Assembly (NCBI GenBank): GCA_944389495.1
Contig: CALXMN010000003.1
Location: 74,862-138,861, forward strand
Direction of reading: 5' to 3'
DNA length: 64,000 nt
Source of the DNA: an uncultured Alphaproteobacteria bacterium
GTDB lineage: Bacteria; Pseudomonadota; Alphaproteobacteria; Rs-D84
How positions within the stretch are numbered: position 1 is the stretch's first letter; the number at the start of each line of letters is the position of its first letter. The position numbers and the translations under genes were made by a program. The notes under the pieces were generated by a model that saw only the letters and a program-made list of their open reading frames with translations, was not told the origin of the DNA and did not search any database. Of this stretch, positions 1-64,000 are shown piece by piece.

Positions 1-81
1 GCCAATCGGATTCTTTACCGTATCCCACAGCGTACAAATTAATTTTTTACCATCACGCGCCGTAAATTTTATTTCCTGCAT
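1..81 (-). CDS. Alpha/beta-hydrolase-like protein, N-terminal fragment
   Basis: Only the first 27 codons lie in the window; the gene continues past the left edge. The start, MQEIKFTARDGKKL, resembles the first strands of alpha/beta hydrolases of the lysophospholipase or serine aminopeptidase S33 type, which often open with a short strand followed by DGxxL. No catalytic residue is visible, so the assignment rests on this short resemblance. It is the gene downstream of the flavoprotein at 154-1305 and is read in the same direction. Confidence 0.45.
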   Translation of the reverse strand, partial: MQEIKFTARDGKKLICTLWDTVKNPIG

Positions 82-153
82 AGAATAACAACCCTTGGTT
101 AAACGCAGTATACTTTTAATATTCTTGGATTTACACAGGTTTGTTTTCCATCA

Positions 154-1305
154 TTATGCATTTTGTCCGGCCACACGTCCACTGGCCCAGGCCCAATGCA
201 GGTTAAATCCCCCCAAATCGCCGGCAACATCTAAAACCTCGCCAACAAAGAACAGACCCGGGCACAGTTTTGATTCCATTGTTTTGGATGATATTTGCGA
301 TGTATCAACGCCGCCGCGTACAACTTCGGCGCTGGCCAGATTATGTAATTTAATATCTTTACGTGATATAAATATATTGTTTATGCGCCTTGCAATTTGT
401 GACAATTCATCGTTACGAAAATCTGCAATATGTCGGGTGTCCGGGCAAATCCATTTTGCAACCCGCACAGGAAGTATACCAGACAAAATACCGGCAACTG
501 TTTTTCGCCCATCCGATGTTTTCGCATTGCGCAGACATTCAAAAACATCGACATCTGGTGCAATATTTATAATTAAATTATCTTGGTCGCGAACAGTTGC
601 GCGATATATTGCCGGTCCACCGATGCCGAAATAGGTAAACAGCATTGAATCTTTAATTTTTTCTTTACCAACGGTTATTTGTGCATTAACAGAAATTCCG
701 GCCAGTTCGGGCGAAAAAGTATTTGTTGCGATTGCGCACAGGGCGGGGCGTACGGGGATAATTTTATGCCCAAATTTTTTTGCAATTTTATGTCCGAAAT
801 CAGACACACCCAGTGTTGCAAAAGATACGCCGCCTGTTGCGATAATAACAGATTGTGCCAAATAATCGCCGTGTGCGGTTGATACTGTAAAGTTTCCGGA
901 ATGCGGATTTATATCCGTAACAGTGGTTTTTACAAAAATATCTGTGCCGTGCGCATCACGCAACAGTGCGTTAACGACATCTTGTGCGCCATTCGCGCAA
1001 AAATATCGTCCCGCATCCTTTTCGACCAGTTTTATTTTATGCGCCCGTGCCCAGTTTAAAATATCATCTGGTTTAACACGCGCGATTGCACCGCGTACGA
1101 AGTTAGGGTTTTCGCCAAAATAGCGATTATACGCGACGGCGGAATTGGTAATGTTGCATCGTCCACCACCAGATGCCATAACTTTACGTGCGGGTACATT
1201 CCCCATCTCAAACATTGCCACGCGTCGACCACGTTCCACGGCCACGGCGGCCGCGGCCAAACCTGCGGCGCCCGCGCCAATAATAACAACATCGTATTGC
1301 TTCAT
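154..1305 (-). CDS. HI0933/YhiN-family FAD-dependent oxidoreductase
   Basis: Predicted cytosolic flavoprotein of the HI0933 (YhiN/BaiN-like) family. The Rossmann dinucleotide-binding motif GAGAAGLAAA lies near residues 10-20, followed by the family signature ASGGGRCNITN near residue 50 and a second glycine-rich FAD contact (ATGGVSFATLG) in the middle. The C-terminal GEVLDVAGDLGGFN closes the FAD site. About 383 residues, the normal family length. I start at the ATG giving MKQYDVVIIGAG because it sits right before the nucleotide-binding strand; an in-frame ATG three codons upstream (1314) is equally possible, since neither has a clear ribosome-binding site. The reaction of most members is not settled. 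Confidence 0.88.
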   Translation of the reverse strand: MKQYDVVIIGAGAAGLAAAAVAVERGRRVAMFEMGNVPARKVMASGGGRCNITNSAVAYNRYFGENPNFVRGAIARVKPDDILNWARAHKIKLVEKDAGRYFCANGAQDVVNALLRDAHGTDIFVKTTVTDINPHSGNFTVSTAHGDYLAQSVIIATGGVSFATLGVSDFGHKIAKKFGHKIIPVRPALCAIATNTFSPELAGISVNAQITVGKEKIKDSMLFTYFGIGGPAIYRATVRDQDNLIINIAPDVDVFECLRNAKTSDGRKTVAGILSGILPVRVAKWICPDTRHIADFRNDELSQIARRINNIFISRKDIKLHNLASAEVVRGGVDTSQISSKTMESKLCPGLFFVGEVLDVAGDLGGFNLHWAWASGRVAGQNA

Positions 1306-1341
1306 AATTGACATTGTATAATGATAAACTACAAAAATCTA

Positions 1342-1558
1342 TTGCTTGGGATAAATATTTTATATACACTATATACTGATACAGGGTGTTTCTGTATCGG
1401 GGTGTCGAAACCCGTTAAACTAGCGTCAGCGATTTGACGAAAAATGCTCCAACTGTTTGGGTTGGAGGGCTTGCGAATATATTGAATAAGCACACTATAC
1501 CTGATATAGCTATGAACCTCCAACCACCTTGAATTTGGTGGTTTTTGTTTTACCCAAA
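1342..1558 (+). ncRNA. Hairpin-rich leader or small RNA upstream of secreted-protein genes
   Basis: The intergenic stretch holds consecutive stem-loops: GATACAG/CTGTATC (1378-1398), a short GTCA/TGAC, CTCCAAC/GTTGGAG (1447-1467) and AACCACC/GGTGGTT (1522-1543). The last is followed at once by a T-rich run, so it looks like an intrinsic terminator, yet it ends only about 20 bases before the ribosome-binding site of the next gene. A promoter-like TTGCTT at 1342, with TACACT or TATACT about 17 bases later, precedes the stems. The element could be an attenuating leader or an independent small RNA. I do not recognise a named RNA family. Confidence 0.45.
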
Positions 1559-1575
1559 CACAAGGAGTGTTCACA

Positions 1576-1992
1576 ATGAAATCAAAAATATTAATCGCCG
1601 GATTGCTGTGCGCGGCCACAATTCCACCGGCGTTTGCCGTCACCAAATGCGTAAAATTACCATCATCAACAACAACGTGTACAAACCTTACCATCAGTGC
1701 CGATGACAATCAATCAAATGGGACTGCAAATTGTGACGGCGTAAATTTTGAGTTTGTTGGATTTTGCAGTTCGCGGGGCGGTTCAACCGGTACAACGGCC
1801 GCATTTCTTCCAGCGTCGAATACTAATAATATATATTGTTGGTGCAAAATGGTATCACCTGCGGTGTCGTCTTGGGTTCTTTACATGGATATGCCGGGTT
1901 CGGAATGCTATCGCGTTTGCCCTTACCAATGTGCGTATGCCATTAATGATGCATCTTTCCGGTCGGGAATGTTCGGCAGTCTGTCGGACTAA
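1576..1992 (+). CDS. Secreted Cys-containing protein, unknown
   Basis: 138 residues with a clear Sec signal peptide (MKSKILIAGLLCAATIPPAFA) and a mature part with about ten cysteines, suggesting disulfide bonds in the periplasm or outside the cell. An AAGGAG ribosome-binding site eight bases upstream fixes the ATG; a GTG three codons earlier overlaps that site and is rejected. I recognise no domain. The next gene starts 15 bases after the stop and also encodes a small secreted Cys protein, so the two are probably co-transcribed behind the hairpin leader. Confidence 0.7.
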   Translation: MKSKILIAGLLCAATIPPAFAVTKCVKLPSSTTTCTNLTISADDNQSNGTANCDGVNFEFVGFCSSRGGSTGTTAAFLPASNTNNIYCWCKMVSPAVSSWVLYMDMPGSECYRVCPYQCAYAINDASFRSGMFGSLSD

Positions 1993-2007
1993 ATGTGGGG
2001 TACAAAT

Positions 2008-2286
2008 ATGAAACGAATTTTTATATTATTTCTGACGATTGTGCCGATGGTGGCTATTGCCGCCGAACCATTCACATCGTGCCCATCGGGTTATGTCGCG
2101 GTGGTGGAAGAATATATGACAATTGCGGACGGTTCGTGTCCATCTGGATATACATCCATTGGCACAGAGGACGGTTGTTTAATATCGACGCCCGATGATT
2201 CGTGCATTATGTATGCCCCGGCATATACAGAATACACAGACACATACGGCACATATGAATTTACCGCCATTTGCCCGTTGGAATAA
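2008..2286 (+). CDS. Small secreted Cys-containing protein, unknown
   Basis: 92 residues with a short signal peptide (MKRIFILFLTIVPMVAIAAE) and a mature part containing five cysteines in CPSG-type contexts. GTGGGG seven bases before the ATG serves as the ribosome-binding site. The CPSGY motif occurs twice (near residues 25 and 45), so the mature protein may be two small Cys-paired units. The companion of the gene just upstream. Function unknown. Confidence 0.65.
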   Translation: MKRIFILFLTIVPMVAIAAEPFTSCPSGYVAVVEEYMTIADGSCPSGYTSIGTEDGCLISTPDDSCIMYAPAYTEYTDTYGTYEFTAICPLE

Positions 2287-2424
2287 TCCTGTCGGCAATA
2301 ATTACCCACGAAAATTACATTTTCGCAGGATAAAGTTCCCCGCTGTAAAGGTGTTGCGACTGCGTTGCTGGGGTAGTTTACAGATTATTGCACAACAACT
2401 CGGTAACTTTAGTTGCCGGGCAAG

Positions 2425-2900
2425 CACATTGTCATTGCTGACCGTGCATAAGCACGGTGCGGCAGTCTTCTTTTGTCATTCCCGCACCCCCAGAAGGGCG
2501 CACGCCCCCGACCGCGGCAATCTTCTCTTGTGTCATTGCGAGCCGTGCGTATGCACGGCGTGGCAATCCAGTTATAATATATACCACACACCCCTTGTCA
2601 TTGCGCGCCATCGCAGATGGCGTGGCAATCCATAATACGGTATTTGCCGCCGCAAATAAGGTTTATAATGACTGGATCGCCACGGTCGTTACACTCCCTC
2701 GCGATGACAAATCTGTATGCAGTTCACACCCAATCCTTGTCATTGCAAGGGAGGGGCACCCGGCATCTTCTCTTGTCATTGCGAGCGAAGCAATCCAGTA
2801 AAAAAGCCCAAGAATTATTCACATATCACATACTATCTTTTATCATTCACGTGCCTCAATCCTTGTCATTGCGAGCCACGTTAGTGGCGTGGCAATCCAT
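2425..2900. repeat. Cluster of GTCATTGCGAG/GGCAATCCA dispersed repeats
   Basis: About eight whole or partial copies of a short imperfectly palindromic element. Clear copies lie at 2531-2571, 2596-2632, 2774-2798 and 2864-2899, an inverted copy at 2671-2710, and decayed copies near 2429, 2473 and 2738. Each begins TGTCATTGCG, has a variable hairpin core, and ends GTGGCAATCCA or GCAATCCAG. The type is widespread as a non-coding REP/MITE-like repeat and is often mis-annotated as small proteins. No gene is supported inside it. Confidence 0.85.
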
Positions 2901-3240
2901 AGTAAAAAAACAGATTATATATCCGTCAAGGAGTAAAGTTACCATCTGATACAGAAAGCCGCGAACCCGTGATTTTCGTGTATGATTGGCGAGATGGGGA
3001 CCGTTGCTTTATTACCCAAATCGATGGCTGGCCAGAAAATAAAAACGCCCCGCAATACGCATCAGTATTATTATGCCAAATCTTGTTTAGCCCCCCCAGC
3101 AACGGGGGGGGGCGCGAGCTTGGCGGCGGCAACCGTACCAATAATAACATCATCATATCTTCGCATAAAGAATATTGTACATATAAGTAATAAAATTTGT
3201 GAATGTGGCTATTTTTTGCTATAATTACAAGTAATAATCA
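2901..3240. other. Intergenic stretch with a G/C-tract hairpin
   Basis: About 340 bases between the repeat cluster and the restriction-modification gene. The only structure I see is a run of C near 3092 followed by a run of G near 3107, which would fold back strongly, then CGCGAGCTTGGCGGCGGC. It may be a decayed dispersed repeat. No open reading frame has coding character, and an AT-rich promoter-like stretch (TATAATT near 3220) precedes the next gene. Confidence 0.4.
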
Positions 3241-3255
3241 AATTTGGGGTACGGT

Positions 3256-5967
3256 ATGAAAACAGCGCAAAATTTAATTGATTTTATTATAGAAAATGAA
3301 ATTGCAGATGTAGAAAATGGTAGAATTCATATAAATGATAATGAATTATCATTAGATACTAAGGAAAATAAATTTTCGATAAAAAATCTGGCAAGTACGG
3401 AACATAAAAGAATTTTCGACCTTACAACATTTGAAAATCACAGTGTAGTTATGCTGTTGATCAGTTTATTTAAACGCGGATATTCTGCAAAAAATATATC
3501 ATTGGAAAAACGCTGGGCGTCCGGTCGAACGACGTCTGATTATTTAGACGTTATGCTGAAAAATCCCGAAACCAATGATATTATTATGTTCGAGGTTAAA
3601 ACATATGACGAATTATCTAGGTTTTATTCGGATACCAGTAAACAAGATAAAATGGTACAATTGATTTCTTATATTATGCATCAGCCAAAAAATGTAAAAA
3701 TAGCCACATTTTATGCATATGATTTTGACACTAAAAAGCCGTATTTTAATAATATTTTTTGTGAAGAAATTTTAAACGAAGCGACTGACAGTGATGATTT
3801 TTACACGAGATGGAACAAGGTTTTTGATCACAGCAATTTTATTAAGCAAAATCCATTATGGAACACGACAAGACAAATAAAAAAATATAGCGATTTACAG
3901 GAAATAACAGATAGGGATACAAAAAATTTGTACTCTCAATTTTTGACGATATTAAGATTGAATTCGATTTCTGATAAACCTAATGCATTTATAAAAATGA
4001 TAAATTTGCTCTTATGTAAAATTGCTGATGAGACAAGAATGGATACAGATTTTAATATAATTAACCAATATAATGAAGAACATACTATACACGGTTTAAA
4101 ATTTCAATTTATAGATAAAACAGATACCCCGGAATCATTTATGAAAAGATTAAATGATTTGTACAAAGAAGGAATGAGCAAATACCTGGGCAAAGATATT
4201 GTTGAATACACCGATTCCGATGTAAATATTATATTAAACGGTAATAATACGCCACAAATTATGGAAATGATTAATGATTTAAGATTAAAGAAAGAACAAA
4301 ATTTTGCTTTTATAGAAGTGTATGATAATGATACATTTATTGAAAATTTTTATGTAGTACGTGAAATAGTAAAATTATTGGAAGGTTTTAAATTTAAATA
4401 TGATAAAAAACAAGTTTTTTTGGGTGATTTTTTTGAGGATTTATTAAATACTAGTCTAAAGCAAGAAGCAGGACAATTTTTCACGCCATATCCGTTGGTT
4501 GATTTTATGGTTAAATCAATAGGAATAGATTGGGTTATAAATAATAAAATACAAAATCAAGAAAAAGATTTTGTTCCTTCTATAATAGACTATGCCTGTG
4601 GTGCGGGACATTTTTTAATCAGTGCAATGGCCGAAATTCAAGAAATTATTTCTAGAAAAACAGAAGAAGATTTCCTTACTAAGGATCAAAAAAATAAATT
4701 TAATTCATATAAAAACAGTCCCTATGCGTTTGTAAGCAGGGATAAAATTATAGGAATAGAAAAAGACTATCGCTTGGCAAAAACCTCAAAAATAGCAACC
4801 TTTTTAAATGGTGACGGGGATGCCGCAATAATATCTGGTGACGGAATAAATAAATTTTCTGCCAAAGAATACACAAATACAATTTTATATTCTGAAGCGT
4901 CATCAATAAACAAATTTGATTTTGTTATTTCAAATCCCCCATATTCTGTGGCGGGTTTTATGCAAGCATTCAAGAAAAATAAAATAGATAAGAATTCTGG
5001 CACATTTTCGCTATTAACCCAAAATTTAAATAATAAAAGTTCAGATATAGAAACATATTTCGTTGAACGAACTTATCAATTATTAAAAAATAATGGCAGA
5101 GCAGCAATAATTTTACCGCAATCAATATTGTCCCAGGACAAATATTTACCAATGCGAAAATTTTTGCTTAAAAATTTCATAATAAAATCGATGTTGTTAA
5201 CTGCGGATATAACTTTCCTTGGTACAACAACTTCGCCAGTAGTTCTGTTTTTAGAAAAAAAGGCAACAAATAATTTGGATTATAACATTTTAATTTCTAT
5301 GTCCCCAAAATATTTAACACCGAATACAACTGGATTAAAACGCAAGGAAGAAGATTTCTTGGGATATAGTTTTTCGTCAAACAGATCAAAATCAGGAATA
5401 TCAATAAAACAAAATTCTGTTTTATTGGATGAATTGATGCCAATAACAAAAAGTTTTATCAATTCCGGATGTTGCGGAGACAATAGAAATACCAAGGTTG
5501 TAAAATTAAAGGATATTTTATTAAATTCAACAGATGCATATATTGGCGACATTTATCCAAAATATAAAAGGGCTTTAGGAAATCCTTTGAATAAATATTG
5601 TAAAATAAACAGTCGATCTGAACAAGATGTTACAAATCCTGTATACATAGAAATTGGCAATTTATCAAACCAACAATCAACAAAAAATAAAAAATCTAAT
5701 AGATTTTGTAAAAAGGGGGATATATTGATTTCGTCAATAACCCCAAGAAGAGATCAAATAGTTATTGCACAGAATGATTTTATGTTAACAAGTGCGATTT
5801 ATGTTTTGTCTGATTTTGAATCAGATAATATGCGTGACAGGGTTTTTAATGCCTTGCGTGAAGACCAGGCACTAGAACAAATGAATGCATTGTTAGACGG
5901 TTTTAAAATAACGTACGCTAAAATTAGTGATAAAAACCTATACAATAATGTGTTTATAAGAATATAA
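3256..5967 (+). CDS. Stand-alone restriction-methylation enzyme (type IIG-like)
   Basis: 903 residues combining nuclease and N6-adenine methyltransferase. The N-terminal region has a PD-(D/E)XK pattern: Asp98 in DYLDVML followed by E113-V-K115 in IIMFEVK. The methyltransferase follows with AGQFFTPYPLVDFM (about 405), SAM motif I DYACGAGHFL (about 443) and catalytic NPPY (about 560). The C-terminal 200 residues resemble an HsdS-type target-recognition half (KKGDILISS). It probably both cuts foreign DNA and methylates host DNA. No separate hsdS or hsdR is adjacent. The gene is much richer in A/T than its neighbours and lies beside a repeat cluster, suggesting transfer. The ATG at 3256 has GGGG six bases upstream; an in-frame TTG at 3244 is less likely. 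Confidence 0.82.
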   Translation: MKTAQNLIDFIIENEIADVENGRIHINDNELSLDTKENKFSIKNLASTEHKRIFDLTTFENHSVVMLLISLFKRGYSAKNISLEKRWASGRTTSDYLDVMLKNPETNDIIMFEVKTYDELSRFYSDTSKQDKMVQLISYIMHQPKNVKIATFYAYDFDTKKPYFNNIFCEEILNEATDSDDFYTRWNKVFDHSNFIKQNPLWNTTRQIKKYSDLQEITDRDTKNLYSQFLTILRLNSISDKPNAFIKMINLLLCKIADETRMDTDFNIINQYNEEHTIHGLKFQFIDKTDTPESFMKRLNDLYKEGMSKYLGKDIVEYTDSDVNIILNGNNTPQIMEMINDLRLKKEQNFAFIEVYDNDTFIENFYVVREIVKLLEGFKFKYDKKQVFLGDFFEDLLNTSLKQEAGQFFTPYPLVDFMVKSIGIDWVINNKIQNQEKDFVPSIIDYACGAGHFLISAMAEIQEIISRKTEEDFLTKDQKNKFNSYKNSPYAFVSRDKIIGIEKDYRLAKTSKIATFLNGDGDAAIISGDGINKFSAKEYTNTILYSEASSINKFDFVISNPPYSVAGFMQAFKKNKIDKNSGTFSLLTQNLNNKSSDIETYFVERTYQLLKNNGRAAIILPQSILSQDKYLPMRKFLLKNFIIKSMLLTADITFLGTTTSPVVLFLEKKATNNLDYNILISMSPKYLTPNTTGLKRKEEDFLGYSFSSNRSKSGISIKQNSVLLDELMPITKSFINSGCCGDNRNTKVVKLKDILLNSTDAYIGDIYPKYKRALGNPLNKYCKINSRSEQDVTNPVYIEIGNLSNQQSTKNKKSNRFCKKGDILISSITPRRDQIVIAQNDFMLTSAIYVLSDFESDNMRDRVFNALREDQALEQMNALLDGFKITYAKISDKNLYNNVFIRI

Positions 5968-5997
5968 AATTTAATGTCATTTGATTTAATTATAAGT

Positions 5998-6026
5998 AAA
6001 AATCCCGCTGGTTGGCGGGATTTTTA
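5998..6026. terminator. Bidirectional intrinsic terminator
   Basis: AATCCCGC/GCGGGATT stem with a six-base loop, T-run on the right and A-run on the left. It separates the convergent restriction-modification gene and the giant Cys-rich gene. Confidence 0.85.
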
Positions 6027-9000
6027 TTACCACATCGTATAACCGTCCTTACAGGTACGTACGCATTTCTTTCTGCTGTCGTCCCATATCATAGTTCCGG
6101 TTTCGTCTTCATACATTTCATCGACTGGACAAATTGGTACACACTCGTTATTTTCAAGGTTGTACAATTCGCCTTGGTACATACAGGCCGCGATTTCGCA
6201 TTCTTGGACATAACTGCTTGCCGCCAATTTGCCCAGAACGCTGTACTTATTCTTGCACTCGCCACACTGTTTTGCACGTTCGTTTGTTTGCGATGGGTCG
6301 CTTGTATATCCCGGATTGCACTGGGTTGCGATACATTCACCCCAATCGTTAAGCGTTGAATCCCATTCTTTGAATCCAGAACCGTTTTCAACGTTACAGG
6401 GTTGCATATCGGTCACACAGGCATTGGACGATATATGGAATCCATATTCGCATTCCTTGACCATACAGGAACCAAAGGTATTCTTTTTAAAGTCCCAAAC
6501 CTTTTCTGCATATACTGCATTCGGCACGGTGCATTCCTGGGTATTGGATTCACAGGCGTCACCATTCGGATGGAATCCTATTACACACTCTGCAACCTGA
6601 CATACACCGCCTTCCTTATAGGTTATTGCGTACTTGCGGTTACAGGGCTCGCACACACCATCCTTCATTTCATAGCCCGGGTTACAGGACGTTTCCACAC
6701 AAACCCCATCAATAATTTCGCACGGATTTCCTGATTCCGATCTGCCTTCGTATTCGCATTCGTTTGGATAGAATGCTTTGTCGTTTACAGGAACCGCAGT
6801 ACCATTGATGACATCGTATGGTTCGCATATTTGATAGCAACCACTTTCGTCCTTGGCACCCGGCAACGAGAATTCCCAGTCACCATCACCCAAATCGGCA
6901 CAGGACTTTACGTCATCGCCCGGGTTTTCTGGGTCGGTTTCGCCGTCACAGAAACTGCCTTCGGGACATTCGACGCACTGTCCGTTATCCAGGGTGTATC
7001 CCGCCGCACAGCGTCTGATTTCACAGGTGTCTTGTGCGCCATAGTAATCGCGTCCATCCATTGCCGCGGCATTTTCGGCCAACGCACATTCGCGATAGCA
7101 CATTGCCACGTCATTGGTCCCCGCATCAGATTCTGTATACTGGCCATCGGTCAGTTCTGCACAGGTGTGTTGTTCGCCTTCGTCACAGACACTGCCTTCT
7201 GGACAGTTGATGCATTCGCCATCCACCAGCGAGAATCCTTCGTCACAGGTGGTTACGTTACACGTCTGACAGTTCAAACTATAACTCTTATTATTGTTGT
7301 CATAGTTACAGGTCTGTATACCTGCGCCATTCTCGATTGTGCACGCAATATCTTCGCGATAGCATTCAGATACATCTGCACTGGTTGCGGTTTCAGTTGT
7401 TCCCTCGTCCGGACAGGCATAGCGTGTCATATCGACCACCGGGCTGTAATTTCCGACACCGACCGCGGTACAATCCGTTTGCAAACTCGGGTCATAGTAA
7501 TATCCTGCGTCACAACTGGTAATGGTAATATCTTCACAGGATGACGCATATACCGCATCGTCGCCTTCGCCACTGGTATAGTAACACATTTGTTCACCTG
7601 CGCCGTGTTCTGCGACATATGGACGACCGTCCTTGTTGCACAACAGGATGCTTTCCGCCGTTGTTGAGTCTGTTTTACCATCGGCCGGGCATTCATAGCG
7701 ATTAATGTCATCCTTTTCGCTATAGAAGTTATTACCAACCTCGCTGCAGTCAATGTCGCTTGTATCGGCCAGATAGTATCCTGCACGACAGGCGTCTATC
7801 TTTTGGCTGTCGCATTCGCGTGCATAGATTGCCGATGTACCTTCGCCACTGGAATAGAAGCAACGTTGTGTTCCCGAACCGTTTGTTGCCGTGTACGGTT
7901 GTCCGGTTTTAAAGCATTCTTGGATGCTTGCGGCCGTTTCCGTTTCAGTGTCGCCACTGTTCGGACAGGTGTGACGTTCAAGTTCTTCATCCTCGCTATA
8001 GTTACCGTGTCCAACCACCGCACAGTCTGTCGCGTCGGCATTTTCGCGCCAGTATCCTGCGTCGCACATATCTATTACAATATCACGACAATTTGAACTG
8101 TACGATGATTCGCCTGTATCCCAATCACAGGTCTGGGTACCAGAACCGTGGACCGCATTGTAATCCAGTTTGGTCTTGTAACAGGCCGCCGCACTGGTGG
8201 AACCTGCAACCGACAATCCGCTTTGCGGGCAGGGCGTTTGACCTTCTGGGGTACCACTATCGGTTTCAAAATTACCACCTTCGCAATAGTGGTTTGCGCC
8301 ACATTTATTACACTGGGTGCCGGTGCCGCTGTAATACGTTCCCGCATCACAGTGTATCAGCCCCGTCGACCATCTGGCATATATGGTTGCCGGTTCGGTC
8401 GTCGTAAAGGTTAGGGCTTTATCGCTGGTCTGGAATGCGCCGGCCGCGTTGACGATTTGTTCGCCACCGGATTGCGCGCTGTAATATCCAACGAATTCAT
8501 AACCTGTTTTTGTTGGCACTTTGGTCAGGGACTGTATGGCCGCATCTGCCGCCTGGTTGCTGAACCAACCTGTTGCGTATTTCAGATACACGGTATCAGG
8601 CGCGCCATTTGTTGTGGCATTTTGATGATCCAGTTTTACCGTATATACATTCGGGGACCACGCCGCATACAGTGTTGTTGCCGTACCGTTTGCAGATATA
8701 TTGGCCGTTGTATGCTGGCCCGCATAGTAGCAGGGGGCTGTGCCATCGGCGCCAATACACCATTTGTTTTCATTTTTGTATCCCGGACGGCTAAGTGCAC
8801 TGTTGGCGGGTAAATCGCATCCTGCATTAAATGTACAGGTTACAGTTGCACTGACATTACCGGTACCACCATTTTTATCCAGCGTCACGACATACTGGTT
8901 CGCCGCGCACGATGGGTTTTCAGATTTGTTGTTTTCAGGCGTATAACCGGTTTCACAGGTAATAGTGTATTCACAGGCCTTATATTCATCCGGGCTGATT

Positions 9001-12000
9001 GCATACACGACGTTATCTGTTGCCGACACAGATGCCGCGTGATCCACATCTTCACGTCCCAGACCACAGGTCATATGACATTGTGTGTAACTGGATGCGT
9101 TTTGTTCGGATTCAACATTTTCGCCCACCGGACAGGCCGTTTGATAAACATCGCCTTCGGGACTATAGTATCCAGATTCAACACTTTCGCACAGGAACGC
9201 GTTCTGGAATCTATAGAAGTATCCTGCCTTACAACTCTTTACTTCTTGAATAGAGCAATAATCATACTTTTGAGTTGATAACTGATAATTGCACTTTGCC
9301 GATGCAACACCGTTTTTGAACTTTTCATACGGATCGAATATCTTGTAACACTGGGTTACAGATGTCGAACCCGCTGGGGATTTTCCACCATCTGGGCACT
9401 CGTGAACTGTGCCATCGCCCGGACAGTAATGATCTTCGGGGCACTTGTCTGGATCGGCGAATGTACAGGTTGGGTTTGCCGTTCCGTTATTAACGGGGGT
9501 ATAACCTTCTATACATTCCACTGTATATTCGCATTGATCATAACTTACCCCATTATGGTATGCATTACCATCGCTTTGGGCAACACCACCAACCGCATTG
9601 CTAACAGGTTTGGTCGCGTCACATTCTTGATAGCACTGGGTAATAGAACTCGCGCCGGCCGCAGACAATCCGTTGTCCGGACATTTCTGGGGACCTTGTC
9701 CTTCGGGGCAATATGACCCCGGCGGACATTCGCCCGGTTCTTCATCGTCTGTGCCACCCGGACAGTTGTCACCGGCCGCGCACTTTTTACAGGATGCACT
9801 TGCACTGTTCTGGTTCTGGGCCACATATCCCGGATCACAGGTCACAGTAAATGTACAACTTGGATATGTTGAACCATTATAATTAACCTTGTCACTTACC
9901 GGATCTTTGGAACCGCCCGTAATATCGCCACCGGTGCATAATTTATAACACTGGGTTGCAGATGTTGCGCCACCATCAGATTTTCCACCATCCGGACATT
10001 CGAATGGGCCGCTGCCATCTTCTGGACAGTAATGATCTTCGGGACAGGCATCCGGATCGCCCCATACACAGGTTGGGTTTGTGCCCGGGCTGTTTTGCGC
10101 GGTATAATTTTCGTCGCATTTTGCCGTATAGGTACAATCTTTATACCCCGCGGATGTCGAACCGCCTTTGTGATATGCCGGACCGGTTGATTCTGTCGTA
10201 CCATTTTCGATTGTTATACTGGCCGGACAGGTCTTGTAACAATCCGTTAATTCAGACGAACCAGCCGCAGACAATCCGTTGTCCGGACATTTCTGGGGAC
10301 CTTGTCCTTCGGGGCAATATGATCCCGGCGGACATTCACCCGGTTCTTCATCGTCTGTGCCGCCCGGACAGTTGTCACCGGCCGCGCACTTTTTACAGGT
10401 CGCATTTGCGCTGTTCTGGTTCTGGGCCACATATCCCGGATCACAGGTCGCAGTATATGTACAGGCCGGATACATCGAACCATTATAGTTTAATGTTTCA
10501 TTAACAGGCGTCAATTTACCACCGGTTGTTGTTTTGCCCGGACAGGTTATATAGCACGCGGTACTGCTGGTTGCGCCGGGTTCGGACGTTCCATTGCCCG
10601 GGCATTCAGACGAACATCCCGCGGTTCCAACATTGGCGCTGCCGGTGCCCGGACAGAATTCGCCCGCCGGACAGGTTACGTGTGTTGAACCATTATATTT
10701 TTTACCTGGCTGGCACGTTTCGGTTTGCTGGGACCAGCACGCATAACGTGTTGCGTTGCCATAAAATGTTTCTTGGTATGTGCCGCTGGTACAGGATGCC
10801 GATGTGCCCCATCCAGTGAATGCATATCCGACACGTGTTAAACCACTGCCATCCGGCAAGTTGCACAACTCGCCGTGTTTACACGTTGCAGTTGCGTCTG
10901 CGGTACCCGTCACATTATTGACGGTTCCGGAACCGCCGTTCTTTTTCAGTGTGATGGTGTATTCATCAGGTTCGCAAGCGTTACCGGACAAATGATATCC
11001 ATCGTTACACTCAAATGGTTTGTCATCACCCGGACAGGTTGCGTTCGGAACACACGCCGCGCATCCGCTGCCCGACAGGTAATAGTCTTTTGCACAGGAT
11101 GTTGCTTTACAGGTTGTTGTGCCGCCTTTGGTTACAGTTCCGGTAACCTCCGTAGAATTTGCAACATCAAACGTCGTACAGTTACGATAACAAACACTGT
11201 TGGTCTGGGCGGCACACACGTCATATGACCCCAGTGTAAATCCAGACACCCCGCTGCACGAATTGCTGCACGGCGAGCATCCCGAACCGTTCGGATACGA
11301 ATTTGATCCACAGTCACAGGTACCTTTACCGGTTGTGGGATTGTATTGACACGCGTCCCACTGGGCGGTCAATGTGGTATTACCGGCGGTGTTATACGTA
11401 TAACTGCTGCTTGGGTTTGGATAACTGCCACCCCAACTGGTGAAAATATAACCCGGACGCGTAAATGTATCAGACGATTTGGTCGTAAACGTTGATTTAT
11501 ACGTCACGCTTTGTGTTTGGTCACTGCCTGTGCCGCCGCCGTTTCTATACGTAATGGTATATGTTGCCGCCACACACGAATTGCCAGATTTAGTATATCC
11601 CGGCTTGCACGTAAAATTCATAGTGCAGGTTGGTTGTGTCGCGCTGCAGGTTTGTGTTACCTGGTTCATTGTACCGGATGCGGTTTCTTCACCATATGTA
11701 CAATCCGCATTTGCTGGGCACGTTGGCTTTTTACAATTTACAATACAAGACTTGGTACATTGTGTTTCGGCCGTCGAACCCGCCGGTGATGTATATCCAG
11801 AATCGCATCCCGTACACGCATTGCCATTCTTATAGAAATTTGCCTTACAACTGAATGATTCTAACGGGCACGTACCACCACTGCCGGTGCAGGCACTTTG
11901 TGAACGGCACGCCGGATCATTACAGTACTTTCTGCCAGAGTACGTTTTGTTGGTGTCATATGTACAGTTCGAGTTCGCCGGGCACGATGCCGTATTGTTT

Positions 12001-12812
12001 CCAGAACAGGCGATATTACAACTTGTCGAACAGTCCGTATGCGAAGTGCTGCCGGTGGGCGCGGTATACGATGAAGGACAAGAACCCGATATTCCCGTAT
12101 CTGACGTCGCGCCGGTGTACGAAATAGTATAATTGCCGCCTGTGCACCATCTGTTGGCCGGACAGGTCGTTGAACAGGTCTTGGAACCCTGTTTAATATA
12201 TTTTCCGGGGGCGCAGGAAACAGAAATTGTATCTGATTCACAGGCCGTACCCGCGGAATTTAGATGGTACCCACTGTTGCAAGACCACGGACAATTGTTT
12301 GTGTCCGAATTCCCGGTATACGATGAATTTGCGGGCTTGTTCGTACAGGCCGAACATTTGTTCGACCCCTTGGCACTGTATTCGCCTGTGCCACAGGCAA
12401 CACAACTGCCGCTCGATAATTCGTATTTTGCATTACAGGAAATATTAATTGTTCCACCGGTACAGGCGCCCCACGTTGTACATCCGGTACAGGTGCTGGT
12501 GCCGACCGTTGAACCACCTTTACCGCCGGTAAAATTACCGGTACAGGTTTGGGTTGAACCCGTATAAGAACAGGTACCATTGGTGATAGTGCAGGGTCGC
12601 GATGTACACGATTGGGTACCCGTCGTATTTTTTACACTGGAACATTCTGAACAGGCGTTCCCCGGACCAGACGCAGTCATATAATATCCAGAATTACAGG
12701 ATGTATATTGTTTGTAATCAGGACACGAATAACCCGCGGCCAACGTTTGTCCCGTCAAACTTAATACAAACAAAGATGCAAAAATGCCCAGAAAACAGCG
12801 AATTTTTCCCAT
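6027..12812 (-). CDS. Giant secreted Cys-rich repeat protein (2261 aa)
   Basis: Starts with a Sec signal peptide (MGKIRCFLGIFASLFVLSLTGQTLAA). The rest is dozens of Cys-rich units of the type CP..G.S..GSTS.TQCYK, reminiscent of TNFR/ephrin-receptor-like or EGF-like knots. Several InlB/Listeria-Bacteroides-type beta repeats interrupt them (ending in GYAFTGWG, GYEFVGYYS and similar). No membrane anchor or autotransporter domain is visible at the C-terminus (CKDGYTMW). GAGAGGAAAGT just before 12812 fixes the start; an ATG eight codons upstream has no such site. Two blocks near 9659-9890 and 10262-10493 are almost identical in DNA. The protein is likely extracellular or surface-bound and disulfide-rich; an adhesin or shield role is inference. 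Confidence 0.82.
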   Translation of the reverse strand: MGKIRCFLGIFASLFVLSLTGQTLAAGYSCPDYKQYTSCNSGYYMTASGPGNACSECSSVKNTTGTQSCTSRPCTITNGTCSYTGSTQTCTGNFTGGKGGSTVGTSTCTGCTTWGACTGGTINISCNAKYELSSGSCVACGTGEYSAKGSNKCSACTNKPANSSYTGNSDTNNCPWSCNSGYHLNSAGTACESDTISVSCAPGKYIKQGSKTCSTTCPANRWCTGGNYTISYTGATSDTGISGSCPSSYTAPTGSTSHTDCSTSCNIACSGNNTASCPANSNCTYDTNKTYSGRKYCNDPACRSQSACTGSGGTCPLESFSCKANFYKNGNACTGCDSGYTSPAGSTAETQCTKSCIVNCKKPTCPANADCTYGEETASGTMNQVTQTCSATQPTCTMNFTCKPGYTKSGNSCVAATYTITYRNGGGTGSDQTQSVTYKSTFTTKSSDTFTRPGYIFTSWGGSYPNPSSSYTYNTAGNTTLTAQWDACQYNPTTGKGTCDCGSNSYPNGSGCSPCSNSCSGVSGFTLGSYDVCAAQTNSVCYRNCTTFDVANSTEVTGTVTKGGTTTCKATSCAKDYYLSGSGCAACVPNATCPGDDKPFECNDGYHLSGNACEPDEYTITLKKNGGSGTVNNVTGTADATATCKHGELCNLPDGSGLTRVGYAFTGWGTSASCTSGTYQETFYGNATRYACWSQQTETCQPGKKYNGSTHVTCPAGEFCPGTGSANVGTAGCSSECPGNGTSEPGATSSTACYITCPGKTTTGGKLTPVNETLNYNGSMYPACTYTATCDPGYVAQNQNSANATCKKCAAGDNCPGGTDDEEPGECPPGSYCPEGQGPQKCPDNGLSAAGSSELTDCYKTCPASITIENGTTESTGPAYHKGGSTSAGYKDCTYTAKCDENYTAQNSPGTNPTCVWGDPDACPEDHYCPEDGSGPFECPDGGKSDGGATSATQCYKLCTGGDITGGSKDPVSDKVNYNGSTYPSCTFTVTCDPGYVAQNQNSASASCKKCAAGDNCPGGTDDEEPGECPPGSYCPEGQGPQKCPDNGLSAAGASSITQCYQECDATKPVSNAVGGVAQSDGNAYHNGVSYDQCEYTVECIEGYTPVNNGTANPTCTFADPDKCPEDHYCPGDGTVHECPDGGKSPAGSTSVTQCYKIFDPYEKFKNGVASAKCNYQLSTQKYDYCSIQEVKSCKAGYFYRFQNAFLCESVESGYYSPEGDVYQTACPVGENVESEQNASSYTQCHMTCGLGREDVDHAASVSATDNVVYAISPDEYKACEYTITCETGYTPENNKSENPSCAANQYVVTLDKNGGTGNVSATVTCTFNAGCDLPANSALSRPGYKNENKWCIGADGTAPCYYAGQHTTANISANGTATTLYAAWSPNVYTVKLDHQNATTNGAPDTVYLKYATGWFSNQAADAAIQSLTKVPTKTGYEFVGYYSAQSGGEQIVNAAGAFQTSDKALTFTTTEPATIYARWSTGLIHCDAGTYYSGTGTQCNKCGANHYCEGGNFETDSGTPEGQTPCPQSGLSVAGSTSAAACYKTKLDYNAVHGSGTQTCDWDTGESSYSSNCRDIVIDMCDAGYWRENADATDCAVVGHGNYSEDEELERHTCPNSGDTETETAASIQECFKTGQPYTATNGSGTQRCFYSSGEGTSAIYARECDSQKIDACRAGYYLADTSDIDCSEVGNNFYSEKDDINRYECPADGKTDSTTAESILLCNKDGRPYVAEHGAGEQMCYYTSGEGDDAVYASSCEDITITSCDAGYYYDPSLQTDCTAVGVGNYSPVVDMTRYACPDEGTTETATSADVSECYREDIACTIENGAGIQTCNYDNNNKSYSLNCQTCNVTTCDEGFSLVDGECINCPEGSVCDEGEQHTCAELTDGQYTESDAGTNDVAMCYRECALAENAAAMDGRDYYGAQDTCEIRRCAAGYTLDNGQCVECPEGSFCDGETDPENPGDDVKSCADLGDGDWEFSLPGAKDESGCYQICEPYDVINGTAVPVNDKAFYPNECEYEGRSESGNPCEIIDGVCVETSCNPGYEMKDGVCEPCNRKYAITYKEGGVCQVAECVIGFHPNGDACESNTQECTVPNAVYAEKVWDFKKNTFGSCMVKECEYGFHISSNACVTDMQPCNVENGSGFKEWDSTLNDWGECIATQCNPGYTSDPSQTNERAKQCGECKNKYSVLGKLAASSYVQECEIAACMYQGELYNLENNECVPICPVDEMYEDETGTMIWDDSRKKCVRTCKDGYTMW
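9659..10493. repeat. Near-identical internal repeats in the giant gene
   Basis: Segments 9659-9890 and 10262-10493 match closely at an offset of 603 bases, i.e. a 201-codon unit. The match includes the stretch encoding CPPGSYCPEGQGPQKCP. A weaker match at the same offset continues to the left (around 9390 versus 9995). This points to a recent in-frame duplication or gene conversion inside the coding region. Confidence 0.8.
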
Positions 12813-12972
12813 ACTTTCCTCTCTTTTATATTTCATTCTAGAAAAAAATCTATATATCGTGCAAGAGAAAAAATAAATATTTCAAATAAATTAGATAAAA
12901 ATTTCCCGATATGAAAAATAATCTTGCTTCATCATTATAATTGTACAGTTAACGAAACAATATCCATATAAA

Positions 12973-12997
12973 TAAAAACGCGCCACCGGCGCGTAAA
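12973..12997 (-). terminator. Terminator of the tRNA(CAT) gene
   Basis: CGCGCC/GGCGCG stem at 12979-12993, followed on the minus strand by a T-run. It lies just downstream of the tRNA. Confidence 0.8.
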
Positions 12998-13001
12998 TAT
13001 G

Positions 13002-13078
13002 TGGTGGGTTAGGTAGGACTCGAACCCACGACCAAAGCGTTATGAGCGCTCCGCTCTAACCAACTGAGCTACTAACCC
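13002..13078 (-). tRNA. tRNA with CAT anticodon (elongator Met or Ile2)
   Basis: The minus strand folds as a complete tRNA: acceptor GGGTTAG/CTAACCC, D-arm GCTC/GAGC, anticodon stem GAGCG/CGCTT with loop CTCATAA (anticodon CAT), T-arm GTGGG/CCTAC with TTCGAGT, discriminator A and an encoded CCA. The normal G-C first pair excludes the initiator tRNA. From sequence alone I cannot tell elongator Met from lysidine-modified Ile. Confidence 0.92.
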
Positions 13079-13169
13079 ACGCCCGCCATTATATCTTATT
13101 TGTGTTTCGTTGCAAGTGATTTTTATTATCCGCTTTATTTTTATAACGTACTGTGCCAATATATGCGAT

Positions 13170-14450
13170 ATGTCGGAACTGGTAAAGATTTTAAGCGATG
13201 TGCAAATGCGGGCGTTTGAAACAATTGAACGCACGAATTCTAATTTATTAATCTTGGGACCGGCGGGAACCGGTAAATCAACATTTGTAAATTATCTGAA
13301 GTCTGCATCTAAGAAACGTATAATTTGTGCGTGCCCAACGGCGGTTTCGGCATTGAATGTTGGCGGCCAAACGATTCATTCGCTGTTTCAGATCCAACCA
13401 CGCGACTTTATTATGCCCGAGTTATTAAAACTTAAGGCCAAACCACGTAATATATTAAATGCTGCCGATGTTTTAATTATTGACGAAATATCTATGGTTG
13501 CGCCGGATTTGCTGGACGCGATTGATATATTGGCACGTGGCGCACGTCACAGCAATATGCCATTTGGCGGAATCCAGGTTGTTGCCATTGGTGATTTATT
13601 TCAATTGCCGCCTGTTATAACGCGCGATGCAATGGATTACTATCGGGCGGAATATGGTTATGATAACGCATACTTTTTCGATGCAAACGCATACAGGCGT
13701 GCAGAATTCTTGCGATATGATTTTGACTTGGTTTATCGGCAAAGTGATGCGGCACTGTTGGAAAATTTGCGCAGATTACGCAGCAATGATTTAACCGCAT
13801 TGGAATTTTTTAATAATTGTAAAATAGATGATGCGTCACGACGTGAAAACGCGGTTATAATTACGCCGTTTCGTGCGGTGGCGGAACGGATAAATTCTTC
13901 GCGCCTGAACCAGATTGATGCCCCGGAAATAAATTATACGGGCGAATTATCTGGAACCTTTTCGGAACGCGATGTTCCGGCGCCGATGAATTTGGCATTG
14001 CGTGTTGGTGCATTGGTTGTTTTTGTAAAGAATGGGGATAAATGGCACAATGGATCTATGGGAATTGTGCGTAATTTGGGGGCACGTGATATAACGGTTG
14101 AGTTATTAAACAAAACACGCGATGTTGTTACGGTTAAACCAGAAACCTGGCAAAAAATAGAATATGTTCGTGATGAAAATAATCGAATTCGTGAAAACGA
14201 AGTCGGCAGTTTTAAACAATTTCCATTAAACCTTGGCTATGCAATGACAATACACAAGGCCCAGGGAAAAACGTTGGACAGTGTAATTGTTGATATATCG
14301 CGTGGCGCATTTGCGCACGGCCAAACCTATGTGGCGTTGTCGCGTACGCGTAATGCAACCGATATGCACGTGGCATCACCGCTGCGTCCGCGCGATGTTA
14401 TTTTTGATGGTCGTGTTTTGGATTTTGTTGACGCAAATCATTCAGCATAA
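13170..14450 (+). CDS. Pif1-family DNA helicase
   Basis: 426 residues of a superfamily 1 helicase. Walker A GPAGTGKST lies near residue 30 and Walker B LIIDEISMV near 110. A GDLFQLPPV motif near 155 (helicase motif III of the Pif1/RecD group) and a C-terminal motif VI-like HKAQGKTLDSVIVD...YVALSRTR complete the set. Such enzymes unwind G-quadruplexes, R-loops or stalled forks. The ATG at 13170 begins the conserved part (MSELVKI); upstream in-frame TTG codons would add a hydrophobic stretch typical of non-coding sequence. The last 53 bases overlap the convergent gene at 14398-15486. Confidence 0.85.
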   Translation: MSELVKILSDVQMRAFETIERTNSNLLILGPAGTGKSTFVNYLKSASKKRIICACPTAVSALNVGGQTIHSLFQIQPRDFIMPELLKLKAKPRNILNAADVLIIDEISMVAPDLLDAIDILARGARHSNMPFGGIQVVAIGDLFQLPPVITRDAMDYYRAEYGYDNAYFFDANAYRRAEFLRYDFDLVYRQSDAALLENLRRLRSNDLTALEFFNNCKIDDASRRENAVIITPFRAVAERINSSRLNQIDAPEINYTGELSGTFSERDVPAPMNLALRVGALVVFVKNGDKWHNGSMGIVRNLGARDITVELLNKTRDVVTVKPETWQKIEYVRDENNRIRENEVGSFKQFPLNLGYAMTIHKAQGKTLDSVIVDISRGAFAHGQTYVALSRTRNATDMHVASPLRPRDVIFDGRVLDFVDANHSA

Positions 14451-15486
14451 CATTGTATAAGAAATCGCCTGATTTTCGCATTTCAGAAAAATCAACCCCG
14501 TCGCCATCAACCAATTTTTGAATTGATGGCAGGCGGCCGGTTCCACCAATCATATTGCGCATTCCGCGTGCCAAAGCATTGCGTTCCGCGGAAAATATAA
14601 TACGTCCATCCGGGGTCAGTGGCCACGAATTTTCGTCGGTATGCAATAATCCAGAATGGTCGTGTTCTTGGAAAGACATTTCTTTTAAATGGCCCGCAAC
14701 GAACAAATTTCCATTTTTAAAATATGCCGGCGAAATATCCGCGGAATTTTCGCCCATCCATTGAATAAATAAATTTTGATGATATTGCATCATAGTATCT
14801 TCGGCCGACGCAAAAGACAACGTTGTAAATCTTTGTTTGTCCAATGGTGCGATGGGACTGTGTTGGATAACCAATAATTCTTTTTGAATACGCATAACAT
14901 CACGTGACGTAAAGCCTTTTTGAATCATTTGAACGCGCATATATTCCGCCATCTGCCATATTGTGGCCGCACCGTGACAATGTGCATAGAACATAATCTT
15001 GTGCATATTGTTGATTGTTTGTTCTGGGTCGGGTGTGGTGTTGTTTATTATAACGATTCGTGGTTTTAATAATATGTTGTACAATTGAATAACATAGTTC
15101 GCCACAGGTTCGTGTTTATTCATTTCCCGAATAATTGCATCGTGTTCTTGTTGCAACAACGGATGAATTTTTTCGCGCACTTTTCGTCCGGCGATGCGAA
15201 ATTGCTCGGCGCGTTCAAGATTCGGACTTCGTGTGCCAAATTTATATACAACCGAATAAAAATTTACACCCTGGGATATATTATTTTCTTCGGCCAATCG
15301 TTGTAATAGATTCGCATAAGAGTTTGCGGCACGCAAAGATTGCGTATATTCACCGCCAAACGCAACAATTGCAGGGGTGTTAATTGGTACATCTTTTACA
15401 ACCGCGCACGCATACGGATTTTCATTTGAACGCGGGACGCGTTGGATAATATCGGCACTGCTGATTTGATATTGATTGGCGGTCAT
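14398..15486 (-). CDS. Conserved unknown protein, 362 aa
   Basis: Soluble protein with no signal peptide or membrane segment; I recognise no family. Visible landmarks are an N-terminal stretch PAIVAFGGEY, a central FYAHCHGAATIW with two His and one Cys, and a C-terminal SGLLHTDENSWPLTPDG. Its start overlaps the rimI stop by four bases (ATGA), so it is translationally coupled and belongs to the lon-like/tsaB/rimI operon. Its 3' end overlaps the convergent helicase gene by 53 bases, which is unusual and could cause antisense interference. Confidence 0.7.
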   Translation of the reverse strand: MTANQYQISSADIIQRVPRSNENPYACAVVKDVPINTPAIVAFGGEYTQSLRAANSYANLLQRLAEENNISQGVNFYSVVYKFGTRSPNLERAEQFRIAGRKVREKIHPLLQQEHDAIIREMNKHEPVANYVIQLYNILLKPRIVIINNTTPDPEQTINNMHKIMFYAHCHGAATIWQMAEYMRVQMIQKGFTSRDVMRIQKELLVIQHSPIAPLDKQRFTTLSFASAEDTMMQYHQNLFIQWMGENSADISPAYFKNGNLFVAGHLKEMSFQEHDHSGLLHTDENSWPLTPDGRIIFSAERNALARGMRNMIGGTGRLPSIQKLVDGDGVDFSEMRKSGDFLYNVMLNDLRQQNPKHDHQK

Positions 15487-15896
15487 AAAATTTTCTCCAT
15501 CAAAATGGCATCTGTACCATCATAATATTTTGGGCGTACACCGATACGTACGTATCCATTATGTTCATACAGTCCGCGGGCAGGGCGATTATTTTCTGCA
15601 ACTTCAAGAAAAATTTTTTTACCGCCGCGTTTTTTTATGTCGTTTTCGACCAGGGTCAACATCGCGGCTGCAATTCCGGCACGGCGTGCATCAGGATGAA
15701 CGCCAATGGTTATAATTTCGGCTTCGTCCGCAACAAGACGCCAAACGACAAAACCATTTTGACTGGCGATAATGTCACAGCCCGATTTTTTTAAATCTGC
15801 AAAATCATTCGCGGTCCACGGCTTGTGCGGAAAGCATAATTTATGAAGATTTGCCACATTATCAAACATTGGAATCTTTTTTATTTTGTTCCGCAT
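15483..15896 (-). CDS. rimI: Ribosomal protein alanine N-acetyltransferase RimI
   Basis: GNAT-fold acetyltransferase of 137 residues. The acetyl-CoA loop is in EIITIGVHPDARRAGIAAAML, and LYEHNGYVRIGVRPKYY near the C-terminus is the usual RimI ending. It would acetylate the N-terminus of ribosomal protein S18. It overlaps tsaB by 35 bases; an internal ATG nine codons in (MFDNVANLH) would cut that to eight. The tsaB-rimI pairing is very common in bacteria and supports both calls. Confidence 0.9.
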   Translation of the reverse strand: MRNKIKKIPMFDNVANLHKLCFPHKPWTANDFADLKKSGCDIIASQNGFVVWRLVADEAEIITIGVHPDARRAGIAAAMLTLVENDIKKRGGKKIFLEVAENNRPARGLYEHNGYVRIGVRPKYYDGTDAILMEKIL

Positions 15897-16413
15897 AACT
15901 TGGGCGCAGATACATTGGTACGACGGGTTCGTTATTACCGTTTTTCAATTTGTTGTTTACTATTTGAATTGCGTTTTTCAAATTAAACGGTTTGTGTCCA
16001 ACAGTGCACGGCCATTCCATTTGTTTTACTTCGACGTCATCAATTGACATAGTACAGGGCGCCAACCCATTCGCGGCAACAAAGAAATCACCACGTCCCG
16101 AATCAATTGCAACAAAGGCATCGGGGACCTCGTGCAAATACAGTTCAAACGCATTAATCGGCACCACGGGAGTATTTAATCCCAATGCCAATCCCTTGGC
16201 ATAGGCAATCCCCAAACGAATCCCTGTAAAACTGCCTGGACCAACAACGACACCAATTGCGTCCAGATCGGACCATTTTGCACCAACACCCCCCAGGAAT
16301 TTTTCACATTCCGCCGGCAATGCCACAGATTGCTTTTCTGTATCAACGTGCACATATTTATCGTCCAAAACGAATTCCAATCCCGTCCCAGACGTATTTA
16401 TAACTAAAATCAT
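15862..16413 (-). CDS. tsaB: tRNA threonylcarbamoyladenosine protein TsaB
   Basis: 183 residues, short for the family (usually about 230), but with the hallmark VVGPGSFTGIRLGIAYAKGLAL near residue 58. The N-terminal MILVINTSGTG belongs to the ASKHA fold. TsaB is the non-catalytic partner of TsaD (53266-54399) in making t6A37 in ANN-decoding tRNAs. An AGGGGG site sits four bases before the ATG. It follows the truncated lon gene after an eight-base gap. Confidence 0.9.
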   Translation of the reverse strand: MILVINTSGTGLEFVLDDKYVHVDTEKQSVALPAECEKFLGGVGAKWSDLDAIGVVVGPGSFTGIRLGIAYAKGLALGLNTPVVPINAFELYLHEVPDAFVAIDSGRGDFFVAANGLAPCTMSIDDVEVKQMEWPCTVGHKPFNLKNAIQIVNNKLKNGNNEPVVPMYLRPSYAEQNKKDSNV

Positions 16414-16421
16414 TTTTCCCC

Positions 16422-18179
16422 CTATGCACGAACGCCAAACCCAATACGCTTGGCCAACACCGCAGATTTACGTGCCGACAATAATTCATCAATTTTTTGT
16501 GGTGTAAATTCTGTTTTTACATCTTCGCCATCGTGTTCCAATAACGTACGTCTAAGCAGTGCCGTCAGTTCGCGTTGTAATTCGCGCACCCCGTCTTCGG
16601 ATGTATAGTTGCGTATCAAATGACGCAATGCTTTATCGTCAATTATAATGTTGTCGGTATTCCATCCCGTATCGCGTGCGGCGCGTGCAATCAGATGTTC
16701 ACGTGCAATTTGCACTTTTTCATCTTCGCTGTATCCGGGAATTTCGATAATTTCCATACGATCTTTCAGTGCGTTTGACATATTTAAACTGTTTGCGGTC
16801 GCGATGAACAAAACATTTGACAGGTCAAAGTCAACCTCCAGATAATGATCACGAAAAGATTTATTTTGTTCCGGATCCAAAATTTCCAATAAGGCTGATT
16901 CGGGGTCGCCGCGCCAATCACGTCCCATTTTGTCGATTTCATCCAACACGATAACGGGATTATTTGCTTTGCAGCGTTTCAATGCGTCCATAATGCGCCC
17001 CGTTTGTGCGCCGATATATGTTTTGCGATGACCGCGGAAATGCGCCTCGTCAGAAATTCCGCCCAGTGATATGCGTTGATACTTGCGCCCCAGTGCGTCG
17101 GCAATGGATTTACACAGCGATGTTTTCCCAACGCCCGGTGCACCGACAAAGCACAAAATACTGCCCTGGTTGCCGCCCGTCTTTTTCATAACCGCAATGT
17201 GTTCTAAAATGCGCTCTTTGACCGCCTGCATACCAGAATGCTGGGAATCCAGAACGGCGCGTGCTGTTTTTAAATCGATTGGTGCAACGTCTGATTTTTC
17301 CCACGGCATAGCCAAAACTTCTTCGATATACGTCTTTAACAAGCCGCCTTCATTTGACATAGGCGACATACTGCGCATACGTTTCCATTCTGACATTGCT
17401 TTATCCCGGGCATCGCGTGGCATTGCGGAACGCTCTATACGTTTGCGCAGATTTTCGGTATCTGCTTCGTCACTGTCGTCGCCCATTTCACGTTGGATTG
17501 CGCGCATTTTTTCTTGTAAAATTGCCTCGCGCCGGCCATTTTCCATCTGTTGCTGGATGCGGCGATTAATTGAATTTTCGATTTTTGCGGTTTCCGCCAT
17601 CAAGTTAATTTTTTCAAGCAACAGCATTAATTTTTCGCGCCACGATTGTGTGCGCAGAATACGCACCGCATCATCTGTATCTATGTCCGCCGATTGAATA
17701 ACAGAATCAACAAATGCAGCCATTGGATAATTCTGGATAATTGCGCGCATCTTTTCCAATTTAAATTTACGCGACGCGGACAACGCCTGCATATTTTCAG
17801 CCACCTTGTCGCGCAGGGCAATTGTTTGTTCGGATTCACTGTCGTCCAGAATTTCAATTGGCGTTGTTTCTGCTGTGAATATGCTGTTTTCAACCTGAGT
17901 ATTGTCCAGTTTTACAACATCGGTTGTTCGAATAATTGCGTGCAGCGTCCCATCCGGCAGACGTAAAACCTGGGCAATATCGCCAAGCGTACCAACATCA
18001 TATACGTCTTCGGGTGATGCCGGATATGACCAACTGTGCTGTGGCGTAATGACCAGTTTTTGATTCGCGGCGGCGGCGGCCTCGATACAGGCGACAGACG
18101 CAGGATTATCAATATATACCGGTACCGTTAAACCCGGATGTACAATTAAATCACGAAAAGGTAAAATATAATTTCTCAT
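16422..18179 (-). CDS. lon: Lon-like AAA+ protein lacking the peptidase domain
   Basis: 585 residues. A shortened Lon N-domain is followed by a long coiled-coil region rich in Lys/Glu (about 190-260) and a complete AAA+ module: Walker A GAPGVGKTS (about 346), GHRKTYIGAQTGR pore loop, Walker B VIVLDEIDKMG (about 408), sensor region NALKDRMEII. The chain then stops at AKRIGFGVRA, just where the serine-lysine peptidase domain begins in ordinary Lon (about 780-800 residues). tsaB begins eight bases later, so no peptidase sequence remains in any frame. It can probably bind and unfold proteins but not cut them. No frameshift is visible inside the AAA+ part. Confidence 0.88.
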   Translation of the reverse strand: MRNYILPFRDLIVHPGLTVPVYIDNPASVACIEAAAAANQKLVITPQHSWSYPASPEDVYDVGTLGDIAQVLRLPDGTLHAIIRTTDVVKLDNTQVENSIFTAETTPIEILDDSESEQTIALRDKVAENMQALSASRKFKLEKMRAIIQNYPMAAFVDSVIQSADIDTDDAVRILRTQSWREKLMLLLEKINLMAETAKIENSINRRIQQQMENGRREAILQEKMRAIQREMGDDSDEADTENLRKRIERSAMPRDARDKAMSEWKRMRSMSPMSNEGGLLKTYIEEVLAMPWEKSDVAPIDLKTARAVLDSQHSGMQAVKERILEHIAVMKKTGGNQGSILCFVGAPGVGKTSLCKSIADALGRKYQRISLGGISDEAHFRGHRKTYIGAQTGRIMDALKRCKANNPVIVLDEIDKMGRDWRGDPESALLEILDPEQNKSFRDHYLEVDFDLSNVLFIATANSLNMSNALKDRMEIIEIPGYSEDEKVQIAREHLIARAARDTGWNTDNIIIDDKALRHLIRNYTSEDGVRELQRELTALLRRTLLEHDGEDVKTEFTPQKIDELLSARKSAVLAKRIGFGVRA

Positions 18180-18223
18180 AGCGCATTTAATATAAGAATT
18201 TTTTTATAATTTTTCAAGGTCTA

Positions 18224-18253
18224 TAAAAAATCCCCCAACGGGGGAATTTTTTA
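18224..18253 (-). terminator. Intrinsic terminator after the small membrane-protein gene
   Basis: TCCCCC/GGGGGA stem with flanking A- and T-runs on both sides. It ends the gene at 18274-18501 before the lon-like operon. Confidence 0.8.
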
Positions 18254-18273
18254 TCGTAATATCGTTGTGTTTC

Positions 18274-18501
18274 TTAACGACGACGACCATACCCGTTGTA
18301 TTGGGCGCTGTTGCTGGAACGTTTTGATAAATAGCGTGCCGCAATCAACGCCAGCCATTCGAACGCCAACAATCCCATCCATCCCAACTTGGCATCAAAT
18401 CCCGGAACCCAGCCCAGAACATAAACAATTTGTGCAATAAATGAAATATATAAAATTCCAAATATACCCGTAAAGAACACTTTTTTTACTTTTCCGAACA
18501 T
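18274..18501 (-). CDS. Small inner-membrane protein, two TM segments
   Basis: 75 residues. Hydrophobic stretches around residues 10-32 and 42-58 form a likely helical hairpin, followed by a basic tail (SKRSSNSAQYNGYGRRR). I start at MFGKVKK, which has AAAGG seven bases upstream; a TTG two codons earlier is possible. It lies just downstream of the tmRNA gene on the same strand. Function unknown. Confidence 0.6.
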   Translation of the reverse strand: MFGKVKKVFFTGIFGILYISFIAQIVYVLGWVPGFDAKLGWMGLLAFEWLALIAARYLSKRSSNSAQYNGYGRRR

Positions 18502-18547
18502 TTTCAAACCTTTTATTTAATAATTGTTCCCCCCGATAAAGCATTTA

Positions 18548-18871
18548 CAAAATACCGGGTTTCTGTTGCTGGGCACCCGGTGGCCCCGCAATATGCTGAA
18601 ACGGATATAATCAACAATCGCCAACTATATCCAATCCTTTAATTAGGCAGCCATTGCAAGGCGAACGTTGTCGTTCGCAGCGATTCTATCGCCATTCAGT
18701 TTTTATTTGGCTTTTAACGACACCACGTCGGATTCAGCCGATTTGCCTTTACTGCGCCTGTCGAAACTATGTCAGCCCCATATTTTTTATTGGTGGAGCT
18801 GTGGGGTACCGCCCCCCAGTCCAAAACGACTATTCCGCAACGGGTTCAGAATCATCATCACTTTCGTGACA
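18548..18871 (-). ncRNA. ssrA: Permuted two-piece tmRNA (ssrA)
   Basis: Read on the minus strand, the acceptor piece comes first and ends CAGCTCCACCA near 18788. After a short AT spacer the coding piece begins GGGGCTGACATAGTTTCGACAGG near 18773; GGGGCTG pairs with CAGCTCC to form the acceptor stem. The tag frame follows at about 18653-18688 and encodes ANDNVRLAMAA then TAA, a typical AND...AA degradation tag. The gene ends with a CCGGGT hairpin (18554-18581). A TTGCAT/TATAAT promoter 16 bases apart (18878-18905) places the 5' end near 18871. This order is the circular permutation known from alphaproteobacteria. The T-arm reads TGGGG-GGCGGTA-CCCCA, so the loop lacks the TTCRA consensus. Confidence 0.9.
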
Positions 18872-18877
18872 GAAATA

Positions 18878-18905
18878 ATTATAATATTTATGGTGGCAAA
18901 TGCAA
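18878..18905 (-). promoter_or_regulatory. tmRNA promoter
   Basis: On the minus strand, -35 TTGCAT at 18900-18905 and -10 TATAAT at 18878-18883 with 16 bases between them. Confidence 0.7.
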
Positions 18906-18934
18906 GTTTTTAAGTTATAATGACCAAAAACGGC

Positions 18935-20610
<1,676 letters not shown>

Positions 20611-20702
20611 CCAAAAATAAAATCGTTTTACAGTATTTGATTTTTGGACTTTTATCTGATAAGATGGCCAAAGCAATAAAAAGACAAAAAAAGGAGAACA
20701 AA

Positions 20703-21329
20703 ATGGCACTGTCATTAAAAGGCACACAAACAGAAAAGAATCTGTTGATTGCGTTTGCCGGCGAATCCCAGGCGCGCAATCGTTATACATTCTTTGCGTC
20801 CAAGGCCAAAGACGAAGGTTACCAGGCAATTGGAAAAATCTTTTTGGAAACCGCGGAACAGGAAAAAGAACACGCATCACGTTTGTTTAAATTTCTTGAA
20901 GGTGGTGAACTGGAAATAACGGCATCTTATCCGGCGGGTAAAATCGGAACGACATTGGAAAATCTTCAGGCGGCCGCATATGGTGAACACGAAGAAAACA
21001 CCAATATGTATCCAAAATTTGCGCAAATCGCGGCCCAAGAAGGTTTTGATTCCATTGCCGAAGTGTTAAAGAATATTGGCTATGCGGAACGTTATCACGA
21101 ATCCCGCTATCGCGCGTTGATTGATGCAATTGAATCAGGCACATTGTTCAAACAGGATAAAATCGTTATGTGGCGTTGCACAAACTGTGGTATGTGGCAC
21201 ATCGGGACCGAGGCACCAAAAGTATGCCCGGCCTGCCTGCATCCCCAGGGCTATTTTATCAGCGAAGGCACAATATCGCGCTGTGACACGAACGAAGGCT
21301 TCTGTGAATATGCAAAAATTGACGATTAA
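20703..21329 (+). CDS. rbr: Rubrerythrin
   Basis: 208 residues. The N-terminal four-helix di-iron domain carries repeated E..H ligand motifs (ESQARNRY, EQEKEHASRLF, YGEHEENT, ERYHESRYRALI). A C-terminal rubredoxin-like [Fe(SCys)4] domain follows: WRCTNCG near 168 and CPAC near 188. It reduces hydrogen peroxide in anaerobes and microaerophiles. AAGGAG six bases before the ATG fixes the start. A strong terminator follows. Confidence 0.95.
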   Translation: MALSLKGTQTEKNLLIAFAGESQARNRYTFFASKAKDEGYQAIGKIFLETAEQEKEHASRLFKFLEGGELEITASYPAGKIGTTLENLQAAAYGEHEENTNMYPKFAQIAAQEGFDSIAEVLKNIGYAERYHESRYRALIDAIESGTLFKQDKIVMWRCTNCGMWHIGTEAPKVCPACLHPQGYFISEGTISRCDTNEGFCEYAKIDD

Positions 21330-21347
21330 CGTTTGTTAAAAAAAACA

Positions 21348-21373
21348 AGAATCCGCCGATTGGCGGATTCTTA
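21348..21373. terminator. Intrinsic terminator after rubrerythrin
   Basis: AAGAATCCGCC/GGCGGATTCTT stem with T-run; it also overlaps the end of the convergent secreted-protein gene and probably serves both. Confidence 0.85.
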
Positions 21374-22060
21374 TTTTGTATAGTAACAATTTTCGGTATA
21401 TCTGTATGTTCCTTCGGTAGATTCAAAGGAATATTCTGTGGCGGACGGTATAAAACAATCGGTTATATCGGTACTGCCGGCGTTTGATTGGCCGCCAAAT
21501 TCAAAGGGTATATCTTGGATTGGTGGAACAATTGGACATTGTGTGCATCCGCTGTGGCTTGTGCCGGGGTTTCCATAATATCCAACCGCACAACGGTATC
21601 GGGTGTTTTTTTCGCACGTGCCGCAATCACAGGTGGCGACAACCATCTCTTCATAACCTGTATACACGGATGCTTTCCAATCTGTGCTTTCACAGTCTGT
21701 GCACGGCGGACAGGGGTCTTCGCCCGTTTCGCACATACCAACCTTTTCACAGGCATCTCTTGGTCTTTCCCCAAGAAACCAATATTCGAATAAATGTCTG
21801 CCATTTGTATCGATTAATTGGTTTAAAATCTGGGCCAAAAAGGGATTGGTGCTGGTTAATTCATTTGCCACGCTCTCAAGTCCAATGGTATATTCTGTTT
21901 CTGTCGCACATCCTGCGGTTTTGCAATATTCCTCGGTTTGTGAAACCAGATCTTCACAGGCGTTGCATAACAATGCTGTTGAACTTGACGCCGTTACATC
22001 ACACGGATTAATAATAACTGCACCAATTAATGTGCCGTATGCGATGATTTTATATTTCAT
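21371..22060 (-). CDS. Secreted Cys-rich protein, 229 aa
   Basis: Signal peptide MKYKIIAYGTLIGAVIINPCDVTASS followed by a Cys-rich mature chain with many CxxC pairs (CNAC, CPPC, CDCGTC, CTQCP). The last third (GSTDITDCFIPS...YRYTENCYY) resembles the end of the secreted protein at 43121-43828 and the GSTS.TQCY units of the giant protein. AAGGGGA seven bases before the ATG selects this start over upstream ATGs. The 150-base leader carries hairpins followed by T-runs (see leader entry). Function unknown; likely disulfide-bonded outside the cytoplasm. Confidence 0.72.
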   Translation of the reverse strand: MKYKIIAYGTLIGAVIINPCDVTASSSTALLCNACEDLVSQTEEYCKTAGCATETEYTIGLESVANELTSTNPFLAQILNQLIDTNGRHLFEYWFLGERPRDACEKVGMCETGEDPCPPCTDCESTDWKASVYTGYEEMVVATCDCGTCEKNTRYRCAVGYYGNPGTSHSGCTQCPIVPPIQDIPFEFGGQSNAGSTDITDCFIPSATEYSFESTEGTYRYTENCYYTK

Positions 22061-22224
22061 ATCCATTCCCCTTATAAAACGACCGTTTGGATTCGGCATA
22101 ATCAGGGAAATAAAAAAAACAGGAATCTGGGATAAAAAGATAAAACAAACCGCCGATTAATATCGGTGGTTTGTTTTCGACATTTATTTATAACAATTAT
22201 ATCAAAATATTCCGGTTGGGTCAA
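22061..22224 (-). promoter_or_regulatory. Promoter plus hairpin/U-tract leader
   Basis: On the minus strand: TTGACC (22219-22224) and TATAAT (22196-22201), 17 bases apart. Then an AAACCGCCGAT-type stem (about 22146-22171) followed by T-runs, a decayed second stem with eight T, and a CCG/CGG stem with TTTT, all before the ribosome-binding site of the gene at 21371-22060. The sequence is clearly related to the leader at 43853-43995. The stems could alternatively just terminate transcripts from the gene at 22232-22657. Confidence 0.6.
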
Positions 22225-22231
22225 ATTACAA

Positions 22232-22657
22232 TTATATAACCCCTGTTTTCATTTCATTGCCAACATAGAATTTGTATGATTTTGGTATAAATTGTAACAG
22301 CGTCAAATTCGGGTCATTTGGGCCCATGTATCCAAAATCGCTGTAACTGTCGCGCCAATATTTTTGCTTTTCATTTATGCTATCAATAATACGCATTTCA
22401 CCGAACAAGCGCACTGCATACCGTGCGTTCGGATTAAAATAATATAAACTGCACTTTGGATTATGATTTAATTGTTTCATTTTTGGACTGTCGCGGTCGG
22501 TTATAAAATGCAATTCCAAGTTTGTTGCATTCGCATTCAGTGCATTCATAACCGTGCGTGCTTCGGGATATTCGTCCAGGCGATTTGTACATAAAACCGT
22601 ATCGTTACACGATCTGACAACATCGACAATTGATTGTATATCATTTGTTTCCATCAT
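22232..22657 (-). CDS. Pyridoxamine 5'-phosphate oxidase-fold protein
   Basis: 141 residues of the split-barrel FMN-binding fold. VLCTNRLDEYPEARTVMNAL and LHFITDRDSPKMKQLNHNPK followed by CSLYYFNPNARYAVRLFGEMRII match the general-stress-protein-26/PNPOx-like pattern. It probably binds FMN; true pyridoxine oxidase activity is not implied. GGAG seven bases upstream marks the ATG at 22657. The start overlaps the end of the upstream lipoprotein gene by 17 bases, indicating coupling. Confidence 0.8.
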   Translation of the reverse strand: MMETNDIQSIVDVVRSCNDTVLCTNRLDEYPEARTVMNALNANATNLELHFITDRDSPKMKQLNHNPKCSLYYFNPNARYAVRLFGEMRIIDSINEKQKYWRDSYSDFGYMGPNDPNLTLLQFIPKSYKFYVGNEMKTGVI

Positions 22658-23114
22658 TTTTAATCTCCATTTTATCCAGTATATCATCCAGCATTTTAAG
22701 TGCGCTGTTTTGGCACGCGCGTCCACGCCACGACATCAGTTCTGTACCTGTTTTCTGATCTGCGATCGATATATTAAAATTCCACCACCAGAAACCATTA
22801 AACGGACACCAGAACGGATTAAACTTTTCGCGCCGTTCAGATACTTTGACTATATACCGTGCGTCATCCGGAACAACAGCGGAATCTATTTCTATGTTTT
22901 CCGTGTTGTCGATTGCGTCACGACTGGCTGTGGCGGTGCCCACAACAACGTGATAACCGCGATTGGCCATTTTTTGTTTTATACTGCGCCGCATACCATA
23001 CCCGCCACGATCTGCATAGAAAGTTTGTGTCGTATCAATTGAATTTGGTTGAACATAGACACTGTTACAGCCCACCATTACCGGTAACAACAAGATTATA
23101 AATAGTGCCTTCAT
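22641..23114 (-). CDS. Predicted lipoprotein, 157 aa
   Basis: Lipoprotein signal peptide with lipobox LPVMVGC (Cys16). The mature part includes a TADRGGYGMRRSIKQ-like region, a VVVGTATASRD strand and a Trp/Phe-rich segment (FWCPFNGFWWWNFNISIADQ), then a helical end. The pattern is like small periplasmic lipoproteins that bind envelope partners, but I cannot name a family. It is co-transcribed with the PNPOx-fold gene. Confidence 0.7.
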   Translation of the reverse strand: MKALFIILLLPVMVGCNSVYVQPNSIDTTQTFYADRGGYGMRRSIKQKMANRGYHVVVGTATASRDAIDNTENIEIDSAVVPDDARYIVKVSERREKFNPFWCPFNGFWWWNFNISIADQKTGTELMSWRGRACQNSALKMLDDILDKMEIKNDGNK

Positions 23115-23268
23115 ATCTTATCCCCTTTGCATATATCCAGTTTACAAAAACAACGATGCCCGGCACAAGTCTAAATTATATTGCGGCCGTCATTTTAAAA
23201 TATGTCGATGTGGGGCATCCGTAACATTTTGCACGCCGTACGTTCAAATTGTGGACTGCACGTAATAA

Positions 23269-23292
23269 ATAAAACCGCCATACGGCGGTTAA
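23269..23292 (-). terminator. Terminator of tRNA-Arg
   Basis: AACCGCC/GGCGGTT stem with a minus-strand T-run, directly downstream of the tRNA. Confidence 0.8.
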
Positions 23293-23296
23293 TTCC

Positions 23297-23373
23297 TGGC
23301 GCACCCGGCGCGATTCGAACGCGCAATCCCCGCCTTCGGAGGGCGATGCTCTATCCAGTTAAGCCACGGGTGC
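23297..23373 (-). tRNA. tRNA-Arg(CCG)
   Basis: Minus-strand cloverleaf: acceptor GCACCCG/CGGGTGC, D-arm, anticodon stem TCGCC/GGCGG with loop CTCCGAA (anticodon CCG), T-arm GCGCG/CGCGC with TTCGAAT, discriminator G and encoded CCA. Confidence 0.95.
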
Positions 23374-23628
23374 AACGCTGTTTTGCAAAATTATATGCAG
23401 ATTTCTATGAAAAATCAACATCTGATTTTATCTGGCTTTATATATTTTATCGGGTTTTACCGGTGGCTGTAGCCGTGCTCGGCAAGGCCAGAATATGCGT
23501 GGGTGGTTGCGCGTAAATTTTGACGGGCGTTGCCAAGACCGAAAAAACTTACGTGTCCAATCGATGTTTAGCCCGGTCCACCACGTAAAATATTTTTACG
23601 GCGTGTTTGCAGGTTCAAACGTCCCACT
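23374..23628. other. Intergenic stretch, unassigned
   Basis: About 250 bases upstream of tRNA-Arg. It includes a perfect inverted repeat CGTAAAA/TTTTACG near 23583-23600 and GC-richer patches, but no convincing gene. The tRNA promoter must lie here on the minus strand. Confidence 0.4.
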
Positions 23629-23629
23629 G

Positions 23630-23882
23630 TTTACAATTACATAAATTCCTGATATAATGTTTGCTGAATCCAATGGGAATTGGGCTCGGGACTGTGGTAG
23701 CCCACTTTATCCGGTTGTAGCACCGTGTCCGGTGTGGCGGCACGAATTGTGTTGTCATATCCCCGACTTTGATCGGAAAGTTGTTTGCTATAAAACAGGG
23801 CTTGCCTGAATGCGATAGAGCCGTTACCAAATATGTGATTTACCAACTCCCCGACCATTTGATTCCTGGGGCGGTCTTTTTA
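23630..23882 (+). ncRNA. Candidate structured RNA or long leader
   Basis: A strong promoter (TTTACA 23630-23635, 17 bases, TATAAT 23653-23658) precedes a GC-richer stretch. Its ends pair: GAATCCAATGG (23666-23676) with CCATTTGATTC (23855-23865), one mismatch. Inside are TCGGG/CCCGA, GGGCT/AGCCC and CACCG/CGGTG stems. A T-run ends it at about 23882, just before the nuclease gene. A roughly 200-nt RNA closed by one long stem is reminiscent of 6S RNA, but I see no diagnostic 6S bubble sequence. It may equally be the leader of the gene at 23908. Confidence 0.5.
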
Positions 23883-23907
23883 ATTGGACATCACAAAAGG
23901 GCGAAAA

Positions 23908-24918
23908 ATGGCGTATTTATTAGGGGGCTTCATTAGTGGTTTTATATTCTATTCAATACCTGCTTGGATTGTGTGGAAAAAGGATAGAGAACTACGAAAG
24001 ACGTTGTTGCTTTTAGCAGTAATAATAAATTTGATTTATGTTCCGATATCAATGGGTTCTGATGCCCAATATCTTTCTTTGATTTATTTGGTATTATGGG
24101 TTGTGCTGGGGATGATTGCTATAAAAACATCACGTAAAAATTATAAAAATAATAAATATGAATTGTCAGAGAATAGGGGTGTTCAAGAAAGCAAATTTTA
24201 TAATAACGACAACAGAAAGTATAAAAATGAAGGAATAAAAAACCAAGAAACAAACGTGGCGGTTGATAAGTTGATGTTAATAGACAAGCGCACTGGCTGC
24301 GACGCGACACACAAAACTTTGGTCGAACAAAAACTCACTTTGTCAGAAAGAGCAAAAATATTGGCTGGCTTAGAATTAGATTTTTATGACGCAGAGCGTT
24401 CTGAATTAGGTCAGCGTGTCCACGCAGAACTGGCGCAATACTATGATGGCGCAAGTAAAATGTTACGTACAGACTTTAAAGAACCTCTTGCGCGAGCAAT
24501 TTCGCAGCATCTGGAACGACATCCAAATATGCAAACAGAGGTAGAAGTAATGTTACTGAATGAACGTGGAATATGTGATTTAGTAGTTATAAATGGTGTG
24601 CACTGTGAGTATTTGGCCGATTTCAAAATAGCAGATAATATAACTGGTAAATATTTGGAATATTGTAAAATGCAATTACTGTTATATAGATGTGCATTAA
24701 AAGAAATGGGATACGATGTATCTAATACAGTAATGGATATTATATGTCCATCGGGGATTATAAGAATAAGTAAGTCAGATCTACAATCTGCAGCAAAGCG
24801 ACTTAACCAGACGATCGTGTTGCCAAAAGATAGTCGTTTTGCCGGACAGTATGTGGACGATTTGGATGGTTGGAAAGGGTGGCAGCACTTTTTTGAGAAT
24901 TTGCAATCCAATAAATAA
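23908..24918 (+). CDS. Membrane-anchored RecB-family nuclease
   Basis: 336 residues. Three hydrophobic segments in the first 75 residues (LLGGFISGFIFYSIPAWIVW and two more) form a membrane anchor. A charged Asn/Lys-rich linker (about 75-120) leads to a cytosolic PD-(D/E)XK domain of the RecB/Cas4 type: His in GQRVHAELAQYY (about 170), Glu in TEVEVML (about 211), Asp in GICDLVV (about 222), ADFKIA (about 238) and QLLLYRC (about 257). The full H-E-D-DxK-QxxxY set is present, so it should be catalytically able. No Fe-S cysteines of Cas4 are seen. The gene is AT-rich relative to neighbours and stands alone behind the RNA-like leader near tRNA-Arg. Defence or DNA-uptake roles are inference. Confidence 0.75.
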   Translation: MAYLLGGFISGFIFYSIPAWIVWKKDRELRKTLLLLAVIINLIYVPISMGSDAQYLSLIYLVLWVVLGMIAIKTSRKNYKNNKYELSENRGVQESKFYNNDNRKYKNEGIKNQETNVAVDKLMLIDKRTGCDATHKTLVEQKLTLSERAKILAGLELDFYDAERSELGQRVHAELAQYYDGASKMLRTDFKEPLARAISQHLERHPNMQTEVEVMLLNERGICDLVVINGVHCEYLADFKIADNITGKYLEYCKMQLLLYRCALKEMGYDVSNTVMDIICPSGIIRISKSDLQSAAKRLNQTIVLPKDSRFAGQYVDDLDGWKGWQHFFENLQSNK

Positions 24919-24978
24919 TTTATAACTTTCAAAAAACAATACGGCAGAATACAGAATTTGTACTGCAAAAGACATAAT

Positions 24979-25119
24979 CTAATCTTGGCGATGTCGTACA
25001 CGTACACCCGGTGCGATTCCAATGTGCAGACAAATACCTTTGACATACACCAAGCAGAGATTGAAACCGTGCGCCGATTTTAAGATTTCCAAAAATTCAG
25101 TTCGTCGGTTAAGACCGGC
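24979..25119 (-). pseudogene. Possible gene remnant, no start codon
   Basis: An open minus-strand frame encodes about 45 residues with protein-like composition (RRTEFLEILKSAHGFN, then CLHIGIAPGVRVRHRQD) but has a stop a few codons upstream and no ATG. It may be the decayed end of a gene between the nuclease and the phosphotransferase-like gene. Family not recognised. Confidence 0.25.
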
Positions 25120-25165
25120 AACAACCTTGTCTATGTTTTTATTTTGCTTTGCTGTCTATCGGTGG

Positions 25166-25972
25166 TTATTTACCTCTGTTATGTTTTGCATTATGCCACA
25201 ACAGGTATTTACCGACATTTGTTAAGTTCGCCAGTTTTTGAATTTTTTTATGATTTAATTTTCGTCCGGTTCGGCATTCGTAATAATCAACCAAGTCCAT
25301 TGGATTATTTCCGATTTTTTGATATTTACCCGCCATCATTGCAAACGCATAGTTTATATCTGCAACGGCGACTTCGTCCAAGTCCAACAATGCCGCAAAC
25401 TTTCCATTTTCATCCAAGATAACATTTTTTGGCGTTATGCCACAGTGGTATATTCCAACGTCTTCTGGGGCGCCACGATTCATTAATTGCACCGCGCCTG
25501 AAAATACAGCCCCCAGCACAGGATTATTTACATCGGATATATTCGTTTTGGCAACCTGGTGCGTATATTTGTGCGGGAATTTGTCCAATATGTTGACATC
25601 TATGTCATTCATTTTTACGAATAAATCGACAATGTCGTGATACAAATATTGAATTGCTTCGTTTTTCAATCCATTGCCAATGTGCTCGTACAATGTTTTA
25701 CCCGGTATAATCGGATAAACCTCTATCCAATAATGATTGTGATTATAGACGCGAATTTTCGGGGCACTAATACCGTGTTTTTCCATAGATTCAGAAATCA
25801 CAGAATTTTTTACCGCCATATCACGATGATTAAATTTGCATACAAATGTTCCATCAATCGACTTTGCAATAAAGACATTGCGCAAACTGCCCGAAATTTT
25901 GGGACGTGAAATATTGTTTGTATACGGTATGATGTCGCGTATCACAGAAAAAGTATCAATCAGTTTTAACAT
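25166..25972 (-). CDS. APH/choline-kinase-like protein lacking the catalytic Asp
   Basis: 268 residues with the aminoglycoside-phosphotransferase/choline-kinase fold: N-lobe Lys in FVCKFNH (about 46), YPIIPGKTLYEH (about 86-97), and the catalytic-loop segment H176-CGITPKN183. In active members this loop reads HxDxxxxN; here the Asp position (178) is Gly. The following metal-binding segment is kept as LLDLDE (197-199). It could be a pseudokinase or use a changed mechanism. It converges with the membrane nuclease gene. Substrate unknown. Confidence 0.72.
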   Translation of the reverse strand: MLKLIDTFSVIRDIIPYTNNISRPKISGSLRNVFIAKSIDGTFVCKFNHRDMAVKNSVISESMEKHGISAPKIRVYNHNHYWIEVYPIIPGKTLYEHIGNGLKNEAIQYLYHDIVDLFVKMNDIDVNILDKFPHKYTHQVAKTNISDVNNPVLGAVFSGAVQLMNRGAPEDVGIYHCGITPKNVILDENGKFAALLDLDEVAVADINYAFAMMAGKYQKIGNNPMDLVDYYECRTGRKLNHKKIQKLANLTNVGKYLLWHNAKHNRGK

Positions 25973-26033
25973 TGCATCCCTTGTTTTATTGTCAAATATA
26001 TTTTATGTCAACTTTTGTAAAAAGTCAAGGGGC

Positions 26034-27117
26034 TTATTTTGCGTTTTGGTCGCGCTGTAATAATGCCAGCATAAAGTCGTCCAAATCACCATCCAATACC
26101 GCATTTGAATCCGTCTTTTCAACACCGGTACGCACGTCTTTAACCAACTGGTACGGATACAGGACATAGTTTCTTATTTGGCTGCCCCATTCGATTTTCT
26201 TTTGCGCAGCCAGGGCGGCATTTTCGACCTCGGCCCGTTTTTGACGTTCCAACTCGTAAAGGCGACTGCGCAACATTTTCATTGCCATTTCACGGTTTTG
26301 GATTTGGCTGCGTTCATTTTGACACGTAACAACCACGCCGGTTGGAATATGTGTTATGCGAACGGCGCTGTCGGTTTTGTTGACGTGTTGCCCCCCGGCA
26401 CCGGATGAACGATATGTATCGATACGCAAATCTTTATCGTTAATTTCGATTTCTATGGAATCGTCAACGTCGGGCCATACGTCAACGGATGCAAAACTGG
26501 TCTGTCGTTTACCGTTCGCATTAAACGGCGATATGCGCACCAAACGATGTACCCCGATTTCATTCTTTAACCAACCATACGCCCGTTCGCCCGTAATTCG
26601 ATATGTAATATTTTTAATTCCCGCGGTATCACCTGGGTGCTCTTCAACAACCTCGCATCCAAAGCCGTGACGTTCGGCCCATCGCGCATACATCCGGGCC
26701 AACATTTGTGCCCAATCTTGGGCCTCGGTTCCGCCGGCGCCGGCCTGGATGAACAAAAATGCGCCATTATTGTCCGCCGGATCGCGAAACAGTGTAATAA
26801 ATTTTGCCTTGTGCGCATCTGTGGCCAATTTCTCAATCGCACGAATAACATCCGTATCATCGGGGGCCAATTCATATAATTCGGCCAGATTTTGATATTC
26901 TGATTCCAATGTTCGCAAACTGTTTAATGTTTTTTCCAGATTGGATTTTTTTTGTAACAATGCGCGCGCATTATCTGGGTCAGACCATAAATCAGGATTG
27001 TTTGTCTGTGTGGTTAATTCAGAAATTTGTTTTTCCAGTTTTTCCGGGTCAAAGAAACCCCCTGACGGCGGAAATGTCGTCTGAAATTTGTATCAATGCT
27101 TCGTTCGGTATAATCAT
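26034..27117 (-). CDS. prfB: Peptide chain release factor 2 with programmed +1 frameshift
   Basis: RF2 reads UGA and UAA. The start ATG at 27115-27117 opens a 22-codon segment ending in AGG GGG TTT CTT TGA C; the in-frame TGA is at 27049-27051. A +1 shift at CTT resumes at 27050 with DPEKLEKQISEL and runs to 26034. The AGGGGG is the internal Shine-Dalgarno-like stimulator and CTT-TGA-C the slippery stop, exactly as in classical prfB autoregulation. The catalytic GGQ is in RSSGAGGQHVNKTDSAVRI; the tripeptide region is present. About 360 residues in total, normal for RF2. Annotating only the long frame would lose the N-terminus. Confidence 0.96.
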
Positions 27118-27240
27118 AGTTTTTCAATTTTATCAGTATATTGAATCAAATCAATAAAATTATACTTATGGTTTAAAATGACAATTGCCTTTTTTTTCAC
27201 AATATGATAAAGTTTTATATATCGAGAGGGGATTCCAATA

Positions 27241-28497
27241 ATGAAAAGTACTTTTATAGCATTTGGTTTGATTGCGTGTTTTTGCACATCTGGGGCATTT
27301 GCGGTGTCGGCCGGCACGGTTGCGAACGATGGCGTAACACGTGGTACGGCGGCCTATGCCACGTCGGGCACAACCGGCACGAATACGGTTAATCGCGGGT
27401 ACCAGGGGTTGGCCAATTCATATTTGACGAACCAGCGTAATACATACTATATGGTGACCCAGCCGGATGTAGATTCTGCCTGCCGCGAAAAGATTTATGA
27501 TTGTCTGGCCGAATATTGCGGTGATGTTACCGTTGTTCCGGGGCAACGTACGGGTCGATGCCAATATGCAACGGAATCTGAATTATATAATTATGCTATG
27601 TTATGTCTTCAGCGGGATACATCGGTATTGTTGCCGCAATACAATACCGGGTTGCGAACCAGTGGCGGTGGCTTAAACACTGCGGCGCGTTTGTGCCCCC
27701 CCTATGTCCAGCAAGAGGTTATGTCATATCTATCTATGGCAAATATGGCCGATGAATTATCAAAATCGCACAGTGACCTGTGCCTGCAACGCCGGCAAGA
27801 GCTTGAGGCGGCAATGGCCTGTCATTCGGTTGCATTGGCGTACGGAAATGAAACAACCAGTATGTTAACAACACAATTAACGGATGCCTGTGGCGCGGGC
27901 GTTCCGGGCGGTTCGGCGGAAATGGTAACGCGCTTTGCAAATGCCGGAAATGTTGGCGCAAACATTTGGGGATGGGCGGAAAAGATTTTAAATCTTGATA
28001 TGAATCAAAAGGGCGAAGATTGGCAAATGGCGGTCGATTCCGTATTGGCCAGTTATACAAACCGAATGAATTTGGCCTGTGGGGATGATTTGCAGATAAA
28101 CACTGCGTCAACATCAACATCTGATACGTCCCAGCCATCAACACTGCAGACGGTTGCGGCGTTGGCAACCGGGGTTGCATTCCCAACCGCTGCGCCAAAC
28201 GTACAAAATCCATATGAAAATCAGAGTTTGTATATGGAACAAACAACTATGTCCGAAGTGTATGATTATGACACCGCGTACCAGTTGGTCCAGGCCGCAA
28301 TGAGCAATCCATCCACAACACAAAATAATTTCTTGACCACGGCCCAATTGGCAAATATGCAAAACGCCTATGTCCGTGGAACCAAGGTGTTTATTATTCG
28401 CGACAGTGCCCGTTGTTATATCGTGCCCGTTGCAACAATGACGACCCAGGAAACGAATTTGATTGCACAAATGTTCGCCAGTTGTATCAGTCGTTAA
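27241..28497 (+). CDS. Secreted protein, 418 aa, unknown
   Basis: Signal peptide MKSTFIAFGLIACFCTSGAFA, then a Thr/Gly-rich stretch and a mature region with scattered Cys (CREKIYDCLAEYCG, RCQYATESELYNYAMLC). GAGAGGGG upstream of the ATG is a good ribosome-binding site. No known domain. The middle is helical (MANMADELSKSHSDLCLQRRQELEAAMACH) and a Thr/Ser-rich linker precedes the C-terminal 120 residues. Probably periplasmic or extracellular. A terminator follows at 28503-28530. Confidence 0.7.
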   Translation: MKSTFIAFGLIACFCTSGAFAVSAGTVANDGVTRGTAAYATSGTTGTNTVNRGYQGLANSYLTNQRNTYYMVTQPDVDSACREKIYDCLAEYCGDVTVVPGQRTGRCQYATESELYNYAMLCLQRDTSVLLPQYNTGLRTSGGGLNTAARLCPPYVQQEVMSYLSMANMADELSKSHSDLCLQRRQELEAAMACHSVALAYGNETTSMLTTQLTDACGAGVPGGSAEMVTRFANAGNVGANIWGWAEKILNLDMNQKGEDWQMAVDSVLASYTNRMNLACGDDLQINTASTSTSDTSQPSTLQTVAALATGVAFPTAAPNVQNPYENQSLYMEQTTMSEVYDYDTAYQLVQAAMSNPSTTQNNFLTTAQLANMQNAYVRGTKVFIIRDSARCYIVPVATMTTQETNLIAQMFASCISR

Positions 28498-28502
28498 CAA
28501 TC

Positions 28503-28530
28503 AATCCCCCATTGTATGGGGGATTTTTTT
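28503..28530 (+). terminator. Intrinsic terminator
   Basis: AATCCCCCA/TGGGGGATT stem followed by seven T. Confidence 0.88.
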
Positions 28531-28591
28531 ATAGATTATTTTCCGAAATTATAATACTATTCAAACATAGTTTTATCTGGGGGTGTTTAAG

Positions 28592-29533
28592 ATGCAACCA
28601 TTAATAAGTGTTATTATTCCGGTATATAACAGCGCGGATTTGTTGACACGGTGCCTAAATTATTTGATTAATCAGACGTACAACAAATTGGAAATCATAA
28701 TAATCGACGATGGCAGCACAGATAACACACCCGGCGTATGCCGCGATTTTGCAAAACGTGATGCACGTATAAAATTCTTGCGCCAAAAAAATTCCGGGCC
28801 GGCGAACGCGCGCAACAATGGCCTGGGCAAGGCAACGGGTGAATACGTTCACTTTCACGACGCGGATGACTTTGTTGAACAAGATTATTATGAAAAAATG
28901 GTTGCGGCACTGAATCAAAGTCACGCAGATATAATATGTGGCGAAGTCGAAGAAATTGGATATTTTTTTCCAAAGTTTGATCGCGTACATATATGTACAA
29001 CACTGGAAGAAAAATTATCAATTCCGCGAACATATATGTTCAATGTTGTGTGGCGCTATATGTACAGACGTGATTTCCTTGTGCAACATAATTTACAGTA
29101 TCCCAAGAATATGTTTGTCGGCGAAGATACAATGTTTATGATGTATGCAACATATTATGCAAATACAATTGCAACCGCCCCGGGCGCGGTGTATCATTGT
29201 ATCAGCAACCCTGATTCTTTGGGTAAAAATTACAAGCAAATTATGAACGGGCGTGAAAATGGCGCAATCGCTGATTCCAATAAATATGCAGATTTTATTA
29301 AAAAAACTGGTATAGCTGATATTACAGAGCGTTTGCGTCGCGGTGTGTTGGATCGTTCCGAACGGCTTGAGTTTTTTCATATTCCGATTTTTGCGAAAAA
29401 GTTTTACACAAACGGAACCATTAAATATTGCTTTTTAAATTTGCCGATTGTTACGAAAAAACAGGGGCATAATCGTATCAAGTATTATCTGTGCGGCGTA
29501 TATGTATTTCGCAAATTTATAACAATAGCCTAA
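28592..29533 (+). CDS. Family 2 glycosyltransferase
   Basis: 313 residues. GT-A fold: LISVIIPVYNSADLL at the N-terminus, IIIIDDGSTDNTP (first Asp pair), NSGPANARNNGLG, and the DxD-like HDADD near residue 90 that binds the nucleotide-sugar metal. The C-terminal half ends in an amphipathic region (HNRIKYYLCGVYVFRKF) typical of cell-surface polysaccharide or LPS transferases. GGGGGT upstream supports the ATG at 28592. A truncated relative of its first 25 codons lies at 62231-62308. Confidence 0.87.
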   Translation: MQPLISVIIPVYNSADLLTRCLNYLINQTYNKLEIIIIDDGSTDNTPGVCRDFAKRDARIKFLRQKNSGPANARNNGLGKATGEYVHFHDADDFVEQDYYEKMVAALNQSHADIICGEVEEIGYFFPKFDRVHICTTLEEKLSIPRTYMFNVVWRYMYRRDFLVQHNLQYPKNMFVGEDTMFMMYATYYANTIATAPGAVYHCISNPDSLGKNYKQIMNGRENGAIADSNKYADFIKKTGIADITERLRRGVLDRSERLEFFHIPIFAKKFYTNGTIKYCFLNLPIVTKKQGHNRIKYYLCGVYVFRKFITIA

Positions 29534-29590
29534 GGGATTTTGTCGTATAGCGCTTGAACTAAGTTCGTTTTTTTGGTATAATTATCCAAA

Positions 29591-30751
29591 ATGAAATTTA
29601 CCAGACGTACACTTTTAAAGGTTACTGGATTATCTGCGGTGGCCATTGCAATTTTACCGCGTATGGCATTTGCGGCACGTAATTCTTTACGCACGGTTCG
29701 TACAGGTGTCCAACCGGGAAACAAAACTCGTCTGGTCATAGAAACTGCGTCACGCCCATCGTATACAATATCTTACCCCACGAACCAGTTGGTTATAACA
29801 TTGGCCAATACGTCGGCCAACACGTCTTTGGCACCTGCGATGGCGGCGGGCACATTGGTTACCGCAATTACCCAGGCGCAAAGTGGGGACAAATTACAAA
29901 TAATTGCAGACTTGTCACGCCCAATAAATGAAATACCACGCGATAATATAATGTTGTTAAGCCCGAATGGTGACAATGATTATAGATTGGTAATCGATTT
30001 TACCGGTGCCACCGGAACTGCCACCACCGCGGCATCTGCCACCCCGGCCAAGACAACGAAAACAACGGCTGGACGTAAATATGTTGTTGTTATTGATGCC
30101 GGACACGGGGGCAAGGATCCCGGCTGTATAGGCAAGGGCGGAACCCAAGAAAAAACCGTTGTATTATCGGTTGCGAAAAAATTAAAAAATCAATTGGATG
30201 CGGCGGGATTTCAAACATACCTTACGCGCAGCAATGATACATATTTAAAATTGGCGCAACGTGCGGCCATAGGTGAAAAGAAACACGCAGATTTATTCTT
30301 GTCACTGCACGCAAATGCGAACCCCAGTCGCGCAATGCAGGGATTTTCAATATACACATTGTCGGAAAAGGCATCGGATGAAGAGGCGGCTAAATTGGCC
30401 GATGCGGAAAATGCGGCCGATAAAATCGACGTCAGTGGCTTTGAACAGTTTGATAAAGATATTCGTATTGCCTTGTCTTCTTTGCAGCAACACGCGGTTG
30501 CAGAAATGTCTGTTGAATACGCAAATGGCGTTGCATCGGCGTTCAAGCGTGCCAAGATTAAGCAACAGCCTGGTCCGGATGTACGTCACGCACCGTTTGC
30601 GGTTTTGCGTTCCACGGTACCCGGGGCTTTGTTGGAATTGGGGCATTTGTCCAATGCGTCCGAAGAAAAGTTATTAAAATCATCTGCGCACCAAGATAAA
30701 TTGGTTGCGGCGATTGTAAAATCTGTAAAAGCGTATAATTTTGATGTTTAA
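29591..30751 (+). CDS. amiC: N-acetylmuramoyl-L-alanine amidase, Tat-exported (AmiC-like)
   Basis: 386 residues. Twin-arginine signal (FTRRTLLKVTGLSAVAIAI), then an AMIN domain (about 35-140) for septal envelope targeting, a Thr/Ala linker and an Amidase_3 domain from YVVVIDAGHGGKDPG (about 168) through SLHANANPS to LLELGHLSNASEE. The zinc-ligand His and Glu positions are visible. It cleaves septal peptidoglycan in cell division; Tat export with AMIN plus Amidase_3 is the AmiC layout. Confidence 0.9.
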   Translation: MKFTRRTLLKVTGLSAVAIAILPRMAFAARNSLRTVRTGVQPGNKTRLVIETASRPSYTISYPTNQLVITLANTSANTSLAPAMAAGTLVTAITQAQSGDKLQIIADLSRPINEIPRDNIMLLSPNGDNDYRLVIDFTGATGTATTAASATPAKTTKTTAGRKYVVVIDAGHGGKDPGCIGKGGTQEKTVVLSVAKKLKNQLDAAGFQTYLTRSNDTYLKLAQRAAIGEKKHADLFLSLHANANPSRAMQGFSIYTLSEKASDEEAAKLADAENAADKIDVSGFEQFDKDIRIALSSLQQHAVAEMSVEYANGVASAFKRAKIKQQPGPDVRHAPFAVLRSTVPGALLELGHLSNASEEKLLKSSAHQDKLVAAIVKSVKAYNFDV

Positions 30752-30794
30752 TACTTGCAAATAAAAACGAAATCTGTATAATCACACAACATCC

Positions 30795-30884
30795 GGAGAC
30801 GTGGCAGAGTGGTCGAATGCGCGCGACTCGAAATCGTGTATACGGGCAACCGTATCAAGGGTTCGAATCCCTTCGTCTCCGCCA
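30795..30884 (+). tRNA. tRNA-Ser(CGA)
   Basis: Class II tRNA with acceptor GGAGACG/CGTCTCC, anticodon stem CGCGA/TCGTG and loop CTCGAAA (anticodon CGA), a long variable arm, T-arm with TTCGAAT, discriminator G and encoded CCA. Its last 19 bases recur at 31058-31076. Confidence 0.95.
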
Positions 30885-31076
30885 GGAATAATAAAATGCC
30901 CCCTCACGGGGCATTTTATTATTCCCAGTGAAATGAAACGGTGCGAACACATCGCAATCGCAGATTGCCGGTTCGACAACAAGTAGATTTGCCAAACGTC
31001 AGTGCGGGCAAATCGTTACGGTTGCCCCGCAGCCGGCACACTTGTGCCGTGCAAGGAAATCCCTTCGTCTCCGCCA
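30866..31076 (+). repeat. Direct repeat of the tRNA-Ser 3' end (att-like)
   Basis: The last 19 bases of tRNA-Ser including CCA (30866-30884) are repeated exactly at 31058-31076. Duplicated tRNA ends are the classic footprint of site-specific integration. The 30927-31057 interval has no gene; it contains a CGGCACA/GTGCCG hairpin. Confidence 0.8.
30885..30925 (+). terminator. tRNA-Ser terminator
   Basis: Long inverted repeat GGAATAATAAAATGCCCC with its complement around a short loop, immediately after the tRNA. Confidence 0.8.
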
Positions 31077-31080
31077 CAAT

Positions 31081-31110
31081 AAAAAACACGCCCAACGGGG
31101 CGTTTTTTAT
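31081..31110. terminator. Bidirectional terminator after the DUF488 gene
   Basis: AAAAAACACGCCC/GGGGCGTTTTTT stem-loop with runs on both sides. Confidence 0.8.
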
Positions 31111-31532
31111 AAATGCGTAATGTCGATGTCGGGAAAATGCGATGCGATATATTCCGCGGCGAGCCTGCGGTGGCATTGCACTGCGGGTTTTTCTGTGCAT
31201 AACAGGCATATACGGTCAATGTCGACCGGGGCGAGCCCATCGGTCGGTCGGCGCGCAGCCAGCAATTCGCGATACAGTTTTTCATAATCGGCCCAAGTGA
31301 TGCAGCCGTTTTTATATCCTGTCAATATTTCTGTGGTTGGCGCAAATTCGGGATGGTATTCGTACCGCGCGCCCAATACCGTGGCCAGATTTTCACCACT
31401 GTAAAACGGAACGTACGCGCTGGCGCGCCACAGACGCACATCCCACACGGCGCGCACGCGCACTGCATTCAGGACCTCTATAAACCCGTCCGGGCTTTTA
31501 CCACTGAAACCGATTGTAAATATCTTTGGCAT
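31107..31532 (-). CDS. DUF488-family protein
   Basis: 141 residues. Family landmarks are IFTIGFSGKSPDGFIEVL at the N-terminus, WDVRLWRAS (the DVR motif), a FYSGENLATVLG segment, YEKLYRELL and the C-terminal ICLLCTEKPAVQCHRRLAAEYI with two conserved Cys and a His-Arg pair. DUF488 proteins are soluble and poorly characterised; they recur near DNA-related and conflict-system genes. Here it lies one base after the dual-OB-like gene, so they form an operon. Confidence 0.85.
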   Translation of the reverse strand: MPKIFTIGFSGKSPDGFIEVLNAVRVRAVWDVRLWRASAYVPFYSGENLATVLGARYEYHPEFAPTTEILTGYKNGCITWADYEKLYRELLAARRPTDGLAPVDIDRICLLCTEKPAVQCHRRLAAEYIASHFPDIDITHL

Positions 31533-31533
31533 A

Positions 31534-32184
31534 TCAATACAAAAATAGTCCGTTTAGCATCAAATAGCAATGATTTTCCTGCATCAGGAACTTTCGCGCC
31601 AACCCTATACGACAATGTGCATATTGGCTGGCTGCGACAGTACTATTTAAGCCTACAACATCTTTATCTTGATCAAATATGTCGCGCAAATATTTGCAAC
31701 TAACCTTTAATTCATAAGTCTGATTTGAAAAATCAGTAATACGAACACGTAATTTTCCATCTTCTGTAAAGAATTCAATATTATGTGCCGGTATCAATAT
31801 TGCACCCAATGACGGACATTTGGTTCCCTGCGCAACATAGGCATTTTCTTTGACATGATGATAAAATATACTTTGAATATCCTTTGACAAGCTTTCTCTC
31901 AGCGCAGTTGCCAATGTCTTGCCCGGTTCAAATTTTCGCAATACTTCAATAGAATCAATATCTATATTCACATCTTCAGTTCTGTGCGGATAATCACGTG
32001 GCTCTTTGAATTTTTCATTATCAACCAGTATTTCGCAGTATGTAGTCGGAATTTGACCGGCATCCCAGTATCCACCATCTAGCATCAGCCGTTTCATATT
32101 TTTTTCATAAGTATCAAATCCAGCAATACAGAATTTTTCTTTCATATATGTTATGTCGGAAATAATTATATTTGATTTTTTCAT
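31534..32184 (-). CDS. Dual-OB-domain-like protein
   Basis: 216 residues. The N-terminal pattern KKSNIIISDITYMKEKFCIAGFD and RLMLDGGYWDAG...TYCEILVDN matches my memory of the dual OB-fold family that often neighbours DUF488 genes; the C-terminal half (LRVRITDFSNQTYELKVSCKYLRD, then GLARKF near the end) looks like a second OB fold. OB folds suggest nucleic-acid or nucleotide binding. AAAGGA before the ATG at 32184 fixes the start. The gene is AT-richer than its surroundings. The family name is from recognition only and needs a profile search. Confidence 0.65.
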   Translation of the reverse strand: MKKSNIIISDITYMKEKFCIAGFDTYEKNMKRLMLDGGYWDAGQIPTTYCEILVDNEKFKEPRDYPHRTEDVNIDIDSIEVLRKFEPGKTLATALRESLSKDIQSIFYHHVKENAYVAQGTKCPSLGAILIPAHNIEFFTEDGKLRVRITDFSNQTYELKVSCKYLRDIFDQDKDVVGLNSTVAASQYAHCRIGLARKFLMQENHCYLMLNGLFLY

Positions 32185-32204
32185 GTGTTTCCTTTGGGGT
32201 AACA

Positions 32205-32304
32205 AAAATCCCCGCCAAGAACGGCGGGGCAAATAAAAAACGGCGATATAAATCGCCCGCTTAACTCAGCGAAATATTATACCAAAATTTGGTTAAAAAA
32301 TCAA
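32205..32304 (-). promoter_or_regulatory. Promoter with two terminator-like hairpins in the leader
   Basis: Minus strand: TTGATT (32299-32304), 17 bases, TATAAT (32276-32281). Then GGCGAT/ATCGCC with six T (about 32241-32256), and CCCCGCC/GGCGGGG followed by TTTTTG (about 32210-32229), then the AAAGGA site of the dual-OB-like gene. Transcripts would have to pass two intrinsic-terminator shapes before reaching the cassette. Confidence 0.65.
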
Positions 32305-32395
32305 TAAAAAAGATTGTGTTCTAAATAAATACCCTGTATTTGTCATATCTAATACCGTCAAATGTTACGCCTCCGCCACAATAAAAAACACGCCC

Positions 32396-32545
32396 GTATA
32401 GGCGTGATTTTTTTATTGTGTTTGACAATATGGATTCGAACCCGGGGGCAAGGGTTCGAACCGCCGCAAAAATAAAACGAAAAAATTATCATAAAAAACA
32501 TTGGATTTTTTATATAATGTTATAAAATGACCACCGTATGTTTTT
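32396..32545. other. tRNA-like inverted remnant
   Basis: Around 32434-32461 the sequence GATTCGAACCC...GGGTTCGAACC forms an inverted repeat of T-arm-like motifs, right after the outer direct repeat. It looks like scrap of tRNA sequence left by recombination. No gene is seen before the ATG of the next one. Confidence 0.4.
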
Positions 32546-32563
32546 ATGGAGAAATCTGATATT

Positions 32564-32917
32564 ATGAATATTATGAAATCGTTTAATGAACAGGTTTATG
32601 ATATTGTGGCACGCATTCCGGCGGGGCGGGTGGCAACGTTTGGTCAGATTGCGCGAATGATTGGCCGCCCACGTATGGCGCGCTTTGTGGGATACGCATC
32701 AAATAACAAAAACAGTTGGCATCTGCCGTGGCATCGTGTTGTATTCAAAGACGGCAGTTTGTGCGGCCCCGGTTTTTTCGAGCAACAATACAAAGCACTG
32801 AAATCCGAAGGGGTAAAATTTACCCGTGACAAGCACGTCAAGATGGATGAATTTCAATGGGATCCCGAACGGGATGGGGTGCCAATGGACATTCGCGATT
32901 TTCCATTGGTTTTTTAA
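32564..32917 (+). CDS. atl: Alkyltransferase-like DNA-binding protein (ATL)
   Basis: 117 residues, the size of ATL proteins. The fold matches the DNA-binding domain of O6-alkylguanine transferases: VYDIVARIPAGRVATFGQIARMIG (helix-turn-helix) and WHLPWHRVVFKDG. The active-site Cys of the PCHRV motif is Trp, the hallmark of ATLs, which bind O6-alkylguanine and hand it to nucleotide excision repair without dealkylating it. The start has GGAGA 10 bases upstream; ATG 32546 and 32573 are alternatives. Confidence 0.85.
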   Translation: MNIMKSFNEQVYDIVARIPAGRVATFGQIARMIGRPRMARFVGYASNNKNSWHLPWHRVVFKDGSLCGPGFFEQQYKALKSEGVKFTRDKHVKMDEFQWDPERDGVPMDIRDFPLVF

Positions 32918-32944
32918 AAAGAACCGGGGTAAGCACCCCGTTTT

Positions 32945-33712
32945 TTATTTTTTCCCATCCTTGTGATAAAGTTTTTTATTAATCATTTCCGCCGTCAGTT
33001 TTCGTAATGTCAAGAACCACGAACGTACATCGTAACCCGCGTCGGACTTGGATATACGGTTGTACATTTCCGCGGTTGTTGACGGCGCTGGCATAACGAC
33101 GTCGTCACCCATATGCCAATCTGCGGGCGTTGAAACGCCAAACGCATCGGTTACCTGTAAAGCAATTAATATCCGTTTAATTTCATCAAAATTGCGTCCT
33201 GTTGTAAGTGGATAATACAGTATTGCCCGGATAATGCCTTTGGGGTCAATTATAAAAACCGCACGTACGGCACGTGTATCCGATGCGTTTGGGTGCAGCA
33301 TACCATATTGCTTTGCAATATTCATATTCATATCGTCTATGATTGGAAATACTATATCGACATTCTCTATATCACGATACTTAATATTCCGGATGGCATT
33401 TATCCAGGCCAAATGCCCGGTCAGTGTTCCAATTGACAAACCTATAATTTCTGTGTTCAGTTTTTTAAAATCTTCTAACATAGATTGAAAAACCATAAAT
33501 TCCGTTGTGCAAACAGGTGTAAAATCGGCCGGATGAGAAAATAAAATCACCCATTTGCCTGCATAATCCATCGGGAAATTTATAACGCCATTTGTGGTAT
33601 TTGCGACAAATTCCGGTGCGGCATTACCAATTAATGGCATTTGTGAAACTTTGTTTTCGTTATCGTGTTCGCCACAGGTACAGCCCATATGTTCGTGAAT
33701 ACAATTGTGCAT
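32945..33712 (-). CDS. Peroxiredoxin of the Prx6 (1-Cys-like) type
   Basis: 255 residues. An unusual N-terminal extension rich in His and Cys (MHNCIHEHMGCTCGEHD) could bind metal. The thioredoxin fold follows with PADFTPVCTTEF, holding the peroxidatic Cys, and a typical long Prx6 C-terminal domain (TTGRNFDEIKRILIALQ, TPADWHMGDDVV). No later Cys is available as resolving residue within the fold, so reduction needs a partner or the N-terminal cysteines. AAGGAG upstream fixes the ATG at 33712. Confidence 0.88.
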   Translation of the reverse strand: MHNCIHEHMGCTCGEHDNENKVSQMPLIGNAAPEFVANTTNGVINFPMDYAGKWVILFSHPADFTPVCTTEFMVFQSMLEDFKKLNTEIIGLSIGTLTGHLAWINAIRNIKYRDIENVDIVFPIIDDMNMNIAKQYGMLHPNASDTRAVRAVFIIDPKGIIRAILYYPLTTGRNFDEIKRILIALQVTDAFGVSTPADWHMGDDVVMPAPSTTAEMYNRISKSDAGYDVRSWFLTLRKLTAEMINKKLYHKDGKK

Positions 33713-33860
33713 AATCTTGCTCCTTTTTTTATGCATTATACTTATATTGATTACGTCACGTAACAGGCATATAATCCAAGCATTTAATGACATAAAACTT
33801 TGTTCTTGATAAAAGCCCCCAAGAAATCAATAATAGTTAGAAAACGAAAAGGAAAAAAAG

Positions 33861-34139
33861 ATGAAGCGTTCTGATATTGTACGATCTATGCAGGTCCAGT
33901 TTAAACATATGCGTGTTTCTGATGCGGCGGCCATCTTGAATACAATCGCCGATCAAATGATTGAATCAGTTGCGGCCGGTCACAGAATAGAAGTTCGGGG
34001 TTTTGGTACATTTCAACCGCGTGCCCGCGCAACCAAGGTTGGATATAATCCCTGTACCGGTCAACCAATGCATTTGGATGCAAGTACAACCATCTTGTTC
34101 AAGCCCAGTCGTGAATTAACAAAAAAAATGAACGAGTAA
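33861..34139 (+). CDS. HU/IHF-family nucleoid protein
   Basis: 92 residues: two N-terminal helices, then the IEVRGFGTFQPRARATKVGYNPCTG beta-arm and a basic C-terminus. Length and arm fit HU or IHF; the IEVRGFGTF motif leans to the IHF-beta side but I do not separate them. AAGGAA upstream is the ribosome-binding site. accDA starts four bases after the stop. Confidence 0.9.
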   Translation: MKRSDIVRSMQVQFKHMRVSDAAAILNTIADQMIESVAAGHRIEVRGFGTFQPRARATKVGYNPCTGQPMHLDASTTILFKPSRELTKKMNE

Positions 34140-34143
34140 TAAA

Positions 34144-35886
34144 ATGTTATTTGGTAAAAAATCAGGAATAAAAAATCATAACCGCGAACGTTATGACCGT
34201 ATACGCCGTCTGATGTGGATAAAGTGTGAATCCTGTGGACGTCTGGTGTACTATAAAGACTATAAAACAAATCATTATATTTGTCCGCGCTGTGGTCGTG
34301 CATTTATTATGACCCCGAAACAGCGATTTGACCTGCTGTTTGATAACAATGCGTGGGAACGGTTGACATTGCCAATTGTATCGGACGATCCGTTGGACTT
34401 TGTCGATCGCAAGGCATACAAGGATCGTCTGGCCGAGGCACGTCTTGAAACCGGGTATAACGACGCAATAACAACGGCCGATGGCGTAATTGGGGGCATT
34501 CCAACGACAATATGTGTTTTAAATGGCGATTTTATGTTGGGCTCTATGGGGCGTGCGGCGGGCGACGGTATTGTTGCCAGTATGGAACACGCGCTTGAAA
34601 AAAAACAGCCGTTTATTATGGTTACCTGCAGTGGTGGCGCCCGTATGCAGGAAAACATCCTTTCGTTAATGCAAATGGCGCGTACAACGGTTGCCGTAAA
34701 CAAATTGCACGCGAATGGTATACCGTACATAGTTCTGTTAACAGATCCAACATTTGGCGGTGTTACGGCGTCTTTTGCAATGTTGGGCGACATTCATATT
34801 GCAGAAAAGGGCGCACGCATTGGTTTTGCGGGGCGTCGTGTAATCGAACAAAACATTCGTGAAAAATTACCGGCCGATTTTCAAACGGCGGAATATCTGT
34901 ATACACACGGTATGGTCGATATGGTTGTGCCACGCACAGAATTAAAGGCGAAACTTGAAAAAATTCTTGCGGTATTAACCAAACAGCCGCATATCCCACA
35001 TCCGATTACTATTGCAACCCCAACGCCGGATACAAAAAAGATTCGTGGTATGGGCGAAAACGATGCATATGATAAAGTCTTGTTGGCCCGCAATGAAAAT
35101 CGTCCACATTTCTTGGACTATATAAATGGCATAGTAGAAGATTGGACGTACTTGGCCGGCGACAGATTGTTCGGCGAAGATCCTGCAATGTGCGGTGGTA
35201 TTGGATATTGGCGCGACACACCGGCCGTTATTATTGGCCAGGAAAAAGGTCGCACGATTGAAACCCGCCAATTTCATCGCTTTGGAATGCCCAATCCCGA
35301 AGGGTATCGCAAAGCACAACGTTTAATGCGATTGGCCGAAAAATTTAAATTACCCGTCATTTCATTGTTTGACACGGCGGGCGCTTTTGCAGGCAGTGCA
35401 GCCGAAGAGCGGGGCCAGTCCCAGGCCGTTGCGTCATCTATTGCGACGGGGCTTTCTATAAAAACGCCATATATTGCCGTTAATGTGGGCGAAGGCGGCA
35501 GTGGTGGCGCAATTGCAATCGGCACGGGCGACCGTGTGTTAATGCTGGAAAATACGATTTATTCGGTAATTGCGCCAGAATCCTGTGCCAGTATTTTGTG
35601 GAAAGATAATAAATACAAGGCCACGGCTGCCGCGGCAATGAAATTGACCGCGCGTGATATGGCGGATTTGAATATCGTCGACAAAATTGTTACAGAACCG
35701 TCTGGTGGCGCACATACGGATTGGCAAACAACAATGGAAATGTTGGCAAGTGCGGTATCCGAACAAATTGCGGATTTACAAAAAATTCCAACAGACGAAC
35801 TGCCAACGCGTCGCGCGGAAAAGTTTTTGGCAATGACGCGTGATGTGGAAATTTACGCACCCGCACACGACGCCGAAGATAAATAA
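34144..35886 (+). CDS. accDA: Fused acetyl-CoA carboxylase carboxyltransferase (AccD-AccA)
   Basis: 580 residues joining the beta and alpha subunits. AccD part (about 1-275): zinc ribbon Cys28-x2-Cys31...Cys47-x2-Cys50, then TCSGGARMQENILSLMQMARTT. AccA part (about 300-580): RTIETRQFHRFGMPNPEGYRK, SLFDTAGAFAGSAAEERGQ and NVGEGGSGGAIAIG. It transfers CO2 from carboxybiotin to acetyl-CoA in the first step of fatty-acid synthesis. Most proteobacteria keep accA and accD apart; the single chain here has no internal stop and no obvious linker. It is co-transcribed with the HU-like gene and ends at a terminator. Confidence 0.93.
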   Translation: MLFGKKSGIKNHNRERYDRIRRLMWIKCESCGRLVYYKDYKTNHYICPRCGRAFIMTPKQRFDLLFDNNAWERLTLPIVSDDPLDFVDRKAYKDRLAEARLETGYNDAITTADGVIGGIPTTICVLNGDFMLGSMGRAAGDGIVASMEHALEKKQPFIMVTCSGGARMQENILSLMQMARTTVAVNKLHANGIPYIVLLTDPTFGGVTASFAMLGDIHIAEKGARIGFAGRRVIEQNIREKLPADFQTAEYLYTHGMVDMVVPRTELKAKLEKILAVLTKQPHIPHPITIATPTPDTKKIRGMGENDAYDKVLLARNENRPHFLDYINGIVEDWTYLAGDRLFGEDPAMCGGIGYWRDTPAVIIGQEKGRTIETRQFHRFGMPNPEGYRKAQRLMRLAEKFKLPVISLFDTAGAFAGSAAEERGQSQAVASSIATGLSIKTPYIAVNVGEGGSGGAIAIGTGDRVLMLENTIYSVIAPESCASILWKDNKYKATAAAAMKLTARDMADLNIVDKIVTEPSGGAHTDWQTTMEMLASAVSEQIADLQKIPTDELPTRRAEKFLAMTRDVEIYAPAHDAEDK

Positions 35887-35912
35887 AAAACGGGGTTTTC
35901 CCCGTTTTTTTA
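35884..35912 (+). terminator. Intrinsic terminator after accDA
   Basis: AAAAAACGGGG/CCCCGTTTTTT stem-loop; also serves the convergent gene at 35913. Confidence 0.85.
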
Positions 35913-36104
35913 TTACTTTTGTTCCGGTGGCGTCCCAACAACCAGTTTCCCGGCCTGGCCGGATTTTAACCATTCTAATACCGCGACACGTGAATCTATA
36001 ACTTTTTGTTCTTCTGCATTTTCAACGGTAATTTCACGCAGTGCTTCAATTGCTTCGTCAACTTTCTGTACGAATTTATCGGTCAAGACCCTTCTTTTAT
36101 CCAT
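35913..36104 (-). CDS. Small helical protein, 63 aa, unknown
   Basis: Charged, mostly helical (DEAIEALREITVENAEEQKVIDSRV), no signal or membrane segment. AGGGAGG seven bases before the ATG is a strong ribosome-binding site, which supports it as a real gene. It is 20 bases downstream of the 136-residue gene and may share its transcript. Confidence 0.6.
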   Translation of the reverse strand: MDKRRVLTDKFVQKVDEAIEALREITVENAEEQKVIDSRVAVLEWLKSGQAGKLVVGTPPEQK

Positions 36105-36124
36105 ACTATCCTCCCTTTTTATTA

Positions 36125-36535
36125 TTAACGTAATCTTTGAATAAATCTGTTATATAACGCACCAGATTGTAAAATTGGCATAACCGGCATACGTTTTTTT
36201 ATACGTTTATTATGTTTTATGGTTCTTACTTGTGACAAAGATGACTGATGGTATGTGATTTCCCCATCGTCGCCGTCATATTCTTTTAACTCATCAATGT
36301 TTACTTCATAATATTGACCGTCTTCATCCTGATATATAACTGTTTTTGCGTCTGCTGGAACTTCTATTACACCACGGTCATCAATATCATCAACATTTTT
36401 TATCATATTTAATGTAATATCGCTTTGTTTTGAAAATGTGTAACCATTAGAAATTGATTTCCGATTTATCTCATAATTTATTGGCTTGAGCCCCAAATAA
36501 AACCTGTAGTTTCTTATATTTGCTGTATTTGCCAT
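36125..36535 (-). CDS. Unknown protein, 136 aa
   Basis: Begins MANTANIRNYRFYLGLKP, with an acidic middle (VIYQDEDGQYYEVNIDELKEYDGDDG) and a basic C-terminus (KHNKRIKKRMP). No signal peptide and no known family. It is preceded by a strong promoter and a terminator-like hairpin (see leader entry), as at other accessory genes here. Confidence 0.6.
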   Translation of the reverse strand: MANTANIRNYRFYLGLKPINYEINRKSISNGYTFSKQSDITLNMIKNVDDIDDRGVIEVPADAKTVIYQDEDGQYYEVNIDELKEYDGDDGEITYHQSSLSQVRTIKHNKRIKKRMPVMPILQSGALYNRFIQRLR

Positions 36536-36544
36536 TTATAACCT

Positions 36545-36677
36545 TCATAAAAAAAATAGGGCGCAAAAACCGCCCCACAATTATGCTATTATTACCAAGT
36601 GTAAAGCAAAATGTGTCAACATTTACTTCCCCTTGAATTATTAATTTAATTGTACAACACAAATAACAATTTGTCAA
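36545..36677 (-). promoter_or_regulatory. Promoter with hairpin/U-tract leader
   Basis: Minus strand: TTGACA (36672-36677), 17 bases, TACAAT (36649-36654); after about 70 bases, GGGCG/CGCCC (36558-36576) followed by a run of eight T, then the GAAGG site of the gene at 36125-36535. Confidence 0.6.
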
Positions 36678-36705
36678 GACTTGTTTTTTATATGATTAAT
36701 ATAAT

Positions 36706-36738
36706 AAAAAAATCGCCCGTTGGGGCGATTTTTTTGTC
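36706..36738 (-). terminator. Second terminator after the structured RNA
   Basis: ATCGCCC/GGGCGAT-type stem with A- and T-runs on both sides. Confidence 0.75.
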
Positions 36739-36781
36739 CTGGTTGTATTTGTGCTTGTTACAGAGGAGATGCACACAGAAC

Positions 36782-37004
36782 AAAAAACGACCACGTAAGA
36801 ACAGGTGGTCGGGGTGTTAGTAAAATCATAAGAAACAAATGACCCGTTGGTGTTCCGGTTACCCGTGTTATATTCCCAACGCACCCCGACATTTTCCGGG
36901 GATATAACGATGCAGTTGCACCATTACATCAGATAACAATGCATTGCTGCATCGGTTTCTTATGGGGTTTACTACGCCCCGCCATCCATATCCCTATGGA
37001 TTCA
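36782..37004 (-). ncRNA. Candidate structured non-coding RNA (about 220 nt)
   Basis: Minus-strand transcript from a TTGCTT/TATAAT promoter (37011-37038, spacing 16). Pairings I can see: ATCCATA/TATGGAT at the 5' end; a long-range 10-bp CATAAGAAAC/GTTTCTTATG (about 36826 and 36955); CGATGCAG/CTGCATCG; GTTATAT/ATATAAC around a CCCCG/CGGGG hairpin; and CGGGGTG/CACCCCG (about 36810 and 36884), which would cross the others as a pseudoknot. It ends in CGACCAC/GTGGTCG followed by six T (36782-36811), an intrinsic terminator. No protein-coding frame is convincing. I do not match it to RNase P, SRP, 6S or a known riboswitch. Confidence 0.62.
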
Positions 37005-37010
37005 ATGTGA

Positions 37011-37038
37011 ATTATATCATTTCGCATTCAAAAAGCAA
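37011..37038 (-). promoter_or_regulatory. Promoter of the structured RNA
   Basis: TTGCTT (37033-37038) and TATAAT (37011-37016) on the minus strand, 16 bases apart. Confidence 0.65.
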
Positions 37039-37113
37039 TGGGAATGTATTCTTGCGCGATTTCGGACTTGCATTTAAAATTTGATTTCTGTATAATACCC
37101 CACGCAACCACAC

Positions 37114-37202
37114 GGAGCGTTGGCAGAGTGGTAATGCAGCGGATTGCTAATCCGTGACCGTGTTACAGCGGTCCATAGGTTCGAGTCCTATACGCTCCGC
37201 CA
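37114..37202 (+). tRNA. tRNA-Ser(GCT)
   Basis: Class II tRNA: acceptor GGAGCGT/ACGCTCC, anticodon stem CGGAT/ATCCG with loop TGCTA context (anticodon GCT), variable arm, T-arm TAGG/CCTA with TTCGAGT, encoded CCA. A terminator (TCCCAC/GTGGGA plus T-run) follows at 37207-37233. Confidence 0.94.
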
Positions 37203-37230
37203 GGAAATTTCCCACTGTATGTGGGATTTT

Positions 37231-37578
37231 TTATATTTCTGGCTGGTACATACGTTTTATTTGCGCAAAATATTTAATGTTGGCATCATACAATCGTTCA
37301 TATCGTGCAGATTTACGTGCTTTATAACTGGCCAATTTTTGTTTGTAAAATTTCTGCGCCATATCATACGATGTAAATTCACGTGATAACGTGTCAAACT
37401 TTTCATCCATTATCAGATTTCCACGTGTCCCCAGCACAGGAATACGATAAAATACAGTAATTATAACCTGGCCGGATGGGTGTTTTGAAATCTGGTTACG
37501 TGGAATAAAAACTAAATAGTTTTCAGTTGCCAAACGGAATGACATTGTTGGTTTGCAATCATTTGAACGCAATGACAT
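37231..37578 (-). CDS. Unknown basic protein, 115 aa
   Basis: Starts MSLRSNDCKPTMSFRLATENYLVF; the C-terminal third is Lys/Arg/Tyr-rich and helical (KLASYKARKSARYERLYDANI). AAAGGA before the ATG supports the start. No family or signal recognised. It converges on tRNA-Ser. Confidence 0.55.
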   Translation of the reverse strand: MSLRSNDCKPTMSFRLATENYLVFIPRNQISKHPSGQVIITVFYRIPVLGTRGNLIMDEKFDTLSREFTSYDMAQKFYKQKLASYKARKSARYERLYDANIKYFAQIKRMYQPEI

Positions 37579-37798
37579 TATGTTTCCTTTATCTGTCTGT
37601 CAGATTACAAAATTACATATAAAAATCCATAAAAAATACCAGTTGCAAATTCGCGTGATATAATATACCATATTTGACATGAAAAAGTTTTTGTCTTGTT
37701 ACTGTTGCAGATAATTTTCTTTGCCACGGCAAACGTTTCTGTTTGCAAAAAATCAATCGTTTTAATAATATTTCGAACATTACAAAAAGGATGCGCAT

Positions 37799-39217
37799 AT
37801 GACAATCAGATTATTTAATACTATGACCCGCAGAATCGAAGAATTCAAACCATTGGTCCCCGGCAAAATGGGGTTCTATTCTTGCGGTCCAACGGTTTAC
37901 TGGGACCAGCACATTGGCAATATGCGCAGTTTTGTTAACAGTGATATTTTAAAGCGTATGTTTATTGAAAACGGATATGACGTTCGGCACGTTATGAATA
38001 TTACCGATGTGGGGCATTTGACCAGTGACGAAGATACCGGTGAAGACAAAATGGAAAAGGGCGCCGCCCGCGAAAAGATGTCTGTATGGGATATTGCACA
38101 AAAGTATATAGATTCTTTTTTGCGTGACATTGATTCATTAAATATTATTCGCCCAACGGTTATGCCGCGTGCAACCGACAATATTCCCGAACAAATTGCC
38201 CAGGTAAAACAACTGGAAGAACTTGGCTTTACCTATGAAATTCCGGGCGACGGTATTTATTATGATACCAGTAAATTCCCAGATTACGGTGCACTGGGCG
38301 GCCAGAACTTGTCCGAATTGCGGGGCGGGGCGCGTATTGATGACAGCGGCAAAAAAAATCCAACTGATTTCGCATTGTGGAAATTTTCGCCAACGGATAA
38401 AAAACGCGCAATGGAATGGGACAGTCCCTGGGGCGTTGGTTTCCCGGGGTGGCACATAGAGTGCAGCGCAATGAGTATGAAATACCTGGGAAAGCATTTT
38501 GATATTCACGTTGGCGGCCAAGAACACATCAAAGTTCACCATACCGATGAAATCGCACAAAGTGAACCAATCGTGGGCAAGCCTTGGGTTAATTATTGGG
38601 TGCATTATGAGTGGCTGTTGTCAAAAGACGGCAAAATGTCTAAATCGTCGGGCGATTTCTTAACCGTCCAAGATTTAATAGAACGCGGCTATGACCCAAT
38701 GGCATATCGATATATGTTGTTGATGGGGCATTATCGTCAACCACTGGATTTTTCATTCGAGGCACTTGATGCGGCCGCGAACGGTTACAAATCAATGGTT
38801 CGCAAAGTGGCGGAATTTGCCAAAGACAAAGACGGCACCCCCATTGATAAAAATATGTTTAACGCGTGGCACGATAAAATGTTGTCCACAATATCCGACA
38901 ATATGAAAACCGCGGAAACGTTGGTTGTTGTGCACGAACTGATCAAGGATGCAAATGTTAATGCATCGACCAAATTCGCACTGTTTGAATTTATTGATCG
39001 CCTGTTGGGACTGCAGTTTATTGACCGTGCAAAAAAGTTAACCGATGCAGAATCAGAAACCGCGCCGGCGGAAATAGTTGCATTGGCGGATGCGCGTACC
39101 GCGGCCAAGGCGGCCCGCGATTGGGCACGTGCCGACGAATTACGCGCACAAATTGACGCCGCCGGTTGGACGGTTGTTGATACGCGCGACGGTGCCAAAT
39201 TAGTAAAAAAAATATAA
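37799..39217 (+). CDS. cysS: Cysteinyl-tRNA synthetase
   Basis: 472 residues, class I synthetase. FYSCGPTVYWDQHIGNMRS carries the HIGH-like HIGN and the first zinc Cys; the middle has GFPGWHIECSAMSMKYLG and IHVGGQEHIKVHHTDEIAQ (other zinc ligands); KMSKS is in LLSKDGKMSKSSGDFL (about 276). The DALR-type anticodon domain completes the C-terminus. GGATGCG sits just upstream of the ATG. A hairpin GCAAAC/GTTTGC in the leader (about 37728-37745) is of unknown use. Confidence 0.95.
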   Translation: MTIRLFNTMTRRIEEFKPLVPGKMGFYSCGPTVYWDQHIGNMRSFVNSDILKRMFIENGYDVRHVMNITDVGHLTSDEDTGEDKMEKGAAREKMSVWDIAQKYIDSFLRDIDSLNIIRPTVMPRATDNIPEQIAQVKQLEELGFTYEIPGDGIYYDTSKFPDYGALGGQNLSELRGGARIDDSGKKNPTDFALWKFSPTDKKRAMEWDSPWGVGFPGWHIECSAMSMKYLGKHFDIHVGGQEHIKVHHTDEIAQSEPIVGKPWVNYWVHYEWLLSKDGKMSKSSGDFLTVQDLIERGYDPMAYRYMLLMGHYRQPLDFSFEALDAAANGYKSMVRKVAEFAKDKDGTPIDKNMFNAWHDKMLSTISDNMKTAETLVVVHELIKDANVNASTKFALFEFIDRLLGLQFIDRAKKLTDAESETAPAEIVALADARTAAKAARDWARADELRAQIDAAGWTVVDTRDGAKLVKKI

Positions 39218-39240
39218 GACGGTCCCAATTAAAACGACAC

Positions 39241-39274
39241 ACCCGGGAATTTTATCCCGGGATTTAATTTTTAT
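39241..39274 (+). terminator. Terminator after cysS
   Basis: CCCGGGA/TCCCGGG stem followed by a T-rich run. Confidence 0.8.
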
Positions 39275-39281
39275 GTAAAAA

Positions 39282-39316
39282 TGGCTTGAATTTAGGGACA
39301 TTTTAGTGTATATTGC
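39282..39316 (+). promoter_or_regulatory. trcR-rpoD promoter
   Basis: TTGAAT, 17 bases, TATATT, upstream of the TrcR gene. Confidence 0.55.
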
Positions 39317-39341
39317 ACCCCAGTAACAAGAGGAACGTTCT

Positions 39342-39872
39342 ATGAATTACCCATATATGCCAAAGTCCACTGCGTTGTGGCTGATTGAAAACACGTCACT
39401 GACGTTCGAACAAATCGCGGATTTTTGCGGTCTGCACGAGTTAGAGGTAAAAAATATCGCCGACGCAGAAACCACCAAGGTCCAGGGTTTAAACCCGATT
39501 TTGAACGGCCAATTAACGCGCGAAGACATTGCGCGGTGCGAAGCGGACCCAACCGCACGTTTAAATCTGCGTGAAGAAATCGTAATCGCCCAACAGGCCC
39601 AGAACAAACGCGGCGTTGGTTATACACCCAAACTGCATCGTCAAAATCGTCTGGGGGGTATTTTATGGATTTTAAAAAATTATCCCGAATTATCCGATGG
39701 CCAGATTGCGCGCCTTATGCGCAGCACAAATCCGACGGTTGCATCGGTTCGTAATAAAACACATAAATCTTATTCCGCGATACAAATTCAAAGCCCAATT
39801 GTTTTGGGGCTGGTGTCGGAATCCGCATTGCACGACGCGGTCGCCAAGGCAAAAAAGCAAAACAATAAATAA
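39342..39872 (+). CDS. trcR: Cell-cycle transcriptional regulator TrcR (DUF1013)
   Basis: 176 residues, diagnostic for alphaproteobacteria. MPKSTALWLIENTSLTFEQIADFCGLHELEV is the family's N-terminal helix-turn-helix; LTREDIARCEADP and GGILWILKNYPELSDGQIARLM...TNPTVASVRNKTH form the second DNA-binding half. The family acts in cell-cycle-linked transcription. It is followed after 29 bases by rpoD, so the two may be co-expressed. Confidence 0.92.
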   Translation: MNYPYMPKSTALWLIENTSLTFEQIADFCGLHELEVKNIADAETTKVQGLNPILNGQLTREDIARCEADPTARLNLREEIVIAQQAQNKRGVGYTPKLHRQNRLGGILWILKNYPELSDGQIARLMRSTNPTVASVRNKTHKSYSAIQIQSPIVLGLVSESALHDAVAKAKKQNNK

Positions 39873-39901
39873 AATCACCTATACACGATAAGGGCTTGTT
39901 T

Positions 39902-41983
39902 ATGGCTAAGAAATTGGACGAAGCAACCAAGTTACTGATTGATTCATTGCCGGAAAATCTGCAAAAATTGGCCACCAACGCGGTGGACGTCGGATATTTG
40001 TCAAAAATAGATTTTGATGCCGCAACCGAGGCTGACGAAGTCCCCACCGACGAACAAGACGAAGTTCTTGATTTCTTTCAGCAAGATTTAGGTCTGGAAA
40101 TTCTTGAAACAGACAGTTTTGCCAAGGGAATGGACAAATATTATGACGACGATTCTGACGAGCCACTTGATAAAACTCGTAACCTGTTAAACGCCGACGC
40201 AGAACAAGTCGATGTTAACGATGATGATTACGAGCACTATGCCAAACAATTGGAACGCAGCCAAACGGGTAATTTGGTTCTTGGGGTCCAGGATTCTGTT
40301 CAATCATATTTAAAACAAATCGGCACCGTACAATTATTAACCGCCGCCGGCGAGGTTGCAATTGCCCAACGTATCGAGGCCGCATCCCGCCTTATGGTAT
40401 ATGGCCTGTGCGAAAGTCCTATGACAATCCAGGCGATGTTGGATTGGTACCAGCAGTTGTTAAACGATGATATTCGTTTGCGCTATATCGTCAACCTAGA
40501 GGTTATGTATTCCAGTGATTCCGAACAAAAATCTTTGGCCGCTTTGTCGGAAACGCTTAAGTCCAAGGGGGTTGAACACGTTGACGAATTGGATGACGAA
40601 GATTTGGATGATTTGGAAGAATCCGCAATGTCCGATGATGACGAAGAAGATGATGATGACGATGATGAAGACGGCATCAAAAAAGAGGATACACCACGTG
40701 GTACATCCGGGGTGCCAATTCCGGTAATGGAAGAGGCATTAATGCCAATGGTAATGGATTTATTTGGCAAAATTAAACGCATCTTTAACAATATGCAAAA
40801 ATTACAGGCAAAACGCCTGGAAAACCTGGAATGTTCATCCAAACCGGACGATGCATTGGAAAAGAAATACACCAAAATGCGCCTGGAATTGTTTGAACAC
40901 GTCAGCAAGATTCGCCTTAACGACGACCGCATTGCAGAAATTTTGGAACAGTTAACCAAACGCGATCAATTGTTAATGGGGCTCGAAGGTAAATTACTGC
41001 GTCTTGCGATGGCAAACAAGGTTAAACGCGAAGATTTCTTGGCCGAATATACGGGTAACGAAATCAATCGCAACTGGGTTAAAAAATTAATGCGCAGCAA
41101 AAACCCAACCTGGGCCAATTTTGCAAAAAAACACGAAAAAGATATTTTAAAAATTCAAGACGATATTACCGCCATCGCGGTTGAAACCGGTCAACCAACA
41201 TCTGAATACAAAAAGGTTGTCGAACTGGTTCGACGTGGCCAGGCCGAGGCCGCCCGTGCAAAACGCGAAATGATCGAGGCCAACCTGCGTCTTGTTATTA
41301 AATTTGCAAAAAAATCCAGCAACCGCGGTCTGGGATTGGATTTTTCAGACTTGGTCCAAGATGGGAACATTGGATTGATGAAGGCGGTGGACAAATTCGA
41401 CTATCGTTTGGGTAATAAATTTTCAACATATGCCACCAATTGGATACAGCAGGGTATTTCGCGCAGCATCGCCGACCAGGCGCGAACAATTCGCATACCT
41501 GTGCATATGATTGATAACATACACAAGATTCAACGTGCCACGCGCCAATTTATGCACAAATATGGTCGCCAGCCCACCCCCGAAGAATTATCCAAAATTA
41601 TTTATTTGCCCGTGGATAAAATACACAAGGCATTAAAAGTTAATTTAAAGCCAATTTCGCTTGAGGCACCCGTTGGCACCGAAGACGACAGCAGCCGTAT
41701 CGAAATCATCGCAGATGAAACAGCCAAGAATCCGTTCGTTTCGGCCGCGCAAAAGAATTTACGTAAAATCGTCACACAAATTCTTTCTGAACTGGATCCC
41801 AAAGAAGAAACTGTTTTGCGCCAACGCTTTGGAATGAGCACCAATAAAACCAGTACCCTGGAAGAGGTTGGTGAATACATCGGGGTCACACGTGAACGTA
41901 TTCGTCAAATAGAACAAAAGGCATTAAACAAACTGAAACACCCGACACGCGCACGTAAATTGCGCAGTTTTCTGGAAGAATAA
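39902..41983 (+). CDS. rpoD: RNA polymerase primary sigma factor RpoD
   Basis: 693 residues. Region 1.1 at the N-terminus, region 1.2 ([15 protein letters not shown]), a long acidic non-conserved insert ([13 protein letters not shown] near 245), region 2 ([20 protein letters not shown]...[11 protein letters not shown]), region 3 and region 4 (VLRQRFGM...[22 protein letters not shown]). The ATG at 39902 begins MAKKLDE; an earlier TTG two codons upstream is unlikely. A terminator lies at 41989-42016. Confidence 0.96.
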
Positions 41984-41988
41984 AAATA

Positions 41989-42016
41989 AAAAGCCCGCCA
42001 AATGGCGGGCTTTTTA
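41989..42016 (+). terminator. Terminator after rpoD
   Basis: AAAGCCCGCCA/TGGCGGGCTTT stem with T-run; overlaps the end of the convergent glycosyltransferase gene. Confidence 0.88.
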
Positions 42017-43105
42017 AAATACCGATTTATAAATATCGATGGTTTTTTCCAACATTTTTTTACGCGTATATCGCGATAAAAAGCGCGAATATCCAATTGC
42101 ACCCAATTTTGTGCGCAGTCCACGTTCCTCGATGACACGCAGCATTTGTTTTGCATATTCTTCGGTGTTTATTTCAAAATTTGGCCCCATTTCCACGAAC
42201 AATGCCGCATTATCAAACATTTCAACCATTGCGCGTTCATTCGTTGATATAATCGGCAGATTGTATGCCATTGCCTCGATACCGGCAAAAGAACAGGCCT
42301 CGGTCTGAGATGCGAACAGTGCACAATCCGCACGTTCATAACACGCACGAATTTGCTTTTCATCATTGACCAATCCCATATTAATAATTGGCAAATCTTT
42401 AATTTCTTGAAACGTTTGCTCGTCTTCTTTGGCGTGACCGCCCAATACATAAACCTCTATTTTATGTTTTTTTGCAACTTGGCGAATGGCGGGAATAATT
42501 TTTTTAAACCCTTTGTGTGGCGCCCATCCATTTGCAAATATAAATCTGAAAACATTATCCTTGGGGTGCGTTGTTGTTATTTTGGGTTTGTCGACACCAT
42601 TATAAATTACAGTATACGGTCGTCCACAGTTCCAATACTGCATATATTTTTTACCGTTATCCCCAACCAATATTATGTGATCCATATTAAAGTACGGATC
42701 CACCGGCACAAAACCGGGTGTTGTGTTTATCGCCGGCTGGCAATGTAAAACACCAATTGTCTTGCAGTAAACACGACTTTTAATAATATAGGCCAAATTT
42801 TCACATGACAAACAATCGCTTTTAATAATTATATTCTGCATAGTTTTTAATTTGGGTATCATATATGTGAAAACAGTTTCAAATAATGCCGCAATGGGAA
42901 ATTCCATTGGATGCCGAATTTGCAGTTCATTGCCGGCATCTGTGATTGTTATATCTGTATATTCAGGATGCCGATAAAACACGACGTTATACGTGTTTAT
43001 ATTATCCGGCATATTTTGGGCCAGAACGTTAAAGTATGTTGCAATACCACTTTGGTATCGTGCGTCGCGTGAATCCAATTCAATAACATTGATAATTTTT
43101 TTCAT
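42014..43105 (-). CDS. Family 4 glycosyltransferase
   Basis: 363 residues, GT-B fold. The N-domain has SGIATYFNVLAQ; the C-domain carries the GT4 signature FIFANGWAPHKGFKKI (about 188), YVLGGHAKEDEQ and the nucleotide-sugar-binding E-x7-E segment FASQTEACSFAGIEAMAYNLPIISTN. It probably adds sugars to a surface polysaccharide or LPS. It ends just before the rpoD terminator and starts 15 bases after the secreted-protein gene at 43121. Confidence 0.85.
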   Translation of the reverse strand: MKKIINVIELDSRDARYQSGIATYFNVLAQNMPDNINTYNVVFYRHPEYTDITITDAGNELQIRHPMEFPIAALFETVFTYMIPKLKTMQNIIIKSDCLSCENLAYIIKSRVYCKTIGVLHCQPAINTTPGFVPVDPYFNMDHIILVGDNGKKYMQYWNCGRPYTVIYNGVDKPKITTTHPKDNVFRFIFANGWAPHKGFKKIIPAIRQVAKKHKIEVYVLGGHAKEDEQTFQEIKDLPIINMGLVNDEKQIRACYERADCALFASQTEACSFAGIEAMAYNLPIISTNERAMVEMFDNAALFVEMGPNFEINTEEYAKQMLRVIEERGLRTKLGAIGYSRFLSRYTRKKMLEKTIDIYKSVF

Positions 43106-43120
43106 ATGGCAATCCTGTGG

Positions 43121-43828
43121 TTATTGAACATATGGGCAACCAGTTGGCAAAGTATATGTTCCGGCAGTGTCGGAATAACTTTTACCACTGGGGTCTGGAT
43201 AAATTTTGCAGTTTGAAATACCAATGCCTGTGTTTGCCACCCAACACCATCCACCGGAACAATTTGAAGACCAATAATTGTTTCCTGTATTGGTACTGCC
43301 GCCATTTGGGGTTCCAGAGTATGACGGACAACGTTCACAACAATTTGCAAAGACCGTATATGATGTATAACCACCGGCACCAAATTGACAGGCACCCGTA
43401 CCACTGGGCGAACGATAATATCCACTGTCGCATCCCGCAAAAGCATATGTGTATGCAGTTGCACCAGCCCATGCAGCAGTCCGATAGGTGCAACCTGTAC
43501 TGGATGACATTGAACCCGAAGAATCAAATGTGCATCCTGTAAAGAAATAGGAACTGGTGCAATATACGCCCGTGCCGTTGCAGTATGAATTTCCGTTGCA
43601 TTCTGAAATAACGTTATAACGGTCTGTATAATTACAACCGTATTTATTTATATAATTATCGGCCCAAGAGTTATTATAACTGGCATAGCCATTTATCGTT
43701 GTTGGTTTGCCCCATTCGGTATACAATGCGCCATTATACACGCCATCTGCGGCGGTGGATGTTCGGTTCCAAAATGCCCCCACAACAGTCAAGATATACC
43801 CCAAAGTATGAATCCAAACACGTTTCAT
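43121..43828 (-). CDS. Secreted Cys/Gly/Ser/Tyr-rich protein, 235 aa
   Basis: Signal peptide MKRVWIHTLGYILTVVGAFW, then a mature chain full of Gly, Ser, Tyr, Asn and about 18 Cys. The C-terminal CCERCPSYSGTPNGGST...GKSYSDTAGTY resembles the end of the protein at 21371-22060. GGGGGA four bases before the ATG selects 43828 over an ATG four codons upstream. It has the same kind of multi-hairpin leader as that gene. Likely an extracellular disulfide-rich protein; no enzymatic domain. Confidence 0.72.
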   Translation of the reverse strand: MKRVWIHTLGYILTVVGAFWNRTSTAADGVYNGALYTEWGKPTTINGYASYNNSWADNYINKYGCNYTDRYNVISECNGNSYCNGTGVYCTSSYFFTGCTFDSSGSMSSSTGCTYRTAAWAGATAYTYAFAGCDSGYYRSPSGTGACQFGAGGYTSYTVFANCCERCPSYSGTPNGGSTNTGNNYWSSNCSGGWCWVANTGIGISNCKIYPDPSGKSYSDTAGTYTLPTGCPYVQ

Positions 43829-43852
43829 CGTTTCCCCCATTTTGAAAAACGA

Positions 43853-43995
43853 CCGATTTATTTCGGCACACAGTAAAACAAAAAAATCCCAGAAATCTGG
43901 GATTGGTGAACAAATAAAAACACCGACATTAATCGGTGGTTTATTTTCGGCATCTGTTTACAAATATTTTACATCAAAATCCCCACAAAAGTCAA
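43853..43995 (-). promoter_or_regulatory. Promoter with three hairpin/U-tract modules
   Basis: Minus strand: TTGACT (43990-43995), 18 bases, TAAAAT (43966-43971). Then CACCGA/TCGGTG plus TTTTTA (43921-43939), AATCCCAGA/TCTGGGATT plus TTTTTGTTTT (43885-43904), and CCGA/TCGG plus TTTTT (43853-43866), all before the ribosome-binding site of the gene at 43121-43828. Related in sequence to 22061-22224. Confidence 0.68.
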
Positions 43996-44018
43996 CTGTA
44001 TTTTGTGGACAATTTTGA

Positions 44019-45947
44019 TTATACGTGTCCTTTTAACGCGATATAAATCTGGCCCAGGTCTGTTTTTGCCAAGGTTCCGGCCAACTTGTCTGTGCCGTCC
44101 GCGGCCCGTGCCGCAACCAATATCTTGTCAAAGCCCCGAACAAATTGCGTTGCCTGGGAACGAAACGCAGCGTTTGATTTCAACATTTCGCGAACCTGTT
44201 TTTTGTCTGCGGCCCCCATAATTTTTGCAAACCATTTTGAAAATATTGTTTTATCGCCACCGTGATACTTTTTCCAAATCACATCCGGAATTTCAACGCC
44301 GGCCGCCCGTGTTAAATCCATCGTCTGTTCGTGCATTTTTTCGAACATACGTTCACTTTGTTTTAAAAAGTCTGCGGAACTGACACGGCCATATGTTGGT
44401 ACCCCCGGTGTGGAATTAATTGCATCCATTGGGGCGGTGGCGCGCGCAACCATCATTTGCTTGTTCAATGTCTGCATAGTATTCACGGCCTTGGTATAAT
44501 CGGCCATCAAGTCAATCATCTGTTGCCGTGATTGGCCGGCCAAATCCTCTAATTTAACGGCCGAATCCGTAATTGTGGATGTAGACTCGGTAACTGTTTG
44601 TTTCATAAGTGCAATTTTCTCGTTCAGGCTCTCAACAATTTTCTGTAACGTATCACCCGTTGATACAGAATCACGCGCCAAATCGGGCAGGGCCGAATAA
44701 TATTTCTCTATCAATTCCGACAGCGGTTGCAATTGTGCCGTTGTTTCGGCCGACATTTTTATCAAATTTTCGGATTGCCCCGACAATTGCGTATGTGCGG
44801 TATTCATTTCTATCAAGGTTTCGCGCACCCCGGTGGCCATCGCCCGTACCGATTCCGAGAATGCCCCGGCCGCAGTCTTGGTGTTTTCCAACGTAGAATT
44901 GGCCACCCCAGATACGGTCTTTAATTCCCCGACAATATCCTTGGTAAAACCGGTAATATCTTTGTTAAAGTGATTGCATAATTCGGTTAACTCGCGCGAG
45001 ATATTACGAACCGCACCCTCGGTCGTGGTGGCGGATGACATCAGCGTTTCCACCGCATCGGTCAGTTTGCGAACCTGGGATTCTATGGATGTTTCCGACA
45101 AACGCACCTGGCCGGCGACAACATTTGCCGTATTGGTCAATGTGTTCATCTGGCTTGTTAATTGTTTCTTGGATTGTTTACTGAACGTATCCATCTTGAC
45201 CAGATGACCATCCAACAACTTGTTATTATTCTCCATCGTTTCGGCGTAATTCGCAGCCGCCGCTTTGACATTATCAAATCCGTTTGCGGTTGTCTGGGCC
45301 AATCCGACCAGATTTTTTTGCATTGTATCACATTCCGCGTTTAAATTTTTCATCTGTTCGACATTGGATTCAAATTCCGCCCCCAATTGCTGGGACAATG
45401 TATTTCCAGAATCAATCCATCCCTGGATATTCGTTTGAATTTGTGCGATGCGTTCACCGGTATCCTGGGACGTGGCATCTATTTTTGCCAACAAATCATT
45501 AACGGTTGCACTGAACCGATCCGTGGACATTTCAACGTCTTGCCATCCATTGGATTGAACAATATTGTTTAAATCCGACACCGTATTTTCAAGTCGCTGG
45601 GACATAACGGCGATTTTTTTTGTCGCCTCATCCGTCGTCGCCCCCAAACGCGCATTTTGTTCGTCTAGATTATTTTTCAGTTCTGTTGCGGCGGCAATTT
45701 GCGCATTTAACTCTTCGCGCATATTTTGAAAATTCGCCTCCATCTTGATTAATTCGTCGGCCAATATAGTATTTAACACCCGAACCGCATCCTGGACACG
45801 GGCACGTTCCGGTCGCGTCATTAATTCCAGCAAGGATTGCATAACCCGTTGGGATTTGCGCGACACAAAAAACAAAATTCCCAATGATAATAATAACAGT
45901 CCGCACAAAACGCCGCCTGCAATCAAATAAACCTGACCAAAGTCCAT
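44019..45947 (-). CDS. Membrane-anchored coiled-coil protein, 642 aa
   Basis: One N-terminal transmembrane helix (VYLIAGGVLCGLLLLSLGILFFV, about 6-28) followed by roughly 500 residues of heptad-rich coiled coil (Ala, Thr, Glu, Gln, Asn), then a small globular end (PDVIWKKYHGGDKTIFSKWF...LGQIYIALKGHV). It looks like the signalling or structural stalks of methyl-accepting or apolipoprotein-like proteins but lacks an MCP signature or RmuC nuclease core. Possibly an envelope scaffold. Function unknown. Confidence 0.72.
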   Translation of the reverse strand: MDFGQVYLIAGGVLCGLLLLSLGILFFVSRKSQRVMQSLLELMTRPERARVQDAVRVLNTILADELIKMEANFQNMREELNAQIAAATELKNNLDEQNARLGATTDEATKKIAVMSQRLENTVSDLNNIVQSNGWQDVEMSTDRFSATVNDLLAKIDATSQDTGERIAQIQTNIQGWIDSGNTLSQQLGAEFESNVEQMKNLNAECDTMQKNLVGLAQTTANGFDNVKAAAANYAETMENNNKLLDGHLVKMDTFSKQSKKQLTSQMNTLTNTANVVAGQVRLSETSIESQVRKLTDAVETLMSSATTTEGAVRNISRELTELCNHFNKDITGFTKDIVGELKTVSGVANSTLENTKTAAGAFSESVRAMATGVRETLIEMNTAHTQLSGQSENLIKMSAETTAQLQPLSELIEKYYSALPDLARDSVSTGDTLQKIVESLNEKIALMKQTVTESTSTITDSAVKLEDLAGQSRQQMIDLMADYTKAVNTMQTLNKQMMVARATAPMDAINSTPGVPTYGRVSSADFLKQSERMFEKMHEQTMDLTRAAGVEIPDVIWKKYHGGDKTIFSKWFAKIMGAADKKQVREMLKSNAAFRSQATQFVRGFDKILVAARAADGTDKLAGTLAKTDLGQIYIALKGHV

Positions 45948-46039
45948 AAAATCCCCCCGTGGTTACATTCGTTTAAATATAACAATAATACCCAAATTAT
46001 CGCCGAACAAGCCATTTTTGACGAATGGTTGCCGGTATA

Positions 46040-46070
46040 TATCCTTGCAGTTCTATGAAATATATACTAG
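46040..46070 (+). promoter_or_regulatory. addA operon promoter
   Basis: TTGCAG and TAGAAT, 17 bases apart, about 30 bases before the helicase ATG. Confidence 0.5.
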
Positions 46071-46097
46071 AATCGAAAAAATAAAGCAAGGGTTATA

Positions 46098-48755
46098 ATG
46101 GCCAAAAAATTTACTCTTTCTCCGGCCCAGGATGCGGCCGCAAATCCTGCGGAAAACATATGGGTCCAGGCAAATGCCGGCACGGGAAAAACCAGTGTAT
46201 TGGTGCAACGACTGCTGCGCATATTATTTCGCAGTGATGACATTGATGACTGTGGTATACTGTGCTTAACGTATACCAAGGCCGCGGCCGGTGAAATGCG
46301 AAATCGCATTTTGCGCGAGTTACAAAAATGGGCGATGTTATCCGATACAGAATTAATAGAATTATTGGATGGAATCGCATTAACGCATCCTGCAACGATG
46401 AACGACGTTGCACACGCCCGAACAATCTTTTTTAAATACATAGACGACCCGGATTTATTAAAAATAAAAACCATCCACGGTTTTTGCGAGGAAATATTAC
46501 ACCAATTCCCGATCGAGGCCGGTATATCACCATCTTGGTCTTTGGTCTCAGACGATACACAACGTGTATTATTACAAGACGCATTTTCAAAACTTATAAA
46601 TTCATCAAACGATGCACGCGTAAACGACGCCTTTGCATATTTGGTTGGTCGAATTGATGAATCGCGTGTAGGGGATTTGTTAAATATATTAAGTGTACAA
46701 TACAAAGACTTTTTTCAAATAACAAATGTTGTTAATTATCGCAAATACTTTGTTGATACGATTGAAAATTTCCTTGAATTAAATACGCCGGTACAAATCG
46801 AATTTTCACCCAAAAAATTGAAAAAAATCATTGAACTTGCCCAAAACGACATAAATACATCAAAAAAACCGGCGAAATATTTAACAGAAATTGTTAATTA
46901 CACAAAACAATATATTGATACGACGATTGATTTTGAAAAATACAAAAGCGTATATTTAACCGAAAAAGGAACGCCCAAGACCAATGTTATAAAAAAAGAC
47001 TATTTGTATGACGAAGCCATTCGGGTTTACAACGTCAACCAACACAATTTGGCGCGTCAAACATTCAATGACACAATGGCTGTATTTGATTTGTCGGCGG
47101 CGTTTGCAAAAACATATTCGGAATTAAAAACACAACACAATCTGTTAGATTTCGAAGATTTGATATTATATACACGAAAATTGTTTTCTGCGCCCGACGT
47201 TATGGGTTGGGTTTTGTCTCAATTAAACGTACATTTAACACACATCTTGGTTGACGAAGCCCAGGACACAAGTCCGACCCAATGGGATATTTTACGACTG
47301 CTGTCGGGCGATTTTTTTACAGACGGCGACACGAACAAAAATCCACACTCGTTATTTGTTGTTGGTGATACCAAGCAATCGATTTATGGATTCCAGGGGG
47401 CTGATCCGCGCGCCTTTGACGCTAGTCGTACCGAAATATCACAACAGATTCAGCAGTCTATGCGCACAATTCGCGAAATTCCATTGGTGCAAAGTTTTCG
47501 TTCTATGCCACAAATATTATACACGGTTGACACATTTTTTAACGATGATACCGTTCGTGAAAAAACCGGTTTTATTAACAACGCGCACAAATGTGTATAT
47601 GACAACCCCGACGCATTCACAGAAATACACAAATTGTTTTCCGGAAAATCAGATAACACAGACTTAAAAACATATATTTCATTTATCGCGGACAAGATTC
47701 AATCTGTTTTAACCGACAAAAAAATTATGCCAAGTGATATTATGGTCCTTGTTCAAAATCGCGATCCGATGGCGCCGTTGTTGGTTCGCGAACTTAAACG
47801 ACGTAATGTTCCCGTTGCGGGCAGCGATCGAATAACCTTGCCCGAATTCCCGGCCATACGCGATTTGTTAAACCTTGTTCGTTTTTGTATAAATAACTCT
47901 GACGACTACAGTTTATGTTGTGTGTTAAAAAGTCCGATTTTCAGATTGACCGAACGTGATATTTTTAATATCTGTTCCGCAAAAAACAGTGTAAACAATT
48001 TTGCAAAAAACGTCGCGTCCGGCATATGTAAAAAAACTGTATTTGATGCTTTACGCGAAATGCATCCCGACATATATGAACGCCTGAGTCAAATAAACAC
48101 ATCGGCAAAAACAATGGGGCCATATTCGTTTTTTACAAAGATATTAAACACAAACGATACGCGCGAAAATATGATTGCGGCACTGGGCGATCAAATCATA
48201 GACCCATTGGAAGAATTTTTAACAATATGTCTTGCCTATGAACGCACCCAATGTGGAACTTTGTTTCATTTCTTAAAATGGTTTATTACCGGTGGCAGTG
48301 TTATAAAACGCGATATGGACGCGGCGTCCGGTGTGCGCATAGTAACCGTTCACGGCAGCAAAGGTCTCGAAGCGCCAATCGTATTCTTAATCGACACCGT
48401 ACGTATGCCAAAATCCGAAAACATTTTACCAATTACGCCGGAAATCCAGCCCGCCCACCTGCGTGCGATTGGCAAAAATTTTCCAACGCCGTGGCTATGG
48501 TCACCACGCGCCGACAACGGTACCGCACGCGCACGTGCCGCGGACCATCTGGAAAAAACACGACTGGCCGAGCACTATCGTTTGCTGTACGTTGCGATGA
48601 CCCGCGCCATAAACAATCTGTATATTTACGGATTTGTGTCGGGAAAAAGTTTGCCCCCAGAATTATCGTGGCACACCCAGTTATGGCGCGTATTGTCCAA
48701 TGACAGAAACGCAATTGTAACAGACGAAACAATCAGGATACAAAATGTCAAATAA
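46098..48755 (+). CDS. addA: AddA helicase part (UvrD-type), without nuclease
   Basis: 885 residues. Walker A QANAGTGKTSVLVQRLL (about 28), motif Ia LTYTKAAAGEMRNRI, motif II ILVDEAQDTSPTQW (about 383), motif III VVGDTKQSIYGFQGA, motif V TVHGSKGLEAPIVF and motif VI YRLLYVAMTRA. AddA with AddB processes double-strand breaks for recombination. Ordinary AddA ends in a RecB-type nuclease domain; here the chain stops at RIQNVK and that domain is encoded by the next, overlapping gene. AddB is not in this window. Confidence 0.9.
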   Translation: MAKKFTLSPAQDAAANPAENIWVQANAGTGKTSVLVQRLLRILFRSDDIDDCGILCLTYTKAAAGEMRNRILRELQKWAMLSDTELIELLDGIALTHPATMNDVAHARTIFFKYIDDPDLLKIKTIHGFCEEILHQFPIEAGISPSWSLVSDDTQRVLLQDAFSKLINSSNDARVNDAFAYLVGRIDESRVGDLLNILSVQYKDFFQITNVVNYRKYFVDTIENFLELNTPVQIEFSPKKLKKIIELAQNDINTSKKPAKYLTEIVNYTKQYIDTTIDFEKYKSVYLTEKGTPKTNVIKKDYLYDEAIRVYNVNQHNLARQTFNDTMAVFDLSAAFAKTYSELKTQHNLLDFEDLILYTRKLFSAPDVMGWVLSQLNVHLTHILVDEAQDTSPTQWDILRLLSGDFFTDGDTNKNPHSLFVVGDTKQSIYGFQGADPRAFDASRTEISQQIQQSMRTIREIPLVQSFRSMPQILYTVDTFFNDDTVREKTGFINNAHKCVYDNPDAFTEIHKLFSGKSDNTDLKTYISFIADKIQSVLTDKKIMPSDIMVLVQNRDPMAPLLVRELKRRNVPVAGSDRITLPEFPAIRDLLNLVRFCINNSDDYSLCCVLKSPIFRLTERDIFNICSAKNSVNNFAKNVASGICKKTVFDALREMHPDIYERLSQINTSAKTMGPYSFFTKILNTNDTRENMIAALGDQIIDPLEEFLTICLAYERTQCGTLFHFLKWFITGGSVIKRDMDAASGVRIVTVHGSKGLEAPIVFLIDTVRMPKSENILPITPEIQPAHLRAIGKNFPTPWLWSPRADNGTARARAADHLEKTRLAEHYRLLYVAMTRAINNLYIYGFVSGKSLPPELSWHTQLWRVLSNDRNAIVTDETIRIQNVK

Positions 48756-49191
48756 ACTGCGCAGCGTATTAAAGCAAATTAACGATTTAAAACGCGCAAC
48801 CGATACAGGTACCAAAATTCATAACAAAATGCGACAAATTGTCATCGACCAAAACACAATGCGTGGTGTCCCAGATTTGTGCGAAAAAATATCTGCCAAT
48901 CCGGATTTGTTGCGTTTTTTTACCCCAAAATCCAGGACCGAGGTTCCAATTGCCGGCAAAATAAACGGCCGTTTTATCAGTCGTCGTCTGGACAGAATTG
49001 TAACAGATGACGCAACAAAAAGCGTCTATGTACTAGATTATAAAACCGATATATCCAAATCAAAATTTCGCCAAGAATACGTTAAACAAATTCAAGAATA
49101 CATATCGTTATTACGCGACATATATCCGTCGTATACAATTCACGGCTATATTTTATGGCTGCACGATTTTTCATTGGACAAAATCGTATAA
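48745..49191 (+). CDS. Split AddA nuclease domain
   Basis: 148 residues of the RecB/AddA nuclease with all catalytic parts: His26 (GTKIHNKM), Glu66, Asp83 (RRLDRIV), Asp98-Tyr-Lys100 (LDYKTD) and QIQEYISLL (115-121). The ATG overlaps the helicase stop by 11 bases in the -1/+2 frame, so the domain is likely made by coupled reinitiation or by frameshift as one chain. Because every motif survives, this is a gene fission rather than decay. recN follows 41 bases later. Confidence 0.85.
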   Translation: MSNKLRSVLKQINDLKRATDTGTKIHNKMRQIVIDQNTMRGVPDLCEKISANPDLLRFFTPKSRTEVPIAGKINGRFISRRLDRIVTDDATKSVYVLDYKTDISKSKFRQEYVKQIQEYISLLRDIYPSYTIHGYILWLHDFSLDKIV

Positions 49192-49232
49192 AGCCCTTGA
49201 AATTATACGCCTTTTACGACTATAATCCGGGT

Positions 49233-50900
49233 ATGCTGACACGTCTGTATATTTCTAATATTGTATTAATTGAAAAACTGAACCTTGAATTCGGGGCGGG
49301 GCTGAATGTCCTTACCGGCGAAACCGGGGCCGGTAAAAGTATCCTTATGGACTCGCTGGCGTTGGCGCTGGGGGCGCGCTCGGACGCATCGTTAATACGA
49401 CACGGGTGCGATACGGCATCTGTTATTGCAGAATTTGATGACGTGGATGCAAAAATAAAAAACATTCTGGATGAAAATGGTCTGGAACCAGATGACGCGT
49501 TAATACTGCGTCGAACATTGTCGTTGGACGGGAAAAGTCGCGCCTGGGTTAACGATATACCTGTGTCAATCAAAACACTGAAACAAATCGGCGATACATT
49601 GGTTGAAATACACGGGCAATTTGCAAATCATACACTGTTAAATCCGACAACGCATCGCGAATCACTGGATGTGTTTGGCGCAAAAATAAATCCTGAATAC
49701 AATGTGTTATTACAAGATGTTTATACAAAATATAATGTATTACACACAACAGAGTCACGTCTGCAAGAATTGGAACAATTGTTAAAAAAGACTGAAACAG
49801 AACGAGAATTTTTGGAACACAATGTTCGCGAACTTGCAAACTTAAACGTGCGTATTGGCGAAGAATACGAACTTGCCGCCAAGCGCGCCACGTTAATGAA
49901 TGCAGAAAAAGACGCCGCCATTTTGGCGGACGCAAACAATGCATTGAATCCACGTGGCGAATCCTTAGAGGCACAAATATTCGCGGTTGCGCATATATTG
50001 CAACGCATAAAATCAACACCAAACCCATACGCGGAACAAATTGATGCGTTATATAACGCGGCTCAAATTGTATCAGATGTGTCCGAAAAACTAATTCCCA
50101 CAGAAACAGATGTCGACGACCTGGATTCTATCGAGGAAAGATTGTTCGCAATTCGTGCCGCCGCACGCAAACATCGCGTGTCTGCAGACGAATTGCCGGA
50201 AACATTAAAACAAATGTCAAAACAATTGGATGCAATTGAAAATTCAGATACAGAATTAAAAAAAATGACCGTCGCGGTCAAGGTTGCCCATCAAGACTTT
50301 GTAAAATCGGCATCCCGTTTAACAGATATGCGTCAAATGGCGGCGGACGCACTGCGTAACAAAATGTTGGCTGAATTGCCTGATTTAAAACTTGGCAACG
50401 CAGATTTCGTTGTATCGCGTACCGCAACAACACCCGGCGCGAACGGAATTGACGACATTGTGTTTATGATTAAAACGAACCCGGGTATGCCATTTGCACC
50501 TTTGCATCGGGCGGCGTCTGGGGGTGAATTGGCGCGTTTTATGTTGGCACTGCGCGTAATATTGTCGTCTGGCAATAATGCACACACATTCGTTTTTGAC
50601 GAAATAGACACCGGTATCAGTGGCGCCACGGCCAGTGCCGTTGGTCAACGGTTGTATCGATTGGCCCGTACATCCCAGGCATTGGTCATAACCCATTCGG
50701 CCCAAGTTGCTGGATACGCCGATCGGCATTTTAAAATTGCAAAACATACAGAAGGCAAAAAAACTATCACGACTGTTTCTGAAATTTCCGGAAACGATCG
50801 TGTAAACGAAATTGCTCGTATTATCAGTGGTGATGAAATTACCCCAGAATCATTGGCAACCGCGCGGACGCTGATAAAAGATAAAAACTTTATCAAATAA
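49233..50900 (+). CDS. recN: DNA repair protein RecN
   Basis: 555 residues of an SMC-like ATPase. Walker A GETGAGKSILMDSLALALG (about 34), two coiled-coil arms in the middle (LQELEQLLKKTETEREF and others), and signature plus Walker B ASGGELARFMLALRVIL...TFVFDEIDTGISG near 420-465. It organises double-strand breaks. ATG at 49233 (MLTRLYISN) is the family start; it is co-oriented with the AddA pair. Confidence 0.95.
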   Translation: MLTRLYISNIVLIEKLNLEFGAGLNVLTGETGAGKSILMDSLALALGARSDASLIRHGCDTASVIAEFDDVDAKIKNILDENGLEPDDALILRRTLSLDGKSRAWVNDIPVSIKTLKQIGDTLVEIHGQFANHTLLNPTTHRESLDVFGAKINPEYNVLLQDVYTKYNVLHTTESRLQELEQLLKKTETEREFLEHNVRELANLNVRIGEEYELAAKRATLMNAEKDAAILADANNALNPRGESLEAQIFAVAHILQRIKSTPNPYAEQIDALYNAAQIVSDVSEKLIPTETDVDDLDSIEERLFAIRAAARKHRVSADELPETLKQMSKQLDAIENSDTELKKMTVAVKVAHQDFVKSASRLTDMRQMAADALRNKMLAELPDLKLGNADFVVSRTATTPGANGIDDIVFMIKTNPGMPFAPLHRAASGGELARFMLALRVILSSGNNAHTFVFDEIDTGISGATASAVGQRLYRLARTSQALVITHSAQVAGYADRHFKIAKHTEGKKTITTVSEISGNDRVNEIARIISGDEITPESLATARTLIKDKNFIK

Positions 50901-50922
50901 CTATTTGTTTTGTTTGGATATT

Positions 50923-52158
50923 TTAAATTTTTATAATACCGTCCGCAAACTCCAGCGAACTTGGTTTTGCACCTTCTGCGCGGCTGATTATTTTATTTTC
51001 AGAATCACGGACAATTGCATAACCACGCGCCAACACATTTTTATAACTTAACGATTGCAACATCTGGCCCAAATGAGAAAGTGCCTGGCCCAAGGATGTC
51101 ATTTTATTTTGTAAAATATTTGGAAATGTTGAAATTGCATCCATACGATTGTGCACAGACACAATTTTTCCATTTATTATGATATTCATAGTACGCGTTA
51201 AATCATCCAAACGCTGTTGCTGTTCCATAAGGACCTGTTTGGGACTTTTTATAGAAATTGCCTCTATACGTGCGCGCGCATTGGTTAAGCGTGTCGTAAA
51301 ATTATTCGACAACCGGTGCCATAAATTATCTAATTCCTGGCCCAGTGCCAATTTAGTTGGCACAACCATTTCCGCCGCCCCGGTGGGTGTTGGGGCACGC
51401 ACATCGGCGGCATAGTCAATTAACATCCAGTCTGGTTCGTGTCCAACGCCGGAAACCAGCGGAATTTCACTGGCCGCGGCGGCCCGAACAACAATCTCTT
51501 CGGAAAAGGGCAACAAATCTTCCAGTGCGCCACCACCACGCGCAACAATAATCACATCAACATTTTTGACGCGATTAAAATATTCAATTCCGGCGGCAAC
51601 CTCGGCCGCGGCGGTTGTTCCCTGGACGGTTGCGGGATATAACACAACTGTTACCGGAAACCGTTCCCGCAAACGATTTTGAATATCTTGAAATGCGGCC
51701 CCGGTCGGACTGGTAACAACGCCTATACGTTGGGGCAGGCGCGGCAGCGGCTTTTTGCGCGATGCATCAAACAAACCTTCGGCCGCCAATTTACGCTTAC
51801 GCTCTTCCAGCATTTTAAGAATTGCCCCGACGCCCGCCATTTCTATTTCAGACACAATAATTTGATAATTGCTGCGTGCGGGATATGTTGTAAAGCGACC
51901 AGTAACGACAACCTCCATCCCATCTTCCAATTTAAACGGGATTGGGGTTCCGCGCCAAATAATAACAGAAATTGCCGCCCCAGAATCTTTTATTGTCATA
52001 TACATATGCCCGGATGTCGCACGGGTAATCTGGGACAGTTCACCACGAATCCGAATGCACGGAAACGCCGTTTCAACAACACGCTTCAACAACGCAGACG
52101 CGTCCGAAACACTAAAAACTGTATCCGACGGAACAAAAGGCTGTGGTTTTTCAATCAT
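50923..52158 (-). CDS. xseA: Exodeoxyribonuclease VII large subunit
   Basis: 411 residues. OB-type N-domain (CIRIRGELSQITRATSGHMYMTIKD), then the catalytic core with RIGVVTSPTGAAFQDI, VIIVARGGGALEDL and GVGHEPDWMLIDYAADVRAPTPTGAAE, followed by a long coiled coil. It degrades single-stranded DNA with XseB, which is not seen nearby. It converges with recN. Confidence 0.94.
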   Translation of the reverse strand: MIEKPQPFVPSDTVFSVSDASALLKRVVETAFPCIRIRGELSQITRATSGHMYMTIKDSGAAISVIIWRGTPIPFKLEDGMEVVVTGRFTTYPARSNYQIIVSEIEMAGVGAILKMLEERKRKLAAEGLFDASRKKPLPRLPQRIGVVTSPTGAAFQDIQNRLRERFPVTVVLYPATVQGTTAAAEVAAGIEYFNRVKNVDVIIVARGGGALEDLLPFSEEIVVRAAAASEIPLVSGVGHEPDWMLIDYAADVRAPTPTGAAEMVVPTKLALGQELDNLWHRLSNNFTTRLTNARARIEAISIKSPKQVLMEQQQRLDDLTRTMNIIINGKIVSVHNRMDAISTFPNILQNKMTSLGQALSHLGQMLQSLSYKNVLARGYAIVRDSENKIISRAEGAKPSSLEFADGIIKI

Positions 52159-52161
52159 AGT

Positions 52162-52656
52162 TTAACGTCTGTCCAGTTCTTTTTTTATTTCCGCCATAAA
52201 CTTTTCTTTGTTTGGTGTTCGCATATCACTCATTCGTTTGTTTATCGGCGTCCCCAATTCGTATGGTACACGCAACGGTGCAAATTGATCCCCGGTTGCA
52301 TCAAAGGGAATGTCAAATTGTTTGTCACGCAGAAACACCACCGGTGCGTATTCCCACGCCCCAAGTTTTATCGCAGACGGCACCCAAACATCCGCACCGC
52401 CGTACAAGTTATAAATACAAATTGTTGACAATGCACAAAATCCCTTAGGGTACGGGGTAAAGCCCATAAATTGCATATCCCCGACATAGCGATCACGAAA
52501 CAAATGGTCTTTGTATTTCTGGCGCAGGACATACGCAATATCATACAACGTATAGTGTGCATCAAATTCCTTTAATGCAAAATCATCTATTCTGCGCGCC
52601 TGGTCCAGAACCAGTTTTGTTGCGGCATCATATTTTTTTATATAATCATCATTCAT
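52162..52656 (-). CDS. Papain/transglutaminase-like paralogue, His lost
   Basis: 164 residues. KGFCALSTICIYN holds Cys74 and FDATGDQFAP holds Asp119 in the spacing seen in papain-fold transglutaminase-like enzymes, but the expected His is Pro105 (YAPVVFL). It aligns along its length with the gene at 52707-53258, which keeps Cys-His-Asp. Without the His it is probably inactive or works as a partner. No signal peptide. Confidence 0.55.
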   Translation of the reverse strand: MNDDYIKKYDAATKLVLDQARRIDDFALKEFDAHYTLYDIAYVLRQKYKDHLFRDRYVGDMQFMGFTPYPKGFCALSTICIYNLYGGADVWVPSAIKLGAWEYAPVVFLRDKQFDIPFDATGDQFAPLRVPYELGTPINKRMSDMRTPNKEKFMAEIKKELDRR

Positions 52657-52706
52657 AGTGATGAAAATTATAGCATATTTCGAATTAAAAACAAGCCCGT
52701 CGTTCT

Positions 52707-53258
52707 TTAATCCCGCCCCAAAGACCGCAATGCATTTTCAAAAACAATACTTTCTAAATCTATCCCCAGATGTCGTGCAAACCTGTATGCGCGTTCAAAT
52801 TCAAAATCACTGCTGACATAATGTCCGATTTCATTATATGGAATTTCCACATAATCGCCACACGAAGCAATAAATTGATCAAACGTTAAATCCAGCGCGT
52901 CGCCCGTAAAACTGTTTTCCAACCACACGTGATCGCCGATATTATATTCCCCACGTTGAATCATTTTAAGCCGCCATATTTCAGCGCCATCGGGCATACG
53001 AAACATCTGATTCCACATATAACTGGCAATGCCACAAAATCCCGCAGAATAACGTTTTTGTGCGACACGTGCCTGTTCATACTTTTGTAACACCGCACCA
53101 CGTCGCACATTTGGGTTACAAAATGCGGCGCGAATTTTATGCACAGTACGCACCATATCATAATGTTCCACAAAGTCGGGTGGCAATTTCATTGTACGAA
53201 CCTGGACTTCTAACTTTTGGGTCGCACGTTCATATAATGTCGTAACCTTTCTGTTCAT
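52707..53258 (-). CDS. Papain/transglutaminase-like protein
   Basis: 183 residues without signal peptide. SAGFCGIASY (Cys75), GDHVWLEN (His110) and LDLTFDQF (Asp123) form a Cys-His-Asp order typical of papain-fold cysteine proteases and transglutaminase-like enzymes. I do not recognise a named family. The paralogue 50 bases downstream lacks the His. A gene pair with one active and one degenerate copy suggests a complex or a self-control mechanism, but this is inference. Confidence 0.6.
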   Translation of the reverse strand: MNRKVTTLYERATQKLEVQVRTMKLPPDFVEHYDMVRTVHKIRAAFCNPNVRRGAVLQKYEQARVAQKRYSAGFCGIASYMWNQMFRMPDGAEIWRLKMIQRGEYNIGDHVWLENSFTGDALDLTFDQFIASCGDYVEIPYNEIGHYVSSDFEFERAYRFARHLGIDLESIVFENALRSLGRD

Positions 53259-53265
53259 CGTAAAA

Positions 53266-54399
53266 TTACAGTTCTGTTAACGGCCAACGCGGACGTGGTG
53301 CGACCGGCGCCGTAACCACGCGTCCCAATTTAAAGTTTTCCAATCCTGCCCACGCAATCATCGCACCATTATCCGTACACAAATTCATTGGCGGTGCAGC
53401 AAACACGACGCCGCGCACTTTGGCCAAATGTTCCATTGCGCTGCGTACAGCACTGTTTTTTGCAACCCCACCGGCAACCACCAGCGTTTTTGGTGCGGCA
53501 CCAATTACACGCGCATCATCAAACGCATTGTTTAATCGATTTATTATACAATCAACCACAGCTGCCTGGAACGACGCACAAAAATCATTTATAAAATCAT
53601 CAGAATATGGCGGTATAACACGTGTTAAAAACGTGCGTGCCGCGGTCTTTATGCCACTGAAAGAAAAATCACATCCCGGCTTGTCACACAATGGTCGCGG
53701 AAAATGAAAGGCCTGCGAATTCCCCATTGCGGCGCGCTTATCAACTATTGGCCCACCCGGATATCCCAATCCCAACATCTTTGCAACCTTGTCAAAGGCT
53801 TCGCCGGCACTGTCATCCAGCGTCTGGCCAATCATTTCATATTGACCAACGCCACGTACCAATAAAATTTGACAATGTCCACCCGATGCCAACATTAACA
53901 AATACGGAAAATCTACATTTGTTACACCGTCCGCACCCGTTGCAGACGCCGCGTGCAATCGTGGAACCAACGCGTGTCCTTCAAGATGATTTACCGCAAC
54001 CAATGGCTTGCCCGTTGATTGTGCAATTCCCGTCGCGGCCATCCATCCAATTAAAACCCCGCCAATTAATCCCGGGCCGGCGGTTGCGGCAACAACATCA
54101 ATATCATCCATTGTCTTGCCTGCCGCCGCCAATGTTTTTTTTATAACCTCGTCAATTGCCAAAATATGTGCACGTGCCGCTAATTCCGGAACAACGCCGC
54201 CATATTTTTGATGTTCTGGGATTTGTGAATATATTATATGCGATAAAATGTTACGGTCAGAATCCACAATTGCGGCCGAAGTTTCATCACACGATGATTC
54301 TATGCCAAGACACAGCACCGGACGCGCCCCGCACGATACATTATGTGTATCACCACGCATTTTTCCCATATTCATACAAATTAAATTTTCAGTTGTCAT
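53266..54399 (-). CDS. tsaD: tRNA N6-adenosine threonylcarbamoyltransferase TsaD
   Basis: 377 residues. VLCLGIESSCDETSAAIVD (about 27-45), the metal-binding HLEGH near 143, SGGHCQILL, and NLCTDNGAMIAWAG near the end. It makes t6A37 with TsaB (15862-16413). An N-terminal extension of about 25 residues (MTTENLICMNMGKMRGDTHN) precedes the conserved core; a later start is possible. Its ATG overlaps the upstream stop by four bases. Confidence 0.94.
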   Translation of the reverse strand: MTTENLICMNMGKMRGDTHNVSCGARPVLCLGIESSCDETSAAIVDSDRNILSHIIYSQIPEHQKYGGVVPELAARAHILAIDEVIKKTLAAAGKTMDDIDVVAATAGPGLIGGVLIGWMAATGIAQSTGKPLVAVNHLEGHALVPRLHAASATGADGVTNVDFPYLLMLASGGHCQILLVRGVGQYEMIGQTLDDSAGEAFDKVAKMLGLGYPGGPIVDKRAAMGNSQAFHFPRPLCDKPGCDFSFSGIKTAARTFLTRVIPPYSDDFINDFCASFQAAVVDCIINRLNNAFDDARVIGAAPKTLVVAGGVAKNSAVRSAMEHLAKVRGVVFAAPPMNLCTDNGAMIAWAGLENFKLGRVVTAPVAPRPRWPLTEL

Positions 54400-55094
54400 T
54401 TTATTTTCACCAACATTATTCCCAAATTTTTATTATCTGTTGCGCGTTGCATTGCATACATATAAAAATCAACATCCATCACACGCCCATATTTACTGGA
54501 TGCGTGCCGCAATATTCCACCCGGCAACAGGAATCCCACGTGTCGCACCGCCAAATCCGTGCCTATTTTATCACGAATTTCACGATTGTCAGCAACAAAC
54601 ATAACAATCAATACAGTATCCGGATTCAACGGTCTTAATTCGGAATAGGGTATATAATTCAAACTTACCGTTTGTTTTGGAAAATCCGCTTTAATCCCGT
54701 GAACTACGCGCAACCAATTTTGCTTATCTATGGTTACCGTACGCACCGCGACATTGCCGTATTCTGCTGTAACATCTGCAACAAAATCTGAATTATTTTG
54801 CAGCCAATCTGTTTCCATAAAGTGATTACGATTTAAAAAATCAACCACCCCATCACGATAACGAATTTTGTTTAATTTATCCAGATTCCCATTCGCCAGG
54901 GCCGTTTCTATAAACGTTGTACAATCAAAAGCATCTTCGCGCATCAAAGGATCTGGATCGGGTGGCGCTTCTTCGCCCAATGGATCTGACAAATATGTCC
55001 GCCCCAAATATTCACACCCCAAACCACAATCACTGGACGTGGCACATCCCGTCAATATTAACAACAGTAACAGCAGCAAACACCGCATCCACAT
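54396..55094 (-). CDS. DUF1460 lipoprotein (NlpC/P60-like peptidase)
   Basis: 232 residues. Lipobox LILTGC (Cys17) marks an outer-membrane-bound lipoprotein. The DUF1460 signature follows: TYLSDPLGEE...DPLMREDAFDCTTFIE with nucleophile Cys58, a KQTVSLNYIPYSEL stretch, and RHVGFLLPGGILRHASS with the catalytic His. Members are amidase- or peptidase-like enzymes acting on cell-wall peptides. Overlaps tsaD by four bases. Confidence 0.85.
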   Translation of the reverse strand: MWMRCLLLLLLLILTGCATSSDCGLGCEYLGRTYLSDPLGEEAPPDPDPLMREDAFDCTTFIETALANGNLDKLNKIRYRDGVVDFLNRNHFMETDWLQNNSDFVADVTAEYGNVAVRTVTIDKQNWLRVVHGIKADFPKQTVSLNYIPYSELRPLNPDTVLIVMFVADNREIRDKIGTDLAVRHVGFLLPGGILRHASSKYGRVMDVDFYMYAMQRATDNKNLGIMLVKIK

Positions 55095-55101
55095 ATCAGA
55101 T

Positions 55102-55410
55102 TCAATTGTTTTTATTTACCTGGATTCCGGTATAGCACAACGCAACGGCGTCACGTACGGCCATTTCACCCGAATTTTCCAGGGTTGCGATTTTATCAAC
55201 ACATTGAACCATTAAATCCACATTTTCATCCGACGCGACCAATATTTGCACCGCAGCGGTACGACGATCCAAGTCCGCCGCCCGCCACTTGCGTAAATTT
55301 GCGTTTTCCAAATCGTTGGTTCGCATTGCGAAAAAGAACGATATAATCGCCAAAATTAAAACCGCAATACCGATAAAAATTTTCAGAAACTTTTTAAAAA
55401 AGGACTTCAT
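55102..55410 (-). CDS. Small single-pass membrane protein, 102 aa
   Basis: One N-terminal hydrophobic helix (IFIGIAVLILAIISFFFAM, about 11-29) with a basic start, then a charged helical domain (WRAADLDRRTAAVQILVASDENVD). It overlaps the DUF2155 gene by four bases and precedes the DUF1460 gene, so it shares their transcript. Function unknown; likely envelope-linked. Confidence 0.65.
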   Translation of the reverse strand: MKSFFKKFLKIFIGIAVLILAIISFFFAMRTNDLENANLRKWRAADLDRRTAAVQILVASDENVDLMVQCVDKIATLENSGEMAVRDAVALCYTGIQVNKNN

Positions 55411-55802
55411 TGATTTTCACCTGTTTCGGCGTCGATTGCCGCCTGTTCACATTTTACCAACCACAAATCGTAATCTGCATTTTGCAGTGGGTTATCACCG
55501 GGCTCATTTGCACTCATCCATCCGCTGAATATTTTGCCGTGATCTGTCTCGTTAATTTCGATGAACATAAAAAAATCTTCGGCATCGAACGGGTCTGTCT
55601 GCTTACAATCCCGCACAATCATACTTAATTTTTCATATTGCGCGTTTTGTCCCACAGGCAGGGCAACGGTTTGAACCTTGCCGGCAGCCTTGTTCATAAT
55701 ACGAACCACGGCCACATCACGATTAATATACGCGTCTGCGGAACCGAACATTCCCAGCACCAATCCAACAGAAAACAAAGCACATATAAATAATTTTTTC
55801 AT
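55407..55802 (-). CDS. DUF2155 periplasmic protein
   Basis: 131 residues. Signal peptide MKKLFICALFSVGLVLGMFGSADA, then the DUF2155 pattern: RIMNKAAGKVQTVALPVGQ, a KLSMIVRDCKQ motif, FFMFIEINE, and GWMSANEPG...YDLWLVKC. The family is nearly confined to alphaproteobacteria. I start at MKKLFIC, the signal-peptide start; upstream ATGs are possible. Divergent from the AbiEii-like gene. Confidence 0.85.
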   Translation of the reverse strand: MKKLFICALFSVGLVLGMFGSADAYINRDVAVVRIMNKAAGKVQTVALPVGQNAQYEKLSMIVRDCKQTDPFDAEDFFMFIEINETDHGKIFSGWMSANEPGDNPLQNADYDLWLVKCEQAAIDAETGENQ

Positions 55803-55867
55803 AAATAACATATTACTGTTACGCCACAACAAAGTCAAATTATTAAATACATCCTTTCACAAAATAG

Positions 55868-55902
55868 TTGACAAAATAATATTATGTGCATATAATATTG
55901 AT
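55868..55902 (+). promoter_or_regulatory. Consensus promoter of a leaderless gene
   Basis: TTGACA (55868-55873), 17 bases, TATAAT (55891-55896). The A of the ATG (55903) falls where transcription would begin. Confidence 0.8.
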
Positions 55903-56847
55903 ATGGTTAAGATAAACACAGCAACTTATAACATTTTACGTCGGGCCCAAAATCCGGGACTGGCCGAAAAAGATTATATTGAATGCGTCGTATTGGACAC
56001 ATTGTTCAGCAACGCATACATTGGCGACAACTTTGTTTTTGCCGGCGGCGCGTCTTTGTCAAAAACATACCAATTAAGTATGCGCATCGGTCAAGATATT
56101 GATTTGGTCTGTACCGACTTTGAAGACATTCCTGACAACCATTCGCGCAAACAATTGGAAAAATTTAAAAAACACTTTAAATATCGTGTTTTTGATGAAA
56201 TCAAACAAAAAATTGGCGAAATCATAAACCCAGAACAACAGTTTTTAATCCTTACTGATCAAGACTGGCGTATGTTAAAAAACACCGAAAGTTTTATGAC
56301 ATCACCAACATTGCACCTGATGTATAAATCGGAATTCAGCCCAAATCTTGGTCACTTATCCATAGAAGTAATACCGCGTAAATATCCCGAAAAAATAATA
56401 GCGCAACATTCGGTTGTTCCATATTCCATTGGTCAGTCAATTGGCAACATTCCAACCGTCCGCTTTGAACAAACATTCTGGGACAAAGTATACGCTTTAC
56501 ATTCCAATGCGGTTGCAAGCCGCCCGCACAGCAATCAATTTTATTCGCGTCATTACTATGACGTTGCAATATTATATGGCACAAACAATATAGATTTACC
56601 GGGCACACAAAGTATGCTGTTCGACATAGAACGCCACCAGGCAAAATATACATTAAAAAACATTGCGCCATTGGGCACGCCCGGCAACGTTCAATTGATA
56701 CCAGATTCTGAAACATTGGAAAAACTGGGGAACGACTATGACCAAATGGCCGACAAGTTCCTTGGTGCCCGTACAGATTGGGCCAAGATTATAAACAACC
56801 TGGCAAGTCTGGGTCACGATTTAAAAAAACTACAAGGGGGACGATAA
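55903..56847 (+). CDS. AbiEii-like nucleotidyltransferase
   Basis: 314 residues of the AbiEii/AbiGii (COG2253) type IV toxin superfamily. FVFAGGASLSKTYQL...RIGQDIDLVCTDF holds the GG-S core and DxD of polymerase-beta-like nucleotidyltransferases (about 45-75). A central FSPNLGHLSIEVIPRKYP and a helical C-terminus follow. The usual AbiEi antitoxin gene is absent; a phosphoesterase gene starts two bases after the stop. The promoter predicts a leaderless mRNA. The upstream frame continues but lacks coding character. Confidence 0.78.
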   Translation: MVKINTATYNILRRAQNPGLAEKDYIECVVLDTLFSNAYIGDNFVFAGGASLSKTYQLSMRIGQDIDLVCTDFEDIPDNHSRKQLEKFKKHFKYRVFDEIKQKIGEIINPEQQFLILTDQDWRMLKNTESFMTSPTLHLMYKSEFSPNLGHLSIEVIPRKYPEKIIAQHSVVPYSIGQSIGNIPTVRFEQTFWDKVYALHSNAVASRPHSNQFYSRHYYDVAILYGTNNIDLPGTQSMLFDIERHQAKYTLKNIAPLGTPGNVQLIPDSETLEKLGNDYDQMADKFLGARTDWAKIINNLASLGHDLKKLQGGR

Positions 56848-56849
56848 AA

Positions 56850-57374
56850 ATGGCAACTTACGTATTCTCTGACCCTCATTTTGATTCAGAAAAAATTATC
56901 GTGAACGGCCAACGCCCGTTTGCGAACGTCTATGAAATGAACCAGGCAATTATTACGAATTACAATATGATTGTAAAAAAACAAGATATTTGCTATTGGT
57001 TGGGCGACATAATGTACGACGCATCAAAAGAAAAAGTTTATAAAGTACTGTCGCGTATGCGTGGACGAAAATATTTAATTATGGGCAACCACGACAGAAA
57101 TCATTCTGAAACCTGGTGGTTATCGTGCGGATTCGACAAAGTATTTTCACATCCTATTTATGACGCAAAACATTTTATACTGCTGTCGCACGAACCGTTG
57201 CCGGAATTTGGTAACAATCCACCCATTGTAAACTATCACGGGCACATCCATATCCAAGATTATGATTTCCCAGACCACAAACAATGTATAAACGTATGTC
57301 TGGAAAAAACAGGATACAAACCGGTCTTGCTGAGCAATCCATTTATAAGTCACCCACGTGAATTTTCACGATAA
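56850..57374 (+). CDS. Calcineurin-like metallophosphoesterase
   Basis: 174 residues with all five metal motifs: SDPHFD (7-12), GDIMYD, GNHD, SHEP and GHIH. The family includes phosphodiesterases acting on nucleotides or nucleic acids. It lies two bases after the AbiEii-like gene and shares its terminator, so the two form one operon; the phosphoesterase may reverse or restrain the nucleotidyltransferase. No signal peptide. Confidence 0.85.
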   Translation: MATYVFSDPHFDSEKIIVNGQRPFANVYEMNQAIITNYNMIVKKQDICYWLGDIMYDASKEKVYKVLSRMRGRKYLIMGNHDRNHSETWWLSCGFDKVFSHPIYDAKHFILLSHEPLPEFGNNPPIVNYHGHIHIQDYDFPDHKQCINVCLEKTGYKPVLLSNPFISHPREFSR

Positions 57375-57407
57375 TAAAAAAATCCCACATATGTGGGATT
57401 TTTTATA
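57372..57407. terminator. Bidirectional terminator
   Basis: AAAAAATCCCACA/TGTGGGATTTTTT around a short loop, between the phosphoesterase and rplS. Confidence 0.88.
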
Positions 57408-57420
57408 CAACAAAGAAGCA

Positions 57421-57825
57421 TTATTCTTTGATTGTATTTTTTTCTGCCTTTTCTGCAGAAACCGCCGACAAATCTTCGACGATTCGTGCCTTTTTACCGG
57501 ACAAACCGCGTAAAAAGAACAGTTTTGCACGACGAACCTTACCGGTGCGAACCTTTTCGATTTTCTCAATCGCCGGACTGTACAGTGGGAATTTACGTTC
57601 CACACCAACACCATATGATTCACGACGTACGGTAAATGATGCATTATTTCCCGCGCCTCCATCACGTGCGATAACTACGCCCTCAAACACCTGGATACGG
57701 AACTTATCACCATCCTTGATTTTTACGTGCACTTTAACCGTGTCACCGGCTTTAAAATCCGGAATTTTTTTATCGGCACGCAGTTTTTCGACCTGTTGCT
57801 GTTCGATTTTTTTAATGATACTCAT
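57421..57825 (-). CDS. rplS: Ribosomal protein L19
   Basis: 134 residues. [27 protein letters not shown] and [44 protein letters not shown] are the L19 core at the subunit interface. Last gene of the rpsP-rimM-trmD-rplS operon; its start overlaps the trmD stop by four bases. Confidence 0.96.
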
Positions 57826-58508
57826 TTTTTATTTTCCTTTATTAAATCCGGACGACGTTCTTTTGTTATTTCGTCCGATTGTTGTTTCCGCCACCGTTCA
57901 ATATTGCCGTGGTGACCGGACAGCAGGACTTCTGGGACATTACGTCCACGCCATACCGACGGGCGGGTATATAACGGCCATTCCAACCCCCCGATTTCAA
58001 AACTTTCATTGGCAGTGGCATCTGCGCCACCGCCCAGCACATTATCCATCACGCGAACCACGCTGTCAATAAAAACTTGCGCTGCGATTTCGCCCCCCGA
58101 CAGTATATAGTCCCCGATGGACAGTTCCATTATATCATATTCTTCGATGATTCGTTGATCAATTCCTTCGTAACGACCACAGAGCAGGGTGTAATTCGCC
58201 CCTGCATCCGTGGCAAATTCACGTACCATTTTTTGTGTTAATTGCGGTCCACGCGGGGAAAAATATATAATTTTTCCACGTTCTTTCACAGAATCCAATG
58301 CATCACCCAATACATCTGCACGCATAACCTGGCCCACACCACCACCAAATTGTTCGTCATCAACACTGCCATAATTATCGTGTGCAAAGTCACGAATATT
58401 TATCGCATTATACGACCAAATACCGCGATTCAGGGCACGACCAACAACCCCCGCGCCCAATGTGCCAGGAAACATTTCTGGAAAGATAGTTAATATATTA
58501 AAATGCAT
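57822..58508 (-). CDS. trmD: tRNA (guanine-37-N1)-methyltransferase TrmD
   Basis: 228 residues. The SPOUT-fold knot is seen as [33 protein letters not shown] (about 115-145). It makes m1G37 to keep frame. Its start is two bases after the small Cys gene at 58511-58783. Confidence 0.96.
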
Positions 58509-58510
58509 TT

Positions 58511-58783
58511 TTAATAATGTCGATTTTTACATCCTGTGCACAAATATTCTGCAATTCTTGTTGCGTATTTTGTAATTATTCCGGACGAGAGTGGCGGGGC
58601 AATTGTAATCACTTTTTTCTTGTTCGGCACCTCGCTTAACACACTGTGCGAAAGTCCCATTCCCTCTATGAATTTCAAAACGGGACATTCCTTTGTACAA
58701 TCCTTGCATCGCACACTAAAAAAGTTATAGCGCAAAGGATCAAACCTGAAAGACACCCGAATATATTTATCAAAATTATCCAT
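58511..58783 (-). CDS. Small Cys-containing protein in the rpsP operon
   Basis: 90 residues. Cys clusters VRCKDCTKEC (about 24-32) and CTGCKNR near the C-terminus could bind zinc or an Fe-S cluster. AGGGGT before the ATG at 58783 fixes the start, four bases after the rimM stop. It is not a standard member of this operon; family unknown. Confidence 0.65.
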   Translation of the reverse strand: MDNFDKYIRVSFRFDPLRYNFFSVRCKDCTKECPVLKFIEGMGLSHSVLSEVPNKKKVITIAPPLSSGIITKYATRIAEYLCTGCKNRHY

Positions 58784-58787
58784 ATCA

Positions 58788-59255
58788 TTACCCCTGTATG
58801 TAAATTGTTCGTGCCCCTGTATCAACAACCGCACCAACAAAAGAAACCATTTCACCAGACCCCAGTTCCAGTATATCGCCACCGCCATAGTTTTGAATGT
58901 CTTCGACGGTTCCTATTTCTTGCCCATCGCGTATAACCCGCATACCGATTAAATCGGCCTGGTAATATTGTCCATCCGGCAAAGCGGGCAAATCATCACG
59001 ATTAATGAACAATTCTGTCCCCCGCAGTAATTCGGCCGCATCACGATTATCAACCCCGTCAAACCGTGCAATTATCACCGTCGAAGACGGTATCGCACGC
59101 ACAAAGTGAAATGCGCCATCCGGCAAACAAGAACTGTAAAGTTTTAAATTTTTCAAATCAGTCGGATTTTCTGTATATGTTTGAACACGTACCTCGCCAC
59201 GAATTCCCTGGGGGGCAACAATTTTTCCGACCAAAATTTGTTTATTATCTGGCAT
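58788..59255 (-). CDS. rimM: Ribosome maturation factor RimM
   Basis: 155 residues. The N-terminal IVAPQGIRGEVRV and the PRC-barrel with PDGQYYQADLIGMRVIRD, GTVEDIQNYGGGDILELGSGEMVSFVGAVV are the RimM layout. It assists 30S assembly. It overlaps the following small gene by 11 bases. Confidence 0.93.
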   Translation of the reverse strand: MPDNKQILVGKIVAPQGIRGEVRVQTYTENPTDLKNLKLYSSCLPDGAFHFVRAIPSSTVIIARFDGVDNRDAAELLRGTELFINRDDLPALPDGQYYQADLIGMRVIRDGQEIGTVEDIQNYGGGDILELGSGEMVSFVGAVVDTGARTIYIQG

Positions 59256-59490
59256 ATTGAATCGTTTTATATTTTTTCAAATTTTTAATTAAATGCTCCA
59301 CATATCGCGAACACAGTTCCGGATCACATAAACATTTTGCATTATGTCCAATATAAACGAACTTTGCTTTGTTCTGATTAAAGTCCCGATTAAGTTGTCT
59401 GTAAAATTCATCCAATCTATATACCGAATCACATTTAAATGGAACAATTCTGTCATACGGACAAAAATCATTATTGCTTATATCTTTCAT
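59245..59490 (-). CDS. Small Cys-containing protein between rpsP and rimM
   Basis: 81 residues starting MKDISNNDFCPYDRIV. Cysteines occur as FCPYD, KCDS and KCLCDPELC, a possible metal site. The C-terminus is basic (KNLKKYKTIQYAR). It begins after the rpsP terminator and overlaps the start of rimM by 11 bases. Longer upstream ATGs run back through that terminator and are rejected. Family unknown. Confidence 0.6.
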   Translation of the reverse strand: MKDISNNDFCPYDRIVPFKCDSVYRLDEFYRQLNRDFNQNKAKFVYIGHNAKCLCDPELCSRYVEHLIKNLKKYKTIQYAR

Positions 59491-59508
59491 CGCCAAACCA
59501 TTTATCAA

Positions 59509-59544
59509 AGCATAAAACGGCCCGAAAAACCGGGCCGTTTTTTC
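59509..59544 (-). terminator. Terminator after rpsP
   Basis: AAACGGCCCG/CGGGCCGTTT stem with minus-strand T-run, between rpsP and the small gene. It would partly uncouple the rest of the operon from rpsP. Confidence 0.85.
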
Positions 59545-59551
59545 TGCAAAA

Positions 59552-59992
59552 TTATTCGGCAACTGCCTCGGACGCATCCGCCGCCTCGGCTGGTGCCTCG
59601 GCTTCGGCCTTGGCCGCTGCTTCTGCGGCCGCCTTTTCTTCGGCTATTTTGGCCAATTTATCCTGTTTGTCTTTGATTTTCTGCAAAGTTTTTTCGGATT
59701 GCAGATTCTTTTTCGTCTGGTTCGGAACCTTGCGTGCTGCAACCAATCCCGCATTCGCCAAGAAACGATATACACGATCAGATGGTTTCGCCCCCTTTGC
59801 TAACCAGGCCTTAACCTCGTCAACATTCAACACGACACGTTTTTCATTGTCACGCGCCAACATCGGATCGTATTTACCGACAACCTGCAATACATTACCG
59901 GAATTACGTGCATTGCGCGAATCTGTAACAACAATATGATAATACGGGCGTTTTTTTGCACCAAAACGCGCCAATCTGATAACAGTTGCCAT
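59552..59992 (-). CDS. rpsP: Ribosomal protein S16
   Basis: 146 residues. MATVIRLARFGAKKRPYYHIVVTDSRNARNS and LNVDEVKAWLAKGAKPSDRV are the S16 core (about 1-85). The rest is a Lys/Glu/Ala-rich extension (QDKLAKIAEEKAAAEAAAKA), common in alphaproteobacteria. AAGGAG seven bases upstream fixes the ATG at 59992. Confidence 0.96.
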   Translation of the reverse strand: MATVIRLARFGAKKRPYYHIVVTDSRNARNSGNVLQVVGKYDPMLARDNEKRVVLNVDEVKAWLAKGAKPSDRVYRFLANAGLVAARKVPNQTKKNLQSEKTLQKIKDKQDKLAKIAEEKAAAEAAAKAEAEAPAEAADASEAVAE

Positions 59993-60253
59993 AATTTTGC
60001 TCCTTGCTTTTTCTAAACTGTTTAACCACAAAGAAAACCGCCATCAAGGATGAAAACTCATCGGATGATGCCCCACACACATACCGTGTACTGGAATATT
60101 AATAAAGGCAATCTTTGGGATTTGCGTTACTTACTATGCATTATAAAACCACAAAAGTCAAATTTTTTGTAAATTTTTTGCACGATTTATATTTTTTTAT
60201 GTTATACTTTGCTTCGCAAAAGCATATTTTCAATCAAACCAAGGAGAAATATT

Positions 60254-60664
60254 ATGAAAAAATTGTCACTGTTGGCATTAACCGCGGTTGCATTGGTTGC
60301 GTGTGGCGATAACAAGCCAACACCCGCAGACTTTGCGGCAATTGAAACCGAAATTCAAAATTCTGCAACAAATGCCGAACCGATTTCCATTGTTGCATTG
60401 GGCACAAATGGCGACTATGTCGTTGCATTGCCGGCGTCCGAAACATTAACGGCAATCGCGGCCAAAGAAAAAACCGTTACTTTCTTGTCAATTGAAAATC
60501 CGGCACAATATGTAACCGAAGGAACTTGTTTACTGAACATAATCCCCCAGAACACAATGGCGGCAATGAACACACCGGAAAACAAATGTAACTTCCGTTT
60601 GTTCTGTGGCACGGCCGAAGAAATGGGCGGCGAAACATACGCAGTAGAGGTTTGTTCAGAATAA
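60254..60664 (+). CDS. Predicted lipoprotein, 136 aa
   Basis: Lipoprotein signal MKKLSLLALTAVALVACG with lipobox Cys17. The mature part has a hydrophobic middle and paired Cys (GTCLLN, KCNFRLFCG, EVCSE). AAGGAG upstream supports the ATG. No known domain. A terminator follows at 60689-60715. Confidence 0.72.
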   Translation: MKKLSLLALTAVALVACGDNKPTPADFAAIETEIQNSATNAEPISIVALGTNGDYVVALPASETLTAIAAKEKTVTFLSIENPAQYVTEGTCLLNIIPQNTMAAMNTPENKCNFRLFCGTAEEMGGETYAVEVCSE

Positions 60665-60688
60665 ATTCTTGTAACCCAAAAATAAAAA

Positions 60689-60715
60689 ATCCCACAATCG
60701 TGGGATTTTTTATTT
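60689..60715 (+). terminator. Terminator after the lipoprotein gene
   Basis: AATCCCACAA/TGTGGGATT-type stem with T-run. Confidence 0.85.
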
Positions 60716-60730
60716 TGACCAAAGTACCAT

Positions 60731-61984
60731 TTAATACCAACCACGCAATTTCATTGCGACGGCAATACGCTTAATAGAATGCATATATGCCGCTTCGCGC
60801 ATAGATACATTATATTCTTCCTTGATTTTATAAATTGCATCAAACGCGCTTTTCATTGCAATTTCTTCTTTTTGATTAACTTCGGCTTCTTCCCAGTAAT
60901 ATCCGTAACGATTTTGCACCCATTCAAAATACGATACCGTGACACCCCCGGCATTTGCCAAAATATCTGGCACAACGGTGACACCATTTTTTAACAATAT
61001 TTCTTCACCATCCAATGTTGTTGGGCCGTTTGCACCTTCGACCACCAAACGCGTTTTGATTAACGGTGCAGAATCTTTGTTAATCGTATTTTCCATTGCG
61101 CACGGCGACAAAACATCCACATCCAATCCCCAGAATTGTTCAATGCTGATTTCAGACGCCCCCGGGAATCCCTTGATGCTTCCTTTATTGTCTGCTTTGA
61201 ACTTCATCAACGCATCAATATCCAATCCGTTTTCATTATACAACGTTGTATTCCATTCGGCGATTGCAACAATCTTGGCCCCTTTATCGTATGCGCATTT
61301 TGCGGTAAAGCTGCCTACATTGCCAAACCCCTGAATTGCAACACGTGCACCACGCAATTCTTTACCTTGTTTTTTCAATGCTTCGCCCATAATAATGGAA
61401 ATCCCCAATCCCGTGGCGGCATTTCGTCCCTTGGACCCGGCCAATTCCACTGGTTTTCCGGTAAATGTACCAAACGATGCTTCACCCGACAATTTGATAT
61501 ATTCATCAACCATCCAGGCCATAATCTGACCATTTGTATTAACGTCTGGTGCGGGCACATCGCGTTTTTCGCCCAACACAGGATAAATAGCATCAACATA
61601 TCCACGGCACAAACGTTCCAATTCACCGGCCGACAATTGCTTTGGATCAACAATTATACCGCCTTTACCCCCACCATATGGAATGCCCGTCACAGAACAT
61701 TTAAACGTCATCCAAATAGACAGGGCCGCAACCTCATCACGTGTAACATTTGGATGAAAGCGAACGCCGCCCTTGGACGGACCGATTGCGGTATTATGCT
61801 GGGCACGAAACCCTGTAAACACCCGCATTGATCCATCATCCATTTTAACAGGAATAGAAACCTCTATTATACGTTGTGGATTTTTTAAAATTTCATAAAC
61901 ATCCGTCCCCAGTCCCAATTTATCACACGCAACCTTTACACGTTGCTGGGCCGCGATTAACGGATTCAAGTTTTCATTTGCCAT
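60731..61984 (-). CDS. gdhA: Glutamate dehydrogenase
   Basis: 417 residues of the short Glu/Leu/Phe/Val dehydrogenase type. GPSKGGVRFHPNVTRDE and the catalytic Lys in GGGKGGIIVDPK lie in the first 110 residues; the Rossmann domain shows VAIQGFGNVGSFTAKCAYDKGAKIV (about 210). It links glutamate and 2-oxoglutarate; coenzyme preference cannot be told with certainty. Separate from neighbours, own terminator on the right of the convergent lipoprotein gene. Confidence 0.94.
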   Translation of the reverse strand: MANENLNPLIAAQQRVKVACDKLGLGTDVYEILKNPQRIIEVSIPVKMDDGSMRVFTGFRAQHNTAIGPSKGGVRFHPNVTRDEVAALSIWMTFKCSVTGIPYGGGKGGIIVDPKQLSAGELERLCRGYVDAIYPVLGEKRDVPAPDVNTNGQIMAWMVDEYIKLSGEASFGTFTGKPVELAGSKGRNAATGLGISIIMGEALKKQGKELRGARVAIQGFGNVGSFTAKCAYDKGAKIVAIAEWNTTLYNENGLDIDALMKFKADNKGSIKGFPGASEISIEQFWGLDVDVLSPCAMENTINKDSAPLIKTRLVVEGANGPTTLDGEEILLKNGVTVVPDILANAGGVTVSYFEWVQNRYGYYWEEAEVNQKEEIAMKSAFDAIYKIKEEYNVSMREAAYMHSIKRIAVAMKLRGWY

Positions 61985-62126
61985 AATTATAACTCCCTTA
62001 TTTGTTTGTTAAAAAGGCAATATAAAATGCTAGGCCCAAAAAAAATAAAAAGCAACCGGAAAAGGACGTTCACTTTTTATACTGGACTTTTTGCTATTCG
62101 GGGTATAGAATCCATCCATAAAAAAT

Positions 62127-62200
62127 GCGGGCGTGGTATAATGGCAGCACGTCAGCTTCCCAAGCTGAAGACGAGGGTTCGATTCCCTTCGCCCGCACCA
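62127..62200 (+). tRNA. tRNA-Gly(CCC)
   Basis: Acceptor GCGGGCG/CGCCCGC, D-arm, anticodon stem TCAGC/GCTGA with loop TTCCCAA (anticodon CCC), T-arm GAGGG/CCCTT with TTCGATT, discriminator A, encoded CCA. Confidence 0.95.
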
Positions 62201-62230
62201 AGCACATATAACGAACATTTATTAATACAA

Positions 62231-62308
62231 ATGGCCAACGATACCTCGTCCCCGCTTATTTCCGTTATAATTCCGGTTTACAATACTGAAAAGTATTTCA
62301 TCCGATAA
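62231..62308 (+). pseudogene. Truncated family 2 glycosyltransferase start
   Basis: 25 codons: MANDTSSPLISVIIPVYNTEKYFIR then a stop. The PLISVIIPVYN motif is the first strand of GT2 enzymes and matches the start of the intact gene at 28592. All downstream sequence is gone, so this is a deletion remnant directly after tRNA-Gly. It could still be made as a peptide, but no function is expected. Confidence 0.8.
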
Positions 62309-62348
62309 TTATGAAACAAAAAAAAATAAAACCGATTTTATGTTGGTT

Positions 62349-62852
62349 TTATTTTTTAAATTTTGGGAATAACAATGGTGTTCTTTTTTTATATTCAATA
62401 TATTCATCTTTAAAATCTTTATATAACCTTGGTTCTTCATATTTCTTTATATGCCATAACATATAAGAAACAAACAACACCGGCACAATTAATGCAGACA
62501 ATGACCCCAGCACCAACGCCAGGCCAAAATAAAACATAACCGTTCCAAACAACATTGGATTACGCGTATATTTATACGGCCCCACAGTAATAAGTTTTTT
62601 TGTACGTTCACCAAGTGCAATATTAAATCCATCTGTGGGACAACCACGTCCAATTTTTATCATATCAATGTTTGACCAGATCATAAAAACGCTACCCACC
62701 AACATAAGCCCCAGGCCAACAATATTTATCAAGAACGAATTAATTGGCACCACTAATTTAACCGAAACCGCATACATCAATCCAGGTATAACAACCAAGA
62801 ACAATAAAATCCCAACAAAATATCCAAATATATTTTTTATACCAGATTTCAT
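62349..62852 (-). CDS. Isoprenylcysteine carboxylmethyltransferase-family membrane protein
   Basis: 167 residues with four hydrophobic segments. The family core is LITVGPYKYTRNPMLFGTVMFYFGLAL and WHIKKYEEPRLYKDFKDEYIEYKKRTP at the C-terminus (SAM-binding NP and EE motifs). Bacterial members methylate lipids or other small substrates in the membrane; the substrate is unknown here. GATGGG upstream fits the ATG. Confidence 0.85.
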   Translation of the reverse strand: MKSGIKNIFGYFVGILLFLVVIPGLMYAVSVKLVVPINSFLINIVGLGLMLVGSVFMIWSNIDMIKIGRGCPTDGFNIALGERTKKLITVGPYKYTRNPMLFGTVMFYFGLALVLGSLSALIVPVLFVSYMLWHIKKYEEPRLYKDFKDEYIEYKKRTPLLFPKFKK

Positions 62853-62874
62853 TATTTTCCCATCTAAGAAAACA

Positions 62875-63135
62875 CTATCTGCTATTTTTCTTATCAGATA
62901 ATTCTGCCTGTAATTTTTGCAATTTAATTTGAACGGCGCGCATTATTTTTTTATTCATACCGCTGCGCGCCATTGTTTTTCTAAGCGCTTCTACCCGATG
63001 TAAAATTGCAAAGGCACCGGCAAGTTTTGCGCGTGATTCCAGCGTGGCAACCCGCGCCAACAACTGGTTCCAGTTCAATTCTGTTGTATTTTCAGGACGA
63101 TTAAAAATTTTTTCTTCGTTACGTTTTTCGTTCAT
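62875..63135 (-). CDS. Small helical protein, 86 aa, unknown
   Basis: Basic, largely helical (NWNQLLARVATLESRAKLAGAF, then HRVEALRKTMAR and VQIKLQKLQAELSDKKNSR). No signal peptide. It starts three bases after the LysM gene ends, suggesting coupling. Family not recognised. Confidence 0.55.
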   Translation of the reverse strand: MNEKRNEEKIFNRPENTTELNWNQLLARVATLESRAKLAGAFAILHRVEALRKTMARSGMNKKIMRAVQIKLQKLQAELSDKKNSR

Positions 63136-63138
63136 ATT

Positions 63139-64000
63139 TTATTTTTCCCCCGCAGATACCGGAATTTGCAAATTCTGGTTTGGATATATCAGGTTTGGAT
63201 TTTCGATATTATTACGATCCGCGATTATACTGAATAACACACCACGCCGCAGAAAATTACGGGCAATAATCCACAAACAATCCCCACGACGCACAGTATA
63301 ATACGTATCGTCATCGCCGGTCATTTTTGGCATAACAAACTTATGCGCCACCTCTGCAATTGCGCGTCCATCGCCATCGTGCAGTCGAACGGTTAATTTA
63401 TACTCCTTACCTGGGGTTAAATCACCAACATCCGCCCCCAGTCCAAAATGCTTGTGATCTGAAACGCGTGCGAACCCCAAATATTCATCATCCAGCGACA
63501 AAGACACACGTAAACGCGGCAAAGAATCCCCCGTTACCACGATACGTCCTGTATCCAAATAATCGATTTTCGACACCACCAAATCGCCATCAACCAACAT
63601 AACTGGCGCCTGCAACAACGTACTGCCGTCCTCTGTCATCAGCAAAGACACAGAATTTTGATATCCGTGTGGCGAAACATAAACAAACACATTTTCTTCG
63701 GATTTAACATTACCTTCGACGCCCAGCAATGAAATTGTATAATTTCCAGCATCCAGTTTTTTGACCGGCGAATAAACGAACTCGCCATTTTTATCTGTGC
63801 GTTCTGTTGCGACAATATCGCCATTTACAACAATTGATATACTTTTGTTCGGTCCCCAGCGTCCTGCGACAACGATGGTCCCCTGGGGTTCTATACGAAC
63901 TATATCAAATGTTGGGACGGAAACCTGTTCTATTGTTTCCGCGACAATTCCCGATTTTTCCACGGGCGGCACAACGACAACCGTCTGCACAGGCCCGTGA
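63139..64000 (-). CDS. LysM-domain envelope protein, C-terminal part
   Basis: At least 286 codons; the 5' end lies beyond the right edge. The middle has immunoglobulin-like beta repeats (GTIVVAGRWGPNKSISIVVNGD, GRIVVTGDSLPRLRVSLSLDDE). The last 55 residues are a LysM domain (YYTVRRGDCLWIIARNFLRRG...NLIYPNQNLQIP), which binds peptidoglycan. Beta repeats ahead of LysM suggest a surface or periplasmic wall-bound protein. Confidence 0.85.
   Translation of the reverse strand, partial: HGPVQTVVVVPPVEKSGIVAETIEQVSVPTFDIVRIEPQGTIVVAGRWGPNKSISIVVNGDIVATERTDKNGEFVYSPVKKLDAGNYTISLLGVEGNVKSEENVFVYVSPHGYQNSVSLLMTEDGSTLLQAPVMLVDGDLVVSKIDYLDTGRIVVTGDSLPRLRVSLSLDDEYLGFARVSDHKHFGLGADVGDLTPGKEYKLTVRLHDGDGRAIAEVAHKFVMPKMTGDDDTYYTVRRGDCLWIIARNFLRRGVLFSIIADRNNIENPNLIYPNQNLQIPVSAGEK

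Follow-up and report, generated by a model that had tools for sequence, protein, structure and literature searches.

Why does a two-gene operon lie between copies of the end of a tRNA gene, and how did it come to be there? The question arose in a 64-kb stretch of DNA, here called the window (positions 74862-138861 of contig C3), which originated from a 905-kb MAG of 97% completeness. Named genomes of Candidatus Enterousia, an alphaproteobacterial genus from the gut, were among the relatives of this MAG. The relatives compared were MAGs throughout, and promoters and terminators were located by consensus-based scans. An original prediction had described the locus as a compact, portable module that lacked its own integrase and combined a DUF488 gene with a 'dual OB' partner. 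The repeats on which it was based were recovered: the 19-nt end of tRNA-Ser(CGA) had an exact second copy, and the 25-bp sequence CTCCGCCACAATAAAAAACACGCCC was present twice without mismatch. Between the 25-bp repeats were only two minus-strand ORFs, separated by one base (Table 1). Elsewhere in the window CTCCGCCACAATAAAAAACACGCCC did not occur, even with three mismatches allowed, and it appeared in 0 of 100 shuffles. The two repeats are unequal tRNA-end copies in an attL/attR pattern. At the left copy the tRNA end was complete (19 nt) and the terminator imperfect (-11.8 kcal/mol), whereas at the right copy just 8 nt of the tRNA end accompanied a perfect terminator hairpin. Joining the flanks in silico gave a site at which both the tRNA end and the terminator were perfect. 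Because the boundaries were hybrid and became perfect when joined, they were read as the result of a site-specific insertion within the 25-bp core.

Table 1. Features of the tRNA-Ser(CGA) locus in window coordinates.
Feature	Position	Strand	Evidence
tRNA-Ser(CGA), hotspot anchor	30795-30884	+	ARAGORN, Rfam tRNA
Terminator T1, perfect 18-bp hairpin directly after the CCA end	30885-30925	+	Inverted repeat I2
RtT-like unit X, covarying core and 19-nt tRNA-Ser 3'-end copy (31058-31076)	30926-31076	+	Covariance model
Left 25-bp att-like core (attL)	31069-31093	+	Exact repeat, boundary comparison
DUF488 protein, 141 aa, PADLOC PDC-M45C	31107-31532	-	Pfam, PADLOC, motifs
P2, 216 aa, probable divergent DuOB with OB-like C-terminal domain	31534-32184	-	Model, remote similarity
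Second intrinsic leader terminator, 28 nt from end of ATG	32210-32229	-	Terminator scan
First intrinsic leader terminator	32242-32257	-	Terminator scan
Operon promoter TTGATT-17-TATAAT, extended TG, conserved in relatives	32276-32304	-	Consensus scan
Right 25-bp att-like core (attR)	32371-32395	+	Exact repeat, boundary comparison
Terminator T3, full hairpin at original (empty-site) boundary	32375-32420	+	-20.5 kcal/mol

The order amiC, tRNA-Ser(CGA), ATL (an MGMT-like DNA-binding gene), AhpC and HU was kept across the genus. Comparison with related genomes, proposed earlier as a check, revealed the same tRNA-Ser(CGA) site either empty or with other cargo. It was empty in G012, G025 and G021, where the ATL gene begins 9-18 bp past the tRNA. 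A GH108 lysozyme gene was present at this position in G018 and G028 (in G028, by visual inspection), the repeat unit X alone in G020, and X with a DUF488 remnant in G010. The source genome held a second, decayed cassette copy at tRNA-Ser(GGA). In G012, an intact pair was located at tRNA-Ser(GCT), which is unoccupied in the window. Direct repeats that include the tRNA 3' end were found at both ends of the insertion, with 25 bp in the window and 64 bp in G012, where the att-like copies reach from tRNA position 29 to three bases past CCA. Measured from copy to copy, the G012 element comprised 1393 bp and the pair was its sole content. A tRNA was present on the same contig for ten placements, nine of them Ser (all four anticodons) and one Tyr (G009), and the operon pointed at the tRNA 3' end in all ten. 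The tRNA neighbours of other copies included Ser GGA and Ser TGA. Presence of the pair was patchy (7 of 35 genus genomes). Copies lost their homology at the stop codon of DUF488 and, at the opposite end, within the leader. The copies share kinship, and counts over them are therefore not independent.

The cassette contained two ORFs and no integrase of its own, for which reason the element is called non-autonomous. A cognate tRNA-Ser integrase was sought and discarded as a candidate: the integrases seen in the genus genomes examined were at tRNA-Lys and tRNA-Met, and none was at tRNA-Ser. The 1.3-kb cassette, comprising promoter, double-terminator leader, P2 and DUF488, was inserted at a tRNA-Ser 3'-end site. 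Based on the empty and otherwise filled sites, together with the G012 copy at tRNA-Ser(GCT), it was classified as a recombinase-less, tRNA-Ser-targeted integrative cassette. The portable module of the original prediction was thus borne out by empty sites and by other tRNA-Ser placements elsewhere. Non-autonomous tRNA-targeted elements, such as satellites and tycheposon-type islands, are characterised by att-like repeats of tRNA 3' ends, empty sites and cargo turnover. The cassette shares these features, including cargo turnover at one tRNA. It differs in its size of only about 1.3 kb, with two genes and no recombinase, in its landing on a downstream copy of the tRNA end in the window and in its use of several tRNA-Ser isoacceptors.

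Three further observations were made during this comparison. Across loci L142-L168, about half of the species had the tRNA-Ser(CGA) gene in reversed orientation with respect to its neighbours; with conserved flanks, this indicates that the tRNA flips while the flanking genes stay. On contig CALXMC010000006.1, two cassette copies about 9.6 kb apart (L058 and L059) had a common internal deletion of P2 (residues 26-189). The broken copy was accordingly duplicated, and not every copy has retained a complete pair. A 382-aa integrase was 99% identical in two species of the genus (G000:C5:109328-110473 and G098:C1:102134-103279), which suggests a recent transfer as judged from the sequences.

The exact tRNA-end copy at position 31058 had been interpreted as a footprint of the cassette. 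This did not hold, as the copy instead closes an independent and widespread RtT-like repeat, unit X. X is structured, comprises about 100 nt and sits between two terminators in the window. The covariance model R1 aligned to 30966-31077 with 96 bits (E 4e-22) and detected X in 88 of 96 genus genomes. X was also present in other genera of the family and in one genome from another family of the order. Altogether, 83 distinct units were collected (L090-L241), 63 of which had a same-strand tRNA upstream at a median distance of 77 nt. For 57 of these 63 units, no other isotype matched the closing tRNA-end copy as well as the unit's own tRNA did. An imperfect inverted copy of the tRNA end preceded the core (Wilcoxon 1e-7), and in two folded units (z about -4.4) the tRNA-end copy paired with the inverted copy. 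In the core, 96% of cells were paired, with 82 double changes vs 1 one-sided change. Pairing was strictly Watson-Crick with almost no G-U, a hint that pairing may occur in DNA and not in RNA; palindrome correction could give the same pattern. Tandem copies were spaced at 170-190 bp. X is a separate element from the cassette and has the 19-nt tRNA-end copy on the left as its 3' boundary. It is apparently on this tRNA-end copy that the cassette landed, and several relatives had X at a distance of about 0.6 kb or less from the DUF488-P2 pair. In G004, tRNA-Lys and X are separated by an integrase-bearing island, so X is maintained independently of it. Degraded X-core sequence, GTTACGGATGCCCC, was recognised by eye at 23202-23296 (minus strand) after the tRNA-Arg(CCG) terminator; it is below the threshold of the covariance model.

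Several origins of X were considered and rejected. Rfam searches at gathering scores returned only tRNA and tmRNA, which gave no known RNA family for X, and the Rfam RtT family had no match to X at E<=10. A REP/RAYT origin was dismissed since no Y1 transposase was present in 35 genomes, and a retroelement origin since reverse transcriptase occurred in just 10 of 35 and did not track X. Its occurrence beside at least 16 anticodon types argued against the scar of one integrase. A hammerhead-like motif (GATGA...GAAA) in some units had a mismatched core and was identified by eye as the inverted T-arm. The closest likeness was to the rtT repeats of E. coli tyrT (RttR sRNA), examined at NC_000913 1287066-1287236. 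To our knowledge, no rtT repeat has been described outside the tyrT operon of E. coli. Both repeats lie downstream of a tRNA, open with an inverted tRNA-end copy followed by GGTTCGA, close with a 19-nt copy of the tRNA 3' end and occur as tandem copies at about 180 bp. X differs in core sequence and structure, in its position between two terminators and in its association with many tRNA types rather than tRNA-Tyr. Model R1 scored about 10 bits or less on E. coli tyrT, in the tRNA-end parts only. The E. coli sRNAs rrA, rrB and rrF are located between dual rRNA-operon terminators (PMC8144298); compared with these sRNAs, X differs in lying downstream of tRNA genes, in its closing tRNA-end copy and in its unrelated sequence.

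The family placement of the DUF488 protein was confirmed by Pfam (4.2e-16), and PADLOC assigned it to PDC-M45C (2.1e-32). The motifs CLLC(-E) and QCHRR, representing the active site and catalytic Cys, were invariant across 17 homologues. The proposed Pfam check thus recognised one of the two proteins and left the 216-aa partner P2 without a match. P2 had no match in Pfam, NCBIfam and PADLOC (Pfam and PADLOC at E<=1), scores against PHROGs were sub-threshold and at chance level, and Pfam DuOB PF22557 exceeded its cut-off in no relative. Neither protein had a sequence match among solved structures. Homologues of DUF488 with about 38% identity were encoded on plasmids. Directly upstream of these was a protein of the same size as P2, identified as DuOB by Pfam and PDC-M45A by PADLOC, and downstream was DUF4326 or a second DUF488. 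P2 and the DuOB proteins had the motifs FCIAG, xTE(N/D) and KLRxR...YxL and C-terminal motifs in common. With hhalign, the 77 C-terminal columns of P2 aligned to DuOB at E 0.003, yet with a probability of only 11%, and 13 of 15 P2 sequences exceeded the best of 1000 shuffles in similarity to DuOB. The AlphaFold model of P2 was weak (pLDDT 52); its residues 122-216 aligned mostly to OB folds at Z of about 5, a value common by chance. The 'dual OB' assignment is accordingly retained in part: the OB-like C-terminal model, the DuOB gene slot and weak colinear similarity support it, but a Pfam match is lacking. P2 is a probable, not a proven, relative of DuOB. No full-length P2 relative was found in 288 other class-sampled genomes or on plasmids. 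A P2-like match in G044 was set aside as chance, the 755-aa ORF resembling an outer-membrane assembly protein. One IMG/VR contig contained a P2 relative, accompanied by MTase and defence-island-like genes and no recognisable phage genes.

PDC-M45 (DuOB PF22557, DUF488 and a further DUF488 or DUF4326) was the most similar known system. The cassette shares with it the PDC-M45C-type DUF488 and the partner of about 210 aa directly upstream, in the same gene order as on plasmids and in other Proteobacteria. It differs in a partner that neither the Pfam DuOB nor the PADLOC M45A model detects, in the lack of a third gene (second DUF488 or DUF4326), and in having tRNA-Ser att-like flanks and a double-terminator leader. 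Burroughs and Aravind reportedly proposed DUF488/DUF4326/DuOB systems as conflict systems that process nucleic-acid ends. Among relatives, copies of the pair adjoined GajA/GajB (Gabija) and a Cas4-like protein (L050), a PD-Lambda-4_A homologue (L045), a DrmMII-like cytosine methylase and a GHKL ATPase (L052), and an LmuA-like peptidase and a type I R protein (L044). With these neighbours and the PADLOC candidate family as its basis, defence is the best inference, and the pair would probably act against phages. Other settings were phage-like, with terminase/ParB-type genes near L043 and L053. GH108 lysozyme genes were located near L045 and L052. In G010 and G014, the pair was part of larger tRNA-Ser-linked regions of 7-16 kb.

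Two tandem terminators separated the promoter from the P2 start codon. This leader was recovered in 13 of 15 homologous loci, compared with 3 of 750 shuffles in the same scan. Five of 175 genes scanned had two terminators; three of these were P2, and the remaining genes accounted for 2 of 172. The same design was present in GH108 cargo genes at the same hotspots (L045, L052, L273). In the window, a 239-aa ORF without Pfam match (43121-43840, minus strand) was likewise preceded by two terminators, both within 92 nt of its start codon. A promoter followed by two tandem terminators ahead of the start codon suggests attenuation or antitermination as the simplest reading of leader control.

Taken together, a trans-mobilised, leader-gated defence cassette of the PDC-M45 kind that landed on a separate X unit is considered moderately probable. 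A tyrosine-type recombinase provided in trans by a phage or larger island would move the cassette, with recombination within CTCCGCCA and the first half of the terminator, and the tRNA-end copy of X would serve as landing site, sparing the tRNA. Transcription would start constitutively and halt at the two leader terminators, so that production of the proteins would require read-through or antitermination, as might occur when a phage infects the cell. P2 would bind nucleic acid as an OB-fold partner, and DUF488 as a cysteine-dependent enzyme would modify or process a nucleic-acid end. As a DuOB-DUF488 (PDC-M45) system, the pair would then be a nucleic-acid defence module with two components. 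Points that weigh against this reading are the missing recombinase, the failure of Pfam DuOB to recognise P2, the poor P2 model, the phage-like settings of L043 and L053 and the P2 deletion common to L058 and L059. A further proposal would regard tRNA 3' ends in this alphaproteobacterial family as an integron-like platform. X would be a DNA-folded recombination site that copies the adjacent tRNA end and offers pads for terminator-gated cargo (DuOB-DUF488, GH108), silent until an antiterminator, perhaps of a phage, is present. This is speculative and distinctly unlikely.

Other explanations were weighed against the trans-mobilised defence cassette. The locus might be what decay has left of a larger phage or satellite island that brought the pair to the tRNA-Ser sites as cargo, with leftover repeats and genes whose job is phage- or island-related instead of host defence. 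The larger regions in G010 and G014, the terminase/ParB-type and GH108 genes near other copies and the leader common to GH108 genes would fit such a remnant. However, the G012 element of 1.39 kb is cleanly bounded by its 64-bp ends and contains only the pair, and homology between copies ends as for a defined unit, which makes a remnant rather unlikely. The repeats could also stem from tRNA-Ser genes and X units that recombined homologously or were duplicated, the cassette being carried along without any site-specific recombinase. Genomes hold many tRNA-end and X copies, in the source genome tRNA-Ser(CGA) and tRNA-Ser(GGA) are each followed by X and an intact or decayed cassette, and the genomes examined yielded no tRNA-Ser integrase. 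Hybrid attL/attR boundaries and the G012 repeat starting in the anticodon arm are nevertheless typical of tyrosine-recombinase att sites, and an origin by duplication is judged unlikely. A different function was considered as well, namely a toxin-antitoxin or housekeeping module for RNA or DNA end processing instead of anti-phage defence. A catalytic DUF488 with an OB-like partner would suit any nucleic-acid end chemistry and a double-terminator leader would suit a toxic product kept low, but the patchy presence and the defence systems adjoining several relatives' copies render this improbable.

The locus clearly exemplifies how a defence-like gene pair moves in nature among tRNA-Ser genes as a recombinase-less unit of 1.3 kb. 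The conserved double-terminator leader makes phage-antitermination switching of such operons easy to test. The X units extend the rtT repeat to a class that spans the family, sits at many tRNA genes and has a new covarying core, and the role of tRNA-end repeats thereby becomes a comparative question.
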